64,000 bases of DNA from a virus, in the IMG/VR virus record IMGVR_UViG_3300025892_002268, positions 32,115 to 96,114 of that record; one strand, 5' to 3'. Positions 1 to 64,000 of this stretch are shown in pieces. The notes beneath the pieces are model-generated. The model was not told the origin of the DNA. It saw only the letters and a program-made list of their open reading frames with translations, and did no database searches. Each line of letters starts with the position of its first letter. The stretch's first letter is position 1. The position numbers and the translations under genes were made by a program.

Positions 1-1
1 A

Positions 2-673
2 GATGGTAAGATGAAGTGGGATGGGATTGAGATGCCAGAGATGTTTGGTGGCACAATCCTTGATATGATCCAGCAGGGTTATCCTTTTGAGCCTATGCTT
101 AACTTCCTTGATAACATGTCGCAGAATCCATCTGACCATGCTATTACAGAACTATTTGAGTTTATGGAAAACAAGAATATGCCTATCACACCTGATGGAC
201 ATTTCTTAGCATACAAGGCAGTAGATCCAAACTACAGAGATTTATATTCTCACACGTTTGATAACAGCGTTGGGAGTACATGTGAGGTTCCACGTACTAA
301 AGTAAATGGAAACAGAGAGCATCACTGTGCTGCCGGACTACACGTTGGAGCGTTTGATTATGCCAAGTCGTATGGCGGGATTGACTTGGATGACAACGAA
401 GGCGACGACGGCAACAAGCTTATGATTTGCAAGGTAAATCCACGCGATGTTGTAAGCGTACCAAACGACTGCCGTTGTCAGAAACTACGCTGTTGTAAGT
501 ACGAGGTGGTCAGTGAGTTTGAAGACTTACTAAAGAGTGTTGTTCATATGACAAAGGACGACATTGATTACTCTAATCTTAAGAAGCGTAACGAGGAATG
601 GATTTTTGAGGTCACTGCTAAGTTAGAGCGTATCAATAACGTTCTCAAGAAGCGTGAAGCTGTTCTTAGCTAG
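2..673 (+). CDS. RIIB-like protein, 5' end cut by window edge
   Basis: The frame is open upstream of the first ATG (base 11) to the window edge and reads D-G-K before M-K-W-D-G. RIIB-like proteins normally carry such a dG-x-x-x-x-dG stretch near the start, so the true start is probably outside the window. The body has the family's conserved blocks: a P-D-G-H-F-L-A-Y-K-A segment, a Cys/His-containing H-C-A-A-G-L-H-V motif and a K-V-N-P-R-D-V-V-S-V-P segment followed by K-L-R-C-C-K-Y. T4 rIIB affects lysis and exclusion, and its homologues are widespread in phages with no settled biochemical role. A hairpin terminator follows the stop. Family assignment is fairly secure; function is unknown. 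Confidence 0.75.
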   Translation, partial: DGKMKWDGIEMPEMFGGTILDMIQQGYPFEPMLNFLDNMSQNPSDHAITELFEFMENKNMPITPDGHFLAYKAVDPNYRDLYSHTFDNSVGSTCEVPRTKVNGNREHHCAAGLHVGAFDYAKSYGGIDLDDNEGDDGNKLMICKVNPRDVVSVPNDCRCQKLRCCKYEVVSEFEDLLKSVVHMTKDDIDYSNLKKRNEEWIFEVTAKLERINNVLKKREAVLS

Positions 674-685
674 TGGCTATAAGGA

Positions 686-735
686 GGGGTGGGGCAAGTA
701 GTGTGTGACTTGCCTCATCCCGGTCTTTGTTTTTT
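686..735 (+). terminator. Rho-independent terminator after rIIB-like gene
   Basis: A 14-bp stem (686-699 with 708-721, two G-U pairs) closes an 8-base loop. It is followed by GGTCTTTG and then six T. The T run is offset by about 8 bases from the stem, so efficiency may be moderate. An AAGGAGG sequence lies just before the stem but has no usable start codon after it. Confidence 0.7.
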
Positions 736-765
736 ACCTTAAGGCGGTAGAAACTATGAACACAA

Positions 766-1044
766 ATGTACAGGAATATTGATGTGGACGAACGATTGTT
801 AAACATGGCAGCAAGATACTGGGACAAGAATGATCCCCTAACAGAAGAACAAGTACACTGGGTTTTAAGAGATGAAGGATACTCAAAGGACGAAATTGAC
901 AATGCGATCAGTGATTATTTCGCTATTCATATACGCTCTAACATTCTCCTTCATTATTGGATTGCACCAATTGTTCTAACAATAGTAATGATTGGCTTAG
1001 TTGTATATGTACAAAATTTAATATGGATTAATACTGGACCATGA
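766..1044 (+). CDS. Small protein with one C-terminal membrane segment
   Basis: This 92-residue protein has an acidic, helical N-terminal half (motif L-T-E-E-Q-V-H-W-V-L-R-D-E-G-Y, like small UBA-type helical domains). It ends in a strongly hydrophobic segment at about residues 63-85, so a C-terminal tail anchor is likely. The start is uncertain. An ATG at 756 with a better-placed AAGGCGG opens an 8-codon reading frame that overlaps the ATG at 766, and an in-frame GTG at 784 lies just after that short frame's TGA. The gene overlaps the next by 4 bases. No family recognised. Confidence 0.6.
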   Translation: MYRNIDVDERLLNMAARYWDKNDPLTEEQVHWVLRDEGYSKDEIDNAISDYFAIHIRSNILLHYWIAPIVLTIVMIGLVVYVQNLIWINTGP

Positions 1045-1259
1045 AAAAATATATTAATTTAGATGATCAATACGTATATCTTGTTGGTCTTGAAAATGTT
1101 GACGGACAAACAACCATGACTCTTGTAGACAAAACATCACACAGTGAAAGCTATGATTGCAAAGAAGACAGATTTGCCAATACAAGTATTCATATTGACA
1201 AATATAGACTTTTAAAATTAGCAGATTTTATATACGAACATTGCAATGAAACAAACTAA
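1041..1259 (+). CDS. Hypothetical 72-residue protein
   Basis: The ATGA overlap with the preceding gene supports this start and suggests coupled translation. The sequence is mixed alpha/beta, without a signal peptide, membrane segment or metal motif. It contains Y-V-Y-L-V-G-L-E-N-V-D-G followed by a T-M-T-L-V-D strand, consistent with a small beta-rich fold. It overlaps the next gene by 14 bases. Not recognised. Confidence 0.55.
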   Translation: MKKYINLDDQYVYLVGLENVDGQTTMTLVDKTSHSESYDCKEDRFANTSIHIDKYRLLKLADFIYEHCNETN

Positions 1260-1482
1260 AATTATTGCACTTGCAACACTTTGTTTTATTGGTATACTAA
1301 TATTATTGTTATTACCAAGAAAAGAACTTACAGAGCAAGATAAAGTTAAACAATGGAGACCAAGAGATTTCTATTACATATATCAAATGTGGACAGATAG
1401 AGATCTTATTGAATTAAAGGAAAAGATCGAACACGATGAAATGGTCAGAAATCAAGAAGTGGGCCAAGGCAAAAGGTTATAA
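1246..1482 (+). CDS. Small membrane-anchored protein
   Basis: This 78-residue protein has an N-terminal hydrophobic segment at about residues 6-23 (I-I-A-L-A-T-L-C-F-I-G-I-L-I-L-L-L-L). A charged soluble tail rich in Lys, Glu, Trp and Arg follows. The pattern fits a single-pass inner-membrane protein with a cytoplasmic or periplasmic tail. It overlaps the genes on both sides in a small early operon. Function unknown. Confidence 0.55.
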   Translation: MKQTKIIALATLCFIGILILLLLPRKELTEQDKVKQWRPRDFYYIYQMWTDRDLIELKEKIEHDEMVRNQEVGQGKRL

Positions 1483-1684
1483 TGTCTCAAGAGAGAAGGC
1501 AGAGAATACCGATGAATATACATATGAGTACACTTGGGTTAAAGACGATGAATCATCTGGAGGTTTAGCTACAAGTGTTAAAGGTTTAGCAACTGATATA
1601 TTTAATGATATAACAAATAATAAACATTTAGCACATCAATTACAATACAAGCAAGAATTTAAATGGTTTAAGAATGAAAATTAA
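1436..1684 (+). CDS. Hypothetical 82-residue protein (K-W-S-E-I-K-K-W-A N-terminus)
   Basis: The N-terminus M-K-W-S-E-I-K-K-W-A-K-A-K-G-Y resembles the short helical start of many small phage proteins that act on a peptide or nucleic acid partner. The middle is rich in Glu, Tyr and Thr and the end is basic and aromatic. It overlaps its upstream neighbour by 47 bases and its downstream neighbour (GMP reductase) by 11, so the four small genes and the reductase are probably co-transcribed. Function unknown. Confidence 0.55.
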   Translation: MKWSEIKKWAKAKGYNVSREKAENTDEYTYEYTWVKDDESSGGLATSVKGLATDIFNDITNNKHLAHQLQYKQEFKWFKNEN

Positions 1685-2753
1685 TTACGAACCCAAGCTA
1701 GACTTTGATGATGTATTATTAGTCCCACATAGAAGCAGAACTGCTTCACGCTCTGATATTAAACTGGTACGTAACTTCTCATTCTACCATTCTGATAACG
1801 TCTGGGAAGGTGTACCAATCTTTGCTGCAAACATGGACACAACTGGAAGCCTAGCCATGTCTAAGACATTAGCTGAATATGCTATGCCAACGTGTCTGCA
1901 TAAGCACTACGAGGTAGACGATCTAGTGCGTGAATTATATTACCCTGAAACTCAATGGTATAGTATAGGTATTAAAGACGCAGATATTTTTAAACTAAAT
2001 GAGTTTAAAGAGAAGTCAGGTATGAATCCTAATATATGCATAGATGTAGCCAATGGTTATACAGACGACTTTGTTGCCTTCTGCAATAAGGTAAGAAGTC
2101 AGGTAAGTAAACATACTATTATAATGGCTGGAAATGTTTGTACACCAGAGATGGTTCAGGAATTGATCTTGCATGGTGGAGTAGATATTGTTAAGATAGG
2201 TATTGGACCCGGATCTGCTTGCACAACAAGATTAAAAACTGGTGTTGGATTCCCTCAGTTGTCAGCTATAATAGAGTGTAGCCATGCAGCACATGGATTA
2301 CGAAATGGAGATGGAAGATTAGGATTAGTATGTGCTGATGGTGGTTGTAGAACTCCTGCCGATGTGTGCAAGGCGTTTGCTGCTGGTGCAGACTTTGTAA
2401 TGCTTGGTGGCATGTTGGCTGGAACGTATGAATGCGAGGGCGATTGGCAATACGAGTGGGTGTCAGATGGTAAACATGACTATCATCATAAGATGGTTAG
2501 AACGTCCCTAAAGTTTTACGGCATGTCTTCAAGCGAAGCGCAGTCAAAGTATGGTGGAGTGAAAGATTATAGAGCTAGTGAAGGTCGTGTAAAAGAAGTG
2601 CCATACAAAGGACCAGCAAAGGATATTGTATTAGATGTATTGGGTGGACTTAGAAGTGCCTGTGCATATATTGGAGCAACTAAACTAAAAGATATGAACA
2701 AGTGTGCAGAATTTAATTTAGTAAATAGAACTCATTTTGACCAGAGTATGTAA
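1674..2753 (+). CDS. guaC: GMP reductase
   Basis: The enzyme converts GMP to IMP and ammonia with NADPH, feeding guanine nucleotides back toward adenine nucleotides. At 359 residues it matches the GMP reductase length and lacks the CBS insert of IMP dehydrogenase. The catalytic loop reads G-P-G-S-A-C-T-T-R (Cys183) and is followed by T-G-V-G-F-P-Q-L-S, which is the reductase rather than dehydrogenase pattern. The C-terminal part has the reductase Y-G-M-S-S flap and Y-R-A-S-E-G-R, and ends with L-G-G-L-R-S-A-C. It sits two genes upstream of dCMP deaminase. Phage-borne copies are uncommon; together with other nucleotide genes it suggests purine rebalancing for an AT-rich genome. Assignment is strong. 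Confidence 0.93.
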   Translation: MKINYEPKLDFDDVLLVPHRSRTASRSDIKLVRNFSFYHSDNVWEGVPIFAANMDTTGSLAMSKTLAEYAMPTCLHKHYEVDDLVRELYYPETQWYSIGIKDADIFKLNEFKEKSGMNPNICIDVANGYTDDFVAFCNKVRSQVSKHTIIMAGNVCTPEMVQELILHGGVDIVKIGIGPGSACTTRLKTGVGFPQLSAIIECSHAAHGLRNGDGRLGLVCADGGCRTPADVCKAFAAGADFVMLGGMLAGTYECEGDWQYEWVSDGKHDYHHKMVRTSLKFYGMSSSEAQSKYGGVKDYRASEGRVKEVPYKGPAKDIVLDVLGGLRSACAYIGATKLKDMNKCAEFNLVNRTHFDQSM

Positions 2754-2911
2754 TGACATTACCAGCAATAATTATTTCTACACTATGTTACATCTGGACA
2801 TCTACCTGTTGTATTATAGGTCGTGACTATCCACACGCTTTAATGTGGTTCGCATACGCTTTAGCAAACTTAGGATTACTTTGGTATGAATTCAATAAAA
2901 TGGGACAATAG
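2753..2911 (+). CDS. Small membrane protein, 52 residues
   Basis: The start overlaps the guaC stop as TAATG, and the stop lies inside the deaminase gene. The sequence begins M-T-L-P-A-I-I-I-S-T-L-C-Y-I-W and contains a second hydrophobic stretch, M-W-F-A-Y-A-L-A-N-L-G-L-L-W-Y. This gives two short membrane helices with a C-I-I-G-R-D loop between them. The gene fills what would otherwise be a gap in a continuous operon. Function unknown. Confidence 0.6.
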   Translation: MTLPAIIISTLCYIWTSTCCIIGRDYPHALMWFAYALANLGLLWYEFNKMGQ

Positions 2912-3332
2912 ATTTCTTGAGTTAGCCAAACTAGTCGGATCGTGGTCGAAAGATCCGTCAACTCAAGTGGGTGCTGTAATAGTAGATAGTAATAATAGAA
3001 TTGTGTCTATTGGTTTCAATGGTTTGCCTCAAGGGGTTGTGGATTCTGAAGAAAGGTTAGTTGACAGAGAGGCTAAATACCATATAATTGTACATGCAGA
3101 AGCAAACGCTCTTATGTTTGCCAATAAGTCAGTAGAAGGCTGTACATTATACACTTGGCCTTTTCAGCCATGTTCAAGATGTGCTGGTCTGATTATACAA
3201 TCTGGTATCAACAGGGTGGTTTCAGTAGTACACTCTGAAGAGAGGTGGAAAAAAAATTTCTCAATCGCATACGATCTGCTTAATGAAGCAGGGGTAAAAG
3301 TTAGCTTAACAAATGGAATAGAGTGGACATGA
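2886..3332 (+). CDS. dCMP deaminase family protein
   Basis: Deoxycytidylate deaminase converts dCMP to dUMP, the substrate for thymidylate synthesis. The zinc site is complete: H70-A-E72 carries the first ligand and the catalytic Glu, and P-C96-S-R-C99 gives the two Cys ligands. The N-terminal K-D-P-S-T-Q-V-G-A motif is typical of the family. Its 148 residues match the compact dCMP deaminase class. The start overlaps the small membrane gene and the stop overlaps the next gene as ATGA. With dUTPase at 21.9 kb, reductase and dNMP kinase it forms a dTTP-directed pathway; no thymidylate synthase is seen in this window. Confidence 0.92.
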   Translation: MNSIKWDNRFLELAKLVGSWSKDPSTQVGAVIVDSNNRIVSIGFNGLPQGVVDSEERLVDREAKYHIIVHAEANALMFANKSVEGCTLYTWPFQPCSRCAGLIIQSGINRVVSVVHSEERWKKNFSIAYDLLNEAGVKVSLTNGIEWT

Positions 3333-3547
3333 GTTACGACAAAGATTATATAGACGAGCAGAGGAAAAAATCTATAGAAACTTTAGTTGCTGATTGTTAT
3401 ATGGCACACCAAGAAGCTATAATAGTTCAGCTGATATATCGACTTGAAAAAGAATACCGAGAACTTGCCGCTCTCGCTAGCTTAGGAGAATATCAGGAAA
3501 CTTGGACGCATAAAAAATTGTTAGATTATGTTACTTATGAAACTTAA
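3329..3547 (+). CDS. Hypothetical 72-residue charged helical protein
   Basis: The ATG at 3329 overlaps the deaminase stop (ATGA); an in-frame GTG two codons upstream is less likely. The protein is acidic and mostly helical, with a long E-A-I-I-V-Q-L-I-Y-R-L-E-K-E-Y-R-E-L stretch that could pair as a coiled coil. No family recognised. Confidence 0.6.
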   Translation: MSYDKDYIDEQRKKSIETLVADCYMAHQEAIIVQLIYRLEKEYRELAALASLGEYQETWTHKKLLDYVTYET

Positions 3548-3558
3548 AAGGAGAAGAT

Positions 3559-3735
3559 ATGCCAACAGTAAAAGAAATGGCTGAATCGCATCTTGGGAAT
3601 GTACAGAAAGCGATAGCTGATTTAGAAACGCAAAAAAACCAAATTGATGATGAGATTAAAAAATTACAATCTTATCTGGCAGAAGGTATCAGTACTTTAG
3701 GTGGTGATGAGAATGTTTCCAAGGAAAATAATTAA
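3559..3735 (+). CDS. Small coiled-coil protein, 58 residues
   Basis: A clear AAAGGAGAAG Shine-Dalgarno precedes the ATG. The sequence M-P-T-V-K-E-M-A-E-S followed by N-V-Q-K-A-I-A-D-L-E-T-Q-K-N-Q-I-D-D-E-I-K-K-L has heptad spacing over about residues 14-42, indicating a short coiled coil, and then a polar tail. It lies between two genes with similar ribosome sites. Function unknown; possibly a scaffolding or adaptor peptide. Confidence 0.65.
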   Translation: MPTVKEMAESHLGNVQKAIADLETQKNQIDDEIKKLQSYLAEGISTLGGDENVSKENN

Positions 3736-3750
3736 AAGGAGAAGTGTAAA

Positions 3751-4068
3751 ATGAATAATGTTGATTTTTTTACAAGATTGTACAACGTAGCAGATGCATA
3801 TCATTGGGATATTAATGACAAGAAGGTCACTGCTACATTTCAAAGTGGACCACATCGTGGAGAAACCTTGAATCCAATCACAGCATTGGCTCACAAGTCT
3901 GGACTTGGTGTTTTTAATAACACAAGAGAAGGAACACAAAATGCAGCAAGTGCTTTGGGAATTTCTAGAACTTTTGCTAGAAATGTTTACAGTGCTACCA
4001 TCGGTAGTAATAATCGTGGGAATACGCAAGTGCTTCGTGGAAAAATTCGTTCAGCTTTGGAGGTATAG
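3751..4068 (+). CDS. Conserved-type phage protein of unknown function, 105 residues
   Basis: AAAGGAGAAG lies upstream of the ATG. The protein starts with a helical N-D-V/F-F-type segment (V-D-F-F-T-R-L-Y-N-V-A-D-A-Y-H-W), then P-I-T-A-L-A-H, and then a small helical pair with G-I-S-R-T-F-A-R-N-V-Y-S-A-T. The last part looks like a helix-turn-helix or other small DNA-contacting unit. It is followed without gap by the SSB gene, so a role in DNA metabolism is possible but not shown. Confidence 0.6.
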   Translation: MNNVDFFTRLYNVADAYHWDINDKKVTATFQSGPHRGETLNPITALAHKSGLGVFNNTREGTQNAASALGISRTFARNVYSATIGSNNRGNTQVLRGKIRSALEV

Positions 4069-4413
4069 ATGAATATTAATACTTGGTTGGGGTGTGGTAG
4101 GTTAACTAAAGATGCAGATTTTAACGTTACCCAAAAGGGTACGTCTATGGCTAAATTTCGCATGGCTGTAAACGATAGGCGTAATGACGACACTTTGTAT
4201 CTGAATGTTTTGTGTTTTGGCAAGATGGCTGAAGCGCTCAAAGAACATTTGACTAGAGGTAGACTAGTGGGAGTTCAAGGTAAAATCAAGATTGACGACT
4301 ACCAAGACAAGGAAGGTAATCCAAGAAATTCTGTTTGTGTTATGGCAGATGAAATTTCTTTGGGGCCATCTCCCAATAGTAATAGTGAAACGACAACAAA
4401 AGAAAATAATTAA
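4069..4413 (+). CDS. ssb: Single-stranded DNA-binding protein (OB fold)
   Basis: The order of elements is that of bacterial SSB: W-L-G-C-G-R-L-T-K-D-A-D at the first strand, then M-A-K-F-R-M-A-V-N-D, L-N-V-L-C-F-G-K-M-A-E and a L-V-G-V-Q-G-K-I strand. At 114 residues it is an OB domain with a short Asn/Ser/Thr-rich end. It lacks the acidic D-D-I-P-F-type tip of host SSB, so it may not recruit host partners. A second, diverged SSB lies at 38.7 kb. This gene ends the first operon, before a terminator. Confidence 0.88.
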   Translation: MNINTWLGCGRLTKDADFNVTQKGTSMAKFRMAVNDRRNDDTLYLNVLCFGKMAEALKEHLTRGRLVGVQGKIKIDDYQDKEGNPRNSVCVMADEISLGPSPNSNSETTTKENN

Positions 4414-4428
4414 CATTTAGTCTCAATT

Positions 4429-4448
4429 ATTAATATTTATTAATATTT
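4429..4448. repeat. Two tandem copies of ATTAATATTT
   Basis: A 10-base unit is repeated exactly twice in the intergenic stretch between ssb and the terminator. The rest of 4414-4520 is AT-rich and without open frames. It may be a protein-binding site or simply a low-complexity AT tract. Confidence 0.35.
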
Positions 4449-4520
4449 AGCGAGTATTGTTGATAACTTTTAGCCGCAATGATTACTTAATAGTTACCTT
4501 TAGTGCGCATAGTTGTCAAG

Positions 4521-4554
4521 AACCCTCAACAGAACTCCTGTTGGGGGTTTTTTT
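4521..4554 (+). terminator. Rho-independent terminator
   Basis: The arms CCCTCAACAG and CTGTTGGGGG (one G-U pair) form a stem around a short loop, followed directly by eight T. This is a textbook intrinsic terminator closing the first operon, just 15 bases before the next promoter. Confidence 0.9.
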
Positions 4555-4568
4555 CTAAAGAAGTTACC

Positions 4569-4596
4569 TTGACATTGACGATAACTGTGTTATAAT
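4569..4596 (+). promoter_or_regulatory. Consensus sigma-70 promoter
   Basis: The -35 box TTGACA (4569-4574) and the -10 box TATAAT (4591-4596) are both perfect, with a 16-base spacer. It is followed by AAAGGAGAAA and the ATG at 4616. This is the clearest promoter in the window and implies recognition by the host housekeeping sigma factor, fitting early transcription. Confidence 0.9.
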
Positions 4597-4615
4597 GGTG
4601 TAAAGGAGAAAAGTT

Positions 4616-4954
4616 ATGGGACATGAAGACACAGTACTTAGCCAATTAATTGCGTTTGCAATGCTTGTGTTAGCCGTTTATCATTTTTGCAAAGGTTATA
4701 GCAAGGGTTCAAAAATTGACTTGGATAATATAGAAATTTTTAGAGTACAACCTATACAACAACCTCAAGAGTTTAAAGCAACAGTTAAAGCAAAAGTTAA
4801 ACCAGCATACAGTGACTTTCAACTGGAATGTCTTGCTGCTTTAGAGGCTATTGGTTATAAAACTAAAAAGGAAAGAGTTTTCATATTACACTCTGTGTTC
4901 AATGAACACAATCCTTCAACAGTACAAGACTTTATAGCAAAGGTATACAAATGA
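4616..4954 (+). CDS. Membrane-anchored protein with RuvA-C-like domain
   Basis: An N-terminal membrane helix (L-I-A-F-A-M-L-V-L-A-V-Y-H-F, about residues 11-24) is followed by a linker with repeated K-A-x-V-K. A C-terminal three-helix unit (about residues 65-112) reads L-E-C-L-A-A-L-E-A-I-G-Y-K-T-K and ends S-T-V-Q-D-F-I-A-K-V-Y. That pattern resembles the C-terminal domain of RuvA, which contacts RuvB, and other UBA-like helical bundles. It is the first gene after the consensus promoter and overlaps the next by 4 bases. The RuvA likeness is by eye and could be convergent. Confidence 0.5.
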   Translation: MGHEDTVLSQLIAFAMLVLAVYHFCKGYSKGSKIDLDNIEIFRVQPIQQPQEFKATVKAKVKPAYSDFQLECLAALEAIGYKTKKERVFILHSVFNEHNPSTVQDFIAKVYK

Positions 4955-5490
4955 ACAACGTAAAAGGTATGAGGACGTATTTAGCTGGGGCTATGGACAG
5001 AGTTATTGACGGTGGAGTTGGCTGGAGAAATGCGATTACTCCAATGCTAAAAGAGTTAAAAATTGATGTTATAGACCCATGCGATAAGCCTATTGAGTCA
5101 GCAAAGGAAGGTCCAGACACTAGAACTATTATAAATTATTACAAAGAAACTGGACAGTTTAATAAGATTAGAGAAGAGTATGGTCATATAAGAAACGCTG
5201 ATCTACGCTGTGTAGATGTTTCTGATTTTATTATTGCTCACATTGATATCAACGTTCACATGTGCGGATCATACGAAGAAATATCTACAGCAAACAGGCA
5301 AAAGAAGCCGATACTAGTATGGTGCGAACAAGGTAAAATGCTAGCACCTAATTGGTTGTTTTTTATGCTGCCTCATGAGCATATATTTAGTTCTATGGAT
5401 CAATTATTAGCTTATTTATATGATGTGTCTAGGTGTGAAGATACGGCTAAACTAAAACGATGGTTCTTCTTTGACAAGAAAGTTGTATAA
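4951..5490 (+). CDS. Nucleoside 2-deoxyribosyltransferase-like protein
   Basis: The fold markers of this family are present. M-R-T-Y-L-A-G-A-M is the first strand and glycine loop; a middle segment with A-D-L-R-C-V-D-V-S-D-F-I-I-A-H-I-D follows; then C-G-S-Y-E-E-I-S-T-A has the Glu normally placed in the active site, ending K-K-P-I-L-V-W. Such enzymes exchange or remove bases from deoxynucleosides, although many phage relatives are uncharacterised. It is translationally coupled (ATGA) to the membrane protein upstream and shares its stop with the next start. Substrate not predictable. Confidence 0.65.
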   Translation: MNNVKGMRTYLAGAMDRVIDGGVGWRNAITPMLKELKIDVIDPCDKPIESAKEGPDTRTIINYYKETGQFNKIREEYGHIRNADLRCVDVSDFIIAHIDINVHMCGSYEEISTANRQKKPILVWCEQGKMLAPNWLFFMLPHEHIFSSMDQLLAYLYDVSRCEDTAKLKRWFFFDKKVV

Positions 5491-6296
5491 TGAATAAATT
5501 AAAACTGCCTGATGTAACACTAATAAGTATTTGTGGAACTCCAAAATATACTCCTATTAGCAAAGTTTCCTTGCATCATTGCCAAAAGTATGTAGAGTTT
5601 GGTGATGTTTTGTTATTTTCTAGTGAGGATGACGACGAATTTAAAACTGTCAAGACACCACTTATGGATTTCTGTATGTATAATAAATTCTGTGTAGAAG
5701 AATTAAAAAATTATATCAAAACAGACTACTGCCTAATTGTTCAAGAAGATAGTTCTATCACTGATCCAAGTTTTTGGACTGATGACTTCCTAAACTTTGA
5801 TTACATCGGATCGCCTTGGCCCATGTATAATTTTAGAGTTGGCAATGGAGGATTTAGCTTGAGAAGTAAGAAATTTCTTGAAGAATCATCTAAGATAAAG
5901 TATACTGGGGATGCTCATATTAAAGCTGGTTTTGATCAAAAACAGTTTTCGCAAGGACTGTCTACACCAGAAGACTTTTTCCTTTGTTACATAAAACAAG
6001 ATGAGTTAGAGAGAAATGGTGTTAAATTTGCAGATCCTGTAACAGCATATCAGTTTGCTGTTGAGTATCAGGGGACAGGAGTGTTAGAGGGAGAAGAAGA
6101 GAAAGGTGAGTGGATAGTTAAGACTTTTAACCCAATGGAAGTAGAGACTTATAAGTCATTCGGCTTTCATGGACGGTTTAATGTTGGAGGCATGAAAGAG
6201 TTGCTAAAAACTAAAAAAGAGATCTACGGAATAGATGAGTTAACTAGTGTCCCATCCTTGTCGAAAGTAACAATGTCTATGAATAAGAAAGTATGA
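5490..6296 (+). CDS. DUF5672-type glycosyltransferase
   Basis: The sequence shows a GT-A-like order: V-T-L-I-S-I-C-G-T, a middle Y-C-L-I-V-Q-E-D-S metal-site-like E-D, Y-I-G-S-P-W-P, then V-G-N-G-G-F-S-L-R-S and P-E-D-F-F. The last motifs are the ones typical of DUF5672 proteins associated with glycan synthesis. Its 268 residues suggest a single catalytic domain without membrane anchors. It is coupled to the following GT4-type enzyme (4-base overlap), so the two probably act on the same glycan. Donor and acceptor unknown. Confidence 0.75.
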   Translation: MNKLKLPDVTLISICGTPKYTPISKVSLHHCQKYVEFGDVLLFSSEDDDEFKTVKTPLMDFCMYNKFCVEELKNYIKTDYCLIVQEDSSITDPSFWTDDFLNFDYIGSPWPMYNFRVGNGGFSLRSKKFLEESSKIKYTGDAHIKAGFDQKQFSQGLSTPEDFFLCYIKQDELERNGVKFADPVTAYQFAVEYQGTGVLEGEEEKGEWIVKTFNPMEVETYKSFGFHGRFNVGGMKELLKTKKEIYGIDELTSVPSLSKVTMSMNKKV

Positions 6297-7387
6297 AAAT
6301 AATGGATTTAAATTTAATGTTCCCAATTAATCAGCTGGGATATGGCATAGCAGGAACAAACATATGTAAAGAGCTGACAAAAATATGTCATGCTAGCCTT
6401 TCACCAATCGGTCCAATAGAGGTAGTATTACAGTCGGATGTAGAACCTTTAAAGAAAGCGTTGAGTAATTACCAAATGTTAAACTTTGATGCTCCGTGCG
6501 TCAAGATGTGGCATCAGAATGATATGGGATCTTTTGTGGGCAGAGGAAAGAGGATAGGTTTTCCATTCTTTGAAATGGATATTTTTAACGAGATAGAAAA
6601 ACATCATCTTAACTCATTAGATGCTATATTTGTCTGTTCCGAATGGGCTAAGAACATATGTCTTAAAAATTTAAAACTTAATGAAAATCAAATACATGTG
6701 ATACCTCTTGGTGTAGACAGAAACTTATTCCCAACGGCTGAAAATAACACTAATAAGAATACAATATTCTTTAATTGTGGTAAGTGGGAGGTTAGGAAAG
6801 GACATGATGTACTTGTTGAGGTTTTTAATAAATCATTTAATGAAAATGACGACGTAGAATTGTGGCTTATGTGTAGCAATCCATTTCTTTCGCCAGAAGA
6901 ATCAAATCATTGGGAATCTTTTTATAAACAATCCAATTTAGGTCATAAAATAAGAATACTTCCAAGAGCAAAGACTCAAGAAGAAGTGTATAATATTATG
7001 TCTCAAGTAGATTGCGGAGTCTTCCCCTCCAGAGCGGAGGGTTGGAACTTGGAACTTTTAGAATTAATGTCTTGCGGTAAAAATGTTATAGCAACAAATT
7101 ATTCAGCCCACACAGAATTCTGCAACAGTGAAAACTGTTTCTTAATTGAGACTACAGAACAAGAAACAGCTTATGATGGAAAATGGTTTACTGGACAAGG
7201 AAACTGGGCAAAACTGTCGGAGACGGTAATTCAAGACTTGATAAACAATATGCAAAATGTTCATCAGTTAAAGCAGAATCAAGAGTTAAAGCCAAACCAG
7301 CAAGGCATCACAACAGCTGAAAAATTCTCTTGGGAGGAATCAGCTAGAAAGATACTCCACCATGTTCAACATATTCAAAAGAAATAA
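6293..7387 (+). CDS. Glycosyltransferase family 4-like
   Basis: At 364 residues, the C-terminal GT-B Rossmann half is the clearer one. It has I-F-F-N-C-G-K-W-E-V-R-K-G-H-D, an acceptor loop R-A-K-T-Q-E-E-V, and the family signature F-P-S-R-A-E-G-W-N-L-E-L-L-E-L-M-S-C-G, where the E-G-x-x-L-E glutamates bind the donor nucleotide sugar. The N-terminal half carries F-V-C-S-E-W-A-K. It is coupled to the DUF5672 gene upstream and overlaps the next gene by 26 bases. A role in glycosylating virion, cell surface or DNA is possible; the sequence does not decide. Confidence 0.85.
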   Translation: MKIMDLNLMFPINQLGYGIAGTNICKELTKICHASLSPIGPIEVVLQSDVEPLKKALSNYQMLNFDAPCVKMWHQNDMGSFVGRGKRIGFPFFEMDIFNEIEKHHLNSLDAIFVCSEWAKNICLKNLKLNENQIHVIPLGVDRNLFPTAENNTNKNTIFFNCGKWEVRKGHDVLVEVFNKSFNENDDVELWLMCSNPFLSPEESNHWESFYKQSNLGHKIRILPRAKTQEEVYNIMSQVDCGVFPSRAEGWNLELLELMSCGKNVIATNYSAHTEFCNSENCFLIETTEQETAYDGKWFTGQGNWAKLSETVIQDLINNMQNVHQLKQNQELKPNQQGITTAEKFSWEESARKILHHVQHIQKK

Positions 7388-7733
7388 AGAAGAAACAGAA
7401 GTAGAACAAGAAAAAGAATTAGCAAGTGTTAAATTTTATATTACTAACGTTCAAGATCCACCACGGGTTTCAATAAATATAGATAGCTATGACAATGAGT
7501 GTATTAACTCTTTATGTTGTATAGTTTCTTTGTTGTCTGAAGAATACCTTACTGTAGAAACTATAAATATAATTAAACAATATATGATAGAAAATGATAA
7601 ATCTGATATTTTTTCATCAATTGCTTTAAAGCTGGGAGAAATGGAAGCGTTTAAAAAAGAGTTTAAATCCACACCTGAATCGTCACACATAACAGAACCT
7701 TGTATTAAACCATCTGACTTATCTAATTACTAA
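7362..7733 (+). CDS. Hypothetical acidic protein, 123 residues
   Basis: It begins inside the end of the glycosyltransferase gene in another frame (M-F-N-I-F-K-R-N-K-E-E). A Lys/Glu-rich start is followed by a compact middle with several Ser/Ile helices, and no membrane segment or metal motif. Its 26-base overlap and the 1-base gap to the next gene indicate one operon. Not recognised. Confidence 0.55.
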   Translation: MFNIFKRNKEETEVEQEKELASVKFYITNVQDPPRVSINIDSYDNECINSLCCIVSLLSEEYLTVETINIIKQYMIENDKSDIFSSIALKLGEMEAFKKEFKSTPESSHITEPCIKPSDLSNY

Positions 7734-7734
7734 T

Positions 7735-8160
7735 ATGAAAAACAAAATAGGTTGGCAAAAATACGAAGCGCTATTAGAAGAGCAGATGTCTTCTACATTC
7801 ATAACAGACTTATTGAAAAATTCAGTTGACGCTATGACAGAAGAAGACAATACTGAAGAAACGGCGTATCAAGACCAAGAAGAACAAATTGATGATAGTG
7901 ATTCTATCATGATACCTATGAGTTCCAAACTTATAGAAGATGCTATGATGATTACCAATTTTGACTGTTGGTTGGGTCATACTAATTTTGATATTACTCC
8001 TCATGTTAAAAGAATACTAGACAGTACACAAGGCGTTGAGCTATTACGTGTAATGAGTAGGTATCGTTTTTTCATAGGAGTTGGAAAGATGTTTGAATTT
8101 ACAGAAGTGCGTAAGAATATTGAAGAACAATTAACTCAGGAGACTACGGATGAAAATTGA
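7735..8160 (+). CDS. Hypothetical acidic protein, 141 residues
   Basis: The sequence has a helical N-terminus, then a very acidic central stretch (E-E-D-N-T-E-E-T-A and E-E-Q-I-D-D-S-D), then a folded C-terminal half with F-D-C-W-L-G-H-T-N-F-D-I-T. It overlaps the sigma-like gene by 11 bases. Acidic phage proteins in such positions sometimes act as regulators or DNA mimics; here that is only a possibility. Confidence 0.55.
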   Translation: MKNKIGWQKYEALLEEQMSSTFITDLLKNSVDAMTEEDNTEETAYQDQEEQIDDSDSIMIPMSSKLIEDAMMITNFDCWLGHTNFDITPHVKRILDSTQGVELLRVMSRYRFFIGVGKMFEFTEVRKNIEEQLTQETTDEN

Positions 8161-8635
8161 AAATTGCATAAATGTAAGAATTGAATCAGCTATGAAGAAT
8201 ACGGACATAACCAAGATAATGCACAAAGCATCATCTAAATTTATTAGAAGTTTAGATCCAGACATTATTTATACATGTGAAATAAATGCTTTATGGAAAT
8301 CTTTATTAAATTTTAAGCCTGAAAAAAACACTAAGTTTACAACGTATTTATACAAAGGTGTAATTATAGAGTGCCTAAAAGCTCTTAAGTTTGAAAAAAA
8401 GAGTAATTTATGTAGCAAATCTTTGCATGAAAACATAGCTTTGGCAGATACTGAAGATAGCTTTATGTTTGAAATTTTAGATGAATTAGAAACAGAGGAA
8501 GAACAAGAATTGATTATAGATAAGTATAAAAACCTTACTATACAAGAAATGTCTTCCAAAAGAGCTTATAGTCGTGAAACGGTTAGAAAAAAGCTAAAAA
8601 AAATATATAGCAAGTTGAGCGAAAATCTTGATTAG
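8150..8635 (+). CDS. Sigma-factor-like protein, probable late regulator
   Basis: The 161 residues look like a minimal sigma factor. A region-2-like segment reads K-F-T-T-Y-L-Y-K-G-V-I-I-E-C-L-K (compare F-S-T-Y-x-x-x-x-I-R in sigma proteins). The C-terminal region-4-like helix-turn-helix reads L-T-I-Q-E-M-S and Y-S-R-E-T-V-R-K-K-L-K-K-I. It is the last gene of its operon and lies directly before the first virion-type gene at 8709, with only 73 bases between. That placement suits a phage sigma factor switching on late genes. Assignment is by motif only; an ECF-like regulator is an alternative. Confidence 0.6.
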   Translation: MKIENCINVRIESAMKNTDITKIMHKASSKFIRSLDPDIIYTCEINALWKSLLNFKPEKNTKFTTYLYKGVIIECLKALKFEKKSNLCSKSLHENIALADTEDSFMFEILDELETEEEQELIIDKYKNLTIQEMSSKRAYSRETVRKKLKKIYSKLSENLD

Positions 8636-8708
8636 TGTATAGATATGTAGGAATAGGACACTAATTTAGGAATTTGACGTAATATCATTTTTTAATATTG
8701 GAGATATT

Positions 8709-9356
8709 ATGGCTACAACAACAGCCCAAGGTAGTGGTTCAACCGTTAATGATGGTGGAACTGTAGTAAATGGTGGCAATATTGCTTCTGACGGTCCAAT
8801 GACTAACAACAGAAGTCTTGTAGAACTTGCCGATGGTGGGACAGATTATGGTTCTAAGGTCGTACAAAAAAACGTTCCTAGTTCTAATGACTTCTCTGGA
8901 GTTATTGGAGCAAAAGGCGTTGGCGTTGGAACCTTAGCCTTTGCGCCAAATGCCCAAGAGGGAGAAAGAAATTTCTTAATCAGAGGCGCTGGCACAGCTG
9001 AAGGTAATAATGAAATAAATAACTCTTCCAGCGATCTGCTGGTCCTCCCTGCTTCTGAAGTTGCTTTAAGACAGGTTAATCCAATCCACTTAACGATTGC
9101 TACTCGTCAACTTGGCGAGGATGATGCTACGTTTGATGTATTGGCAAGACCTTCAACTGCAATGGTTCCGGGGAGATCTAAGGGTACAGACGCTGGATCT
9201 GTTTCAACGTTTGTCAATCCTGCTGATGGTACTGCCGCCGTTGCGACAGAAATTCTACCAAGTAGAGCAGTTCCGGGCGAGCTTACTTACCACTTTGGTT
9301 CGTTATCCGCTCCTACGACTGACGAATATAAAGCAAGAGATAGTTACGAAGTATAA
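8709..9356 (+). CDS. Probable virion structural protein, 215 residues
   Basis: The protein is rich in Gly, Ser, Thr, Ala and Val with few Lys or Cys, as in virion decoration or fibre proteins, and its base composition is richer in G and C than the neighbouring genes. The first 50 residues are a low-complexity G-G-T/N-G-G segment; the rest alternates beta-like strands (P-I-H-L-T-I-A-T-R and S-T-A-M-V-P-G-R). TTGGAGATATT provides the ribosome site. It stands alone between a possible late promoter region (8636-8708) and a strong terminator, suggesting high, separate expression. Exact location in the particle unknown. Confidence 0.55.
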   Translation: MATTTAQGSGSTVNDGGTVVNGGNIASDGPMTNNRSLVELADGGTDYGSKVVQKNVPSSNDFSGVIGAKGVGVGTLAFAPNAQEGERNFLIRGAGTAEGNNEINNSSSDLLVLPASEVALRQVNPIHLTIATRQLGEDDATFDVLARPSTAMVPGRSKGTDAGSVSTFVNPADGTAAVATEILPSRAVPGELTYHFGSLSAPTTDEYKARDSYEV

Positions 9357-9376
9357 TTTATATTATTATGAGTAAC

Positions 9377-9415
9377 GGGATAGCACCCTTCGGGGTGCTT
9401 CCCATTTTTCTTTTT
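9377..9415 (+). terminator. Rho-independent terminator with UUCG loop
   Basis: A stem AGCACCC/GGGTGCT closes the very stable TTCG tetraloop and is extended by GGG/CCC, followed by two T-rich runs. It ends the transcript of the virion-type gene at 8709. Confidence 0.92.
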
Positions 9416-9435
9416 AACTACTTGGAGAAGCAGCA

Positions 9436-10029
9436 GTGAATGAAATTACCCCAGAAATTATAGCACTTATATGTGGTGGAATTAGCGGTATAACTGGGAT
9501 TATTACAATTATATGGAAGAAATTTTTGAAACCAATAGTAAAACTATGTAAAAATCAAGATTTCTTTATAGAATCTGTAGAAGAAATTAAAAAAGAATTA
9601 TCTACAAATGGTGGAAGTAGCCTTAAAGATGCTATTATAGATATGAAGGATACTGTCCATAGAATAGACAGAAGGCAGAAAATAATAGAACAAAGAACCA
9701 AAGCAGCATTACATTACAGCAACGAGGCGTTATTTGAAACAGATATAGCTGGCAGATTAGTCTGGAGTAATGCTCATTTTTGTAGATATGTAAGAGATAA
9801 TCCAAATGATGTATCGGGATTTGATTGGTTGGCTACAATCAAAGAAGATGAAAGAGATGAATTATTAAAAGAATTTCTATCATGCATAAAAATGAATAGA
9901 AAATTTAGTAAAGTTACACAAACACAAGATGGTAAAGAAATACGGATGTTGGGTTATCCTTATAAGATAACAGATGTAGAGCATGGTGGCTTTTTAGTTA
10001 GTATTATACCTAAAGAAGAAGAGGCTTAA
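9436..10029 (+). CDS. Membrane-anchored PAS-domain protein
   Basis: The start is GTG, chosen because TTGGAGAAG sits 5 bases upstream. Residues about 8-28 form a membrane helix (I-A-L-I-C-G-G-I-S-G-I-T-G-I-I-T-I-I-W). A helical, coiled-coil-like linker covers residues 45-90. The C-terminal part, about 93-195, has a PAS order: A-L-F-E-T-D-I-A-G-R-L-V-W-S-N-A, then F-D-W-L-A-T-I and D-E-R-D-E-L-L-K-E-F, and a final beta pair with Y-P-Y-K-I-T-D. PAS domains sense ligands, redox state or light, or mediate dimerisation. No kinase or other output domain follows. Its neighbours are a holin-like protein and a papain-like peptidase, so a link to lysis timing is conceivable but unproven. Confidence 0.65.
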   Translation: MNEITPEIIALICGGISGITGIITIIWKKFLKPIVKLCKNQDFFIESVEEIKKELSTNGGSSLKDAIIDMKDTVHRIDRRQKIIEQRTKAALHYSNEALFETDIAGRLVWSNAHFCRYVRDNPNDVSGFDWLATIKEDERDELLKEFLSCIKMNRKFSKVTQTQDGKEIRMLGYPYKITDVEHGGFLVSIIPKEEEA

Positions 10030-10030
10030 A

Positions 10031-10249
10031 ATGGCAGATAAAAATTCAGCAGCATTTACTTTAAATGTAACAGACTTAATAGATATTGCTAAAAATACAG
10101 CATTAGTAGCACTAGCTGCTGGCTTAACGTATTTTGGTGAAAATATGGCAGACTTAGATCTGGGAAATATTGGAGTTATGCTTGTTCCAATTGCCGCAGT
10201 AGTAATTAATACTATGGTTAAGTGGGCAAAAAATAACGTACCGGAGTAA
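10031..10249 (+). CDS. Holin-like small membrane protein
   Basis: This 72-residue protein has two hydrophobic segments, about 20-38 (A-L-V-A-L-A-A-G-L-T-Y-F) and 47-64 (I-G-V-M-L-V-P-I-A-A-V-V-I), with a short acidic turn between. It ends in a charged tail K-W-A-K-N-N-V-P-E. Size and topology fit class II holins, which make membrane holes for endolysin release. It lies between the PAS protein and the peptidase gene with gaps of only 1 and 4 bases. Function inferred from topology and position. Confidence 0.6.
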   Translation: MADKNSAAFTLNVTDLIDIAKNTALVALAAGLTYFGENMADLDLGNIGVMLVPIAAVVINTMVKWAKNNVPE

Positions 10250-10253
10250 AAAT

Positions 10254-11174
10254 ATGTTTAATAAACCAAAAGACTTACTTAAAGCTTACAAGGATGGCTT
10301 TGTAGGTTCATGGTGTGATCCCGAAGATACAGATAAACTATTAGGAGAACTGCCACATCCACTGTTTGGTGTGGCAGCTCCTGATTTATATGGAACTGGC
10401 AAAGGTAAAGTTGCATTATTATACAAGTCTGTACAAAAGTTTGATCCCACGTTTGGAGCGCACGAGCGGCAAACCACAGGCGATTGTGTTTCACATTCTA
10501 CAAGGAATTGTGTAGACGTTACACGATCTCATGAAATTATTGGTGGTGACAAAGAAGATTTTGTTACCCGCAGTGCTACTGAAGCAATTTATGGATCTAG
10601 AGGTCATGGCGGTCAAGGAATGGCTTGCTCAAAAGCTGCTAGGTTTACAAATAAAGATGGTGGCATTTTGCTAAGGAAGGATTACGGCTTTGTTGATTTA
10701 TCTAAATATAATAGTAGAACGGGAACAAGTTGGGGCAGGTCTGGAGTACCATTAGAAGTCAGAAAAGAAGGCCAAAAACATCAAGTGACAACTGTATCTC
10801 TTATAAACACCGTGGATCAGGCAAGAGACGCATTAGCTAATGGGTATGCTATAAGTGTCTGTAGTAATTATGGATTTTCTTCACGCCGTAGTCAACATGG
10901 TATAGCAAAAAAAAGCGGGTCATGGAATCACGCAATGTGCTGGTGTGCTATGGACGATTCTCACGAAGTATATAATGAAACTTTATTTTTAATTCAAAAT
11001 TCTTGGGGTACTTTTAATGGTGGCCCCAAGAGGTTTGAACAACCAGACGGTAGCTTTTGGATTAGAGAAAGAGATGCTGCTGGAATGTTGAGGCAAAACG
11101 GAGCTTGGGTATTTAGTGATGTAGATGGGTTTCCACCAAGAAAGGTCGATTGGACCATAAACGAGGTATTTTAA
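10254..11174 (+). CDS. Papain-like (C1 family) cysteine peptidase
   Basis: The catalytic residues of the papain fold are in order: R-Q73-T-T-G-D-C78 (oxyanion Gln and nucleophile), W-N-H226-A-M in the His strand, and I-Q-N249-S-W-G for the Asn. At 306 residues there is no signal peptide or prodomain inhibitor segment. It follows a holin-like gene and overlaps the tail-fibre gene by one base (TAATG). It could be a lysis enzyme cutting peptide cross-links or a virion-associated peptidase acting on host surface proteins. The peptidase fold is well supported; the role is open. Confidence 0.82.
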   Translation: MFNKPKDLLKAYKDGFVGSWCDPEDTDKLLGELPHPLFGVAAPDLYGTGKGKVALLYKSVQKFDPTFGAHERQTTGDCVSHSTRNCVDVTRSHEIIGGDKEDFVTRSATEAIYGSRGHGGQGMACSKAARFTNKDGGILLRKDYGFVDLSKYNSRTGTSWGRSGVPLEVRKEGQKHQVTTVSLINTVDQARDALANGYAISVCSNYGFSSRRSQHGIAKKSGSWNHAMCWCAMDDSHEVYNETLFLIQNSWGTFNGGPKRFEQPDGSFWIRERDAAGMLRQNGAWVFSDVDGFPPRKVDWTINEVF

Positions 11175-14100
11175 TGGCATCTTTATTCAAGAATCTACAG
11201 ATACGAAGAGGAACGGCAGCAGACTTTAAAGCAACAGATCCAATATTAAAAGCTGGAGAACCAGCTATATCTTTAGATACTGGTGAATTAAAGATAGGCG
11301 ATGGAATATCTAAATGGTCTGATTTAGCCTATTTTTCAAGCGTATTAGTAAAAACAGCCATAGTCAACATACCTTCTATACAAGCTAATACTTCTCACAC
11401 TCTAAAAATACCGATAGATAGTATTTCTCTGGATCATGAATATGCTATTGTTACTGCTCCAGATTCTATCCTTCCTGACTATATTGATATTAGATATTCT
11501 TACGCATCTGATACAGACGAAGTATCTGTAGTATTAACTAATATTGATAATTCTGTAGTTGATGGAAATGCTAACGGTAATGCTTCAGTAGCTACTAATA
11601 ATGTTAAATTACATATTCTATGCTATATAACTGACGTTGTTACTGTAACTACTACCACAACAACAACTCCAGACCCAATTGTGGATGATGTATTCTCATT
11701 TGGATATAATGAATTTGGTCAATTGGGCTTAAAAGATAAGGCAAATAGGAATATCCCAACATTCATATACGATAATAATACTAAGTGGACACAGTTTGCC
11801 GCTGGAAATTATCACACTCTCGCTATAGACTCTGAAAACAACATACACAGCGTTGGCTATAATTATTATGGTCAACTTGGATTAGGAAACAGTGGAGGCG
11901 GGACAAATAGACTCTCATTAGAAAAGGTGAGCAAGTCTTACTTTAAAGATGGTAGTGTATACTCCAACAATCCTCAGTGGAGATATATATCGGCGGGTTC
12001 GTATCACTCTCTAGCAGTCGATGTTAGTGGTAATTTATTCACATGTGGAGATGGTTCATATGGAGCTTTGGGACTAGGCCATCAAGTTGGTGTTAATGAA
12101 TTTACACTAGTTGGACAGCAATACTATTTTATAGATCTGGATAGACTTACAGAAAATAGTACAGATGGATCTTGTTTTACACTTAATGAAATCTCAGATC
12201 CTAAATATAAATTTGTAGCTAATGGCGATGGAGAATACATAATATCTGGTATTCCAATAAGTAATCCTGTCACTGTAACAATTCCGTATACTAACGGGGT
12301 AAGGGGCGGTGGTTTAGATGGCAAATGGTTCAAGGGTGATGATCAATTACTTGCTTACAGTGGAGAAAATCTAGAGACTACTGTAGGAACTAAACATTAT
12401 TTTTCAGGGAACATATCTATAGATGTCTCTGGTGATTATGGAGCCATATCGCTTCATTCGCTAAATGATAATATGTGTAACTACAATGAAATCATACACT
12501 TTCAAAGTCCTAATGCTAGCTGGGAAGATATATCAGCTGGGAATCACCATTCTTTAGGTGTAAAGAACTCTGGACTGTATGCTTGGGGACATAATAGCTA
12601 TGGTCAGGTTGGAACTGGTAATCATGAAGATGTCCTTATTCCAACCTTAGTAGGTGGAAGTAAATATTATTCACAAGTTGCCGCCGGTAAAAATCACTCT
12701 TTAGCTTTAGACTCAGACGGTACAGTTCATAGCTTTGGCAATAATCTTTATGGACAATTAGGTATAGGTAATGCTTCTCACAAGGATACTCCAACTCCAA
12801 TTCTTTTTGATTTTTCACAGATAAGTGATAGCAATTTCACCAACCTTCCTACAGATGCTAATTGGAATAATGGTGATGGAATATATTTTACACCTCCACT
12901 GGCTACTGAAACTTCTTACAATCCTATAGAAAGATATGTCTTAGAAGAAGGTACATACATTATTAGAAATGTTCCTTCTACGCATCCTATAGCTATTTTA
13001 AACGGAGGTGTAGAAGATAAGATAACATATAGTGGAGATAATAATGCTGGATGTTTATCAGTAAATCAAACTACTTCTGATGGTAAATATAATTTTTACT
13101 GGGGTGATGTTTATATTACTGTAACAGGAGATTTTGAAAAGGTCAGTATTTACTGCGCCAATCATGGATATATGGGTGGCAAAAACTTATTCTTTTACGC
13201 AACTCCTTCTTATAATCCTGAAAATATATCTGCTGGTACAAATCATACGGTAATAAGAACTGATACAGATCAAGTTTTAACTTTTGGTCGTAATAATTAT
13301 GGTCAATTAGGAACTGGAGATAATCAAGACAGAAATGTTCCCTTTAGAGTTAGTGAAGATAATATTAAATATATAGACGCTGGTGGAGACCATACGCTTT
13401 TTGTTGATTCAAGTAAATACATATGGTCTTTTGGAGACAATCAACATGGAGAGTTGGGATTAGCAGATAATATAGCTAGATCTACACCTGAAAGATTGAA
13501 CAACTCTATCAGGTGGAAAAATGTATATGCTGGAGGCAGCCATTCCTTTGCTACCGTTTTTGCTTTTTATCCCAATGTTCCTTCTAATTTTAAAGTCCAA
13601 AATGCAGACGACAGTAACCTAGTAGGCAATAGGCAGTTAATGTTAAGCTGGAATCACGTTACGGCGTATGATGAAGCGATTACTCACTACGTAATAGAAT
13701 ACTCAGCAGATAATGGAAATAGTTGGGTAGTCTATGACAATGAGGCTTTAGCTTATAAGTTCTACACTGATAGTTTCTTAGGAGCTACCAGAGAAGATAC
13801 ACAAAGTACAACATTTAGCTACATAATTGACAGTCTAGACAATACATACAATTATCTAGTAAGAATCGCTGGCGTAAATGCTACTGGTACTGGTCAATAC
13901 ATAACAAGTAGCCAGCCAGTTTCTCCAAAGGAAGCAGTAGATTTAGATTTTGCTAATGTACTTCTCTATTCCCACTTGGACAATGGCAATATTGCAGATA
14001 TATCAAATTACACTTGGCCTCATACCGCTTACTTTAATACGAATGCTACCAGATACCTCGATGGTAACTTTGGAGAAGCTTTGAGATTATATGAGTATGA

Positions 14101-14623
14101 CGGAATAAAATATGATGCTAATCTACACTTAGACGGAGAATTTACTATTGAATTCTTTATTAATCCAAGAAATTACGCAGCTGACACTAGCTCAAGCCGT
14201 TCCAATCCTATCATAACACTTAAAAAGAATAGCGAAGAATTTTTGAGGATGGCTTATAACGGTTCAGACGCATCTACCTATACATTTTCACTTTATAAAC
14301 AGGATGAAACAACTAGCCTAGCAAGCGTTCCTTTGACAGAAATTAATCAGCAAAAGGTGGAAGGATTTGCACATATAGCAATAACAAGAACTAGCGGCGC
14401 TCCAGATAATCCATCTAGCGTAGAAGTTGTAAGATTGTTTTACAATGGATTACTAATTGATAGTGGTAGAGATGTAACAGAGTATGATATTAATAATATA
14501 CTTCTTGGATCTGGTATGAATAGTTTTTATGACTTTGACATAGATGAATTCAGAATTACTAGCGGCGTTAGGTACGATCACGAACAAAGCTTTAATCCCA
14601 CTACTAAACCATTTGGAATTTAA
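11174..14623 (+). CDS. Tail fibre with RCC1 beta-propeller, FN3 and LamG-like domains
   Basis: The start is the ATG overlapping the peptidase stop. Residues about 1-50 form a fibre attachment module (I-R-R-G-T-A, G-E-P-A, L-K-I-G-D-G). A poly-Thr linker (T-T-T-T-T-T-T-P-D-P) lies near residue 160. Seven RCC1 repeats follow (about 172-795), each with a x-G-x-N-x-x-G-Q-L-G-like core and an A-G-x-x-H-T/S-L turn. Two related beta domains are inserted after repeats 3 and 5, the second ending I-Y-C-A-N-H-G-Y-M-G-G. A fibronectin type III domain covers about 798-917 and a LamG/concanavalin-like domain about 922-1149. The propeller and lectin-like end suggest host receptor or glycan binding. It heads a cluster of fibre genes. 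Confidence 0.85.
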   Translation: MASLFKNLQIRRGTAADFKATDPILKAGEPAISLDTGELKIGDGISKWSDLAYFSSVLVKTAIVNIPSIQANTSHTLKIPIDSISLDHEYAIVTAPDSILPDYIDIRYSYASDTDEVSVVLTNIDNSVVDGNANGNASVATNNVKLHILCYITDVVTVTTTTTTTPDPIVDDVFSFGYNEFGQLGLKDKANRNIPTFIYDNNTKWTQFAAGNYHTLAIDSENNIHSVGYNYYGQLGLGNSGGGTNRLSLEKVSKSYFKDGSVYSNNPQWRYISAGSYHSLAVDVSGNLFTCGDGSYGALGLGHQVGVNEFTLVGQQYYFIDLDRLTENSTDGSCFTLNEISDPKYKFVANGDGEYIISGIPISNPVTVTIPYTNGVRGGGLDGKWFKGDDQLLAYSGENLETTVGTKHYFSGNISIDVSGDYGAISLHSLNDNMCNYNEIIHFQSPNASWEDISAGNHHSLGVKNSGLYAWGHNSYGQVGTGNHEDVLIPTLVGGSKYYSQVAAGKNHSLALDSDGTVHSFGNNLYGQLGIGNASHKDTPTPILFDFSQISDSNFTNLPTDANWNNGDGIYFTPPLATETSYNPIERYVLEEGTYIIRNVPSTHPIAILNGGVEDKITYSGDNNAGCLSVNQTTSDGKYNFYWGDVYITVTGDFEKVSIYCANHGYMGGKNLFFYATPSYNPENISAGTNHTVIRTDTDQVLTFGRNNYGQLGTGDNQDRNVPFRVSEDNIKYIDAGGDHTLFVDSSKYIWSFGDNQHGELGLADNIARSTPERLNNSIRWKNVYAGGSHSFATVFAFYPNVPSNFKVQNADDSNLVGNRQLMLSWNHVTAYDEAITHYVIEYSADNGNSWVVYDNEALAYKFYTDSFLGATREDTQSTTFSYIIDSLDNTYNYLVRIAGVNATGTGQYITSSQPVSPKEAVDLDFANVLLYSHLDNGNIADISNYTWPHTAYFNTNATRYLDGNFGEALRLYEYDGIKYDANLHLDGEFTIEFFINPRNYAADTSSSRSNPIITLKKNSEEFLRMAYNGSDASTYTFSLYKQDETTSLASVPLTEINQQKVEGFAHIAITRTSGAPDNPSSVEVVRLFYNGLLIDSGRDVTEYDINNILLGSGMNSFYDFDIDEFRITSGVRYDHEQSFNPTTKPFGI
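11690..13560 (+). repeat. Seven RCC1-type repeats with two inserted domains
   Basis: Repeat cores in the encoded protein are F-G-Y-N-E-F-G-Q-L-G, V-G-Y-N-Y-Y-G-Q-L-G, C-G-D-G-S-Y-G-A-L-G, W-G-H-N-S-Y-G-Q-V-G, F-G-N-N-L-Y-G-Q-L-G, F-G-R-N-N-Y-G-Q-L-G and F-G-D-N-Q-H-G-E-L-G. Seven is the number needed for a closed RCC1 propeller. Insertions occupy about 12121-12510 and 12811-13210. Confidence 0.85.
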
Positions 14624-14625
14624 CC

Positions 14626-15429
14626 ATGAGTGAAAATAAAAGTGCTAGCCATATAAAATTTAAAAGAGATACAGAAACAAATCTTGCTAGCTATATAACA
14701 ACCGTGGGAGAGCCAGTATTATCAACTGATACTAAATTAGTTAGAATTGGTGATGGTGGATCTCATTCAATTATTAGTCCTTTAGCAGATCGTGCATATA
14801 CTGACGATCAAGACGCTATAACATTAGCTTCAGCCAAGACTTATACTGATACAGAAATTGGTTCTTTAATTGACGGCGCTCCCGATGCTCTGAATACTTT
14901 AAATGAAATTGCATCAGCTTTAGATGATAATCCAAACATTTTAGACATTGTTGAAAAAGTCATAAGCGTCGGAGAAATTAGCAATGTCTCTGGAACAAAG
15001 AATGATTGGGATTTAGAATCTGTAGATACTAATTTCATTAAAATCAATCCTAATGGAGCATTGACAATTACGGGAATATCTTCTGCATATACTCATAAAA
15101 AATTTACGATTGCAAACTCATCATCGTCTTATAGCATTACACTTGTTCCACAGGCCACAGCTAGTCAAGGTGAAAATCAATTAAGGTTCTTAGAAGGAAT
15201 TGGAGCTGTTCTAGATCCTACAGAGCAAGCAGATTTTATATATGACAGCACTAATGAAGAATGGATAGTCATTAAAAGTGGCGTAAACTCTAACGTTAGG
15301 CCTGTCATAAATGCTGGTGAAACAGAAGTAAGTGGCGTGTATAATATGGTAATCATTAGTAGTGCAGCATATACTAACTTACAAAGTAGCAACAATACAG
15401 ATCCAAATACAATATACTTCGTTCCATAA
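14626..15429 (+). CDS. Tail fibre protein with shared attachment module
   Basis: The N-terminus has the module shared with two neighbours: H-I-K-F-K-R-D-T, V-G-E-P-V-L-S-T-D-T and V-R-I-G-D-G. The helical segment D-A-L-N-T-L-N-E-I-A-S-A-L-D-D-N-P-N (about residues 85-105) is a hallmark of phage tail-fibre shafts. A central beta domain follows. The C-terminus ends N-T-I-Y-F-V-P and resembles the end of the next gene. The 267 residues lack an obvious receptor domain, so it may be an adaptor or short fibre. It is two bases downstream of the RCC1 fibre gene. Confidence 0.75.
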   Translation: MSENKSASHIKFKRDTETNLASYITTVGEPVLSTDTKLVRIGDGGSHSIISPLADRAYTDDQDAITLASAKTYTDTEIGSLIDGAPDALNTLNEIASALDDNPNILDIVEKVISVGEISNVSGTKNDWDLESVDTNFIKINPNGALTITGISSAYTHKKFTIANSSSSYSITLVPQATASQGENQLRFLEGIGAVLDPTEQADFIYDSTNEEWIVIKSGVNSNVRPVINAGETEVSGVYNMVIISSAAYTNLQSSNNTDPNTIYFVP

Positions 15430-15439
15430 GGGGTAAATA

Positions 15440-16204
15440 ATGCCAGATTATAGCAAAACAAGAATTCAATTACGTAGAGGAACAGCTGCTGAATTAGCTG
15501 CTGCTAATCCAGTTTTAGGACAAGGTGAACCCGCATTTGCTACAGATACAAACAATCTAAAAATTGGTGACGGTTCAACAGCATACTCCAGCCTCAGCGC
15601 GATCTCTGGTGGTGGTGGCGGTGGTGGATCTGAAGTAAACGATTTAACGGCAAGTGTAACTTGGGCCAATGTGCCAGATGCTAACATTACCGAGAGTTCG
15701 GTTGTTCAACATTCTGGAGCTTTACAAGTCACCGAATCGCAAGTAGTAGACTTGGGGTCATATATCACAACAGAAACAGACCCTGTTTTTATCGCACATA
15801 CTGTTAATAGCATTACGGATGGGACCGGCTTGTTACAAAATGATGGAGCGGGCAATTGGAGTTACGATAACTCGACATATTTAACCTCAGTGACAAACAT
15901 AGATACAACTAATTTTAATGCAACAGCAATCGTTACAGAGACTGAAGGTATTAGTAGCAACGATAATGATACTACTCTACCTACATCGGCGGCTGTAAAA
16001 GATTATGTAGATAATAACGCTGGTACTACCTATACGGCTGGCGATGGATTGACTCTTACTGGCACAGAATTTAGTGCAGATTTATTAAGCGACACTTCCG
16101 CTGTTGCTAATTCTGTGCAAATTACAAACATCGTAGCTATTAGTCAGAATAATTATAATTCCTTGGGTAGCTATGACGCTAATACTCTTTATTACATAAC
16201 ATAG
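15440..16204 (+). CDS. Tail fibre protein with shared attachment module
   Basis: I-Q-L-R-R-G-T-A-A-E-L, G-E-P-A-F-A-T-D-T and L-K-I-G-D-G-S-T at residues about 6-48 match the attachment module of the RCC1 fibre closely. A hexa-glycine hinge follows. The middle has a shaft-like segment with L-P-T-S-A-A-V-K-D-Y-V-D, a motif common in fibre stalks. The end, N-T-L-Y-Y-I-T, matches the C-terminal module of the upstream gene. Clear AGGGGTAAAT ribosome site. Probable trimeric fibre. Confidence 0.75.
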   Translation: MPDYSKTRIQLRRGTAAELAAANPVLGQGEPAFATDTNNLKIGDGSTAYSSLSAISGGGGGGGSEVNDLTASVTWANVPDANITESSVVQHSGALQVTESQVVDLGSYITTETDPVFIAHTVNSITDGTGLLQNDGAGNWSYDNSTYLTSVTNIDTTNFNATAIVTETEGISSNDNDTTLPTSAAVKDYVDNNAGTTYTAGDGLTLTGTEFSADLLSDTSAVANSVQITNIVAISQNNYNSLGSYDANTLYYIT

Positions 16205-16211
16205 GCTTATT

Positions 16212-17135
16212 ATGAAATTTGGATCTACAGACATTTCGCAACACTATGTTGGTTCATCGTTAGTTCCACGTATTTATAACTGTGAAGATACTAGTTATAT
16301 ACTAAACGAAACCGCCTTTGATGCAGATGTTTTAATCATTGGTGGTGGTGGAGGTGGTGCTACTTCACTTGGAGGTGGTGGTGGTGGTGCTGGTGGGTAT
16401 AGAACATTTACTAAAAAATATTACACTGGAACAAACTATACCGTAACCGTTGGTGCTGGTGGATCAGCTAATTCTACGGGAAGCGATTCTTCAATAGAAA
16501 GAATTGGCTCAGGCGGTGGAGCTGGTGGCACAACAACCGGCGGCAACGGTGGTTCGGGTGGTGGAGGACAGGGTTTTAGCTCTTTTTCTGGTGGATCGTC
16601 CACATCGCCAAGATGCAACGGTTCTGCACAAGGTAATGGTGGAAGCGGAGGGAACGGCACATTTGCCCAAGGTGGTGGAGGAGGTGGCGCTTCTACTGCT
16701 GCTTCTGGTGCTGGCAATGGAGGCAATGGAACAGCTAGTTCAATTACAGGATCTAGCATAACAAGAGCTGGCGGTGGAGGCGGTGGAGACACAACTGCTG
16801 GGTTTGGATTTGGTAGTCCTAGTCCCGGTTCTGGAGGTTCTGGTGGAGGTGGCAATGGTGGTTCTGGCAATACTTCTGGTAATGCATCACTAGCCGCTGG
16901 AGCAAACGCTACGGCAAATACAGGATCTGGAGGAGGAGGAGGTGCTTACTACAAAGACGGCGGTAGCAACAGCAGTGGTGCTGGAGGTAATGGTGGTTCT
17001 GGATTTGTTGTTTTAAAATACCCCAACACAAAAACAATTACCGTTGGAGCTGGATTAACTTCATCCACAATTACAGCTGGAGATTATAAAATCACACAAA
17101 TTACAGCTGGCACAGATACAATAAGTTTCTCATAA
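16212..17135 (+). CDS. Glycine-rich adhesin-like protein
   Basis: After an N-terminal 45-residue cap, residues about 45-275 are dominated by runs of Gly with Ser, Thr, Ala and Asn, in many G-G-G-G-A/G-G-S-G blocks. The end contains G-G-S-G-F-V-V-L-K-Y-P followed by a beta segment with T-V-G-A-G-L-T. Glycine-run architectures form polyglycine-II sandwiches in phage adhesins such as those of S16-type phages, where loops between runs bind receptor. A receptor-binding tip is therefore likely by analogy. It lies within the tail-fibre cluster. Confidence 0.7.
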   Translation: MKFGSTDISQHYVGSSLVPRIYNCEDTSYILNETAFDADVLIIGGGGGGATSLGGGGGGAGGYRTFTKKYYTGTNYTVTVGAGGSANSTGSDSSIERIGSGGGAGGTTTGGNGGSGGGGQGFSSFSGGSSTSPRCNGSAQGNGGSGGNGTFAQGGGGGGASTAASGAGNGGNGTASSITGSSITRAGGGGGGDTTAGFGFGSPSPGSGGSGGGGNGGSGNTSGNASLAAGANATANTGSGGGGGAYYKDGGSNSSGAGGNGGSGFVVLKYPNTKTITVGAGLTSSTITAGDYKITQITAGTDTISFS

Positions 17136-17144
17136 GGATATAAC

Positions 17145-17528
17145 ATGGCACATTACGCTTTACTGGATGAAAACAACATTGTCACACAAGTCATCACTGG
17201 AATAGACGAAGGTGGTGATACTGATTGGGAAGCATACTACGCTGATAAAACAGGACAAACTTGCAAACGAACATCTTATAATACAAAATTTGGTATTCAC
17301 ACAGAAGGTGGTACTCCCTTTAGAAAAAACTATGCTGGCATTGGATATTTATATAATCAAGAAAAAAATGCATTTATTCCTCCAAAGCCGTATAATAGTT
17401 GGGTTCTTGTAGAGGACTCATGCGATTGGAAAGCTCCCGTTCCCATGCCAACAGAACCGTTAGCGGAAAACGAATTTTATGTTTGGAACGAACAAACAAC
17501 GAGTTGGATTATTTCTAATTTGGAATAG
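17145..17528 (+). CDS. Tail-cluster protein, 127 residues, aromatic-rich
   Basis: The protein begins M-A-H-Y-A-L-L-D-E-N-N-I-V and contains W-E-A-Y-Y-A-D, G-G-T-P-F-R-K-N-Y-A-G-I-G-Y and N-S-W-V-L. Proteins with this start occur beside fibre genes in marine phages and are thought to be virion components or fibre-associated. It follows the glycine-rich adhesin by 9 bases with an AAGGATAT site. A role as fibre tip or assembly factor is inference. Confidence 0.6.
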   Translation: MAHYALLDENNIVTQVITGIDEGGDTDWEAYYADKTGQTCKRTSYNTKFGIHTEGGTPFRKNYAGIGYLYNQEKNAFIPPKPYNSWVLVEDSCDWKAPVPMPTEPLAENEFYVWNEQTTSWIISNLE

Positions 17529-17536
17529 AAAATATC

Positions 17537-17629
17537 ATGCCACCAATTTACTTAGGAGACGTACCCGTAATAGTGTATAAAGGAGAGGTGGCTATAACAC
17601 CAAATATAGCTCCAGCTTACATAACTTAA
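17537..17629 (+). CDS. Very small tail-cluster protein, 30 residues
   Basis: The frame reads M-P-P-I-Y-L-G-D-V-P-V-I-V-Y-K-G and ends A-P-A-Y-I-T. It sits exactly between two tail-cluster genes with short gaps and is beta-like, without charge clusters. The ribosome site is weak, so it may depend on coupling to the preceding gene. Likely a small virion or fibre peptide if expressed. Confidence 0.45.
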   Translation: MPPIYLGDVPVIVYKGEVAITPNIAPAYIT

Positions 17630-17644
17630 AACAAGGAGAATTAA

Positions 17645-17887
17645 ATGGCAATCGTATCAACAACAGACGTAGTAACAAATCCAGACACTAGTAGAGAAGT
17701 TGCTAGAAATGCAAGTGTAGTATGCACATGCTTTCCCACGGGAGAATCTTTTACTGTGAATACAAATACAGATAGTAATTTTGTAAACTTCGACACAAGC
17801 TTAACCTATGCAGCACTTGAAACGTTATATACTGCAAGGTTTGACGACATTGCTTATTACAATGCTGTTGATGGGGGTACTCCATGA
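17645..17887 (+). CDS. Hypothetical tail-cluster protein, 80 residues
   Basis: An AAGGAGAATTA ribosome site precedes the ATG. The protein is Thr-, Ser- and Asn-rich with beta-like strands (V-S-T-T-D-V-V-T-N) and a C-T-C-F-P-T-G-E-S motif, then a Tyr-rich helix near the end (L-T-Y-A-A-L-E-T-L-Y-T-A-R-F-D). It overlaps the next gene by 4 bases. Composition and position suggest a virion component; not recognised. Confidence 0.5.
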   Translation: MAIVSTTDVVTNPDTSREVARNASVVCTCFPTGESFTVNTNTDSNFVNFDTSLTYAALETLYTARFDDIAYYNAVDGGTP

Positions 17888-18258
17888 AAAGAATTCTGGA
17901 AGTTGCTTTCATTATAATTGTGGGTTTAATTTTAATTAATACACAAAATGTTATTAAAGATAGTAACCCTTGGTCAAATGGTTTTGATAATAATTTTAGT
18001 TGTAATACTGATGCTATAACTAAAATGTATGCAGGGTATGTAGAGCAATGGAAAAAAGATATTGCTTATTCATTTGACGAAGCAGAAAAAGAAATATATG
18101 GATCAAAGCCTATTCCTGACATTGTGGGTCCAGACCCCGACCCAAAGAAATGCATATGTAAAGGAAGTGGAGTTATAAAACAAGGAGATGGTCATACAAC
18201 ACCTTGTCCTTATCATGGAAGTAAATATATTAGACCTCTCATCATACTGGAGAATTAA
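17884..18258 (+). CDS. Membrane-anchored protein with CxC/CPYH zinc-like motif
   Basis: Residues about 4-21 are a membrane helix or uncleaved signal (I-L-E-V-A-F-I-I-I-V-G-L-I-L-I). A soluble domain of about 70 residues then leads to C-I-C-K-G-S-G-V-I-K and G-D-G-H-T-T-P-C-P-Y-H-G at the end. The Cys and His spacing resembles half of a DnaJ-type zinc motif. It is the first of four consecutive membrane or exported proteins (to 19634). Such sets can act in lysis, envelope remodelling or superinfection exclusion; the actual role is unknown. Confidence 0.55.
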   Translation: MKRILEVAFIIIVGLILINTQNVIKDSNPWSNGFDNNFSCNTDAITKMYAGYVEQWKKDIAYSFDEAEKEIYGSKPIPDIVGPDPDPKKCICKGSGVIKQGDGHTTPCPYHGSKYIRPLIILEN

Positions 18259-18534
18259 ATGGAAATTGATACAGAAACTTTATTAAGAATTTTTGCAATA
18301 GTTATTGCTGGCTCGTTATTAGTTTCAGGTTTTAACTTATCAAAGCCTTTAGATTATATAAAAAATTTATTTAAGAGAAGAACTCCTGTTACACCAGACT
18401 CAAATAGCGAAGTGTCTTTCTTGCAAATAGTAGATTCTTGGCACACTTTAAGAAGTCAGTGTGAACAATATGGATTAAGAGATGCCGTAGAAAAAATTGA
18501 CGAGGTATTTCCTCTATTAAACACGGAGGACTAA
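18259..18534 (+). CDS. Small membrane protein with soluble helical tail
   Basis: A membrane helix lies at about residues 10-27 (I-F-A-I-V-I-A-G-S-L-L-V-S-G-F). It is followed by a basic stretch N-L-F-K-R-R and a helical C-terminal domain with W-H-T-L-R-S-Q-C. The gene is directly adjacent to its upstream neighbour and 2 bases from the next. Basic residues after the helix place the tail in the cytoplasm. Function unknown. Confidence 0.55.
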   Translation: MEIDTETLLRIFAIVIAGSLLVSGFNLSKPLDYIKNLFKRRTPVTPDSNSEVSFLQIVDSWHTLRSQCEQYGLRDAVEKIDEVFPLLNTED

Positions 18535-18536
18535 TA

Positions 18537-18998
18537 ATGAAAAAGAACTTTATTGCTATAGTATTGTTGCTATACGCTGTTTTTGGTGGCGGTACGCTTG
18601 ACTTATTAGATAAACCTATCCCAAAACCAGAACCAGAAGCTAAGATATTAAATATAGATAAGCCCAGCGAAGATGTAATAGATAGAGTTAAAATATTCTC
18701 TAGTCTCATTACAGAGCCAAGCGACAGAGCTAAAATTGCTATTTTTAATTATCAGTTTGCAGAAAGAGTATTAGGATATGAAACTACAAATCAACAAGTA
18801 AATGATGTATATTCGTTAGCTGGTAAAACTTTCTTCAAACAAGATCTAGTAAATAAATATGATGGTTTAGCTGAAAAGATTGTAGAACTGTTAGAAGAAA
18901 TTCTATCTGAAGATAATGCAGTAGTTTCTCAAGAGCAAAAACAAAAACTGAATGAATATTTTATGGGTGTGTCTTGGGTTTTAATTCAAAAGGATTAG
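18537..18998 (+). CDS. Exported or membrane-anchored helical protein
   Basis: The N-terminus M-K-K-N-F-I-A-I-V-L-L-L-Y-A-V-F-G is a signal peptide or anchor. It is followed by a Pro/Glu linker (P-I-P-K-P-E-P-E) and a helical domain of about 110 residues. No Cys is present for lipidation. Proline-linked exported domains are also seen in spanin-like proteins, but the canonical pair is not recognisable. Neighbouring genes encode other envelope proteins. Confidence 0.55.
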   Translation: MKKNFIAIVLLLYAVFGGGTLDLLDKPIPKPEPEAKILNIDKPSEDVIDRVKIFSSLITEPSDRAKIAIFNYQFAERVLGYETTNQQVNDVYSLAGKTFFKQDLVNKYDGLAEKIVELLEEILSEDNAVVSQEQKQKLNEYFMGVSWVLIQKD

Positions 18999-19001
18999 AT
19001 T

Positions 19002-19634
19002 ATGTCGCCAAAAGAAATTAGTGAAGTGTTGTTTAAAATTTTTAGTGATGAAGGTTTTGCAGTAAATGGAATCAAAGTTAAATCTGAAAGTCCTTTGACT
19101 GCAAATATCAATAGCGAAAACGGTCGAACCACTATTAGCTTTGGAAATAATTTTCCTAGAGCAGAAATAACTAAGATCATTACTCTCTATGCATATATAG
19201 AAGAATTAATTTTTGAAAAAGAAGGTGGTACTATTAGACTGAGGAACTTTCCAGACATTAGTTTTGGATACGGTAAGTCTTTACTGAGAGAGTTTTTAGA
19301 TCATATAACTTTTGCAGGCCAAAATGATTTTGCTGATTGTATAGAACAAAAATACTCAGACCCAACAAAAAGAAAAATCGCTACAGACTGCTTGCAATAT
19401 GCTAACGAATGGGCTACAATAGTGAGTCAATCTGGAGGGTTTTGTGGAATAAACTCGTCAGATAAAATTGCTCTTAAAAAACAATGCCAAGACTTTGTTG
19501 TAGATAATGTCAGAAGGAACGCAAGAGAGAAAAAATATGGGTCCGTAGTATTGACGTATCTCTTAGTATTTATTATAATTCCAGCAGTTGCCAGATTTAT
19601 TATTGTAAAGTTGCTTGACAAATATTTTGATTAA
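19002..19634 (+). CDS. Protein with C-terminal membrane anchor, 210 residues
   Basis: A soluble, mixed alpha/beta domain (about 1-175) carries five Cys in its second half (D-C-I-E, D-C-L-Q, F-C-G and others). It ends in a membrane helix at about 184-203 (V-L-T-Y-L-L-V-F-I-I-I-P-A-V-A). A tail-anchored topology is likely. It closes the envelope-protein group before the reductase gene. Not recognised. Confidence 0.55.
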   Translation: MSPKEISEVLFKIFSDEGFAVNGIKVKSESPLTANINSENGRTTISFGNNFPRAEITKIITLYAYIEELIFEKEGGTIRLRNFPDISFGYGKSLLREFLDHITFAGQNDFADCIEQKYSDPTKRKIATDCLQYANEWATIVSQSGGFCGINSSDKIALKKQCQDFVVDNVRRNAREKKYGSVVLTYLLVFIIIPAVARFIIVKLLDKYFD

Positions 19635-19682
19635 TTTTTACATACAATTTAATTTTACTTAAACAACATGAGGATATCGTAC

Positions 19683-21899
19683 ATGTCAATTAAATCCTTG
19701 ATGAATTATACATTCGTTTCTAAATACGCAAGGTGGGATGAGAACAAAGAAAGAAGAGAGACATGGGGTGAATCAGTTGATCGAGTAAGACAGATGATGT
19801 TTGATAAGTATGTGGCTGGTAGTATACATCAACAGACGACACCTCCCCCAGTGGCAGAAATTGCAAGGTATATTGATCAAGCATATGGAGACATGAAAAA
19901 GAAAAAGATTCTTGGTTCACAAAGAGCTTTACAATTTGGTGGACCTCCAGTGTTTAAACACAACGCTAGAATATATAACTGTATTGCTTCATATATTGAC
20001 AGAACAAGATTTTTCCAAGAATGTATGTATCTATTATTATGTGGGTGTGGAACTGGCTTTTCTGTACAAAGACATCACATTGCTAAACTACCCAACTTAA
20101 TTAAAGGAAAAAATGGTCAAAAGAAATTTGTGATTAAAGATTCTATTGAGGGGTGGTCAGATGCAGTGGGCGTTCTTGTTTCTAGTTACTTCAAGGGAGA
20201 TAATCTTTTCCCTGAATACAATGGTAAAACAGTTGCTTTCGACTACTCAGAAATACGTCCAGCAGGCTCTCATTTAAAGTCTAGCGGAGGAAAGGCTCCC
20301 GGCCCAGAACCTTTAAAAAAAGCCCTTACAAGCATCAAGAAGACCCTTGATGGAGCTATTAGAAATGGACAGAAGAAACTTAAACCCATTGAAGCATATG
20401 ACATAGTAATGTATGCCGCCGACGCTGTAATTAGTGGCGGTGTTCGTCGTAGTGCTACAATCTGTGTGTTTTCTGCTGACGATGAGGAAATGGCAAAGGC
20501 TAAAACTGGATCGTGGTTTACTGATAACCCACAGCGTGGACGTTCTAATAATTCTGCTTTGCTTTTGCGAAACGAAACGACTAAAGAACAATTTGCTGAA
20601 CTTATGCAATCTGTAAAAGAGTTTGGCGAACCCGGATTTGTGTGGTCTGACTCTACAGAATTGATCGTCAACCCCTGTGTTGAGATTGGCATGTGGCCTG
20701 TAGACGAACAAACAGGAGAAACTGGATGGCAGGCTTGTAATCTATCGACTATTAACTGCTCTAAAGTAACAACCAAAAAAGAATTTTATGAAGCGTGTGC
20801 TTCTGCTGCAATCATTGGAACGCTACAAGCTGGATTTGCTAGCTTCCCGTATCTTGGCGAGGTTTCAGAAAGAATTATAAGCAGAGAGGCTTTATTGGGA
20901 GTGTCAATGACAGGGGTTATGGAACAACATGAAATCTGTCTTGATCCAGAAGTGCAAAAGAAGGGCGCAGAAATAGTTAAAGAAACAAATAAGAAATTAG
21001 CTGCACTGATTGGTGTTAATCAAGCTGCACGTACTACGTGTGTTAAGCCAGAAGGAACATCAAGTTGTATTCTTGGCACATCTTCTGGCATACATCCACA
21101 TCACGCCAAGAGATATATCCGTAGAGTTCAAGCAAATAAAATGGAGCCAATCTATCAACACTTTAGAAGCATCAATCCTAGAGCTTGTGAAGAATCTGTA
21201 TGGTCTAACAATGACTCAGATGATGTTGTGTCGTTTTGCGTAGAAGTTCCAGATGGTGCAAAAATTAAAAATCAAGTTGGCGCTATTGATTTACTTGAAT
21301 ATGTAAAGAGTACACAGCGCAACTGGGTTATCAGTGGTACAAATCCTAAGCAATGCACTCAGCCTTGGTTAACACACAATGTATCTAATACTATCAATGT
21401 TAAACCAGACGAATGGCAAGAAGTTACAAACTTTATTTATAAAAATCGTAAGTATTTCTGTGGTGTTTCTTTATTACCAATCGCTGGAGATAAAGACTAC
21501 GCACAAGCTCCATTTACAACGGTGTATTTACCTAGTGAGCAGATACAACATTACGGAGACGCTGCGATGTTTGTAAGCGGCCTGATTGAAATTGGTTTGT
21601 CTTTATATGAAGATAATCTTTGGTCTGCTTGCGATAGTCTCTTAGGCCTTGGTCAAAAAATTAAAGGCAACGGAAAGAAAGAATATTTAGATAAGTGCCA
21701 AAAATTTGCTGACAGATATATGAACGGAGATCTAAAACAACTTACCTATTGCATGAAAGATGTGTATAACTGGAAAGAATGGCTTGATATTAAACGAGAA
21801 TACAAGGATGTTGATTATACAGTAGTGATAGAAAAAGAAAATAATGTTAATCCAGTTCAAGAGGTAGCTTGCGCTGGCGGGAAGTGTGATATAATTTAG
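19683..21899 (+). CDS. nrdJ: Adenosylcobalamin-dependent ribonucleoside-triphosphate reductase (class II)
   Basis: The enzyme makes dNTPs from NTPs using a cobalamin-derived radical. The ATG at 19683 is preferred to one five codons upstream because GAGGA lies 9 bases before it. Length (738 residues) matches monomeric class II reductases. Key cysteines are present: C99 (N-C-I-A) and C352 (A-C-N-L-S-T-I-N) as the redox pair, C332 (N-P-C-V-E-I) as thiyl site, and a C-terminal C730-A-G-G-K-C735 shuttle pair. A-G-S-H-L-K and R-R-S-A-T-I motifs fit the barrel. It is followed by dUTPase and PhoH genes. No thioredoxin gene is seen, so host reductants may be used. Confidence 0.93.
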   Translation: MSIKSLMNYTFVSKYARWDENKERRETWGESVDRVRQMMFDKYVAGSIHQQTTPPPVAEIARYIDQAYGDMKKKKILGSQRALQFGGPPVFKHNARIYNCIASYIDRTRFFQECMYLLLCGCGTGFSVQRHHIAKLPNLIKGKNGQKKFVIKDSIEGWSDAVGVLVSSYFKGDNLFPEYNGKTVAFDYSEIRPAGSHLKSSGGKAPGPEPLKKALTSIKKTLDGAIRNGQKKLKPIEAYDIVMYAADAVISGGVRRSATICVFSADDEEMAKAKTGSWFTDNPQRGRSNNSALLLRNETTKEQFAELMQSVKEFGEPGFVWSDSTELIVNPCVEIGMWPVDEQTGETGWQACNLSTINCSKVTTKKEFYEACASAAIIGTLQAGFASFPYLGEVSERIISREALLGVSMTGVMEQHEICLDPEVQKKGAEIVKETNKKLAALIGVNQAARTTCVKPEGTSSCILGTSSGIHPHHAKRYIRRVQANKMEPIYQHFRSINPRACEESVWSNNDSDDVVSFCVEVPDGAKIKNQVGAIDLLEYVKSTQRNWVISGTNPKQCTQPWLTHNVSNTINVKPDEWQEVTNFIYKNRKYFCGVSLLPIAGDKDYAQAPFTTVYLPSEQIQHYGDAAMFVSGLIEIGLSLYEDNLWSACDSLLGLGQKIKGNGKKEYLDKCQKFADRYMNGDLKQLTYCMKDVYNWKEWLDIKREYKDVDYTVVIEKENNVNPVQEVACAGGKCDII

Positions 21900-21908
21900 G
21901 AGGTTCAC

Positions 21909-22337
21909 ATGATGGGATTTGTAGCTTATAAATTACTGACTGAAACTGCACAGATGCCTTTCAAGTCTCATAGAACAGATGCTGGCTTTGATTTATTTGC
22001 AGACGAAGATGCTTGGATATTTGCAAAAGAACGACAAACAATTAAAACTGGTATCTCGTTTGAGATGCCTCATAATATGGCTGGATTAATTTGGCCCAGA
22101 TCTGGGCTATCAGTTAAGAAGGGCATAGATGTACTAGCTGGAGTCGTAGACTCTGGCTACAGAGGGGAGATCATGGTTTGTTTATACAATACTTCTGACG
22201 AAGATGTAGAAATAAAACATGGGGATAGAATCGCTCAGATTATATTCCAAGAGGTTCCCGTTATCTCTTTACTCTTAAGAGAAGAATTGGAGACCTCACA
22301 ACGAGGGAGTAATGGTTTTGGCAGCACAGGCACATAA
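21909..22337 (+). CDS. dut: dUTPase (trimeric type)
   Basis: The enzyme hydrolyses dUTP to dUMP, lowering uracil in DNA and supplying dTMP synthesis. All five motifs are present: D-A-G-F-D-L-F-A (1), P-R-S-G-L-S-V (2), V-V-D-S-G-Y-R-G-E-I (3), G-D-R-I-A-Q-I-I-F (4) and R-G-S-N-G-F-G-S-T-G (5). The 142 residues match the trimeric class. A strong AGGAGG stands 5 bases before the first ATG and 8 before a second in-frame ATG at 21912, so either may be used. It sits in a tight operon between reductase and phoH. Confidence 0.95.
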   Translation: MMGFVAYKLLTETAQMPFKSHRTDAGFDLFADEDAWIFAKERQTIKTGISFEMPHNMAGLIWPRSGLSVKKGIDVLAGVVDSGYRGEIMVCLYNTSDEDVEIKHGDRIAQIIFQEVPVISLLLREELETSQRGSNGFGSTGT

Positions 22338-22995
22338 CAACAGAAAAAAGCGTAAAGAACAAAAAGCATGTAAACCAAACGTACTGGAGGCTAAGACTGA
22401 AAACCAAAAAATATATATAAGATCTATTATAGAAAACGATGTTATATTTTGCACAGGTCCATCTGGTAGCGGTAAATCTTTTATACCAGCAGGATTAGCA
22501 GCTCAAAAATTACTTAGAGATGAAATAGATACAGTCATTGTTACTAGACCTCTAATTTGTACTGGTAGAGATCTTGGATCTTTACCGGGAGAGCTAAACG
22601 ATAAAATAAAACCATACCTACAACCTATGGAAGAAAATTTAAAATTCTTTTTAGGCAGAGATAAGTTTGGAATGTATTTTAATCAAAGAAGAATTAAGTT
22701 TGAGCCATTAGAAACCATGAGAGGATCTACTTTTCATGACTCTATGATGATTTTAGACGAAGCTCAAAATTGCAATAGGGAACAAATTAAGATGTTCATT
22801 ACGAGAATGGGAAATCATTCTACAGTTATTATTAATGGTGATAATAAACAGACTGATATATCTAGAGATAGCGGTCTTGATTTCTGCATTGAAAGATTAT
22901 CTAGTGTAGATGGTGTCGGAATTTGCAAATTAGAGTATCATGATATACAGAGGAATGGAATCATTGGCAAGATTTTATACGCACTGGAGAGTTAA
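22312..22995 (+). CDS. phoH: PhoH-like ATPase
   Basis: P-loop protein of 227 residues with Walker A at 49-56 (G-P-S-G-S-G-K-S), P-L-I-C-T-G-R-D-L-G-S-L-P-G in the family's conserved middle, and Walker B M-M-I-L-D-E-A-Q-N. Sequence and length match PhoH-like proteins common in phages, especially marine ones. Their role is debated (RNA metabolism or phosphate response). It starts inside dUTPase in another frame (26-base overlap), preceded by GAGGGAG. Confidence 0.92.
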   Translation: MVLAAQAHNNRKKRKEQKACKPNVLEAKTENQKIYIRSIIENDVIFCTGPSGSGKSFIPAGLAAQKLLRDEIDTVIVTRPLICTGRDLGSLPGELNDKIKPYLQPMEENLKFFLGRDKFGMYFNQRRIKFEPLETMRGSTFHDSMMILDEAQNCNREQIKMFITRMGNHSTVIINGDNKQTDISRDSGLDFCIERLSSVDGVGICKLEYHDIQRNGIIGKILYALES

Positions 22996-23393
22996 TGCTA
23001 TACGATTATGAATGTGAAGCCTGCGGACATGAGATAAAAGATGTATCTCAATCTATAAAAGATGACGCTTTAACACAATGTCCTGAGTGTAATAAGAATT
23101 CTCTACAAAGAATTATATACGGAGGCATTCACGCAAGCGTTAAGCGTGGTAGTCCTACAACTATTGGACAGCTTGCTGAACAGCGCTATGAAGAAGGTAA
23201 CAATACTCTGCCTGATGGAAGAGTTATTACTAAGGTTGAGTGGAACAAGTCAGACATGAGAGAGCGTCAGGAAAAAAGAGCGCACGACAAGAAAACAAGA
23301 AAACAAGAAGAGGCAGCAAAGAAAAGTAAATTAGATAAGATTAATAAGATGAGTCCAGAACAAAAAAGAAATTATATAAGGAATGGTGAGTAA
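22995..23393 (+). CDS. FmdB-type zinc ribbon protein
   Basis: The N-terminus Y-D-Y-E-C-E-A-C-G-H and C-P-E-C-N about 20 residues later form a four-Cys ribbon as in the FmdB/CxxC family. I-I-Y-G-G-I-H-A-S follows, which in FmdB proteins precedes the variable tail. The C-terminal half is a long, highly charged helix rich in Lys, Glu and Arg (about 85-130). The start overlaps the phoH stop (TAATG) and the gene is coupled to the next (TAATG). Likely a regulator or nucleic-acid-contacting protein; function not established. Confidence 0.75.
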   Translation: MLYDYECEACGHEIKDVSQSIKDDALTQCPECNKNSLQRIIYGGIHASVKRGSPTTIGQLAEQRYEEGNNTLPDGRVITKVEWNKSDMRERQEKRAHDKKTRKQEEAAKKSKLDKINKMSPEQKRNYIRNGE

Positions 23394-23731
23394 TGAAATA
23401 CATAGATAATGCTGAACAAAGCGTTGAACAAATAAAAAATAAAAGAACTATGTACGACGCAAAAGGTAATGAAACAGATAAGCAACCACTTGCAATTGCG
23501 CATTCTTTGCAACAAAAATTTTCAGATGGTACTGAATCTAGAACATTTTATGTAAGTACGATAAACGGATTGCTTTATGATCCTTTGGGAATGGATAGTA
23601 ATAAAAAAAAGAACATGAATTTTTTATTAAAACCAGTTCATCAGCAAACTTTTGACTATTACATAATGTATCTTCAGAGTAATAATTCATTGTACCTCAC
23701 TCGCGCTCAAAGGAGTTTTATAAATGGCTAA
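23393..23731 (+). CDS. Hypothetical protein, 112 residues
   Basis: It begins M-K-Y-I-D-N-A-E-Q-S and has basic and polar segments with beta-like stretches (R-T-F-Y-V-S-T-I-N-G-L-L-Y-D-P). No motif or membrane segment. Starts at the TAATG junction with the zinc ribbon gene and overlaps the next by 8 bases. The position between PhoH and recombination genes suggests DNA metabolism, without direct evidence. Confidence 0.55.
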   Translation: MKYIDNAEQSVEQIKNKRTMYDAKGNETDKQPLAIAHSLQQKFSDGTESRTFYVSTINGLLYDPLGMDSNKKKNMNFLLKPVHQQTFDYYIMYLQSNNSLYLTRAQRSFING

Positions 23732-24008
23732 AATCAAAAGAGGACCACTTAGTAAAGCGGAAATATATTACATTGAGGGTAATAGAAATGAGCTGACTAT
23801 TGAAGTCATAGCTGAAGACTTGACTAGATCAAAAGTCACTATTGAAAAATACTTAAAAAAGAATCCACCTAAAGGATTAACCGTTGGAGATCAATTCGCT
23901 CGACAATCTGGTGCTACGATTATGACAGAAAATGCGTCCAGCATGGCAGACGCACAAAAGACTAGTTTTGAAAGACCCACTTCTAAGTGTATAACAAATA
24001 TAAAATGA
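23724..24008 (+). CDS. Small helix-turn-helix-like protein
   Basis: The first 55 residues read L-S-K-A-E-I-Y-Y-I-E, then L-T-I-E-V-I-A-E-D-L-T-R-S-K-V-T-I-E-K-Y, which fits a helix-turn-helix like those of phage regulators and small terminase-like proteins. A polar, flexible tail follows. It has an AAAGGAG site inside the preceding gene and an ATGA junction with the next. A DNA-binding role is likely; target unknown. Confidence 0.6.
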   Translation: MAKIKRGPLSKAEIYYIEGNRNELTIEVIAEDLTRSKVTIEKYLKKNPPKGLTVGDQFARQSGATIMTENASSMADAQKTSFERPTSKCITNIK

Positions 24009-24439
24009 ATTATCTTTTTGGATTTGAACAATTTAGAGAAGCATACTTGCAACTGTCTGAAGAGGACAGAAGAAAAATTTGGATTTTGATTAAGACTTCT
24101 GACGGTCAAGATATTTATTTATCAGACTACAACCAGTGGTTAACAGTCGGAGATTATTGTAAAAAAATGCAAGTGACTATAGACTCCGTAAGCTTGAAAT
24201 ATAGCAGCAGAGAAGTAACAAAAAACACAATTGATGCTGACGGAGTGTATCTATCAAAGACGGTAAAAGGAAAAATGGGTGGAGAAACACAACATTGCTA
24301 TGGAATAGGGTACGTCAAAGATGGTTTAGTCAGTAGAACTCTTTGGACAACTCCAGAGTTAATAGAAGATATAACATTTGAAGATAAGGTAGAAGATTGC
24401 ATACAAAAAGCTTTGGTTATTTATGAAAAAGAAACCTAA
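24005..24439 (+). CDS. Hypothetical protein, 144 residues
   Basis: The ATG at 24005 overlaps the stop of the preceding gene (ATGA). The sequence begins F-G-F-E-Q-F-R-E-A-Y-L-Q-L, followed by E-D-R-R-K-I-W-I-L-I-K-T-S-D-G-Q and many beta-like strands, then a short helix at the end. It overlaps the next gene by 17 bases. No family recognised. Confidence 0.55.
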   Translation: MNYLFGFEQFREAYLQLSEEDRRKIWILIKTSDGQDIYLSDYNQWLTVGDYCKKMQVTIDSVSLKYSSREVTKNTIDADGVYLSKTVKGKMGGETQHCYGIGYVKDGLVSRTLWTTPELIEDITFEDKVEDCIQKALVIYEKET

Positions 24440-24947
24440 ACTATTTAATAAAAAGTATCAAAAAGAATGGTCAGAAACTCACAGATATAAACACCAGACA
24501 ACTGGGGAATACTGTACATCTGAAGCTTTTATTGCAGAATATCTAATCCTGAGATGGACAGAAGAATTCAAGATGGAAAAACCATCATACAAGTTCTGGA
24601 CAAAGGGAGATAAATATCATAGACCTTTTATGAAGAATATGAAAGCAACTCAGAGTCTTCTAAAGAAGTATGACCCCGCAACTATTCTCGCAGCAATCAG
24701 GTCTAAGCACTTTGAAAAGATATACCACATCGGACTAAATGCTGGTGGGCCTAGAGGATGGAAATATAATCAGGTTGCAATAGAAGCCATAAAGAGGTAT
24801 CATAAAGAACAGAAAGATTGTTTGAATCTACGCGAAGAGTCTTCCAAGGAAGTAGATATTCCTGAAGTTAAAGAAAAAAAGTTGAAGACGAGGACAAAAC
24901 AATATTCACAGAAGAAAATTTCACTAAACAAGTTGAGGAATAAATGA
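24423..24947 (+). CDS. Hypothetical basic protein upstream of the recombinase
   Basis: The 174-residue protein is very basic (many Lys), opening with M-K-K-K-P-K-L-F-N-K-K-Y and containing aromatic Y-K-F-W-T-K-G-D-K-Y-H-R-P-F. A Lys-rich tail ends T-K-Q-Y-S-Q-K-K. Its stop overlaps the recombinase start (ATGA), implying coupled translation. A nucleic-acid-binding partner of recombination is possible; no family match by eye. Confidence 0.55.
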   Translation: MKKKPKLFNKKYQKEWSETHRYKHQTTGEYCTSEAFIAEYLILRWTEEFKMEKPSYKFWTKGDKYHRPFMKNMKATQSLLKKYDPATILAAIRSKHFEKIYHIGLNAGGPRGWKYNQVAIEAIKRYHKEQKDCLNLREESSKEVDIPEVKEKKLKTRTKQYSQKKISLNKLRNK

Positions 24948-26056
24948 GCAAAGTGAAACGTAAGAAAGTTGCCAATAAATTTGACACTGATGTAGTAAGC
25001 AATTCCGTGGTTAGTAAGTACGGCGATGTTGTTAGCACTGGTACTGAGGTGTTAGAAAATATTAACCAGTTAGAAGTAATTGGTGTATCTCCAGCTTTAG
25101 ACATTGCTCTTGGGGGTGGCTTAAGAGAAGGATCTGTTGTTGTAATGACAGGAGATCCAAAGTCAGGAAAAACAACAACAGCGCTGCACTTTGCAGCAAA
25201 GTGTCAAGCTCAAGGCAAACGTGTTATTTATCTTAATACAGAGGGTAGACTATCAAAACAAAACTTTGATGGCATCAAAGGTCTAGATCCTGAAGGTATT
25301 CTTATCGTACAGTCTACAGATGATAAGATTTTATCAGCAGAAGAGTTTTTAAATATTACAGAATATTATATTAATAACGATCCCGGTTGTTTAATCATTG
25401 CAGATTCATTGTCAAACATGGTTCCATCAGTAGAGCTAGACGGCGAAGTTCGTACAGGTGTACGCAACGCATTGCCTCGATTACTATCTATGTTTTTCAA
25501 GCGTATTAGTGGCTCTCTCATGAAGAACAAAACAATTCTTATTGCTGTAACCCACAACATTGCAAATACTGGTGGATCACCATACGCGCCAGCAAAGATG
25601 GCAGACTGTGGCAACATGCTACAATATCAGGCTGGTACTAATATGGTTATTACCCACCGTGGACGCTGGCAAGTTCCCAAAGATACTGGACCTCATGTTG
25701 GTCAAATTGCCAACTGGAACATTAAAACATCTTGCGCTGGCGGCACTCCCAATAGTACGGCAGAAAGTTGGATTCGATATGGAATTGGTATTGATGAAAC
25801 TCAAGAAGTTGTACAAATTGCATGTGAGTTTAGATTAATTAAAACTGCTGGAGCTTGGTACACAATACAGTGCGCACTTGATAACCTAGAAGATCCAGTA
25901 ATACAAAAACTTTTAAGTGATAATAATATTTCTGACAAAGAAGAAGACATAGAAAGATTTTTTAAGTTTCAAGGTTCTAACAATACTTTAGAGTTTTTAA
26001 ATAATCATCCAGAAATGTCATCTTTTATATATAGTAAAATTAAGGAGTTATTTTAA
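24944..26056 (+). CDS. RecA/UvsX-type recombinase
   Basis: The protein catalyses strand exchange during recombination-dependent replication and repair. Walker A is at residues 70-77 (G-D-P-K-S-G-K-T), Walker B is L-I-I-A-D-S, and V-I-Y-L-N-T-E-G-R carries the expected Glu after the second strand. The core ends with a segment equivalent to the DNA-binding loops, near Q-Y-Q-A-G-T-N. The 370-residue length is close to UvsX and RecA. The N-terminal 40 residues are basic and helical, as in RecA polymerisation segments. It is coupled to genes on both sides. Confidence 0.9.
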   Translation: MSKVKRKKVANKFDTDVVSNSVVSKYGDVVSTGTEVLENINQLEVIGVSPALDIALGGGLREGSVVVMTGDPKSGKTTTALHFAAKCQAQGKRVIYLNTEGRLSKQNFDGIKGLDPEGILIVQSTDDKILSAEEFLNITEYYINNDPGCLIIADSLSNMVPSVELDGEVRTGVRNALPRLLSMFFKRISGSLMKNKTILIAVTHNIANTGGSPYAPAKMADCGNMLQYQAGTNMVITHRGRWQVPKDTGPHVGQIANWNIKTSCAGGTPNSTAESWIRYGIGIDETQEVVQIACEFRLIKTAGAWYTIQCALDNLEDPVIQKLLSDNNISDKEEDIERFFKFQGSNNTLEFLNNHPEMSSFIYSKIKELF

Positions 26057-26211
26057 TGGAAGTAGATATAACTAAGACAGAAGCTTGGAGAATGCTAGAC
26101 GCACTGCAAGCTTACAAGCAAGATTATGAACTTACTGTAGCCGCATTAAAGACTATAAGAACGTCTGAGAGAAAACTTAAAAAAATAGTTAACAGTACAA
26201 GTAAAAAATAA
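26056..26211 (+). CDS. Small helical protein, 51 residues
   Basis: The start overlaps the recombinase stop (TAATG). The sequence begins M-E-V-D-I-T-K-T-E-A-W-R-M and continues through Y-E-L-T-V-A-A-L-K-T-I-R to a Lys/Arg-rich end. It is all-helical and amphipathic, with coiled-coil-like spacing. The tight coupling suggests it may modulate the recombinase, but there is no direct evidence. Confidence 0.6.
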   Translation: MEVDITKTEAWRMLDALQAYKQDYELTVAALKTIRTSERKLKKIVNSTSKK

Positions 26212-26233
26212 AACTAAAGAAAATAGTAAACTC

Positions 26234-26530
26234 ATGAGCATATATAGCATATTAGAAATAGCTTTTGGGGTATTGACCGCAAAGCTAGCAATAGGAGTTA
26301 TCAATGAAGGTTACAGGTTTAAATGGCAGAGAGTACGTATGGAATTTAATAAATTATACCGTAGACGCAAACGACAAAAGGAAAAGATCGAAGTACCATG
26401 TGCGGGCAAGGAAAGTTTTGAAACAAATTTTCCACTCTTACAGAATCTTAGAAGAAGTCAAACTACCGGGAAGTACCCAAAGCCACCGAAAGGGTGTCCT
26501 TTTCCTCGATTTTTTGATCCCCCAAATTAA
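26234..26530 (+). CDS. Possible small membrane protein overlapping an endonuclease gene
   Basis: Only the first about 23 codons lie outside the endonuclease frame. That part contains a good membrane helix (I-L-E-I-A-F-G-V-L-T-A-K-L-A-I-G-V-I), followed by a strongly basic stretch that is mostly forced by the overlapping gene. The Shine-Dalgarno is weak. It could be a real overlapping gene or a chance open frame. Confidence 0.3.
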   Translation: MSIYSILEIAFGVLTAKLAIGVINEGYRFKWQRVRMEFNKLYRRRKRQKEKIEVPCAGKESFETNFPLLQNLRRSQTTGKYPKPPKGCPFPRFFDPPN

Positions 26531-26729
26531 ATTAGCCATAGAAGTTCATGGTCAGCAACACTATGAGTACATACCATTCTTTCACAAAAATAAAGCAGAC
26601 TTTGCTATTGCAAAAGCTAAGGATGAAGATAAAATAGAGTGGTGTGAGTTGAATAAAGTTGATATAATAGTATTGAAGTATTCAGATACAGACGAGCAAT
26701 GGAGAGATCAAATTGAAAACAGCGAATGA
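26304..26729 (+). CDS. Vsr/DUF559-like endonuclease
   Basis: AATAGGAGTT precedes the ATG. After a basic N-terminus comes F-L-D-F-L-I-P-Q-I-K-L-A-I-E-V-H-G-Q-Q-H, the core strand pair of the PD-(D/E)XK-related Vsr/DUF559 group. Further on, I-E-W-C-E-L-N-K-V-D-I-I-V-L-K matches the last strands. Enzymes of this type include mismatch nicking proteins and EDxHD homing endonucleases, some known from phage recA introns. Its place just after the recombinase gene is therefore suggestive, but no intron is visible here. At 141 residues it may be a free-standing homing enzyme or a genuine DNA-processing nuclease. Confidence 0.65.
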   Translation: MKVTGLNGREYVWNLINYTVDANDKRKRSKYHVRARKVLKQIFHSYRILEEVKLPGSTQSHRKGVLFLDFLIPQIKLAIEVHGQQHYEYIPFFHKNKADFAIAKAKDEDKIEWCELNKVDIIVLKYSDTDEQWRDQIENSE

Positions 26730-27177
26730 GCAGTTGGCTGACTTGAAAGCTATGGTTGATGACTTTCTAAACGCTAGCAATGCTAGGTTCAACAAGAAGT
26801 TTAGGGAGGATTGGCATAGATGTGCTAATGCTGGCAAAGATACTATAGGCACTCTCACTAAAGACGAGCTATTCACTTGGGCTTATGAATTGTACAGTTT
26901 CTCTACGCATCTACAAGATGAATTAAACATGCAGAAGATTGCGCTAAATTGGTGCAATGATAAACTGAATAAAATGGTTGCAAAAAATCACGATCAATTC
27001 AGTAAGTATACTAAATATGAGGAACGCAGGCCACTTATAATTGTAAATGATGAATATGCAGCTACAGTAGACCACTACCGTGAGGTTGCAGAGTCAAGAG
27101 TTCAAGCCCTTGAGGGTAAGATTTATGAACTAAAACGCAAAGGAGATATATTAATGGAAAAAGGAAAAAGAACATGA
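26713..27177 (+). CDS. Helical protein, possible recombination mediator
   Basis: The start is TTG: GGAGAG stands 7 bases upstream and the frame overlaps the endonuclease end by 17 bases. The 154 residues are almost entirely helical and charged, with R-E-V-A-E-S-R-V-Q-A-L-E-G-K-I-Y-E-L-K near the end. Length, helical nature and position between recombinase and helicase recall T4 UvsY, the mediator that loads UvsX, but sequence similarity is too weak to claim it. It could equally be a coiled-coil structural partner. Confidence 0.45.
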   Translation: MKTANEQLADLKAMVDDFLNASNARFNKKFREDWHRCANAGKDTIGTLTKDELFTWAYELYSFSTHLQDELNMQKIALNWCNDKLNKMVAKNHDQFSKYTKYEERRPLIIVNDEYAATVDHYREVAESRVQALEGKIYELKRKGDILMEKGKRT

Positions 27178-27608
27178 ACTTAACAGCGCTAGTTGCTAGC
27201 TTAAGCGACGAAGAGAAACAAGAATTGTTGGAAATTATTTCTTCTACTAATGAAGATGTAATAAAAATTAAGAATGAACCTCTTAATACACATCCTCCTT
27301 TTATAGACGATAGTAGTTTGCAGCATGAAGAGCCTATATCAAAAACTGTTGATGGAGATTTTACTATGAACAAAAATACAAACAGCGAAAAGAAGAGAGC
27401 TAAGGTTCAAGCGAGGGAAAATGAATGGATAGACACGGGGGAAGCTAAAGACGTTGAAACTCCTAAAGTAACAAGGACTCCTCGGAATAGATCAGCACCT
27501 AAGAAAAAAAATGTAAACTGTCACGCTTGTGGAAAAACATTTCAAATTAGTCCGTCACTGATGTTTGGAGAATACTATCGTTGTGATAGGTGTTCAAGTA
27601 AAAGTTAG
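27174..27608 (+). CDS. Protein with C-terminal zinc ribbon
   Basis: An acidic helical start (L-S-D-E-E-K-Q-E-L-L-E-I-I) leads into a long, charged, disordered middle. A C-terminal ribbon has C-H-A-C-G-K-T-F and, 21 residues after the first Cys pair begins, C-D-R-C. The ATGA junction with the preceding gene supports the start. A nucleic-acid or protein adaptor role is likely. It ends the operon, and 27609-27699 is a short AT-rich gap with no convincing promoter. Confidence 0.6.
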   Translation: MNLTALVASLSDEEKQELLEIISSTNEDVIKIKNEPLNTHPPFIDDSSLQHEEPISKTVDGDFTMNKNTNSEKKRAKVQARENEWIDTGEAKDVETPKVTRTPRNRSAPKKKNVNCHACGKTFQISPSLMFGEYYRCDRCSSKS

Positions 27609-27699
27609 TGTAATTAATTATCTTTAATCCCAATGATTGTATACGCTATGATCTTTAGAGGGTATGATTGTTAATGACATTTAAATCAAAGGAATATCT

Positions 27700-29169
27700 G
27701 TGGAAGAAAAGTTATTAGACGTTGGTGCTGAGAGAGCAGTCCTTTCTGGATTATTACAGCATGGCATTGATGGATACATAAATGTTGATGGATTTATAAC
27801 TAGAGATAGCTTTGTGCATGTAAATAATAAAATGATATTTGCATGTATAGAAGATGTAATATCTAATGATCAGACTCCAGACATATCTACTATACTGGCA
27901 TCAGCAGAAAAGTTAAAAGTAGTAGAGCAACTAAGCACAAAGCAAGAGCTAAAGTATTTACAGACTCTATATGACTTTCCCATAATGGTGGAAAACATAC
28001 TTGGTTTCGCTATTCAAATTAAGAAGTTTGAATTTGCCAGAAACATAAGGAAGCTAACAGATAAAGTACATAGTGATGTAGGAAAGATTGATGGAACCGA
28101 AAGTGTAGATGAAATTATTAGGATTCTAGAAGATCCAGTAACAGATTTTTTAAGAGAAGACGATGGTGGAGAGAATCCAGAAAAAATTGGAGAGGGTATA
28201 GAGGATTATGTCAAATTTTTGGAAGAAAACAAATGTGATATTATTGGTATACCAACGGGATTCTCGCGCTACGATGAAGCCATTGGTGGTGGTTTGCGAC
28301 GTAAGTGCGTTGACCTTGTTTCTGCAAGACCAAAAGTTGGTAAGTCGGTATTTGCTGACAACGTTGCCCTCAACGTATCTAAGTTAAAGATTCCAGTGTT
28401 AGTACTAGATACGGAAATGTCTAAAGAAGATCACCTTAATAGACTCATAGCAAATATTAGTGGAGTGCCGATCAATGAGGTAGCTACTGGAAAATTTGTG
28501 GATGAAGAATCAAAAAGAGATAGAGTACAAGAAGCTGTTAAGGAAATAGATTCTATACCGTATAGTTATGTCAGTGTTGCTGGTAAGCCGTTTGAACAAA
28601 TACTAAACATGATCAGAAGATGGGTAGTGCAAGAAGTAAAAACAGATGAGAACGGTAAAACGAATGAATGCTTAATCATCTATGATTATTTAAAGCTAAT
28701 GTCATCTTCATCAATTACAAACAACATTCAGGAATATCAAGCACTAGGATTTCAAATTACATCTCTTCATAATTTATGCGTTAAGTTAGATGTACCTTGT
28801 CTATCCTTCGTGCAATTAAATCGTGATGGAATAAGCAAGGAAAGCACAGATGCAGTAAGTGGATCAGATAGGCTTATCTGGTTATGTACTTCATTCAGTA
28901 TTTTTAAAGCAAAGTCTCCAGAAGAGTTAGCAGAGGATGGTCCAACTTCAGGAAACAGAAAGTTAGTACCCATTGTTAGTCGTCATGGAGCGGGAATGGA
29001 TGACGGAGACTATATCAATATGCAGATGATAGGTTCACACGCAAAACTGTTAGAGCTGCAAACCAGAAACGAAATTAAAAATTCTCCCGTAGGAGATACT
29101 GGATTAATTAACAATATGGACAAGGTGAAAGATGAACTTGAAGCAACTGAAGACTCATCTGAACAATAA
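27700..29169 (+). CDS. dnaB: Replicative DNA helicase, DnaB type
   Basis: The helicase unwinds the replication fork and contacts primase. The GTG start is preceded by AAAGGAA. The N-terminal domain (about 1-110) has the family's opening A-E-R-A-V-L-S-G-L-L and L-Q-T-L-Y-D. The RecA-like motor starts at G-I-P-T-G-F-S-R-Y-D-E-A-I-G-G-G, with the P-loop R-P-K-V-G-K-S at about 210-216. V-L-V-L-D-T-E-M-S, I-I-Y-D-Y-L and P-C-L-S-F-V-Q-L-N-R-D-G follow. The 489 residues match DnaB length. It overlaps the primase gene by 38 bases, a common helicase-primase pairing. Confidence 0.9.
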   Translation: MEEKLLDVGAERAVLSGLLQHGIDGYINVDGFITRDSFVHVNNKMIFACIEDVISNDQTPDISTILASAEKLKVVEQLSTKQELKYLQTLYDFPIMVENILGFAIQIKKFEFARNIRKLTDKVHSDVGKIDGTESVDEIIRILEDPVTDFLREDDGGENPEKIGEGIEDYVKFLEENKCDIIGIPTGFSRYDEAIGGGLRRKCVDLVSARPKVGKSVFADNVALNVSKLKIPVLVLDTEMSKEDHLNRLIANISGVPINEVATGKFVDEESKRDRVQEAVKEIDSIPYSYVSVAGKPFEQILNMIRRWVVQEVKTDENGKTNECLIIYDYLKLMSSSSITNNIQEYQALGFQITSLHNLCVKLDVPCLSFVQLNRDGISKESTDAVSGSDRLIWLCTSFSIFKAKSPEELAEDGPTSGNRKLVPIVSRHGAGMDDGDYINMQMIGSHAKLLELQTRNEIKNSPVGDTGLINNMDKVKDELEATEDSSEQ

Positions 29170-30148
29170 CGCAGAGTTAGTGTTTGAAAAATTAAATATG
29201 AAGTGTGAGTCATTTAATAATAATATATACTCAACTTGTCCTATTCATGAAGACAGTGATAATCCTAGAGCTTTTTCTTTTTGTCCAGAGAGAGGCATTT
29301 GGAAGTGCTGGACTAGAGACTGTCAGGAAGAACATAGCAACGATATATTTGGATTAATTTTAGGAGTATTATCTAAAAAACGTGGTGAGGATTTAGAGTT
29401 TAAAGATGTCCTCAAGTGGGTTACTCAGGAGTTTAGCGTATACACAACACAAGGTCCAATAAATCAAGAGGTGTTGGACGAGGATTATTTTTCTTATATT
29501 ACAAAACATATAAACATTAAGCAAAGAACTAATATAGATAAAGAGGTTGAGCTAAATTTTTCAGCTAATGTTCCTTCAGATTATTTTTATGATAGAGGCT
29601 TTAAAAAATCTACTCTTAAATATTTTTCTGTGGGAGATTCCAGCGAAACAGGTATAATGAAATATAGATCGGTAATACCAATACATAATGATGATGGCTC
29701 TAAGGTGGTTGCTGCCATAGGTCGATCAGTAAAAGAGTACAGACAACCTAAGTTTTTATTCTATCCTACTGGTTTCAACAAAAGGTTTTATTTATATAAT
29801 TATCATAATGCAATCAAGACGGCTTATAAAACTTCATGCTTGTATATACTAGAAGGTCAAGGAGACGTTTGGAGAATGCACGAAGCAGGAGTCCAGAATG
29901 CTGTAAGTATATTTGGTAAGAATATTTCGCAAGAACAAATGAATAAAATAACTAAGCTTCCAGTTACTAGGTTAATTATATTAACAGACAATGACCAAGC
30001 TGGAAGAGAATCCAAGGTAGAAATACAAAGAAAGCTTTCTCGTATGTACAAGCTTACTTTTCCTCAATTGTTACAGAAAGACGTTGGAGACATGAGCGTT
30101 AAAGAAATCAAAAAAACATTATTAAGTAGCCTAGAAGGAACATATTAA
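29132..30148 (+). CDS. DNA primase (DnaG-type, zinc finger plus TOPRIM)
   Basis: The N-terminal zinc ribbon ligands are C36-P-I-H39 and C59-W-T-R-D-C64. The TOPRIM core shows L-Y-I-L-E-G-Q-G-D (catalytic Glu) and L-I-I-L-T-D-N-D-Q-A-G (D-x-D). The 338 residues are shorter than bacterial DnaG because the C-terminal helicase-binding domain is missing or reduced. It starts inside dnaB and ends at a TAATG junction with the dNMP kinase. Role: primer synthesis on the lagging strand with the DnaB-type helicase. Confidence 0.88.
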   Translation: MNLKQLKTHLNNNAELVFEKLNMKCESFNNNIYSTCPIHEDSDNPRAFSFCPERGIWKCWTRDCQEEHSNDIFGLILGVLSKKRGEDLEFKDVLKWVTQEFSVYTTQGPINQEVLDEDYFSYITKHINIKQRTNIDKEVELNFSANVPSDYFYDRGFKKSTLKYFSVGDSSETGIMKYRSVIPIHNDDGSKVVAAIGRSVKEYRQPKFLFYPTGFNKRFYLYNYHNAIKTAYKTSCLYILEGQGDVWRMHEAGVQNAVSIFGKNISQEQMNKITKLPVTRLIILTDNDQAGRESKVEIQRKLSRMYKLTFPQLLQKDVGDMSVKEIKKTLLSSLEGTY

Positions 30149-30849
30149 TGAATAAAATAATTGGAATATCTGGAAGAAAGCAATCTGGAAAAAATACAGT
30201 AGGCAATATTATCAATGGTATTGTTTTACAGAGTCTAAACATGATTCAAGACTATAGTATTGACGATTTAGGAAATTTGCAAATTAAAACAGCAACCTCT
30301 AATGGGGATATTGGGTGGGGGATATTTGATGTGCTTAGACGTGATGAAGAGTTTACTTCATATGCAGAGTCAAACCTCTGGCCTTATATTAAAGTTTATC
30401 ACTTTGCAGATTACCTAAAGAAAATGAGCATAGATTTATTCGATCTAACTCCAAGTCAAGTTTACGGAACAGACGAAGATAAAAACACAGAGACACCATA
30501 CGGTAAGACCGCAAGAGAGTTTTTACAGTATCTAGGTACAGATGTTATGCGTAATATTAAAGATACGATATGGGTAGATTATACAATCAAAACAATACAA
30601 GATGAAAGTTCTTCAGTTGCTATAATACCAGATGTAAGATTTCCTAACGAGGTAGAAGCCATACAGAAAGCTGGAGGAATAGTATTAAGATTGAGTAGAA
30701 ATCCTTTCAATTCTGATCATTTGTGTGAGTCAGCGTTGGATAAAGGTAACTATAATTGGGATAATTTCGATGAAGTTATTGACAATGAAGACTTGACAAT
30801 CGTAGACCTTGTACAAAAAATAGAAACCTTTAAATGGATTTGGAGCTAA
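30148..30849 (+). CDS. Deoxynucleoside monophosphate kinase
   Basis: P-loop G-R-K-Q-S-G-K-N-T at the N-terminus; T-A-R-E-F-L-Q-Y-L-G-T-D in the middle; and I-I-P-D-V-R-F-P-N-E-V-E-A-I toward the end are the three signature blocks of T4 gp1-type kinases. These phosphorylate dNMPs (dTMP, dGMP and modified dCMP in T4). At 233 residues it fits the family. In this phage it would complete the pathway from dCMP deaminase and dUTPase to dNTPs. Its position directly after primase places it in the replication operon. Confidence 0.88.
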   Translation: MNKIIGISGRKQSGKNTVGNIINGIVLQSLNMIQDYSIDDLGNLQIKTATSNGDIGWGIFDVLRRDEEFTSYAESNLWPYIKVYHFADYLKKMSIDLFDLTPSQVYGTDEDKNTETPYGKTAREFLQYLGTDVMRNIKDTIWVDYTIKTIQDESSSVAIIPDVRFPNEVEAIQKAGGIVLRLSRNPFNSDHLCESALDKGNYNWDNFDEVIDNEDLTIVDLVQKIETFKWIWS

Positions 30850-30853
30850 AAAT

Positions 30854-31879
30854 ATGTTAGTTACTTATATAAGGTCATCTAGTTATAATAATTATGCATA
30901 TTGTCAAATGCAATACTTTATAACTTATGTTCTTGGATATCAAACTCTTAGTGGTAAAAAAGCAGTGCAAGGCACTATAGTGCATAAAGTACTAGAGGTA
31001 TTGGCTAGTCTACAGCTAGCAAAACAAAACGCTGGAAAGAAAAGAAAGCTAGTAATAAAGGATGACATGCTAGGAGATCTTTCTATTAACAAATCTCATT
31101 TAGACACTTACGATATAGTAAATGAATTGCTTGAGCAGAGTTTTGATAGCTATGCAGAACAAGAGAACCATCATGAATGGCTCAAAAAAGATAGAGAAGA
31201 ATGTAGAAAGTGGACTTGGCAAGCAATACAGTGGAATGATGGTCAGTTTGACCCAAGGAATAGGAACATAGTTGCTCCAGAACCACATTTTGATATACCT
31301 ATTGACGAGGATTGGGCCAAATTTAAGTACAAAATGCCCAACGGTGAAGAGGTTGAAGGACAGTTAGCTATTAAAGGTACGATTGACCTAGTTACACAGA
31401 CGGATGATGACACAATAGAGGTAGTCGATTGGAAGACGGGGCGAAGAATTGATTGGGCAACAGGAGAAGAAAAGACTTATGAAAAACTGCTATCTGATCC
31501 ACAGTTATTACTATATAATTATGCAATATCTAAGCTATTTCCTCAATATAAACAAGCAATTATGACCATCTTCTTTATTAAGGATGGTGGTCCATTCTCT
31601 ATGTGTTTTGATAGATCAGATCATGATAAATTCTTAGAAATGCTCAAAGATCGTTTTCAAAAAATCCAGCAAAATGTGTCCCCAGCACCCATTTCTAGCA
31701 CCAGAAGTAGCTTTAAATGTACAAAACTCTGCCATTATTACAAAAACAATTGGCCCGGAACAGACCAAAATATGTGTATGTATATAGAGAAGCATCTCAA
31801 AGAGAATGGTATGGATAAAACCATAAAAGACTGTACTAGAGAAGGATTTGACATAGGATTTTACGAGGCTCCCGGATAA
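30854..31879 (+). CDS. PD-(D/E)XK nuclease with likely iron-sulfur cluster (Cas4/AddB-like)
   Basis: The N-terminal S-S-S-Y-N-N-Y-A-Y-C is the usual start of RecB-family nucleases with an Fe-S cluster. G-T-I-V-H-K-V-L-E provides the motif with His. I-K-G-T-I-D-L-V and V-V-D-W-K-T-G are the catalytic Asp and D-x-K. C-terminal C-T-K-L-C and C-M-Y-I supply three further Cys, matching the four-Cys cluster of Cas4 and AddB proteins. At 341 residues it has a complete nuclease domain. It probably resects or trims DNA ends during recombination; no CRISPR array is nearby. Confidence 0.82.
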   Translation: MLVTYIRSSSYNNYAYCQMQYFITYVLGYQTLSGKKAVQGTIVHKVLEVLASLQLAKQNAGKKRKLVIKDDMLGDLSINKSHLDTYDIVNELLEQSFDSYAEQENHHEWLKKDREECRKWTWQAIQWNDGQFDPRNRNIVAPEPHFDIPIDEDWAKFKYKMPNGEEVEGQLAIKGTIDLVTQTDDDTIEVVDWKTGRRIDWATGEEKTYEKLLSDPQLLLYNYAISKLFPQYKQAIMTIFFIKDGGPFSMCFDRSDHDKFLEMLKDRFQKIQQNVSPAPISSTRSSFKCTKLCHYYKNNWPGTDQNMCMYIEKHLKENGMDKTIKDCTREGFDIGFYEAPG

Positions 31880-31880
31880 T

Positions 31881-32735
31881 ATGAAAAAAATAATAACGCT
31901 AGGTATGGCGACATATGACGATCATGATGGAGTATTTTTTAGTATACAAGCATTACGCATGTACCATGAAATATTTAATACTGATCAAACAGAGATAATT
32001 TTAGTAGATAATAATCCAGATTCGCCTCATGGTAAAGCTAATGAAAAGTTTATGAAGTGGATTAAAAATGGAATATACATACCATACACACTAAAGAAAA
32101 GCACGGCTGTCAGAAATGAAATTTTTAGACAATCTAAGAGTAAATATACCATCTCTATGGATTGTCATGTATTAATATTTAACGGAGCTATATCGTCACT
32201 ATTAGAATATTATTCCAAGAATCCAGACTGTAAAGATATAATAACTGGACCATTAGTATATGATGGTTTAGACACTAAAAATCCTTCAACACATTTCAAA
32301 CCGGGATGGTCTTCTGGAATGTGGGGCACTTGGGATACAAACCATGAAGCGTTACGAAAGGGAGATCCATTTGAAATACCCATGCAGGGGTGTGGACTAT
32401 TCTCATGCGAAACAAAAAATTGGGTTGGTTTTAATAAAAAATTCAAAGGATTTGGTGGAGAAGAAGGATATATACATGAAAAGTTTAGACAGTTTGGTGG
32501 TAAAGCAATTTGTTTACCTGAACTCAAATGGATGCATAGATTCTCTAGACCTCAAGGTGTACCGTATCCACTGATTCTAGAGGACAGAATATGGAATTAT
32601 TTTATAGGATGGTTAGAGCTAACGCAAGATCCAGAACACGAAATGATAACAGGCGCTTACGAACATTTTAAAGAAAAAATTCCTCCCGGCAGCATTGATT
32701 ACTTACTTAATTCTGCTATCAAACAAACTTTATAA
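31881..32735 (+). CDS. Glycosyltransferase, family 2-like
   Basis: GT-A order: I-T-L-G-M-A-T-Y-D-D at the first strand, E-I-I-L-V-D-N-N-P-D as nucleotide-binding Asp, and Y-T-I-S-M-D-C-H-V as the D-x-D/H metal site. M-Q-G-C-G-L-F-S-C and F-G-G-E-E-G-Y-I-H follow as acceptor-side motifs with the catalytic acid. The 284 residues lack membrane helices. It stands apart from the main glycan island within the replication region, one base after the nuclease stop. The substrate is unknown. Confidence 0.82.
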   Translation: MKKIITLGMATYDDHDGVFFSIQALRMYHEIFNTDQTEIILVDNNPDSPHGKANEKFMKWIKNGIYIPYTLKKSTAVRNEIFRQSKSKYTISMDCHVLIFNGAISSLLEYYSKNPDCKDIITGPLVYDGLDTKNPSTHFKPGWSSGMWGTWDTNHEALRKGDPFEIPMQGCGLFSCETKNWVGFNKKFKGFGGEEGYIHEKFRQFGGKAICLPELKWMHRFSRPQGVPYPLILEDRIWNYFIGWLELTQDPEHEMITGAYEHFKEKIPPGSIDYLLNSAIKQTL

Positions 32736-32745
32736 GGAGACTATT

Positions 32746-33375
32746 ATGTCTTATGTAGAAGAAGCTGACGAAGAGTATAATTTTCAAACTTATGGGTCTA
32801 CAGAAGAACTGACAGAAGAAAATTTTTATCTTCCATCAGAAGCAGAGTACGAAGACTTTGGAGAAGAAGTAGAAGAATACGATGCTGCTTCGTTGTGGGA
32901 GAATATTCGCAAGAAGAAGGAACGAGAAGGTAAGAATTACAAGCCAGCCAAGAAGGGTGATAAAGATAGGCCAGATCCAGACGCTTGGAAAAAGGCACAA
33001 TCAGAACCTTCTGATAAACAAAAAAAATCTCTTGATGTAAACAACGATGGCAAAGTAAGTAAAGAAGACTTTGAAATATTACGTAAGAAAAAAAATAAAG
33101 AATCAGATGGGTGTGGATGTAAGGGTATGGCAGCAGAATATCAGGGCAGAAAAGTTAAGCTTGGAAAGCCATTCTTAACTCCAGATGGGCCTAAGAAAAG
33201 AAGCGTTTATGTCAAAAATGGATCTGGCAATGTTGTTAAAGTAAACTTTGGCGATCCTAACATGTCTATCAAGAAGGATAATCCAGCAAGAAGAAAGTCT
33301 TTTAGAGCTAGACATAACTGTGCGAACCCCGGTCCAAAATGGAAGGCTCGTTATTGGTCTTGCAAGGCGTGGTAA
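32746..33375 (+). CDS. Acidic/EF-hand-like protein with conserved aromatic C-terminus
   Basis: The ATG follows AAGGAG. The first 45 residues are very acidic (E-E-A-D-E-E-Y and E-E-V-E-E-Y). A lysine-rich linker leads to D-V-N-N-D-G-K-V-S-K-E-D-F (about residues 98-110), a good single EF-hand or dockerin calcium loop. The C-terminal 75 residues read G-R-K-V-K-L-G-K-P-F, then R-K-S-F-R-A-R-H-N-C and end Y-W-S-C-K-A-W. I recognise this C-terminal pattern as a conserved domain of unknown function in large phages and viruses. Both Cys could pair or bind metal. Function unknown, possibly virion-associated. Confidence 0.6.
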   Translation: MSYVEEADEEYNFQTYGSTEELTEENFYLPSEAEYEDFGEEVEEYDAASLWENIRKKKEREGKNYKPAKKGDKDRPDPDAWKKAQSEPSDKQKKSLDVNNDGKVSKEDFEILRKKKNKESDGCGCKGMAAEYQGRKVKLGKPFLTPDGPKKRSVYVKNGSGNVVKVNFGDPNMSIKKDNPARRKSFRARHNCANPGPKWKARYWSCKAW

Positions 33376-33376
33376 T

Positions 33377-33598
33377 ATGGAACTCAAGAAAAAATGGAAT
33401 AATCATTTAGATGAAAACAACATGACTTATTGGCAACATTTTAGATTTGCTGTATATCATGGGTTAATATGTATAAGAGCTGGTGTATATCTATGTATAC
33501 ATGGTTTTTTACCATGCTTTAGACGTAGAGCGGGCACTAGGTTAGTTCAAAGATTAGACAAAGTATTTACTGAGAGAGAATATGAGCTTAATAAATAA
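33377..33598 (+). CDS. DUF6356-like small protein
   Basis: The pattern M-T-Y-W-Q-H-F-R-F-A-V-Y-H-G-L, I-R-A-G-V-Y-L, H-G-F-L-P-C and A-G-T-R-L-V is that of a small family found in phages and aquatic bacteria. Its central part is hydrophobic and could embed in a membrane. The 73 residues fit. It starts just after the preceding stop and overlaps the phosphatase gene by 17 bases. Role unknown. Confidence 0.65.
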   Translation: MELKKKWNNHLDENNMTYWQHFRFAVYHGLICIRAGVYLCIHGFLPCFRRRAGTRLVQRLDKVFTEREYELNK

Positions 33599-34268
33599 AG
33601 TAGCAGCAATTATAGATTCCAAAAAGCCTATAGACGAGGTAACTTACTTAGAAAAAAGAGTAAGATACGATGATACTATATCAATATTAGATATAGATCT
33701 AAAAACAATCATACCTGCACCAGCTAAAAACAGTAGTCTAACTACAGTAAAAGAGCTGAGTGAAATATCCAGACTTGCAAAGATCAGAACTAATAAAGAA
33801 ATTGATTTAATAAGGTCTGTTGACAGAGACCCGCTTGAGCTTTACTTAGTATTACTAAAGAAAAACGGCCTAGTTTTTCCACAGGCTTTGTTTAATGATT
33901 ATTATAATATTGTAGAGCAGTATATGTACGCTCTAAAGTTTTACTATAATAGAGCTAGACCAGAACAATTAGCTCCTTATTTTAATTTAGACATAGATGT
34001 TTTGTATACTGAAACTCATCACACTCCATCATATCCTAGTGGTCATATGATGTATTCCGAGTTAGTTGCTCATGTTCTTTCAGATAAATATCCAGAGTTT
34101 AAAGATAAGTTTTTTGAGTTGTCTAATTACTGTGGATATGCTAGAATATTACAGGGCGTTCACTACGCTAGTGACAACAAAGCTTCAAAGATTGTTGTTG
34201 AAAAGTTATATAATCTGATAAAAGGAATCTCAGATGACAAAGAAGATAAAAAGTTATCCATTAACTGA
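33582..34268 (+). CDS. PAP2-superfamily phosphatase, soluble
   Basis: The three active-site blocks are present: K119-x6-R126-P127, P-S-G-H155, and R178-x5-H184-x3-D188 (with Ala in place of the usual Ser before R178). There is no signal peptide and no membrane helix, unlike most PAP2 enzymes, which suggests a cytoplasmic acid-phosphatase- or haloperoxidase-like enzyme. At 228 residues it is compact. It sits directly before the polymerase operon, so nucleotides or phosphorylated sugars are plausible substrates. Catalytic class is well supported; substrate unknown. Confidence 0.78.
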   Translation: MSLINKVAAIIDSKKPIDEVTYLEKRVRYDDTISILDIDLKTIIPAPAKNSSLTTVKELSEISRLAKIRTNKEIDLIRSVDRDPLELYLVLLKKNGLVFPQALFNDYYNIVEQYMYALKFYYNRARPEQLAPYFNLDIDVLYTETHHTPSYPSGHMMYSELVAHVLSDKYPEFKDKFFELSNYCGYARILQGVHYASDNKASKIVVEKLYNLIKGISDDKEDKKLSIN

Positions 34269-34332
34269 TGCTCCAAGACCTAAAGAGCCTGTTAAAAGAC
34301 CTTTGCCCCCCAATCCCAATAAAGTTGATTGA
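34234..34332 (+). CDS. Tiny proline-rich protein, 32 residues
   Basis: AAGGAATCTCAG precedes the ATG, which lies inside the end of the phosphatase gene in another frame. The product, M-T-K-K-I-K-S-Y-P-L-T-D-A-P-R-P and on to P-N-K-V-D, is basic and Pro-rich. Short Pro-rich peptides can act as partner-binding tails. The remaining gap to the polymerase gene (34333-34425) holds only the ribosome site and possible promoter elements. Confidence 0.45.
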   Translation: MTKKIKSYPLTDAPRPKEPVKRPLPPNPNKVD

Positions 34333-34425
34333 TTAGTAGTTGCGTTTAGCCGGATGTGTCGTACTATAAATACTACGCTTATTCCGTATCGTTGCTATAC
34401 TTTGAAATAATTTAAGGAGAAAATA

Positions 34426-35991
34426 TTGAACTGGTTTCCGTTGCATAATTTTACACATTATAGTTTGTTAAAAGGCTTCTCAAAGCCTCATGAGTTAGCA
34501 AAAATTTGTTCTGATAATAACTATCCAGCGTGTGGAATTTCAGATTACAAGACTATTTCTGGATGCGTTTCCTTCTATCAAGCTTGTAAAAAGGTTGGCA
34601 TAAAGCCAATTCTTGGCTGTACATTCGACAATTCTACTGTATATGCCAAGAATAAAAAGGGGTGGAATGATCTTATCGAAATGGTTTCTTGTCTTGATGA
34701 AAATAGCGATCTATCAAATAAGATAGCTAAGGATATTATATCTAGAGACAATCTTATATTGTTAAATAAACCATCTTCAGTCTCTTACTACGTTCAATCA
34801 AAACATGCTGAACTTCACAGGATTCTCATGTGTTCAGAGCTTAAGACCACTCTTCCCAAGGTGCAAAAAAAACTTCGTAAAAATGAGCTGCCTAAAGAAA
34901 TCTCTTCTTTTTTTACAAAAAGTGACAAGTGCATACGGTCAGATGTCATGACAAAAGAATTAGAGAGTATTTATGAACAATGCGAAGAATATAATATACT
35001 CAACGCACCAATGTTACCTAAGTTTTCATGTCCAAACGACATGTCAGAAGAAGAATATCTTAAAGTATTAGCAAGAGAAGGTTGGAGAAAATTACTCATT
35101 AACACGGGGAAAGTAAACCAAGAAGAATCAAAGAATAAATACTTAGACAGATTCAATTCAGAGTTACAAGTAATTAAAGATGCTAATTTATTTGGATATT
35201 TTCTTATAGTGCAGGATATTATAAGGCACATAGAAAAAGACATGGGTTGTTTAGCTGGTCCGGGCAGAGGATCAGCAGCTGGATGCTTAATATCATACTT
35301 GATTGGCGTTACTAAGATTGACCCTGTAGAACATGATTTACTTTTTGAACGTTTCTATAACGCTGGTAGAAATACAGGCGGTCATGTATCCTTGCCAGAT
35401 ATCGACATGGATGTTCCGGGTAAAAAGAGAGATGATGTTATTGATTATCTAAAAAATAAATACGGTAAAGATCATGTTAGTCAGATGATTACATTTGGCA
35501 GACTTCAAGGACGTAGCGCAATTAAAGAAGTGCTTCGTATAAATGATGCTTGTTCTTTTAGTGAAATGAACGCTATAACAAAAAGTGTACCTAACGAGGC
35601 AGAAATCTCTGACCAGCTCGCAGAAATGGATGAAGAGGACAGATCTATAATCAGATGGTCTTTAATAAATCGTCCTGATGAACTTAGAGATTTTTGCCAC
35701 ATAACAGATAGCGGAAAGCTAGAAGGTGATTACGCAGAGTATTTTGAACAAGCTATTAATATGGAAGGAACGTTTAAGACTCAAGGTAAACACGCTGCTG
35801 GGGTTGTTATATCTAAAGAACCACTGCACACAGTTTGTCCAATGGTAAAACAGAAAGGCTCTACAGAAAAAATTGCAGGACTAGAAATGACAGACCTAGA
35901 AGCACTGGGTCATGTAAAATTTGACGTTCTAGGAATTAATCTACTAGATAAATTAATGAAAATTAAGGAATTAACTAATGATAGAGGTTGA
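34426..35991 (+). CDS. dnaE: DNA polymerase III alpha (DnaE type), N-terminal fragment: PHP and palm
   Basis: The start is TTG behind AAGGAGA. Residues 1-80 are a PHP domain, but the first metal motif has changed (P-L-H-N-F-T-H-Y-S instead of H-x-H). The palm holds G-P-G-R-G-S-A-A-G and the catalytic P-D325-I-D327-M-D. The third catalytic Asp is D500 in K-F-D-V-L-G. The K-T-Q-G-K-H-A-A-G-V-V block is also present. The gene stops at residue 521, soon after D500, where bacterial DnaE continues into the fingers. All catalytic acids are in this piece and the missing part is encoded at 37123-38700. It overlaps the next gene by 14 bases. No intein sequence is visible at its end. Confidence 0.9.
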   Translation: MNWFPLHNFTHYSLLKGFSKPHELAKICSDNNYPACGISDYKTISGCVSFYQACKKVGIKPILGCTFDNSTVYAKNKKGWNDLIEMVSCLDENSDLSNKIAKDIISRDNLILLNKPSSVSYYVQSKHAELHRILMCSELKTTLPKVQKKLRKNELPKEISSFFTKSDKCIRSDVMTKELESIYEQCEEYNILNAPMLPKFSCPNDMSEEEYLKVLAREGWRKLLINTGKVNQEESKNKYLDRFNSELQVIKDANLFGYFLIVQDIIRHIEKDMGCLAGPGRGSAAGCLISYLIGVTKIDPVEHDLLFERFYNAGRNTGGHVSLPDIDMDVPGKKRDDVIDYLKNKYGKDHVSQMITFGRLQGRSAIKEVLRINDACSFSEMNAITKSVPNEAEISDQLAEMDEEDRSIIRWSLINRPDELRDFCHITDSGKLEGDYAEYFEQAINMEGTFKTQGKHAAGVVISKEPLHTVCPMVKQKGSTEKIAGLEMTDLEALGHVKFDVLGINLLDKLMKIKELTNDRG

Positions 35992-36472
35992 AGTTACAGA
36001 TTATATGAGAGTTAAAGCTAGAAGTATGGCAAGAGAACTGGGCAAGCTTAAAAACTCTATAACAAAAGGCGATGGCAACATTGCTGGTTTTATAGGAGAA
36101 TTGATAGCCTTGGATCATCTTGGTGGAGTTCAAGCCAACACTTATGATTTTGATATTGTAAGTGATGGCAAAACATACGATGTGAAAACCAAAAGATGTA
36201 CAAGTCCTCCTAAGCCATATTACGACTGTTCAGTAGCTGCATTCAACACAAAGCAAAGATGTGATATTTATTTTTTTGTAAGAGTACAGTTTCAGGGCGA
36301 CAGACCTGTGAAAGCGTGGGTATTGGGACAAAAAGATAAGGCTGAATATTTTAAGCAAGCTACCAAACTTAAAAAAGGAGAGATAGACCCAAGTAATAAT
36401 TTTACAGTTAAAGCAGACTGCTATAACTTAAGCATAAACAAACTGGAAAGAGTAGAGGAAAAACATGGCTAA
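35978..36472 (+). CDS. PD-(D/E)XK-like nuclease between the polymerase halves
   Basis: The 164-residue protein has F-I-G-E-L-I-A-L-D, Y-D-F-D-I-V and Y-D-V-K-T-K, matching the E, D and D-x-K positions of the PD-(D/E)XK fold. Restriction-like homing enzymes such as I-Ssp6803I have this fold, but there is no strong family match by eye. It starts within the end of the polymerase N-fragment and overlaps the exonuclease by 8 bases. It could be the mobile nuclease that broke the polymerase gene, or a resident replication nuclease. Confidence 0.6.
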   Translation: MIEVEVTDYMRVKARSMARELGKLKNSITKGDGNIAGFIGELIALDHLGGVQANTYDFDIVSDGKTYDVKTKRCTSPPKPYYDCSVAAFNTKQRCDIYFFVRVQFQGDRPVKAWVLGQKDKAEYFKQATKLKKGEIDPSNNFTVKADCYNLSINKLERVEEKHG

Positions 36473-37145
36473 TAGAGACTATATCGTATTTGACTTTGAA
36501 ACTGGAAGTAGAAATCCAACCCGAACACAGCCCACACAGCTTGCAGCAGTAGCGCTGGATGGTAGAAATCTTGCCGTTAAAGGCACGTTTAATAGTGAGA
36601 TTAAAGCTATCTTAGACGATGACAAGGCTATCGCTGAAGGTTTAGACCCAATCGAGGATGGTGCTTTAAAAGTTACTGGGAAAACACGATCAGGTATCGG
36701 CAAAGCTCCAGCCCTTAAATCAGTATGGAGTAAATTCATTAAGTTTGTGGACCAATACAATTGGAAAGGCGAACCATTCTTTGCACCAATTCCAGTAGGA
36801 TATAACATCATTGGTTTCGATATGATTATAATTAATAGACTGTGTGAACAGTTTGGTCAGTGGGATAAAACTAGACAGCAACAAAAACTATTTAGCAAGG
36901 TGTACAAAGTTGACCTTATGGATAATATGTTTATGTGGACAGAGGGTGATCCAAGCGTAAGGTCTATAAGCATGGATACTCTAAGAGAGCGTATGGGTCT
37001 GTCAACTGAGAATGCTCACGACGCACTACAAGACGTTAAAGACACTTCTAATATATTCATAAAACTGCTGAAGACTCACAGAGCAGTCTACCAAAACATT
37101 GAACTAGACAAGGCATTTGCAAATGGAAACCTATACGTCAAATGA
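36465..37145 (+). CDS. DEDD-family 3'-5' exonuclease, likely proofreading
   Basis: Motif I is Y-I-V-F-D-F-E-T-G-S, motif II is Y-N-I-I-G-F-D-M-I, and motif III is N-A-H-D-A-L-Q-D-V-K-D, with His and Asp in DnaQ (DEDDh) spacing. The 226 residues fit a single exonuclease domain. Lying between the two polymerase halves, which have a degenerate PHP domain, it is the best candidate for the proofreading subunit. It overlaps both neighbours. Confidence 0.85.
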   Translation: MANRDYIVFDFETGSRNPTRTQPTQLAAVALDGRNLAVKGTFNSEIKAILDDDKAIAEGLDPIEDGALKVTGKTRSGIGKAPALKSVWSKFIKFVDQYNWKGEPFFAPIPVGYNIIGFDMIIINRLCEQFGQWDKTRQQQKLFSKVYKVDLMDNMFMWTEGDPSVRSISMDTLRERMGLSTENAHDALQDVKDTSNIFIKLLKTHRAVYQNIELDKAFANGNLYVK

Positions 37146-38700
37146 ATATGACGATAAGCAGACTTGGCAATTATTTGAAGAGGGGAAAACTAAGGGTGTA
37201 TTTCAGCTAGAAAGCAATCTTGGTAAGTCTTGGTCTAAAAAACTTGCGCCCCACAATATAGAAGAACTGTCTGCACTTATTGCTATTATCAGACCGGGAT
37301 GCTTAAAGGCTTTCGTGGATGGTAAATCCATGAGTCAGCATTTTATTGATAGAAAGCATGGAAGAGAAGAGGTAACATATTTACATGAATGCCTAGAGGA
37401 AATCTTACTACCAACGTATGGGGTTCTTGTGTATCAAGAGCAATCTATGCGTATTGCACAGAAGGTTGCGGGATTTAATCTACAGCAAGCAGATGAACTC
37501 CGTAAAGCAATTGGTAAGAAAAAAGCAAACCTGATGGCGAAAGTTAAGAAAAAATTCATATCTGGATCTAAGAAAGTTGGGCTAGTGGATAAAGATACAT
37601 CTGAAGAAATATTTGGATGGATTGAAAAGTCTTCTAGGTATGCTTTTAATAAATCACACAGTATATCATACGCTGTATGTTCTTACTGGAGCGCTTATCA
37701 GAAAGCTCACAATCCAGAAGAATTTTTCCTAGCTTATTTGTATTATGCAAATGAAAAGCAAGATCCACACCAAGAGATATATGAGTTGATATCTGAAGCG
37801 AAACTATTCGACATTCAAGCTAGAACTCCCAGCGTTGCTAACTATCAAGATAAATTCAACGCTAAGAAAAAGAAAATATATTTTGGAATTAAAGATATTA
37901 AATCTCTTACAGGTAAAACAGGAGAAAAAGTTGTAACTGGTATAAGCGAAGCGGAGGAAGAATTAAATAAGAAGATAAATAAATTCAATTGGTTAGAAAT
38001 ATTATTATTTTTCTCGCCAAGAGTAAACTCTACTGCCTTCAAAGCTTTATCATCTATAGGATTCTTTAGAGATTTTAATGGCAAAATCAGCAGAAACAAA
38101 GCGCTGTACGACTACGAAATATACCGTACATTAACCAAAGCTGAACAGACATGGATTAAAACTAATTATAAAGATAAGCGGTGGGATAGCTTTGTAGATT
38201 GTTTAAAAGATTTATCTCCAACAAAAAAGGAAGGTGGAGGAACAAGCAAGCAGGAAAGAAAACAAATTGTAGAAAATGAAATACAACTTCTTAACAATCC
38301 ACCTTACAGCCTAGAAGATGACATAACATGGATTATTGAACAAGAAACTAGGCTATTGGGATGCCCCGTAACATCCAACAAAATAGATACAGCAGATACT
38401 TCAGCTGCTAATACTACATGTAAAGATATTGTTAATGGTAAAAAGGGAAAGAATCTATGCGTCGTGGCAAATGTACAAAGACTATCTGACTACAAAATAA
38501 CTAAAGGAGATTCTAAAGGGCAAACAATGTCATTTTTAACAATAGAAGATGACTCATGTATTTTAGATAGTGTAATAATATTCCCAACTATAAAGAATAA
38601 GTATAAGTATATATTATACGAAGGCAATAATCTTGTTTTTTGTGGTAATGTGCAAAAGAATGATTCTTCATTTATCGTAGAAAAAATTCACGAATTATGA
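37123..38700 (+). CDS. dnaE: DNA polymerase III alpha (DnaE type), C-terminal fragment: fingers to OB fold
   Basis: The ATG at 37123 is preferred over an in-frame TTG two codons earlier. The product begins where the bacterial enzyme continues after the palm: L-F-E-E-G-K-T-K-G-V-F-Q-L-E-S. It goes on with I-A-I-I-R-P-G, G-V-L-V-Y-Q-E-Q-S-M, L-R-K-A-I-G-K-K and Y-A-F-N-K-S-H-S-I-S-Y, the fingers and nucleotide-binding blocks. The end has an OB-like L-C-V-V-A-N-V-Q-R-L-S-D-Y. The usual tau-binding tail is absent. With the N-fragment it makes about 1047 residues, near full DnaE length. The halves must associate to work. Confidence 0.9.
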   Translation: METYTSNEYDDKQTWQLFEEGKTKGVFQLESNLGKSWSKKLAPHNIEELSALIAIIRPGCLKAFVDGKSMSQHFIDRKHGREEVTYLHECLEEILLPTYGVLVYQEQSMRIAQKVAGFNLQQADELRKAIGKKKANLMAKVKKKFISGSKKVGLVDKDTSEEIFGWIEKSSRYAFNKSHSISYAVCSYWSAYQKAHNPEEFFLAYLYYANEKQDPHQEIYELISEAKLFDIQARTPSVANYQDKFNAKKKKIYFGIKDIKSLTGKTGEKVVTGISEAEEELNKKINKFNWLEILLFFSPRVNSTAFKALSSIGFFRDFNGKISRNKALYDYEIYRTLTKAEQTWIKTNYKDKRWDSFVDCLKDLSPTKKEGGGTSKQERKQIVENEIQLLNNPPYSLEDDITWIIEQETRLLGCPVTSNKIDTADTSAANTTCKDIVNGKKGKNLCVVANVQRLSDYKITKGDSKGQTMSFLTIEDDSCILDSVIIFPTIKNKYKYILYEGNNLVFCGNVQKNDSSFIVEKIHEL

Positions 38701-38747
38701 TTGTTTTTTCGTGTTGTCCAAGCTAATATATAAAGATAGGAGATAGA

Positions 38748-39074
38748 ATGAACAACTGTTGTTTTACTGGATATTTAGTAGAAAATCCACACACTACCCA
38801 CGTTGGAAGTGTTCTGCTTGCAGAATTTACCATTGTGGTATATACTTATAGGAGAACGAAGAGTACTGGAGAGAAGAGTAGAATCCCCACATACTTACAC
38901 TGTGAGGCTTGGCATACCGGGGCAGAAACGATTGAAAAATTTGCTAAAAAAGGTACTAAAATAACTATACAAGCTTCAGCCAAGCATCTCTCTAAAGATA
39001 ATGACACACTTATATTTAGAGTAAATGAATTTGATATTTGTCAAGATAACGATTTTGAGGATTGGTCTACATGA
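38748..39074 (+). CDS. ssb: Second single-stranded DNA-binding protein, diverged
   Basis: The OB pattern is F-T-G-Y-L-V-E-N-P-H, then L-A-E-F-T-I-V-V, L-H-C-E-A-W-H-T-G-A-E-T-I-E-K-F and K-G-T-K-I-T-I-Q-A. The tail ends D-N-D-F-E-D-W, an acidic tip like that of bacterial SSB, which the first SSB lacks. The 108 residues are one OB domain. It follows the polymerase C-fragment after a 47-base gap with a TAGGAGAT ribosome site, and overlaps the first glycan gene by 4 bases. It probably serves the replisome and recruits partners through its tip. Confidence 0.82.
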   Translation: MNNCCFTGYLVENPHTTHVGSVLLAEFTIVVYTYRRTKSTGEKSRIPTYLHCEAWHTGAETIEKFAKKGTKITIQASAKHLSKDNDTLIFRVNEFDICQDNDFEDWST

Positions 39075-40726
39075 GAAAAAAACGTATATTGTTTTGCACA
39101 GAAGCCACATTTCTTAATACAGGATATGCTACGTATTCCAGAGAAATATTAAATTATTTATACGAAACAGGAAAATATGAGATAGCTGAACTATCGTCTT
39201 ACGGTAGCAAGGATGATCACAGATCTCTAGATATTAAGTGGGAATACTTTCCAGCATCTTTACCAAAAAATGCTAGCAGAGCAGAGCATGATGCATTTTC
39301 TCAAAAACATACTAATCAATTTGGTGAATACAAATTTCCTGAAGCTTGCTTAAGATTCAAACCTGATATCGTCTGCGACATTAGAGATTTCTGGATGATA
39401 GAATTTGTAGAACGTTCTACTTACAGGCCATTTTTCAAATGGTGCATTATGCCAACTGTAGATGCTGCGCCACAAGCGACGAGCTGGATGGAAACTTTTA
39501 AATCAGCTGATGCTTGTTTAAGCTATTCGGATTGGTCTGGAAAAGTACTTAATGAGCAAAGTAATAATTCTATTAATTACATTGGTTCTGCTCCACCATC
39601 TGCTCATGAAGCATATACGATTATCAAAGATAAAAATGAGTGCAGAGCAGCTATGAATATACCTACAAATGCCAAAGTTATAGGCACAGTAATGAGAAAT
39701 CAGCGTAGGAAATTATATCCAGATTTATTTGCAACATTTAGAAAAGTTTTAGATGTTGTAGAAAATCCTTACTCATATTATCTTTATTGTCATACTAGCT
39801 TTCCAGATATGGGATGGGATATTCCAGAGCTATTGCAAGAACACGGTTTAGCCTCCCATGTTTTATTCACTTATCTATGTACTAAAACTAATAAACCTTT
39901 TGCTTCTTTCTTTTGTGGGCCTAGAGCCATATCGCCATACACTCAAGACTTAGATGGCATTATGGTCAGCGTTCAGAATGGTCTTTCTTATACAGACCTA
40001 TCTACAATTATGCAATCTTTTGATTTGTATGTACAATATGCTAACTCAGAAGGGTTTGGCTTACCTCAAGTAGAAGCTGCTGCCAGCAGCATACCTGTAG
40101 CTTCTATTAATTACTCAGCTATGGAAAGTGTTATTAAAAAATTAGAGGGTATACCATTACCACCAAAAGCTTTATATAAAGAGATGGAAACAGGGTGTAT
40201 GAGAGCTGTTCCAGATAATGATTACTCAGCAAAAGAAATTGTGGAATTCTTCAAGCTTCCTGAAGAGTTAAGAAAAAAAATAGGTCACACTATGAAGCAG
40301 AATTTTCTTAAGCATTTTCAGTGGGACAAAAGTGGAGCCGTGTGGGAAAAATGTTTTGACTCTTTTGAAATTGTTCCAGAAGAAAAAACTTGGCTGTCTC
40401 CACCTAGAATACTTTCTCCTAAACCAATGCCTTCTGAGAAACAATTCGACACTATAGAGCAAGGTGTAAATTATTTATTCAGCGATGTATTGTGCAAACC
40501 AGAACTTATTGGTTCTCAAATGCATCAACGAATGATTAGAGATATAATGTATGGATTTACCACGTCAGCAACAGCTGGAATGTATCAAAACGATAGTTCT
40601 GCCATTCAAGACGGCAACTTAAAGAAAACAACATTTAATTTTGAAACAGCTTATAGAAACTGCCATATGATGAGGTTGCAAGAAAATCACTATGAACAAC
40701 AAAGGAAGGAGGCGTTTGGTCTATAA
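39071..40726 (+). CDS. GT4-like glycosyltransferase with C-terminal extension
   Basis: The ATG at 39071 lies in an ATGA junction with the SSB stop. The N-terminal GT-B half begins R-I-L-F-C-T-E-A-T-F-L-N-T-G-Y. The second half has V-I-G-T-V-M-R-N-Q-R-R-K and the donor-binding Y-A-N-S-E-G-F-G-L-P-Q-V-E-A-A-A. A C-terminal region of about 130 residues (after Q-F-D-T-I-E-Q-G) is not part of the core and may bind partners. It opens the glycan island and is coupled to the next transferase. Confidence 0.83.
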   Translation: MRKKRILFCTEATFLNTGYATYSREILNYLYETGKYEIAELSSYGSKDDHRSLDIKWEYFPASLPKNASRAEHDAFSQKHTNQFGEYKFPEACLRFKPDIVCDIRDFWMIEFVERSTYRPFFKWCIMPTVDAAPQATSWMETFKSADACLSYSDWSGKVLNEQSNNSINYIGSAPPSAHEAYTIIKDKNECRAAMNIPTNAKVIGTVMRNQRRKLYPDLFATFRKVLDVVENPYSYYLYCHTSFPDMGWDIPELLQEHGLASHVLFTYLCTKTNKPFASFFCGPRAISPYTQDLDGIMVSVQNGLSYTDLSTIMQSFDLYVQYANSEGFGLPQVEAAASSIPVASINYSAMESVIKKLEGIPLPPKALYKEMETGCMRAVPDNDYSAKEIVEFFKLPEELRKKIGHTMKQNFLKHFQWDKSGAVWEKCFDSFEIVPEEKTWLSPPRILSPKPMPSEKQFDTIEQGVNYLFSDVLCKPELIGSQMHQRMIRDIMYGFTTSATAGMYQNDSSAIQDGNLKKTTFNFETAYRNCHMMRLQENHYEQQRKEAFGL

Positions 40727-41841
40727 TGAAAGTACTTTACACAGCGCATTATAAAGAAGATAGTGGGTGGTCAAACGCAGCGGTAAATAACATCTTAGCA
40801 CTAGACGTTGCTGGGGTAGATGTAGTATGCAGAAATGTACAGCTAACAAATAAGAAATCCCAAATACCAAAGAAGATCACAGAGCTAGAACAAAAAGATT
40901 TAAAAGGAGTAACACATTGCATACAAAACGTATTGCCTCACCATTTCTGCGGAACCACAAACGTTAAAAAGAATGTAGCATATTATTATGGAGAATCTAT
41001 ATTTAATCAAAAGAATTTATGGCATTTAAATTTAGATTTAGCAGATGAGGTATGGGTAACAAACAACGAGCTAAAAGATCATACTCAAAAATTGTTGAAC
41101 ACAAAAGTTAAAAACGTACCACAGGCGGTTCAAACTGAAAAGTACAAGAAGAAATACAAAGAAGTTGACTTTGGCACAAGCGATGTTGACTTTAAATTTT
41201 ATTTTATTGGGGATATAAATGATAGAAAAAATCTCAAATCTATAATCAAGTGTTATTATAGAACTTTTAATGCTGGCAGCAATACCATGTTGTTTATCAA
41301 AGTTAAAAAATTCTCTATGTCTTCTCAAGCTTTGGATGCTCACTGTCGCCAGATATGTTCAGATATACAGAAAGAAATGAGAATTTATAGTAATGGGATG
41401 CAATACGCTTCTGTAAAGTTTATAACAGCAAACACTGATGAAGATTTTATATATTCATTACATCAGTACTGTGATTGCTTTATAGGAGCAAGTCATGGAG
41501 AAGCTTGGTCTTTGCCAGCTTTTGACGCAATGTGTTTTGGAAGCACTCCTATATGTAGCGATGAGGGTGGACCAAAAGAGTTTATAGATAAAAACAATAA
41601 GAACACAGGAACGCTTATCGAAGGACAATATGGAATATGTAATGAGCAAAATGGAGCATTTCCACATATATTTACAGGATCAGAGTTGTGGTTTGATCCT
41701 AGCGAAGAGCATTTATGTAATGCTATGAAATATTACTATGACAACAAAAGCATTAAAGATATTAACAATTGTCATAATTTTGGCAATAGCTTTAGCTTGA
41801 AAGAAGTAGGAAAGAAAATGAAGGAATTACTATATGAGTAA
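40726..41841 (+). CDS. GT4-like glycosyltransferase
   Basis: Start and stop are coupled to both neighbours (overlaps of 1 and 8 bases). The N-terminus M-K-V-L-Y-T-A-H-Y-K-E-D-S-G-W-S-N-A resembles the acceptor half of GT-B enzymes. The second half has F-I-G-D-I-N-D-R-K-N-L and the donor signature S-H-G-E-A-W-S-L-P-A-F-D-A-M-C-F-G-S-T-P. The 371 residues cover both halves. It likely adds a sugar next to that of the upstream enzyme. Confidence 0.8.
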   Translation: MKVLYTAHYKEDSGWSNAAVNNILALDVAGVDVVCRNVQLTNKKSQIPKKITELEQKDLKGVTHCIQNVLPHHFCGTTNVKKNVAYYYGESIFNQKNLWHLNLDLADEVWVTNNELKDHTQKLLNTKVKNVPQAVQTEKYKKKYKEVDFGTSDVDFKFYFIGDINDRKNLKSIIKCYYRTFNAGSNTMLFIKVKKFSMSSQALDAHCRQICSDIQKEMRIYSNGMQYASVKFITANTDEDFIYSLHQYCDCFIGASHGEAWSLPAFDAMCFGSTPICSDEGGPKEFIDKNNKNTGTLIEGQYGICNEQNGAFPHIFTGSELWFDPSEEHLCNAMKYYYDNKSIKDINNCHNFGNSFSLKEVGKKMKELLYE

Positions 41842-42337
41842 AATTTTTCAAGAATTAGCATCGGATGATAGACTTAATGTTCTTGTGTCCAACATAAGTG
41901 AACCACTTATTAAAGCTATGAGTGGTGTAGACATGACATTTTTTGTTGCGAATAAAAACCAAGAGAGTAATAAAGAAGTCTATAAGGATACAGGTAATAT
42001 ATTATTATTTCCAAATGGTGATATATTTCCACATATATTATACAATATGGTAGTTGGATTTGCAGATGACCCAAGTATGATTGAGATACTAGAAAATGTA
42101 GCGAATGTATTAAATATACCTTTTGTTTTATTTATTGATAAGACAGCAAGCTCATATGGCTCAGTAAGGCTAGTTAATCTAGTCAAAAGGTGTGGTAGCG
42201 ATTTAAACGTCTTCACATCTAATGTTATACGTCATAGCTGGAATATCAAAGATAAAGAATATATTGTAGCAAATTATTATGATTCTGACCAACTTGCAAA
42301 AACACTGACAACAGTAGAACAGGAATGTAAAAAATGA
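41834..42337 (+). CDS. Hypothetical glycan-island protein, 167 residues
   Basis: The sequence alternates strands and helices (N-V-L-V-S-N-I-S-E-P-L, N-I-P-F-V-L-F-I-D-K) like half of a Rossmann-type GT-B domain, but lacks a donor signature. It overlaps both neighbouring glycan genes. It might be a degenerate transferase domain or a partner subunit. Confidence 0.5.
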   Translation: MSKIFQELASDDRLNVLVSNISEPLIKAMSGVDMTFFVANKNQESNKEVYKDTGNILLFPNGDIFPHILYNMVVGFADDPSMIEILENVANVLNIPFVLFIDKTASSYGSVRLVNLVKRCGSDLNVFTSNVIRHSWNIKDKEYIVANYYDSDQLAKTLTTVEQECKK

Positions 42338-42753
42338 AATTAAACATTACAGATAATGAAAAAAAATTTATTAGCGGTTGTGTAAATTTAGATATCAACA
42401 ATTATGATGACAAATTTTTTGATGAAGTACCTCAATCATCTTGCGAACTATTGATTATTTCTGAGTGTTTAGGAAATCTCTCTTACGGAGAAAGCGTATC
42501 AACAATCGAAGAATCTATGAAAAGGGTAGCCAAAGGTGGTAGAATATCTTTGTCGCTCCTAGACTTTGAATCTGTTGCTATTTCTCTGCTAAATGGTAGT
42601 ATGAATTCAGAATCAATAAGCAGCATTGTTAAGTCTCATAAGTCTGTTTTAAGTGTATACGAACTAAAACAAACTCTGGTTAATAATAGAATCAATATCA
42701 CTGAATTTGAAAGAAAAAACAATTTGTTACTCATTAACGGAATGAAAGTATGA
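42334..42753 (+). CDS. Truncated methyltransferase-like protein
   Basis: The 139 residues resemble the second part of a class I SAM methyltransferase. There is a D-I-N-N-Y-D-D-K-F-F-D-E strand, then L-L-I-I-S-E-C-L-G-N-L-S-Y with I-E-E-S-M-K-R-V-A-K-G-G-R-I-S-L as the post-motif glycine turn. The usual N-terminal SAM-binding glycine loop is missing, so it may be inactive or act as a partner. The gene is coupled (4-base overlaps) to both neighbours. Confidence 0.5.
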   Translation: MKLNITDNEKKFISGCVNLDINNYDDKFFDEVPQSSCELLIISECLGNLSYGESVSTIEESMKRVAKGGRISLSLLDFESVAISLLNGSMNSESISSIVKSHKSVLSVYELKQTLVNNRINITEFERKNNLLLINGMKV

Positions 42754-43511
42754 GCAAAAGAAAAGTTGGTAGGAAAACAACAAAACCTACTAAGACTAGA
42801 AAACCCTCTAAAAAATATGATGAATTTATAACATTTGTATTACTTCATGGACAGAGTATACAAAGGTTTAAGAAAAGTGAACCTGCATGTTTTGCCAAAA
42901 TAGGACGACAATACTTGATAGACAAACAGATTTTAGCTATAGACAGAAAGTTTAACAACTACGAAATTATTGTATCTTTAGGTAACTGCTCCGACATCCT
43001 TCATGAACATATTATTAAAAATCATAGTAATAAACAAATAAGAATTATAGAGAATAAAAATTATGAAACAACGAACTCGTGTGAAACAGCAAGATTATGT
43101 TTGAATAACACGACAAATGATAAACTGTGCATCATGGATGGGAATTTGTTTTTTGAGAGCAAGATATTTGATGGTTGTGATTTTTCCAATTCCTTTGCCA
43201 TGCTTAATGACAAAGAAGAAGAAAGCCTTGAAATAAGAGCGAACACAAACAATAAAGAGATCAAGTTCTTCTGCTACGGAGCTAACAAGCCGTGGTGCGA
43301 AATTGTTTTCATGAATGGTAAGAATATTATATATGATCTTCATAACATTTTGAAGTCTAAAAATTTTAGAAAAAAGTTTTTATTTGAAGCTATGAATGAG
43401 ATAGTTAGAATTCACAATGTGTCTGGTAAAATTAATAAGAAACACATAGCCAAAATCAAAAACATAAGAACATACAATAAGATCAGGAGTCAATATGAAA
43501 TTCGTAATTGA
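42750..43511 (+). CDS. Nucleotidyltransferase-like protein
   Basis: After a very basic 20-residue start there is a GT-A-like order: I-I-V-S-L-G-N-C-S-D-I, then I-R-I-I-E-N-K-N-Y-E-T-T-N-S and D-K-L-C-I-M-D-G-N-L-F-F-E. The N-x-x-S-x-x-x-A and the M-D-G-N/D-x-x-F blocks are those of sugar-phosphate and choline-phosphate nucleotidyltransferases. The first G-x-G-x-R/K activator loop is not visible, so activity is uncertain. Within the glycan island it may make or recognise an activated donor. Confidence 0.55.
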   Translation: MSKRKVGRKTTKPTKTRKPSKKYDEFITFVLLHGQSIQRFKKSEPACFAKIGRQYLIDKQILAIDRKFNNYEIIVSLGNCSDILHEHIIKNHSNKQIRIIENKNYETTNSCETARLCLNNTTNDKLCIMDGNLFFESKIFDGCDFSNSFAMLNDKEEESLEIRANTNNKEIKFFCYGANKPWCEIVFMNGKNIIYDLHNILKSKNFRKKFLFEAMNEIVRIHNVSGKINKKHIAKIKNIRTYNKIRSQYEIRN

Positions 43512-44358
43512 TAACTATAGTGATAACAATAACACACAAGCTTTATATTTACATCAACACATTGAAGAGAATAAGGATCACGAAGTGTACATGAATACTT
43601 TTGATTATCCTGTATATGAAGTCATGAGCCAATTTAATCCTAATGTTTACATAACCTCTTGCAATACAATTTCTAAAGATTTATTTTTATTTATGAAAGA
43701 GCATCAAAGAAGTACGGGTGTAAAATTAATAATCAATACAGACGACTGCAAGGTGGCTCATATTCAACAAGTTTATTCTAAACTTAAGGAAAATAAAATT
43801 GAATTTAAGTTATTTGGAAATATGAATAACAAGCACATACCATCAAGCATAATGAGTAAGTCGTTCAGAATTTTAAATTGTACGGATGTGAATATAACTA
43901 AGAATCAAGATCCTAGATTAGATTGGCACACAAAGATAGATAGCTTAATATTTATTGATAGCAAAGATCAGCTAGAAAAAATAAACATCAAAGATAAAAC
44001 ATATCATATCGCTTGTCCTTCGTCTAATATTACAAATGATATTAGTTTTGATATAGTAGGGATGTGTAAGAATATAATTCACAATTATGATAAGGTTATA
44101 TTTTGTAATTTAGATAGTGGTTTTAGCCAACAGTTTTTTGAGTCTTTATACAGAGCTAATAAGACTTATTTTTATTCTGAAGATCCTGAAAAAATCAACG
44201 AAAGTTTAGGGAAAATATTAAAATGTGATGCAAACTTAAACGTGAATGATAACAGAAGGCAAGAAGACTTCACTAATATAAAACAAATAGTAGCAGCTAA
44301 ACATACCTCTGCTAACAGGACGGTCTCATTACTATCTCAATTACCTCAAAAAATATAA
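43495..44358 (+). CDS. Glycosyltransferase-like protein of uncertain activity
   Basis: CAGGAGTCAAT precedes the ATG. The 287 residues alternate strands and helices in GT-B style: K-F-V-I-D-N-Y-S-D-N, N-V-Y-I-T-S-C-N-T-I, V-K-L-I-I-N-T-D-D and Y-F-Y-S-E-D-P-E-K-I-N-E. The last resembles the donor-sugar region where C-terminal transferase loops end. A classical E-x-x-x-x-x-x-E motif is missing. It lies between a nucleotidyltransferase-like and an RgpF-like gene, so a glycan role is probable. Confidence 0.5.
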   Translation: MKFVIDNYSDNNNTQALYLHQHIEENKDHEVYMNTFDYPVYEVMSQFNPNVYITSCNTISKDLFLFMKEHQRSTGVKLIINTDDCKVAHIQQVYSKLKENKIEFKLFGNMNNKHIPSSIMSKSFRILNCTDVNITKNQDPRLDWHTKIDSLIFIDSKDQLEKINIKDKTYHIACPSSNITNDISFDIVGMCKNIIHNYDKVIFCNLDSGFSQQFFESLYRANKTYFYSEDPEKINESLGKILKCDANLNVNDNRRQEDFTNIKQIVAAKHTSANRTVSLLSQLPQKI

Positions 44359-44359
44359 T

Positions 44360-45136
44360 ATGTCAAAAACAGATACTGAAATTTTAGACGAAGATAAAAT
44401 ACAAGTGCATTTACATTTGTGGTATGAGGAAGAATCTATATACTTGATAGATAAAATACACAAGGTGTGGAAAAATCGAAGAGTGAATATATCATTTAAC
44501 ACAGACGGCAAAGCAAACGATAAATTATTAGAGTATTGCAGAAGCAAGTTTTCAGATGTCAGAACAGTATATGTGGAGAACAAAGGTAGCGATCAAGTTG
44601 GATTTTTTAAATCAATCCAAAAAAACCTTGAAGATGATAAAGAGTTTATCTTCTATGCTCATGATAAGAGTACAAATAAACGAGAATGGATAGATCAAAA
44701 CATAGATCCTATAATAGATAACTGTGGAGTAGTCAATAGCTATTTAAAAGAGGATGTTGGCGTGATATCTTCAGCTAATCCCAAGAGACTTGAACCGCTC
44801 CTTAGCGAAGAGAAGCTTATAGCAATTGACAAAGAAACAGCAATGTCTGAAAAAAAAGGCGTAGTATTAGCAAGGCAAACATTAATATGGCTTAGAGAGT
44901 TGCAGTATATACTGTACGAAGTGCATGGGTATATTGATAAGAAAAGACTTAACTTCAAATTTACTGCTGGCAACATGTTTATAATTAATAAAGAAGTGCT
45001 GGAAATGGCTCAGTCTGTTGTGCATCCTAGTTTTTTTCCATCAGGGTATAGAGAAGACGGTGATATGCCACACGCTTTGGAGAGATTTTATTACTACGTT
45101 TCTTTGTGCATGAAAAAACAAAACATATTTATTTAG
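44360..45136 (+). CDS. RgpF-like rhamnan/polysaccharide synthesis protein
   Basis: The pattern V-H-L-H-L-W-Y, then T-V-Y-V-E-N-K-G-S-D-Q, F-I-F-Y-A-H-D-K-S-T-N and F-T-A-G-N-M-F-I-I-N-K-E matches the RgpF family (conserved H-x-H start, N-x-G-x-D, H-x-K, and A-G-x-M-F). Such proteins act in making rhamnose-rich cell wall or O-antigen polysaccharides. The 258 residues cover one domain. It follows the preceding gene by one base. In a phage it may modify host or virion surface glycans. Confidence 0.72.
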   Translation: MSKTDTEILDEDKIQVHLHLWYEEESIYLIDKIHKVWKNRRVNISFNTDGKANDKLLEYCRSKFSDVRTVYVENKGSDQVGFFKSIQKNLEDDKEFIFYAHDKSTNKREWIDQNIDPIIDNCGVVNSYLKEDVGVISSANPKRLEPLLSEEKLIAIDKETAMSEKKGVVLARQTLIWLRELQYILYEVHGYIDKKRLNFKFTAGNMFIINKEVLEMAQSVVHPSFFPSGYREDGDMPHALERFYYYVSLCMKKQNIFI

Positions 45137-45141
45137 GAGAT

Positions 45142-45567
45142 ATGATGAAGAAAAATATAGGAATTTGCGATATTCCAAATAAAGATATTTACGCTGCAAT
45201 ACATGCAATTATAAACGAAACTAGAGAGAGAAATGCTCACGATGTATGCATATTCACAAAAGGTTACACTAAATTTACTAATGCATGTGCTAGCTTTGCA
45301 TACCCAGAAATGTCTTTGTTTTCTGGACTGTTACTGTCTTTTGTCGTCGAAGACATGCAGACCATTCTTAATAAGAAACAAGACATTAAACTTGCTTTTG
45401 TATACTTAGGTCAGCATTTTAATATTCCATTGTTAATGGCCCTATTGAAGAATAAAGATATAGTTATATTAACTGGTAACGAAACGCACTGTGAAGAAAT
45501 TCAAAGACTATCAGGAGTACAATCAGAAAATATACAAAAATTTATAGAAACTTTTTTGGAAGATTAA
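45142..45567 (+). CDS. Hypothetical glycan-island protein, 141 residues
   Basis: The ATG at 45142 follows TTAGGAGAT, with a second ATG directly after. The product is alpha/beta with I-G-I-C-D-I-P-N-K-D, V-C-I-F-T-K-G-Y and I-V-I-L-T-G-N-E-T-H, a Rossmann-like alternation. It resembles the protein at 41834-42337 in style and size, but the relation is not certain. It is the last gene of the glycan island. Confidence 0.5.
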   Translation: MMKKNIGICDIPNKDIYAAIHAIINETRERNAHDVCIFTKGYTKFTNACASFAYPEMSLFSGLLLSFVVEDMQTILNKKQDIKLAFVYLGQHFNIPLLMALLKNKDIVILTGNETHCEEIQRLSGVQSENIQKFIETFLED

Positions 45568-45569
45568 TT

Positions 45570-46352
45570 ATGAAGAACACTAAAACATCAACCAGTAGTA
45601 TTGTAGATATGTACGTAAACAAAAAAATGAGTACATATGAAATAGCCAAAGAGCTGAATACTTATCCTAATAAAATACGTAGAGTATTAATTAAGCAAAA
45701 TATTGTACTTAACGACAAAAGTACAGCTCAAAAAAATGCTATAAAAAAAGGTGTATCGACAATACCAACCAAGGGAAGAAAGAGAAGCAAGGAAGAAAAG
45801 CTAAAAATTAGTAACTCTCTAAAAAAATATTGGGATAATATTTCACAGGAAGAATATGACAAGAGAGTTGACTTTGCTCGCAGAAAATGGAGTGAAATGT
45901 CTGAAGAGGAAAAGGATGTAATGAAAACAAAAGCAATACAAGCCATAAGAAAAGCTGGGAAGGAAGGTTCTAAGCTGGAAAAATTTTTGGCTGGAGAAAT
46001 ATCCAGAGAAGGATTTAGAGTGCATATACATAAAAAGAATCTTATACCAAATGCAAACTTAGAAATAGATATGTATTTTCCTGAGATTAAATGTATAATT
46101 GAAGTTGATGGACCATCCCATTTCTTACCAATATGGGGAGATGAAAAGCTAAAAAAACAAATAAAAGCAGATTCTAACAAAACGGGGTTGATTTTAAGTA
46201 AGGGTTTTGCTATAATAAGAGTGAGGCATACTACAGATACCTTGTCGTTGGGAACTAAGGAAGCATTGAAAAATAAGCTTATTGATCAGCTGAAAGCTAT
46301 CAGTCAAAAATTCCCAAGTCAGTCTAAACGTTATATAGAAATTGAAGCATAA
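45570..46352 (+). CDS. Putative homing-type endonuclease with HTH and Vsr/DUF559-like domain
   Basis: The N-terminus has a resolvase-type helix-turn-helix (K-M-S-T-Y-E-I-A-K-E-L-N and N-K-I-R-R-V-L-I-K). The middle is helical with repeated basic NUMOD-like motifs (R-S-K-E-E-K-L-K-I-S and Y-W-D-N-I-S). The C-terminus reads L-E-I-D-M-Y-F-P-E-I-K-C-I-I-E-V-D-G-P-S-H-F, the DUF559/Vsr core, and ends with A-I-I-R-V-R-H. This modular layout is typical of free-standing phage homing endonucleases. It separates the glycan island from the next operon. Confidence 0.72.
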   Translation: MKNTKTSTSSIVDMYVNKKMSTYEIAKELNTYPNKIRRVLIKQNIVLNDKSTAQKNAIKKGVSTIPTKGRKRSKEEKLKISNSLKKYWDNISQEEYDKRVDFARRKWSEMSEEEKDVMKTKAIQAIRKAGKEGSKLEKFLAGEISREGFRVHIHKKNLIPNANLEIDMYFPEIKCIIEVDGPSHFLPIWGDEKLKKQIKADSNKTGLILSKGFAIIRVRHTTDTLSLGTKEALKNKLIDQLKAISQKFPSQSKRYIEIEA

Positions 46353-46362
46353 AGGAGAAAGA

Positions 46363-47133
46363 ATGTTATCTGAAGATATGGAAAATAACCTATTTGAAGG
46401 AGTTGAAGAATTGCAAACACCATCTAACACAGAAACTTCTGTTAAAAATGTCGTTCTTGAAGATGCACCATCTATGCTATCTCCAGAGTGGCACGATTAC
46501 GCTATGACCTTGTTTCAAGAAGACGAGCTTATGAATGGTCATCCTTTAGTAACTGGTCTCAGGAGAGTATCTGAGATCGTTTTGGGACCAATGGCCTTTA
46601 GTGGACCAACTTGGGTCAAGCCAACTGAAAGAGATGATCATCATGGTAGAGCAACTGTAATCTTTACAATAGAATTTGCTAGTGGGTTAAGATGTTCCGA
46701 AGTAGCAGACTCTTGGGAAGGTAATACTGACGACATGTTCTGTGCGTTCGCTGTAGCTATCGCCAGCACTAGAGCTGAAGCGAGGGCGTTACGAAAAGTT
46801 TTAAAGATTAAAGGCGTTGCAGCAGAAGAGCTTACCAAGAAAGATACAGCCAAGATTGTTCGTGATATTTCCAAGCAAAACAATAGTAGTACTGGAGAGT
46901 ATGAAGACACAGGTAGAATGAGTGATGCACAATCTAACTTTATCGACATAAAATGCAAGCAATTAAATGTAAATGGTGGTAAACTGCTAAATGACGTTTT
47001 CAATGTCAGTAGTAGCAAGAAAATTTCTAAAAAGGTCGCTAGCGATATCATTGATCGTCTCAATGAATATCAAAGAGACAAGGGTTCGATACCAAGTGAA
47101 ATCGCTGGGTACAACGAAGAGTGGAGATCATAA
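46363..47133 (+). CDS. Possible Rad52-like single-strand annealing protein
   Basis: The ATG follows AAAGGAGAAAGA; an upstream TTG in frame is less likely. The first 50 residues are acidic. The core has T-R-A-E-A-R-A-L-R-K-V-L-K-I-K-G-V-A-A-E-E-L and I-E-F-A-S-G-L-R-C-S-E-V-A-D, which resemble the final helices and beta sheet of Rad52/Sak-type annealing proteins. The C-terminal part is helical, possibly a partner tail. It is coupled (TAATG) to a zinc-ribbon gene. The Rad52 assignment is a hypothesis. Confidence 0.4.
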   Translation: MLSEDMENNLFEGVEELQTPSNTETSVKNVVLEDAPSMLSPEWHDYAMTLFQEDELMNGHPLVTGLRRVSEIVLGPMAFSGPTWVKPTERDDHHGRATVIFTIEFASGLRCSEVADSWEGNTDDMFCAFAVAIASTRAEARALRKVLKIKGVAAEELTKKDTAKIVRDISKQNNSSTGEYEDTGRMSDAQSNFIDIKCKQLNVNGGKLLNDVFNVSSSKKISKKVASDIIDRLNEYQRDKGSIPSEIAGYNEEWRS

Positions 47134-47465
47134 TGAAGTTAAATTATACAACAGCAAATGGTAGGATTACAGCAGAGTTTGATGCAGATACGCAGCGAGA
47201 ACTCTTTACTCAAATATCTAGATTTCAAGAGGTCTTTGAGGAAGCTAAGTGTGGAAAGTGTGGATCTGAAAATGTCAAGTTCGTAGTTAGGACAGTAGAT
47301 GAAAATGAATATTTTGAACTACGATGTGTTGACTGTGGTGCTAAACTTGCATTTGGTTCCATGAAGAAGGGTGGAGGACTATTTCCAAAGCGTAAAGATG
47401 GAGACACATGGCTTCCTGATAACGGATGGACCAAGTGGAATCCAAAAACTAAAACAGCTGAGTAA
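47133..47465 (+). CDS. Zinc-ribbon protein, 110 residues
   Basis: The ATG overlaps the previous stop (TAATG), with GTGGAG upstream. C-G-K-C-G-S-E-N and C-V-D-C-G-A-K form a four-Cys ribbon at about residues 40-73. A basic, Trp-rich tail ends W-T-K-W-N-P-K-T. It probably binds single-stranded DNA or a protein partner, fitting the annealing-like protein upstream. It is the last plus-strand gene. Confidence 0.65.
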   Translation: MKLNYTTANGRITAEFDADTQRELFTQISRFQEVFEEAKCGKCGSENVKFVVRTVDENEYFELRCVDCGAKLAFGSMKKGGGLFPKRKDGDTWLPDNGWTKWNPKTKTAE

Positions 47466-47484
47466 TATTGGCTTGGTGGGGCGA

Positions 47485-47517
47485 GGGGGAGAGGTGTAAA
47501 AACCTTTCCCCCTTTTT
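47485..47517 (+). terminator. Rho-independent terminator at the strand switch
   Basis: An 11-bp stem (GGGGGAGAGGT with ACCTTTCCCCC, one G-U pair) encloses a GTAAAA loop and is followed by five T. It ends the rightward operon and stands between convergent gene sets. No clear terminator for the leftward operon is seen in 47518-47589. Confidence 0.85.
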
Positions 47518-47589
47518 AATTTTCAATTACTTTTACCCTAAATGGTAGTGCTGGGAACTACCTTTACATAGGCAAGTCGTTGAGAGTTT

Positions 47590-48351
47590 TTATAAGTAAT
47601 CTACAGTAAAGTACAATCCATATTCTCTCTTCTGACCAATTTCGATAGGCGAAGAACTTAGAGAAATATACCAATCATGTCTCATAAATTCTCCAGCTCC
47701 ACCTTTATCGTAATCATTTACGGAAACTCCGGGAACAGTTGATAAGTAATTAAAATAATCTGTGCCAGCACCTGTGTCTGACACTGTGGTGTTGAAACCG
47801 CTAGGTCCGGGAGAATTTGTAAGAGACATTGCTGGAGGATTTCCTCCGACACCCGGATCGAATGTTGTCCAATGGTTTTCAGACTTGCCTCTGTGTGAAA
47901 GGTTTGTTTTATCTTGACCAGCTAGAGGATGTCTAGCTTCATATACGTAGGTTTTAACGTCTACAGCATAATTAGTAATGGCTGACCTATCAAAAATAAT
48001 AATCTTAGGCTGAGAAGCAATTACTGGTGTTTCATGTTCAAATCTAATATTAAGAGTTGTAAGGTAATTGGGGAGTCTACTTAAGTTAATTGGATCAGCT
48101 CCGTTAATCTTAATTTTACCCTCTACAGTTGTTTCAGCTGGAGCTGGATTGCTAAATAAGGCATTATTATTAAGCTGATTCCCCGGTTGACTACCATCTT
48201 CAGTAGTAACCCAAGTAGTCTGCTGAACGTCTGTCAGAGCAACAGGCACTCCAAATTGAGAGCCAAAGAAGCCAATACCACTTCCAGTGGTGTGATCTAT
48301 AAGGTCTTGGGTTTCGTCAGTAACGTTACCGTAAAATGTGATTGTTGCCAT
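47590..48351 (-). CDS. Probable virion protein, 253 residues
   Basis: The reverse-strand ATG follows AATGGAGAAAAATA. The protein is Gly-, Asn-, Thr- and Ser-rich, mostly beta strands (I-T-F-Y-G-N-V-T at the start; Y-G-L-Y-F-T-V-D-Y-L at the end), and resembles a small tail or baseplate module. It is the last gene of the leftward virion operon. Its 47-base upstream gap holds a TATAAT-like box, so it may also have its own promoter. Function unknown. Confidence 0.6.
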   Translation of the reverse strand: MATITFYGNVTDETQDLIDHTTGSGIGFFGSQFGVPVALTDVQQTTWVTTEDGSQPGNQLNNNALFSNPAPAETTVEGKIKINGADPINLSRLPNYLTTLNIRFEHETPVIASQPKIIIFDRSAITNYAVDVKTYVYEARHPLAGQDKTNLSHRGKSENHWTTFDPGVGGNPPAMSLTNSPGPSGFNTTVSDTGAGTDYFNYLSTVPGVSVNDYDKGGAGEFMRHDWYISLSSSPIEIGQKREYGLYFTVDYL

Positions 48352-48398
48352 TATTTTTCTCCATTGGTGGGTGTCAACACTATTATATACACGAAAAA

Positions 48399-51300
48399 CT
48401 AGCTAAAAGTTGCTTTAATATAGTTATGCATTTGTATGCCAGTTGTGATATCTGGATTGTTATGTAGGGCTATTCCTATGTCATTATGGCAGTACGTAAA
48501 AATCTCGTATTCTCCGGGGAATGGGCTATTTTGATTATCATCTATTGCTACCTGTGTCGATCTAACACCTACAACACGCTTCTGTCCAGCCTCACTGGGT
48601 TTACTAACCCTTACCATGCCGCTCTGGTCTTTAGGTCCATAGTCCCACATGGGCCTTTCCCAGCAGTAGGCTCTAGAGAACGATACAGTCGCTGATCCTC
48701 CTCCGTTTGGGTTAGTTACCAACATTTCTACAGGCGTATCAAAAGCTTGTGGATCAAACCCTTCTCCTCTGCAAGTATAATTATACTCTTCGTCTTCCTC
48801 TTCGCTTCTATCTGGTATAATTAAAGGACAGTTTTCAGATTCTGTATTGCCAGTAGCACATTCTTCCTTAAAGTCTGAACTATTAGCAATTACAAAACTC
48901 GTAATTCCACCGTTTGCATCTATTGCTGTAACTTTAATAGCTACTCCTTGGGATAATAAACACCTTTGATCTACTTCAAACCCATCGCCACTATCAACAA
49001 CAGCTAGTGTTCCACCAACTCCAATAACTTTTTTGTCATACTTATATCCGTACTTAGTTACAAGTTGACCTCTTCTATCAAATTTGCTTATCCATAACTT
49101 TTTGGATTTTAATTCTATATCAGGGCTTACTACTCCTACCGCAATCTCATCTGATGATAATGCATATCCCGGAGTGTAAATTATCTTTCTAGAGTTTTCA
49201 ACTATCGCATAGTTTGTTTTTGTTGGAACAGTATAATCAACTCTAGTTTCCAAAGCTTTAGTTTTTACTGTAATTTTTTCAAATTTTGCTTCTCCAGAAT
49301 TCCAACTATCAACTTCTGTTTCTACTTCTGCGCCAATGGAACCATGCGGTGCAGGGTTGAAATGAAGAGGTTGTGCGTATTGAGACAACCATAGCGTATC
49401 TTCTCTAGGCCAACCGTCGTATACTTGTACATGCAAAGCGGCTGTTCCAAAACTTTCAATCCTGTCCATAGAAGACCCCCATACAACAGTGGTTCCCTGT
49501 ATGGTCTTTCCTCTAGTATCATTTACCCAACTTCCAATAAATGGCAGTATGGTAAGATTAATGCTACCACCACCACCACCCCCATAAAAAACACCTTGAG
49601 TGCCAAACACTTGCTCAGTATCCACATTTAAAGTCCAGTTTCCATTTCTAAAAACTAAACGTCTACCACACGTTGTGCCTACAGCATTCGCGCCAAGATA
49701 CTGAGGATTGAGATTATCATCTCCGAACATATCATAGCAACCTTGAGGTCTATGGAATTGGCTAGGCTCTTTTTGCACAAAAGCGTCATACTTTGGACCA
49801 GCATATGTTTGGCTAGTAGTATAAAGATGTTCGCCAGCATCACTTTTAGAAGCTACATTGCCAAATGACGCATTGCCAAAAAGGTTTGTGCCCGGAGCCA
49901 TGCCATGAAATTGGGCTGCGCCGTCATAAAAATTTCTACACTGTTTTTCTGTACCACTAAAGTTACCAGCATCTATAATTCTAGTTGTAGAGTCAAGATG
50001 AGCATAAAGTTCTGCTGAACAAAGAGAAAACTGTATAGTATTAGCATCATTTGGTTTAGCATTCCAACCACTCGCGTATATGTAACGATTAGGTGAGGAT
50101 CTCAAGTTTGATATTTCTGCTGGAGTACCACCGTTTATTTTTAAAATTAAATCCTGATGGTCTTCAATTGGAGAACCATCATACTCTCCCGAAGAGTTTT
50201 TAAATGGCCCAAGGGTGGCTACTTCTGCTGGAATTTGAAATTCACTTCTATCCTTAAACTTTTTACCAGCATACCCCCCATTAAACACTGGTCCCCAAAA
50301 CATATTAATCTGTTGAACATCTAAGTCATCAATTATTACTGATGTCGAATCTTGAGTAGGAGCAGCAACATTAATTCTTTCACTATAAGCATTGTCTGGC
50401 AAAGTTCCAGTTGTGGTATTTGGTCTACCTAGACTGCTTTTAGTTTGATTAAGAGCGTTATCTTGAAAGTAATCAATAGAGAGTAATCTAGTTTCATTAG
50501 TATTGTAAAACTTATCATAAACAAAATCAATAACTTCATCGCCAGCCTGTACAAAATCTCCATTCGTTAGTCTAAAATAATCGTCAGAACTAGCTAAGAA
50601 TTTAGAAAACAACCACGGACCTTTAAAAGCAGGAGGTCGTTCTTGTATAACGCCTTCTCCGCTAATTTTAATTAACAAATTTTCTCCATCAATCTGCATG
50701 ACTAGAGCTATTTCACCTTTAGAAAATAGTTGAGTAGTCCTATTTACAACTCTAACTTTTTCAACTTTAGTCTTACTGTCATACTTTACTATATTGGGAC
50801 CAAAAGATCGAGGATTATTATCTTGTACAGTCATAGGCATAGCTGATCCGGTTTTAAAATCTGACACAGAAGCTGATGCTGAACCTCCATAAAAGTAATC
50901 AGAATCATAGTCCAGACCATCGGGAGATACGGCTGGATCTAATATCTCAGCAGCGTCTATATCATCTAAAAGCATACACAAAAAACTAGAACTAGATTCC
51001 CACATTCCTTCTGTATGATTGTATATCATTTTTAAAGGAGCCGATACCATAGAAGCGAAGTCTGATTCTGTTATATTTACCTTACCAACATATACTCCAG
51101 TGTCCTCTTTTAAAGATTGTTTAAAAGCGTACTTAGCCCCACTGCGCCTTCTGGGGTGGGCCGTAAACATGGTATCTGATTTGAAGGCTGGAACGCGATT
51201 AGTTGATTCTTGGTGTTTTTTATGAAAATAAAGCTTCACACTTTTAGAATAACCATTATCATCCAACAGGTCTTTTCCGGTTGTCCAATTTCTATTAGCA

Positions 51301-51692
51301 ATCAAACATCCTTCAGGGCTATTTTGAATTTGTGCAATTTTCTTTTCTTTGTTAGATAAATTAGCTGTTTCTATCCTTTCTTTATAAGGCGTATCATTAA
51401 CATAGTCTAACAACTCAATCAACTCATTAAGTGTGTAAGTTTTAATAGTATAGCCACCAGAAGCGTCATACAACTTGTGTTGAAAAGAAACTGCTCCATA
51501 CTCTGTAGTCAAAAAATTAAATATATCAAAACCAGCATAATCATGTAGTGGTCCGGGCAAGTTTGAGTTTGATTCTTTTATTATTTCTTTAAAATCTTCT
51601 CTACTCATAACAGCCAATCCATAGCGTTGTAATCCCGCTATGTAAAAATAGTGTCCAGCTGGCAATGAACTTATAGCATTTCCTTTGTGCAT
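48399..51692 (-). CDS. Large virion protein, 1097 residues
   Basis: The product starts with M-H-K-G-N-A-I-S-S-L-P-A-G-H-Y and a compact domain to about residue 150, followed by long beta-rich stretches with repeated G-G-G and Asp/Asn-rich turns. There is no signal peptide or membrane helix. Two Cys-containing turns near the end (C-A-T-G-N-T-E-S-E-N-C and Y-T-C-R-G-E-G) might form disulfides or bind metal. It is 12 bases after its upstream neighbour in one transcript. Most likely a baseplate or tail-spike protein; exact role not recognisable. Confidence 0.6.
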   Translation of the reverse strand: MHKGNAISSLPAGHYFYIAGLQRYGLAVMSREDFKEIIKESNSNLPGPLHDYAGFDIFNFLTTEYGAVSFQHKLYDASGGYTIKTYTLNELIELLDYVNDTPYKERIETANLSNKEKKIAQIQNSPEGCLIANRNWTTGKDLLDDNGYSKSVKLYFHKKHQESTNRVPAFKSDTMFTAHPRRRSGAKYAFKQSLKEDTGVYVGKVNITESDFASMVSAPLKMIYNHTEGMWESSSSFLCMLLDDIDAAEILDPAVSPDGLDYDSDYFYGGSASASVSDFKTGSAMPMTVQDNNPRSFGPNIVKYDSKTKVEKVRVVNRTTQLFSKGEIALVMQIDGENLLIKISGEGVIQERPPAFKGPWLFSKFLASSDDYFRLTNGDFVQAGDEVIDFVYDKFYNTNETRLLSIDYFQDNALNQTKSSLGRPNTTTGTLPDNAYSERINVAAPTQDSTSVIIDDLDVQQINMFWGPVFNGGYAGKKFKDRSEFQIPAEVATLGPFKNSSGEYDGSPIEDHQDLILKINGGTPAEISNLRSSPNRYIYASGWNAKPNDANTIQFSLCSAELYAHLDSTTRIIDAGNFSGTEKQCRNFYDGAAQFHGMAPGTNLFGNASFGNVASKSDAGEHLYTTSQTYAGPKYDAFVQKEPSQFHRPQGCYDMFGDDNLNPQYLGANAVGTTCGRRLVFRNGNWTLNVDTEQVFGTQGVFYGGGGGGSINLTILPFIGSWVNDTRGKTIQGTTVVWGSSMDRIESFGTAALHVQVYDGWPREDTLWLSQYAQPLHFNPAPHGSIGAEVETEVDSWNSGEAKFEKITVKTKALETRVDYTVPTKTNYAIVENSRKIIYTPGYALSSDEIAVGVVSPDIELKSKKLWISKFDRRGQLVTKYGYKYDKKVIGVGGTLAVVDSGDGFEVDQRCLLSQGVAIKVTAIDANGGITSFVIANSSDFKEECATGNTESENCPLIIPDRSEEEDEEYNYTCRGEGFDPQAFDTPVEMLVTNPNGGGSATVSFSRAYCWERPMWDYGPKDQSGMVRVSKPSEAGQKRVVGVRSTQVAIDDNQNSPFPGEYEIFTYCHNDIGIALHNNPDITTGIQMHNYIKATFS

Positions 51693-51704
51693 TATTAACT
51701 CCTG

Positions 51705-54700
51705 TTAGTCATAATATGATACGTCTTCATCATTATCTAGGTCGTCTAAATAAATCATTCTATCAATAGGTTGTTTTATATTAGGCAAAACATAGTGCCA
51801 AGTAAACGAAGCGGGATGGAACATTTCATCATTAGAAGTCGCTATACTATTAAAATAATTCTTATGATATTGAAATCTACTTTGAGCCATTATAGCGCTC
51901 ATCTCTGAAGCGTCTTGTGAGCTTTGCATGGCGCTATTTTTGATCATCAGCCCACTTCCAACAAAATCACCTTCTGGTGGTTTTTCTGGATCATACGACG
52001 TATTATTTATTATTGCTTTAGTAGGCTGAAAATCATATGTGGAAATATTATTATTCTTAGTCTCTCCTCGTTCCAAAGGAGTGCTATGATCTCTTCCGTA
52101 TGATCTATTTCTTTGCACTGTATCAATATAAGATTCTAATCTTTTTTGACCCTCAGCAAAATTAAAATTACTTTTAGAGTTAATAATATTTTTTCTTATC
52201 AGTTTGTTCCTTTGGTCTGTAAGTTCTCTTCCCATGCTAGCGACTTTTTTTAATTGATCTGATCTTTGTTTTTGCATCTTACCAAAAGAGGGAGTATACG
52301 AATCCATAGTTACAGTAGTCTTTACTCCTTGCGTACTAAAGTCTACATTAATACTAGTTATAGCGGGACCATTATTTAGTAAGCCAGCGACAGTCAAGCC
52401 GCTAGGCCAGCCTACCATGTTAAATGACGCTCTCTCGTTAGATAAATCACTTGCAACAGTTCTTGAGGATAAAAGGCTTCCAGCTTCATTCATTCCATTG
52501 TAGCCATTATAATTCCAAGGAGTTAACGATTCGTCTGAAATGTATTCAAGCCTACCGTTATCTGTTGAGGATGTCATCCAAGGACCGTAAGTTCTACGGT
52601 TACTCGTCAAAGGAAGAGCTACTACCATAGGAAAAACTGGCCCCGGTGATGCCATATTAATTCTTCTATTGATTGAAAAAGTTAAACCTTCAACGGCTTT
52701 TTCATACGCTGTACCATCACTACCTTGAATGTCATAATCTTCTACTTTGAAACCAGCTGGTAATGTGGGAATGGTTGACATTCCGGGCATACCTATAACA
52801 ACGTCTTCTCTAAGATAATGAGTTAAATTTGCTAAGTTTACTTTATTTGCCATTCCTTCTTTGTAGAGACCCTCCTCTGTGTATGCAACTCTGGGCAAGG
52901 TTATTAATACATATACATCTGCCCCCTCTGTGTAATAATCAAATCCTGAATTATTTTTAGCTCTGATAAGATCAATTGTCAACAATGTGGCGTTACCACT
53001 ACTGCCTTTAGATGGATGATAAATCGCTGGTCTAATATATTTTGCTTCAGTAGAATTTCCCGTCTCAGGATTAATCATTTTTACATTATCTTCGTCTAGT
53101 TTTTCAACTTTAAAAACGCTTTGCCCATAAACGGGGAATGTTCTTCTTATTGTGGGCGGGCCAAAATAGTATTCAGCGTCCATCTCTGCCTTTGCAAACA
53201 AAGTTGTCGGTGGAGTAGGTGCGCCGTTTGGAGTACCCGGAGGTGGAGTTGTATATGAAAATAATTCATCCGGGAAAGGTTTGTGCATTAAAAAACTGCT
53301 TGGATCTAAACCATCGACATCCATTTCTTTATAGGCAGGTGGATATCTTACATATGCAGGGGTTCGACCATTGCTAGAAAAGAAATTTGTCAGAAGAGGT
53401 GGACTGAGATTTAGTTCTTTTACAGCCCCATTATTACCCCAAGGTATAGCTGGATCTCTTCCTCCTTCTGGCTCTGGATTATAACTAAATTCATAACTTC
53501 CAGCATTAGCATTGTAACCTATCTCTAATGCTCCTTTGTCTCTAGGATTTTTTGGAAGTGGTGTTGCTAACATAAGATCTTTTTTCGCTAAATTCCAAAC
53601 CTTCCCACCGCCAGAAATGTATTGAGTATCAACACTTCCATCAGCTAACCTTTTAATAAAACCAAAAGGATTACCTAAGCCATAACCCGTATTGGGTTTT
53701 TGTGGAATTTTTACTAAAAATTTCTTACCTAGACACTGATCAGTTACGTTCTTTAAAAAAGCGTACAGAGTCTTTGCATTTTCCAAACCATCCTTGGCAA
53801 AAAATCCCATAGCTGCTGTCTCAAATGCATCTGCTTGATTTCTACTTGAGTTAGGCTGTTTTTCATTTGCGTTATTTGGTCCCGGACTAAAAGTACCCTT
53901 ATTCTTTTTAATCGGATTTTTCTGTGGACCATTGCCACCACCTGCTTTTCTAGCATTGTTAGGATTTAACCCTGTTGCGCCACCTCCAGCCGTTATTCCA
54001 ATGGCAGTAGCTCTTCCAAAGTAAAGCGGATATCCATAAGGTGGACTGCACATTCCGGGGTTAAGTCTCCAAGCTGCCATATCATCTGGATGAGGGGGCC
54101 AACAACATCTAGGAACAGTACATTCAACAGATCCTCCATTCCAATCTCTATCATCGTTAGGTCCATCAATAATCTGTCCAGCGTTAACTTTTTCCATGAA
54201 AAGTACATTATAATTTTGAAGAAATTCTACCCATTTGTCAAAGGATATATCAACAGCTCTCAGTTCTAATTCAGTAGCAATATAGTAGTTGCCAACCCCA
54301 GCAGCCTTGCAAGCAGAAGAATCTAACAATATTTGAGTCCACGGTCCAACGCCTCTGGGTATAGTAACTATCTTGCTGCCAAGAAGACCATAGTATGGAA
54401 TAACTTGCTTTTTATACATCTTCTCCAACCTATGCATACCATGTCGAGTGTATGGATAATTATCATGAGCTGCATCAAAGTAATACATATTTGTTTCTTT
54501 TCCACCTGTAACAAATTTGTCCGTCACTTCAGTTGCTAACTCTTGACCTATATCTTTACTTTCTAAATCGAATGGTAAATTTTCTATGTAAGACGCGCTT
54601 ACCTCACCACTACTAGAGTTCCTGTTTATAGTTGATATTTTAATTACGCCAGATATTTTTATATCCGGGTTGGTCTCAGCGTTTGGTCTAGTTACTGATC

Positions 54701-55889
54701 CATCATCTCTAACATATTGTTCTACAAAATTGTTATAATATGATGCAAGTACTGTACCAGTGCGCGGACATAAAGGAACTAATGAAACAGCTAGCTCGTG
54801 ATTAGTAGCATCGCAAAATTCTTGGCACAGCTCTAATAAACTTATAGAATCATATCCTACCATATAGTACGGTCCCGGTATTGGAAGATCAGACAAGTCC
54901 ACGAGATAGTAATGACCTCTAAACTTTATGTATCCACCGTATTGAGAATAGTTAACATCGCCAACCGTAACTGGAAAATCATGCATCCCCATTAATGCAT
55001 TAAATGATTGTATTATTCTAAAAGCTGGTATGCCTAATTCTGTTCTTAAAGACATACCTTCTCCAGTAACAATTCTTCCTTGAACATAAGCATTCTCGTT
55101 GTGAGTCTTGGGAATATTAAGGTCAGGAAATTTTATTGCGCCAACTGTCCATGATGTTTTAAGATTAGCTTTAGTATTAAAAGCCTGTCTATGGTCAGCA
55201 TTAACATGTTCTAAAAAGCCAAATATATTTAAAAGATTATTATTACTATATGTAGTTCCAGCATGATGATTTAACAACAGCTTAACATTAGATAAAATCT
55301 CTCTAGGATCAACAACCGTTACGTTATAACTACGCCCACTGTTAGCGTCTTGGTTATAATCCCACGACTGAAAAAGTCCACCGAACGCAAAATGACTATG
55401 TTTATAATAGTCAGGATCAACCGAAGAATCGTAAGTAGGTTTATTAACTTTATACAAATCGTCTATAGTGCTAAAAAAACTTTGTTCAGTTGATGCATTT
55501 TGATGTCGGGCATATCTTTGTATCTTTCCAAAAGCAAAGTATACTGGTTCTCCAACATTAACTAGGTTAGGATTCCAAACATCGTTATTTGCAGGATCTA
55601 TTGCAAGCCTTACACTTAACTGTGAAACGCTATCACCAAAACCACCGTTACATTGAAATGAAACTATTGAAGCTCCAAGAAACGTTTGTTGCTCAAGTGG
55701 TGGAGGGGTTGTAGTAACTTCAAAAGATCTAATGAGTGGAGCAGGAGTAGTTGTCGTGGGGGGATCAACTTCTAGGGGAGTAGGCTTTAGAATACCCTGT
55801 TCGTCTACCTCAATGTCAAACCCACAACTGTTAGGACCAGATTGTCCCATTAGTTTGTTCTTGAGTTCTTCTTTATTTTCTTTAGCCAT
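51705..55889 (-). CDS. Large virion protein, 1394 residues, with Thr/Pro linkers
   Basis: The start lies behind TAGGAGAACATA (reverse strand). A short N-terminal cap is followed by T-T-T-T-P-A-P and T-T-T-P-P-P linkers (about 44-66), like the poly-Thr linker in the plus-strand RCC1 fibre. A beta-rich body with many aromatic residues follows. Near residue 600 a Cys-rich loop C-T-V-P-R-C-C-W-P may stabilise a fold. A helical segment (about 1230-1300, Q-K-Q-R-S-D-Q-L-K-K-V-A) lies near the end, which is acidic. Probably a baseplate or tail-hub component; no family recognised. Confidence 0.6.
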   Translation of the reverse strand: MAKENKEELKNKLMGQSGPNSCGFDIEVDEQGILKPTPLEVDPPTTTTPAPLIRSFEVTTTPPPLEQQTFLGASIVSFQCNGGFGDSVSQLSVRLAIDPANNDVWNPNLVNVGEPVYFAFGKIQRYARHQNASTEQSFFSTIDDLYKVNKPTYDSSVDPDYYKHSHFAFGGLFQSWDYNQDANSGRSYNVTVVDPREILSNVKLLLNHHAGTTYSNNNLLNIFGFLEHVNADHRQAFNTKANLKTSWTVGAIKFPDLNIPKTHNENAYVQGRIVTGEGMSLRTELGIPAFRIIQSFNALMGMHDFPVTVGDVNYSQYGGYIKFRGHYYLVDLSDLPIPGPYYMVGYDSISLLELCQEFCDATNHELAVSLVPLCPRTGTVLASYYNNFVEQYVRDDGSVTRPNAETNPDIKISGVIKISTINRNSSSGEVSASYIENLPFDLESKDIGQELATEVTDKFVTGGKETNMYYFDAAHDNYPYTRHGMHRLEKMYKKQVIPYYGLLGSKIVTIPRGVGPWTQILLDSSACKAAGVGNYYIATELELRAVDISFDKWVEFLQNYNVLFMEKVNAGQIIDGPNDDRDWNGGSVECTVPRCCWPPHPDDMAAWRLNPGMCSPPYGYPLYFGRATAIGITAGGGATGLNPNNARKAGGGNGPQKNPIKKNKGTFSPGPNNANEKQPNSSRNQADAFETAAMGFFAKDGLENAKTLYAFLKNVTDQCLGKKFLVKIPQKPNTGYGLGNPFGFIKRLADGSVDTQYISGGGKVWNLAKKDLMLATPLPKNPRDKGALEIGYNANAGSYEFSYNPEPEGGRDPAIPWGNNGAVKELNLSPPLLTNFFSSNGRTPAYVRYPPAYKEMDVDGLDPSSFLMHKPFPDELFSYTTPPPGTPNGAPTPPTTLFAKAEMDAEYYFGPPTIRRTFPVYGQSVFKVEKLDEDNVKMINPETGNSTEAKYIRPAIYHPSKGSSGNATLLTIDLIRAKNNSGFDYYTEGADVYVLITLPRVAYTEEGLYKEGMANKVNLANLTHYLREDVVIGMPGMSTIPTLPAGFKVEDYDIQGSDGTAYEKAVEGLTFSINRRINMASPGPVFPMVVALPLTSNRRTYGPWMTSSTDNGRLEYISDESLTPWNYNGYNGMNEAGSLLSSRTVASDLSNERASFNMVGWPSGLTVAGLLNNGPAITSINVDFSTQGVKTTVTMDSYTPSFGKMQKQRSDQLKKVASMGRELTDQRNKLIRKNIINSKSNFNFAEGQKRLESYIDTVQRNRSYGRDHSTPLERGETKNNNISTYDFQPTKAIINNTSYDPEKPPEGDFVGSGLMIKNSAMQSSQDASEMSAIMAQSRFQYHKNYFNSIATSNDEMFHPASFTWHYVLPNIKQPIDRMIYLDDLDNDEDVSYYD

Positions 55890-55905
55890 TATGTTCTCCT
55901 ATAGT

Positions 55906-57405
55906 TTATTCGTAAACCCAAGTCTTGGATCTTATGAATCTTCTCTCAGCACTATCCCACTGGGTAGAAGCAGCTGCCTCAAAAATAATATTACCATTTG
56001 GCCTATATTGACTTTCTATATTCTGAGTTCCCGGACCAGACGCATTACCAAACCCCGGCAAGTACTTTACTTCTATTTGAAACTCTCTACTTTTTTCTGT
56101 TTTTCCATAAGTGTCTTGCAAAATTGGACCTGTCATCCTACCAATAACAGGAACTGTTGCAAAAATTCTTCTTTGAGGATTATTAGTGATGCTTATATTT
56201 TCAAAAGAAACATTTGGAACTTCAAAAGTTGTAGTATTATCTTTAGAATAATTTAATGTAAAGTCTACAGAACTACTACCATAATTTCTAGTAACACTTG
56301 TTGAAGCAGGATCATTAGGGTCTATTTGAGACAATTCGGTAAAAAATGATTTTAACTTTCCTCCCGCTGCGTCTTTTATAGTAGTAAAAGCGTCAACAGC
56401 GTGTGAAATATACTGACTCTTAGCTGTTTGAAAGCCTACTTTTATTCCAATTATATTACCTGTAACGCTACCTGTCGGGTTATCTTCTTGCTTGTCATCT
56501 TCAAGGTTATAACTAACAGTACCTACAACTTTTTTACTATAACCAGAGGTAGGGATTAGCATAAACGAAGAAGCGTATGTTACCGTACCATCAGTAGGAT
56601 TTGTAGTGGTACTAAAATTAATGTTAGCCGCTTGGTATTCTGTTGTAGCACTTCCACCACCACCATCCTTCAAGTCTAATATGTTGAATCCTGTCTGCAA
56701 ATAAATTGATGTTGTGCCTGCAAATTTTCTCTTAGCTCTAATAAATGCATTAGCATCTAATACATCTAAAGCATTTACTGTTATACTTTCTGTTCCAGAC
56801 AACATAGAAGTAGTTATTACTTCAGTCTCTCCTGTATTAAAATAACCCATACTAGTATCTTCACTAACATTAAAATCATATGTATACTCAATATGATCGT
56901 TATCCATCTTGTCAGTGTGATAGGATTCAAAAACTAATGTGTACTCACCAACTTGAGCGTTATTGCCTTCTGGAAAGTCAATAGATATAACGTTACAATT
57001 TTCAAAAGAAGTTAGTAACACACCGGCTGCATCATTAATTTCTACAGTAACAAATTTCTGTAAAACAGCCTTACGGAGAGCTTCGTGTTGTTGAAAAATC
57101 CATTTAGTTGTCTCGGGGCCGGGAGGTATTGATGGTTGCCCATTGATGATTGGTGGTATGAAAAAACCAGTAAATGTTATAGTATCTTTTCTGGCAATTT
57201 CATCATGCTTTGTTCCTTGATCGTAATCATCAACATTACTCCTGTCAAAAATAACTTGTGAACTAACACCCACAGTCGGAGCAGGGTTTGGGAAAGTATA
57301 ATTAGTAGCCCCATCGACCACAGAGTCTCCAAACCTCTTTTTTGAAGCCAATCCCGGTTTATAAATATAAATCTTATTAGAAGAATTATTAACTTGGTTG
57401 CTCAT
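55906..57405 (-). CDS. Virion protein, 499 residues, paralogue of upstream gene
   Basis: Reverse-strand start. The first domain has I-F-D-R-S, D-T-I-T-F-T-G-F-F, V-I-S-I-D-F-P-E-G and Y-T-L-V-F-E-S-Y-H. The second has I-G-R-M-T-G-P-I-L-Q and W-D-S-A-E-R-R-F-I-R-S-K-T-W. Each block has a counterpart at the same place in the 767-residue neighbour, so the two genes arose by duplication. It overlaps that gene by 17 bases. Probable tail or baseplate component. Confidence 0.65.
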   Translation of the reverse strand: MSNQVNNSSNKIYIYKPGLASKKRFGDSVVDGATNYTFPNPAPTVGVSSQVIFDRSNVDDYDQGTKHDEIARKDTITFTGFFIPPIINGQPSIPPGPETTKWIFQQHEALRKAVLQKFVTVEINDAAGVLLTSFENCNVISIDFPEGNNAQVGEYTLVFESYHTDKMDNDHIEYTYDFNVSEDTSMGYFNTGETEVITTSMLSGTESITVNALDVLDANAFIRAKRKFAGTTSIYLQTGFNILDLKDGGGGSATTEYQAANINFSTTTNPTDGTVTYASSFMLIPTSGYSKKVVGTVSYNLEDDKQEDNPTGSVTGNIIGIKVGFQTAKSQYISHAVDAFTTIKDAAGGKLKSFFTELSQIDPNDPASTSVTRNYGSSSVDFTLNYSKDNTTTFEVPNVSFENISITNNPQRRIFATVPVIGRMTGPILQDTYGKTEKSREFQIEVKYLPGFGNASGPGTQNIESQYRPNGNIIFEAAASTQWDSAERRFIRSKTWVYE

Positions 57406-59692
57406 ATAAAACCTTTATGTCTAAGTCTCTAGTGTAGTTGTACTTTCCGTCATAAGCCTTTACAGTTATATTGTACTCTTGTAGTGGATCTTCGACACTA
57501 CCGCCAGTGTCTGTTTCTGGAACTAATACAGCGTCAGTCATTAAATATCTGCCCTTCATCGTGAATAAATCCTCATGCTGCCCCCCAGAGATACTATATA
57601 TAGGATGTGGTATATGTTCTAAACCCAAAGGTCCATCATGGTCAAGAGCTAAGAAATCAGGATCTGTTAGTTCTACTTCTGCAACAACAATGCCAGCTGG
57701 CATATAAGGAAATACGGTTTTATTAGAAACCATAACAACTTTATCACCCACCACATGTGTCATGGGTTCGTCTACGCCCGCTTCTTCGTTATACTGTTTT
57801 ACAAGTATTCTGAGAACAGTATAATAAGTAAATTTCTTTTGATCTCTTAATCTTGTAACCTTGCATTTTATACGAATTAAATATACATTTCTTTTTTCAT
57901 AATCTATATCTTCAACATCTCCAGCCCAACTTATAGCTCCATCAGTACTGACATTGAAAAGATCATAATGATAAGCTCCATACCCCGGCTCCACAGCTGG
58001 ATTTACATTGAAAAACTGTTTAGAAATTGATGGTTGATTACCACCCCCCGCTGGTTGCCACATGTCAACTATGTCAACTTTAGCGCCTTGTAAATTGCCA
58101 GTTTTTTCTTCTATCGTTATATAATCAACTGGCATACCATTTGCACAACAATCATCCGCTATTGTTGGAAAAATGTAAGAATTAGTAAACGCCCACTCCA
58201 TGCTAGCTTGTACTTTATTTGGAGAACTTTCCCAGCTATCTTCTAACGCTAGATCAAAAGCCACATCTCCTTGAGGCGTTTCGTCTACTATTAAACCTTG
58301 TAGAGACTGCCATTCAGTATATATGTTTTTACCCTTGACAAAAGTAGCTTCTATACTCAACGTTTTTCTACCAGCAGCATCGCTAGATAAACTTTGTAGT
58401 AGAGGTCCATTAAGTTTACCAAGTATGGGCGTAGTTGAAATAGCCGCATGGGGTCTATCATGACTAATGGTTATTCTTTCATAAACCGTATTAGTCAATT
58501 TGTATTTGTCTGATACTTCATACTCATAATTAAAATTTATAACATCGCTATGCTCACTGAAAGCCAATGAATGAGACACATCAGAACCACGCTTATTAGA
58601 GCTATAGTTACTTAGGGGAGAAGTGGCATCTCTTACTTCTTCGTTTTCGGTGAGAGATGCTGTATTTTTTACTATATTAAATAAGCTTTCTTGAAAAGTA
58701 TTAAACACAGCAGGAATAGATAAGTTACTTGCCAAAGATTTTAATTGACCTTGGACATCAAGTGTAACTCCATCAGCACTTCTAGAAACCTCAGTTTGTA
58801 ATCCAACAACATAATTTTGTTCTACGTTAGTAGGCACTAAAACCATATCATAATTTAAAGTTACACTTCCAGATGTTGGGTCTATTTTTAGATCTTTACT
58901 CTTAACATTGCGAGCTTTGAAAGTTCTAGTATCTCCAGCAAGCATCACTATATCATTATTTTGTGGAGCTATTAGCCTAAGAGCGTGTGCCGCTTTATGA
59001 GCGTCTAGAGAAGTTCCTGTCAAGCTAACCTTTGCGACGTAATGGCTGGAAGAAACAAGGTTGCCAGCTTGTACATATCCCATGCCCTCTTCATCAGATA
59101 CATCAATGTTAGTAGTGTAAGTTTCTAAATCATCCGTAGCTAACTCTGTAGACTCAAAAGTCATAGTATAATCAGCACTATTATAATATCTACCAGCCGC
59201 AAAGTCTATAGATATTAATCTGCAATTAGCAAACTCACATAATGTTTCGTCTTTAACTATTTTTATGTGCCAATACTTGTTATCTCTCAGGTCTTTTCGT
59301 ATTTGATTCTGTATATTAAATATTTTAGTAGCAGAGGTAGGTCCAGCAGCTGGTAGTCCTAAAACTTTACCAGTAAATGTAAGAGTGTGTTTAGAAGAAG
59401 CTTGAGATCTAAAAGAGCGATCTACTAAAAAAGTAGTATTGGTCTCAACTAAAGGCAAAGCGTCAGGAAAATCGAAGTGAGTTGTGGTCTCTCCTGTTTC
59501 TGAATCATAAGTATTATATTTTATCTTTCCTTTTGGGAAACCAAACTTCTTATCCTCTAATATGTCTTTAGGCTGACAAAGCAAAGTCTCGTCATTCTTG
59601 TTGTATAAAAGATCGCTTGTTCCTTCGTAAGCAACGCTTTTAATATCAACATCACCACTACGCGGTTTATGCTCATCACCAAATACCCTCAT
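57389..59692 (-). CDS. Virion protein, 767 residues, with cadherin-like C-terminal part
   Basis: The first about 500 residues parallel the 499-residue neighbour (V-D-R-S, H-T-L-T-F-T-G-K-V, L-I-S-I-D-F-A-A-G, Y-T-M-T-F-E-S and L-G-K-L-N-G-P-L-L-Q). The added C-terminal 250 residues contain D-Y-E-K-R-N-V-Y-L-I-R-I-K-C-K-V and a later L-T-D-P-D-F-L-A-L-D and Y-N-I-T-V-K-A-Y-D-G, the strand patterns of cadherin-like repeats. Such domains often mediate adhesion or bind calcium. The ATG is 2 bases downstream of the giant gene's stop. Confidence 0.65.
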   Translation of the reverse strand: MRVFGDEHKPRSGDVDIKSVAYEGTSDLLYNKNDETLLCQPKDILEDKKFGFPKGKIKYNTYDSETGETTTHFDFPDALPLVETNTTFLVDRSFRSQASSKHTLTFTGKVLGLPAAGPTSATKIFNIQNQIRKDLRDNKYWHIKIVKDETLCEFANCRLISIDFAAGRYYNSADYTMTFESTELATDDLETYTTNIDVSDEEGMGYVQAGNLVSSSHYVAKVSLTGTSLDAHKAAHALRLIAPQNNDIVMLAGDTRTFKARNVKSKDLKIDPTSGSVTLNYDMVLVPTNVEQNYVVGLQTEVSRSADGVTLDVQGQLKSLASNLSIPAVFNTFQESLFNIVKNTASLTENEEVRDATSPLSNYSSNKRGSDVSHSLAFSEHSDVINFNYEYEVSDKYKLTNTVYERITISHDRPHAAISTTPILGKLNGPLLQSLSSDAAGRKTLSIEATFVKGKNIYTEWQSLQGLIVDETPQGDVAFDLALEDSWESSPNKVQASMEWAFTNSYIFPTIADDCCANGMPVDYITIEEKTGNLQGAKVDIVDMWQPAGGGNQPSISKQFFNVNPAVEPGYGAYHYDLFNVSTDGAISWAGDVEDIDYEKRNVYLIRIKCKVTRLRDQKKFTYYTVLRILVKQYNEEAGVDEPMTHVVGDKVVMVSNKTVFPYMPAGIVVAEVELTDPDFLALDHDGPLGLEHIPHPIYSISGGQHEDLFTMKGRYLMTDAVLVPETDTGGSVEDPLQEYNITVKAYDGKYNYTRDLDIKVLYEQPS

Positions 59693-59694
59693 TT

Positions 59695-62600
59695 TTAAAA
59701 TCCTCCTCTACTGACTAAAAAGCTAATATTTGTAGCCTTAAAGATCGTGTCCTGTATATCCTTTGCGCTTTCTGTATCTTCGTAAAAATCAGACCCGAAT
59801 GTTCCTTGACCAAATAGTGCGCCGCTAGTCTGTAGATGCAACTCTCCAGAGTTCCTAATAGCGTTGTAGGTGTACAGATCTACATTATTATACACATTAC
59901 CTTGATCGGGAGCTTGGCTAAATAAATTCATAACACCTGATAACGGAGGGTTATCTCCCTGCGTAACAATTGGCAGTATAGCATCAGTCATTACTCCAAA
60001 TGCGTACCTGCCTTCTATCTTATCTATATACGGCCTGTGTACAACATACCCCTTATCTATAGCGTCTTGCCCAGAAGCTTCGATAAATATTTCACCATTA
60101 ATAGTAGATAATACCCTTCCTTCATATATCACCTTTTTATCATAAGCCGTGCCGTTAGAAAAATTAAATTTGGTATAATTCTTTTCACTTTCATATTCTC
60201 CATAAATTCTTCCAGATATATAAGTGTCGGGGTGAGAAAATGCTGGTCTTAATTTTCTTAGCATACCATCAAATGCCCAAGCTGCTCCAGCGTCTTGCAA
60301 CCTAGAACCATCAGTCATAGGATACGAATGGCTTTCAGCTCCAGCTGCTAATATATAATCTGCATCATTTCTTCTAGACCTGTACAATCCAAGAGACTCA
60401 CCAAAGTATGTATTTTCTCCAGAGCCTTGAACTCTGGAATTGTAACCTTGAGGAATCAACTTATGAATTTGCGTCCAAGATTGAATTTTTTGTCCCCAAT
60501 CACTGATCTTATTTTCGTAAGTAAATACAGCTCCATTATTAATGACTACTGATCCACTGCCGGGGAATAAAGTTCTATTATCAGCGATAGCTAAATCATG
60601 AGAGGTTACTTGGGTAATATCAAACTGCTCATTAAATTCTTTTCTCATAAACTCTGCGGAAGTTTTCTCAAAGTGAGTTTCAAAATTATGAGCAGGAGCA
60701 GAAATTGCTAATATATCTCCTTCCAAAGCAATATTATAACCAAACATATCTGAAACATGAGCGTTATTAGATAAAAATTCGTCAGTATAATTATGATCTC
60801 CAAATATACCAGAGGCTTCCACGGCAGTAAGACTTGGATAGCCTACGCTAATTTCTTCTGGTCTAAATTTGCCAGTAACCTCCCAAGGTATACCAGTTGT
60901 TATTTCTCTAGAGTAGTTAGTAGTGCCTTTTCCTTCTCCAACAACTCCTGTTCTTTCAACAACATAAACAGATCCTGCTCCACCATTAAAACCTAGCTCA
61001 GTACCGTAAATCCCCGTGGTAGACTTCTCAACGACATCTTGCCAAGTTACAATTTCATCTTCTTGAGTATATGTGGCAAACGGAGATCCAACATATAATT
61101 TATCTTTATGTAAATAAACCTTGTATCCAAACAAGTCTCCGGGATACCCAGAATTAAAAACTTTAAAGTCTAAGTGATCAATACCAGTTTCTCTCATTAG
61201 TTGTGGTATTCTTTCCGAAATACCAGCATCCTCATAAGTAATTCCATTGTACGTGTCAAGAAGTTTAGTAGTCGAGCTGTATTTTTCTTCTACCTTAACA
61301 AACTCATCATGATACCACTTTTGTTCATAGGCTTTTTTAGCTGCTACTCCAGCTTCTGGAGGTTTCATATTACTAAACCTCTCCCCCGGAGTTACTCTTG
61401 GTGCGTCTGGAAGCTTCCTGAACTTACCCGGATCGTCAGCCTTCATCAAATCAAGCATTCCATCAAAAGGAGGCCTTACAAAGTTCTTTGGTGGTACGGG
61501 CAAAATTTGTTTTTTACCTTCATCGTCAGAATAATCAGTTAATGGCAGTTCATTACTTTCGTATTTACCAAAGCGATAATTTAAACCTGAGTTTTCTGGG
61601 TATGCATTAATTAGACGGCTAGGAGATGATCTTTCGGGTGAAATAATCTTAAAAGTAGACTCGTATGTCCGACCACTATTCCAAAAATCATCACCCCCTC
61701 GACCAGACTCCATCATCTCCATTTCTAGATCATTAAAAATTTGAGGATATAAGCTTTGAAGAAAATAAGCGACATCCTGATTAACTCTTTCTTGATCTTC
61801 TGTTAATATTGTTTTACCTTGTATCAAACTAGGATCACTAATTACAGTCACTCTAGATTTATTATGCCCATTAAAGTATCCAGCTTGATGGTAAATTTCT
61901 TGAGCTACAACAACGGGACCATCAGCAATTGCTGGAGACTGTATACCCGAACCATAACCAGCAGGATGCTGTTCAGCACAAACATCACTATTTGCTTCTA
62001 AACAATATTTATCACTGTGAGTGCTAATTTGTCTAATAACATCTATCTCGTAGGAATATGCGTCAACTGCCGGTCTAGTTGTGACGAAATTTTCCCAAAT
62101 AGGTATATTAACAACATTAGTTTCAGTCGCCATAGGAATTCTAACACCAGAAATAGACAACAAACGATGAGTGAATTTTTCTGTAGGATTATCTTGTTTC
62201 CGATAGGTGGTATCATTAAAAATAAATATTTCTAATTCGTCGGTATCGCCAAGTTGTAAGTCAAGCTCAAAAGGTCTAGAGCCGTTATTTTGAAACTTTG
62301 TACCGTTTTCTACTAACGTCTGGCGAACAGTTCCATCTTCTGATGTATCTGAGATTTTTAGATTTACTCCGTTTGCAAAAGGTGTTTTACTTGCGTTTGA
62401 AACCGCAAACAATAAGGGTGCTTCTTCATTTGCACTCTCCGAAACTATATCAAAGAATAATCTAAACATATTATTGTCGTCAGTTTCTGGAACATCTTCT
62501 CTAGGTTCTGGTATTTTAAATGAGACTTTGGTAATTCCAGTGTGGAATGCAGGAACTCCTTGAGAAATTGTTTTTAGATCTTGCACTGGAGGTTCAAAAT

Positions 62601-64000
62601 ATGCTACAGGAATTGCGCCATTTACATCAATCGGAATGAATTGATGATAATAACCAACACCTTTACCATCTCTACCGAACGGTGGAAGATTAATTGTAAA
62701 ATCAATAGTTTCATCACCATCAGCAGAAATCATTCTAGAATCAGCATCAAAACCTCTAGTTACAAAATGGTTTTCATTTAATACTATACCATATCCTTGA
62801 AATCTTTTAATATCTTCTCTTTCAGCAATTTTATTTTTACCGGGGAGAAACATTGGCTTCATACCAAGGCCAAGTCTTTTACAAATATCTTCAGCCACAT
62901 TAGCTGCTAATATCATATATTCATCTAAGTTAGAGGGACTATTATCTCTATCAATATTTGGTTCTTGCCCATAAGTAATAATGACTTTTTTATTACCAGA
63001 AGACAGAAAAGTTTTGATATTATCTATATCGTCTTGAGATGGGTACTGGTCTGTATTTGCTATCCAAGCTACATCGTAACCTTTAGAGACATCGTTTAAG
63101 TCTTTAACTTTTACATTTTTATCAAAGTTAATGCCTAGAGAAGTCATTTGCATCTCAATGTCTGAATCTACATATGCATCTTGAAAAGAAACCCTATTAG
63201 TAAATCCTCCAAGGAGTGCAACCCTTGATGATCCGAGAGAATCTTTAGCTAAAATATTAAAATAAAGATTTAAGTTTTTATCACCATCTGACGAAAGTAA
63301 AATTTCTCTGTTTTCAGTTAAAGTGCCAGCAATTAAAAATACGGAAGAAAGATCAGCCGTCTTCAATGAAGGTGTTATAAATTTAGCTTCCGCTATGTAA
63401 CATGCATGTGAAGTATAATTATATTCTCTTTCAACTAATTCAATAGGAAGTGATGCTTGCGCTTGAAGAATAGCGTCTTTACCATTATACTCTTCTGGAT
63501 CATAGAATAAGCTTGTAGAATTAATATTATTTATATTCATTTCTAATGATGTATAATTGTTCTCTTCAGCAGACCATAAAAAGTCTATGCCAGAATAAGG
63601 AATATCTCCGAAACTTTTTCTGATACTACTTTTTGTGTCTGTCCCAACCTGTCTCCTCTCGTCGAATTCCTCTTCAGGAACTGCTGGTACAAAAATTGTT
63701 TGTTTGACTGACTCATAAGCTGCCATTATCGGAATTGGCTCACTATTGTCTCTTTTGTTGGCAGATAACACTGGTGGACAAACTTCATCGCATACGGTAC
63801 ATTTCCAATCATTACAAGTTGTATGAGAGCCGTACATAAACGCAAGATTATGTTCATAATCATTGAATGATACTTGACCTTTACAATTTCTGTAGACGCA
63901 CTGATCTATATATTTAGCTCTTAAATCTCCCTCGTGAATAATAGGTAGTTCGCATTTGTCGTTTAATTCTCTGTAAGTTAACTTTCTACCACCCTCATTA
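59695..64000 (-). CDS. Giant virion protein with FG-GAP-like repeats; N-terminus outside window
   Basis: The reverse-strand frame is open from its stop to base 64000. The ATG at 63837 is therefore probably internal: upstream codons encode Y-R-E-L-N-D-K-C-E-L-P and a C-V-Y-R-N-C-K-G segment that joins a C-N-D-W-K-C-T-V-C-D-E-V-C cluster (reverse of about 63780-63900), likely zinc- or disulfide-rich. A Rossmann/amidotransferase-like strand set (V-A-L-L-G-G-F, V-A-W-I-A-N-T-D, K-V-I-I-T-Y-G-Q-E) lies near 62950-63230. Three FG-GAP-like propeller blades (G-D-L-F-G-Y, S-D-M-F-G-Y and T-Y-F-G-E-S-L) lie at about 61145, 60765 and 60420. A large adhesin or tail protein is likely. At least 1434 residues are in the window. 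Confidence 0.7.
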   Translation of the reverse strand, partial: NEGGRKLTYRELNDKCELPIIHEGDLRAKYIDQCVYRNCKGQVSFNDYEHNLAFMYGSHTTCNDWKCTVCDEVCPPVLSANKRDNSEPIPIMAAYESVKQTIFVPAVPEEEFDERRQVGTDTKSSIRKSFGDIPYSGIDFLWSAEENNYTSLEMNINNINSTSLFYDPEEYNGKDAILQAQASLPIELVEREYNYTSHACYIAEAKFITPSLKTADLSSVFLIAGTLTENREILLSSDGDKNLNLYFNILAKDSLGSSRVALLGGFTNRVSFQDAYVDSDIEMQMTSLGINFDKNVKVKDLNDVSKGYDVAWIANTDQYPSQDDIDNIKTFLSSGNKKVIITYGQEPNIDRDNSPSNLDEYMILAANVAEDICKRLGLGMKPMFLPGKNKIAEREDIKRFQGYGIVLNENHFVTRGFDADSRMISADGDETIDFTINLPPFGRDGKGVGYYHQFIPIDVNGAIPVAYFEPPVQDLKTISQGVPAFHTGITKVSFKIPEPREDVPETDDNNMFRLFFDIVSESANEEAPLLFAVSNASKTPFANGVNLKISDTSEDGTVRQTLVENGTKFQNNGSRPFELDLQLGDTDELEIFIFNDTTYRKQDNPTEKFTHRLLSISGVRIPMATETNVVNIPIWENFVTTRPAVDAYSYEIDVIRQISTHSDKYCLEANSDVCAEQHPAGYGSGIQSPAIADGPVVVAQEIYHQAGYFNGHNKSRVTVISDPSLIQGKTILTEDQERVNQDVAYFLQSLYPQIFNDLEMEMMESGRGGDDFWNSGRTYESTFKIISPERSSPSRLINAYPENSGLNYRFGKYESNELPLTDYSDDEGKKQILPVPPKNFVRPPFDGMLDLMKADDPGKFRKLPDAPRVTPGERFSNMKPPEAGVAAKKAYEQKWYHDEFVKVEEKYSSTTKLLDTYNGITYEDAGISERIPQLMRETGIDHLDFKVFNSGYPGDLFGYKVYLHKDKLYVGSPFATYTQEDEIVTWQDVVEKSTTGIYGTELGFNGGAGSVYVVERTGVVGEGKGTTNYSREITTGIPWEVTGKFRPEEISVGYPSLTAVEASGIFGDHNYTDEFLSNNAHVSDMFGYNIALEGDILAISAPAHNFETHFEKTSAEFMRKEFNEQFDITQVTSHDLAIADNRTLFPGSGSVVINNGAVFTYENKISDWGQKIQSWTQIHKLIPQGYNSRVQGSGENTYFGESLGLYRSRRNDADYILAAGAESHSYPMTDGSRLQDAGAAWAFDGMLRKLRPAFSHPDTYISGRIYGEYESEKNYTKFNFSNGTAYDKKVIYEGRVLSTINGEIFIEASGQDAIDKGYVVHRPYIDKIEGRYAFGVMTDAILPIVTQGDNPPLSGVMNLFSQAPDQGNVYNNVDLYTYNAIRNSGELHLQTSGALFGQGTFGSDFYEDTESAKDIQDTIFKATNISFLVSRGGF

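Follow-up and report, generated by a model that had tools for sequence, protein, structure and literature searches.

Known Split and Exonuclease-Served Polymerases

Some C-family DNA polymerases are served by a DEDDh proofreader, often in combination with an inactive PHP domain (PMC12926913, PMC3919608). The exonuclease is a separate subunit in E. coli (alpha-epsilon), is inserted in the PHP domain of PolC and is fused to the N-terminus of the Bacteroidetes DnaE1; in all three, the polymerase is one chain, unlike in the viral family described here. Cyanobacterial DnaE is encoded by two genes, the halves being rejoined by a split intein (PMC3919608). Group 2.2 jumbo phages encode a split minimal Pol III alpha, and its two proteins are thought to reconstitute the enzyme (Iyer et al. 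2021, PMC7824862). This version consists of a minimal core that lacks the other Pol III domains, its two genes are distantly located, and it is accompanied by a family B polymerase (PMC7824862).

Several other phages have their DnaE distributed over two genes. In Bacillus phage KLEB27-3 and Alicyclobacillus phage MMB025, an interrupted DnaE consists of two polymerase ORFs with an HNH gene or an endonuclease gene, respectively, in the gap, at another break position than the one reported below. In the Cellulophaga phages phiST / phi13:1 (gp038-gp039), DnaE is annotated on two adjacent genes, with the break close to E. coli residue 397 and ahead of the DxD motif, and no exonuclease lies between them. 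The Rossellomorea phage phiT1 (gp20/gp19/gp18, PV767480) shares the palm/fingers break of the present locus: gp20 ends at about E. coli residue 578 and gp18 starts at about 583. Its genes are likewise closely packed and free of an intein, but only a 49-aa ORF separates the halves, and no exonuclease is present.

Organization of the Polymerase Locus

The window, a stretch of 64,000 nucleotides from the virus record IMGVR_UViG_3300025892_002268, carries four genes on the + strand at 34426-38700. According to the ORF calls, each overlaps the next, in the order N-piece, NUC, EXO and C-piece. Primase and RecB-like genes lie upstream of this polymerase module. The features are as follows:

34426..35991, + strand: DnaE N-piece, with degenerate PHP, palm and thumb (TTG start, 521 aa)
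34438..34764, + strand: PHP domain remnant, aa 5-113 of the N-piece
35398..35406, + strand: catalytic DxD codons, D325-I-D327 (E. coli D401/D403), from alignments
35923..35925, + strand: third catalytic Asp codon, D500 (E. coli D555), from alignments
35978..36472, + strand: NUC, PD-(D/E)XK-type nuclease gene, 164 aa, from motif and structure model
36465..37145, + strand: EXO, DEDDh 3'-5' exonuclease gene, 226 aa, from Pfam RNase_T and phrog_192
37123..38700, + strand: DnaE C-piece, with fingers, HhH and OB fold, 525 aa (ATG at 37123)
38748..39074, + strand: SSB-like gene directly 3' of the C-piece

The overlaps measure 14 b (NUC with the N-piece), 8 b (EXO with NUC) and 23 b (C-piece with EXO). 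Short gene overlaps are enriched among the subunits of heteromeric complexes (PMC10666635).

The N-piece matches the Pfam families PF07733 (2.5e-69) and PHP (2e-17), and the C-piece matches DNA_pol3_finger (2.2e-47). Alignment of both fragments to bacterial DnaE places the break in the palm/fingers loop, at about E. coli DnaE residues 578-583, with almost no DnaE sequence missing. The AF2 model of the N-piece has a pLDDT of 91, and Foldseek matches it to E. coli DnaE (2hqa, TMq 0.76, E 1.8e-28), so that the N-piece alone is predicted to be a well-formed DnaE half. The elements of a C-family polymerase, namely the DxD motif and third Asp, PHP, fingers, HhH and OB fold, are all present, spread over two chains.

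A preliminary description of this DNA had recognized a DnaE split around a nuclease and an exonuclease, with all four genes overlapping, and the ORF coordinates agree. The fingers-to-OB piece does begin at its own ATG, and the N-piece does stop shortly after the third catalytic Asp, 21 aa past D500. The description had also summed the halves to a full-length DnaE, which does not hold: the PHP domain is ~100 aa short, and the C-piece lacks the C-terminal domain, ending near E. coli residue 1060.

EXO matches the Pfam family RNase_T (6.7e-11) and, by name only, phrog_192, 'DNA polymerase exonuclease subunit'. Its residues D10, E12, D119, H185 and D190 form the catalytic set of a DnaQ-class DEDDh exonuclease. 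Profile scores fail to separate DnaQ, the PolC exonuclease and ExoI, and EXO is no closer to DnaQ.

NUC gave no Pfam or NCBIfam match in profile searches. Its conserved motif, E41...D59...(D/E)xK, lies on a restriction-enzyme fold, as in PD-(D/E)XK nucleases; the model has a pLDDT of 84, and the best structural match, NhoI (E 2e-5, TM about 0.45), is at fold level only. Such a gene lies between the N-piece and EXO in only some relatives; in L300 it is found between EXO and the C-piece, and in L063/L064/L117-L122 it precedes a RecB-like gene. The nuclease had been counted as part of the unit, but its position varies among relatives. NUC was thus rejected as a core component, and the PD-(D/E)XK gene is a variable passenger of the junction.

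Conservation across the Viral Family

The gene order N-piece, EXO, C-piece was found in 278/278 related viral loci, which is far beyond chance. These loci hold 204 distinct C-piece sequences, with identities down to about 42%, from many independent metagenomes. A C-family polymerase is otherwise a single polypeptide; here, with calls made from the best HMM match per locus by bit score, all 278 family loci are split and none has an intact dnaE, whereas the same pipeline returned intact genes for 79/79 bacterial controls. Counted in the alignment columns of 279 sequences, the polymerase catalytic Asp residues are kept in 270, the exceptions being further-split or truncated ORFs, and the DEDDh motif is kept in 278. 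Wherever computable, dN/dS is at most 0.065 in all three genes: N, EXO and C are under strong purifying selection. By helicase or exonuclease, the family could not be affiliated with a host or a named phage, the best matches being only 24-30%.

The split family is monophyletic (SH-aLRT 100, stem length 1.06) in a 'quick' DnaE tree with long branches. In the same tree, phiT1 forms an independent branch beside an intact phage DnaE, and its split at the same site is independent of that of the family. Among 23 contigs of 92-200 kb, one C-family fingers gene was found, and neither PolA nor PolB. As these records are all linear and possibly incomplete, a further polymerase may have escaped detection. 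The same 23 contigs gave no beta clamp, in a search with a working control. The family resembles the jumbo-phage split Pol III alpha in producing a C-family catalytic core in the form of two proteins, but it differs in other respects: its domains are full, its genes are linked in one operon and no PolB was found. Assignment to the jumbo-phage type was rejected on these grounds.

The active metal site of a PHP domain reads HHDHEH[C/H]DH; in the window, where an altered motif had already been noted, 1/9 of these residues is left, and the domain falls ~100 aa short of its length in sister phages. Sister clades that share the split retain 7-8/9 and also have EXO; outside the window clade, the first His is nearly always absent. 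The suggestion that the PHP change was tied to the split is therefore contradicted. To judge from these sequences, PHP loss occurred only in the clade of the window, after the split and EXO were already in place. E. coli DnaE does not have the complete site either (4/9); an active PHP is not required for C-family membership.

A Probable Two-Subunit Replicase and Its Alternatives

It is likely that the locus encodes a C-family replicase of two obligate subunits, served by a trans-acting proofreader of its own. All three catalytic Asp residues and the degenerate PHP would come from the N-piece, and the fingers, HhH and OB fold from the C-piece, both pieces being translated as separate chains from one overlapping message. 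The halves would associate non-covalently via the large palm/fingers interface, which is intramolecular in a normal DnaE, and the DEDDh exonuclease, translated between them, would provide the 3'-5' proofreading of which the dead PHP is incapable. Physical assembly of the halves, their activity and a proofreading role of EXO for this polymerase are what we infer. Probably a fracture of the gene at a tolerant site gave rise to the split, which became fixed ahead of the diversification of the family. The preliminary description had supposed that exonuclease and split arrived together; an association that is ancestral and without exception (278/278) stands, but the order of both events does not follow from it.

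A pseudogene, an assembly error or replacement by another polymerase in the same genome is extremely improbable: the record of the window (G000) is indeed a linear 96-kb fragment, but the diversity of independent C-pieces, the low dN/dS with intact catalytic residues and the lack of PolA or PolB in the 23 contigs all speak against it, and the split stands as first observed. It is also very improbable that RNA splicing, trans-splicing or an unrecognized intein joins the halves into a one-chain DnaE. Such joining would fit the near-complete DnaE sequence at the break and the occurrence of split inteins at another site in the family. However, Rfam searches of 34300-39100 returned no intron at E<=1, and those of eight loci whose junctions carry large inserts no relevant group I/II match, so an intron-interrupted gene was discarded; the gap itself consists of overlapping coding genes. 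The N tails (19-34 aa) and C heads (15-64 aa) around the motifs vary freely in length, and those inspected have no intein blocks (Cys1, ...HN|S/C/T) at the break. A split-intein DnaE was thereby rejected for this site, unlike in L046, where a true split intein inside the N-piece at GPGRG|S is obvious and shows that such elements are recognizable in the family. Read-through of the stop codon or frameshifting is ruled out by the mixed N-piece stops (TAA 92, TGA 59, TAG 36) and the random frame of the C-piece relative to the N-piece (72/65/50). The split is thus a true one, without intron or intein, as had been claimed.

The origin of the break is a separate matter. That a homing endonuclease or split intein fractured dnaE, leaving the two-gene state as a tolerated neutral scar, is quite possible, at somewhat below even chances. 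The endonuclease genes in the interrupted DnaE of KLEB27-3 and MMB025 are in line with it, as are the L046 intein, the Vsr-like ORFs in the L335 group and the HNH-like and PD-(D/E)XK genes that still land at family junctions. These ORFs occur at the junction in some loci only, though, and the stable gap element is a DnaQ-class exonuclease instead of a homing nuclease; there are no intein ends or intron at the break, and in none of the 278 loci is EXO missing from the gap or the gene rejoined. Such a fracture, taken as an account of origin only, is compatible with a two-subunit replicase. As to the role of EXO, a working two-piece DnaE beside an independent DEDDh nuclease, active in degradation, end processing or recombination and fixed by block-wise movement, is rather unlikely. 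In its favor, synteny is general: the SSB follows the C-piece in 221/221 relatives where an SSB was found, with primase and RecB-like genes upstream, so that the fixed position of EXO alone is no proof of a complex. EXO also resembles ExoI about as well as the PolC or DnaQ exonucleases, and its conservation is unlike that of its neighbors in L022 and L024 (in L024, 96% vs. 78-79%); being sometimes more conserved, it has a history that is not strictly that of the polymerase halves. On the other hand, EXO stays between the halves although other genes insert on either side, its catalytic residues are almost invariant and it matches phrog_192. Moreover, with the PHP dead in the window clade and mostly without its first His elsewhere, another proofreader is expected. 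A three-protein replicase, with EXO bound at the palm/fingers break as a bridge from one half to the other and proofreading structurally built into the split, is unlikely. In sister clades, the C-piece has a conserved, Cys-rich arm at its N-terminus, and a small Cys-containing protein of ~60 aa is encoded between N and EXO; both may be further parts of such a junction. To our knowledge, no polymerase family has an exonuclease that bridges its halves.

Implications

The two-piece DnaE had been put forward as new. The split is real, but split phage DnaE has precedents, with phiT1 at the same site; what is new is a widespread two-piece phage DnaE with a probable error-correcting exonuclease gene always between the halves. 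Few proteins are as constrained as replicative polymerases, yet an entire, diverse lineage of uncultured phages apparently copies its DNA with a cut DnaE. The cut runs through the active domain and parts the catalytic palm from the nucleotide-binding fingers. The same cut, made independently in phiT1, marks a boundary between two natural modules of C-family polymerases, suggesting where split or conditional polymerases could readily be made. The family is also a natural series on proofreading, in which the same EXO stands beside polymerases with a nearly intact and with a dead PHP; since it accompanies both states, a handover of editing from PHP to a DEDDh exonuclease becomes testable.

Gene Structure of the Split Polymerase

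Region 34426-38700 contains four overlapping genes, with overlaps of 14, 8, and 23 bases:

34426-35991, N-piece of DnaE (PHP, palm, and thumb part)
35978-36472, PD-(D/E)XK-type nuclease
36465-37145, DEDDh 3'-5' exonuclease
37123-38700, C-piece of DnaE (fingers, HhH, and OB part)

Domain matches are PHP and PF07733 for the N-piece, and fingers, HhH, and OB regions for the C-piece. On the E. coli DnaE scale, the last residue of the N-piece corresponds to about 578 and the first of the C-piece to about 583: the break is located in the palm/fingers loop, with almost no sequence lost. The C-piece stops near residue 1060, and the C-terminal domain is missing. The structure predicted for the N-piece alone (pLDDT 91) matches DnaE crystal structures.

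The source record is linear (96,114 bases, IMG/VR); the window spans its positions 32115-96114 and contains a replication and nucleotide module of the large-phage type: a UvsX-like recombinase, DnaB-like helicase, Toprim primase, dNMP kinase, RecB-like PD-(D/E)XK nuclease, SSB, ribonucleotide reductase, and PhoH. Several glycosyltransferase-like proteins are encoded at 6293-7387 and 39062-41841; the two genes at 39062-41841 lie directly 3' of the SSB gene (both judged by sequence reading only). A tail-associated protein of 1157 aa (11150-14623) has an N-terminal region of tail-fibre type and matches PHROGs named 'regulator of chromosome condensation' (RCC1-like).

At 34300-39100, a search against Rfam, introns included, gave no match reaching E = 1, and no intein block was seen at the break in the distinct N-piece tails and C-piece heads listed, which are of variable length. 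Moreover, the stop codons after the N-piece are mixed and the frame of the C-piece relative to it is random, and from all this it follows that the DnaE halves are made as separate proteins.

Among the related loci, L046 (4403-6305) has DnaE in three pieces through an unmistakable split intein in the N-piece, at GPGRG|SAAG (CFLPDTRV... and ...VHDISVENSHTYNVEGLGVHN|S); two pieces carry the split-intein fragments. In L280, L334, L335, L343, L345, L347, and L348 (e.g., L335:3952-7023), the N-piece is broken again just before the catalytic DxD. A Vsr-like nuclease ORF lies in the gap in several of these loci, the second ORF opens with ~95 novel residues, and no intein motif was seen in these N-pieces.

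Conservation among Related Viruses

Scans with both pieces and two distant relatives as queries yielded related loci in viruses, ranging from close kin of the window to relatives at ~42% identity. HMMs of the N-piece, exonuclease, and C-piece, applied to stop-to-stop ORFs, distinguished split from intact genes. The order N-piece, exonuclease, C-piece on one strand was found in 278 loci (204 distinct C-piece sequences), and none of the 278 had both polymerase pieces within a single ORF. By the same test, all of the 79 dnaE loci found in bacteria by the genome scan were intact. In a quick tree, the members of the split family group together as a single clade (SH-aLRT 100, stem 1.06), separate from the DnaE of bacteria and of other phages.

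The gaps flanking the exonuclease gene differ in size, with some genes overlapping and others lying almost 4 kb apart, and have received other genes. Among these are PD-(D/E)XK nucleases and, as named by reading the sequences without a profile search, nucleases of HNH-like and Vsr-like type, ORFs resembling methyltransferases, and a ThyX-like ORF. An insert of ~3-4 kb separates exonuclease and C-piece in two loci (L070:4253-7900 and L077), with a ThyX-like ORF and a DUF1559-like pilin-type ORF; L070 also contains a tRNA gene (L070:6989-7061, Rfam). Another viral contig has a permuted tmRNA gene near the polymerase block (L301:234-435, RF04321).

Most C-pieces of the sister clades open with a conserved arm of ~30 aa, F/Y-x-CGC-K/S-F ... 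(L/F)xC (L069-L079, L126, and L214-L373; e.g., L070:7896-9497). The arm, with its CGC(K/S)F and one more conserved Cys, sits exactly at the split end and is possibly a metal-binding or docking element. Furthermore, an ORF of ~60 aa is present between N-piece and exonuclease in about 105 distinct sister loci (e.g., L258 and L327), mostly with the common motif F..L..G..F....Y.K....(S/T)CC...N. It has no match in Pfam, and the PHROGs that it matches weakly (phrog_2183/phrog_12612) are of unknown function. Both elements may bear on the junction; the window's clade has neither.

All three proteins appear to have kept their function: dN/dS is at most 0.065 for each wherever synonymous sites are unsaturated. 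Of 279 proteins, 270 keep the three polymerase Asp, and those that do not are N-pieces split again or truncated; the five DEDDh residues are kept in 278 of 279 exonucleases, the remaining one being truncated. In 23 contigs of 92-200 kb, there is one C-family fingers domain per contig; neither PolA nor PolB was found in them with working controls, but all are linear and absence is not proof.

The Exonuclease and the PHP Domain

The interposed protein is clearly a DEDDh exonuclease, although in profile searches DnaQ did not come out ahead of PolC exo or ExoI as its nearest match. Of the nine residues of the PHP metal motif as used by PMC12926913, active bacterial references have 9, the sister clades 7-8 (pattern PHDHEHHDH, in which Pro usually replaces the first His), and the window's clade 0-2, its PHP having lost ~100 residues. 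Since exonuclease and split are present in all these clades and PHP loss in only one, PHP decay came later and was confined to the window's clade.

The dead PHP, the conserved active site, the gene overlap with a polymerase gene, and the invariant gene position suggest that the exonuclease is the proofreader of the split polymerase. The position calls for caution, as SSB is 3' of the C-piece wherever it was found (221/221 loci) and the fixed order is thus a property of the whole block.

The gene structure, its conservation, and the absence of joining signals are observed. In the proposed mechanism, termination-reinitiation at the overlaps would lead to co-translation of the subunits. The N- and C-pieces would associate via the palm/fingers interface and re-form the DnaE fold, with polymerase activity, and the exonuclease would edit for it in trans. 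Subunits of heteromeric complexes are enriched for short gene overlaps (PMC10666635), and operon order tends to mirror assembly order (PMC4742563).

Comparison with Known Split Polymerases

Split C-family polymerases have precedents. Group 2.2 jumbo phages have a minimal Pol III alpha as two proteins (PMC7824862), and the polymerase of Cellulophaga phiST/phi13:1 is likewise split. In Bacillus KLEB27-3 and Alicyclobacillus MMB025, dnaE is interrupted by an HNH or other endonuclease. Rossellomorea phiT1 shares the window family's break in the same DnaE loop, but has another place in the tree and lacks the exonuclease. As no full-domain DnaE in two pieces across a large lineage, always with an exonuclease gene in the break, was found in the literature searched, the family appears to represent a new form of the known split-DnaE theme.
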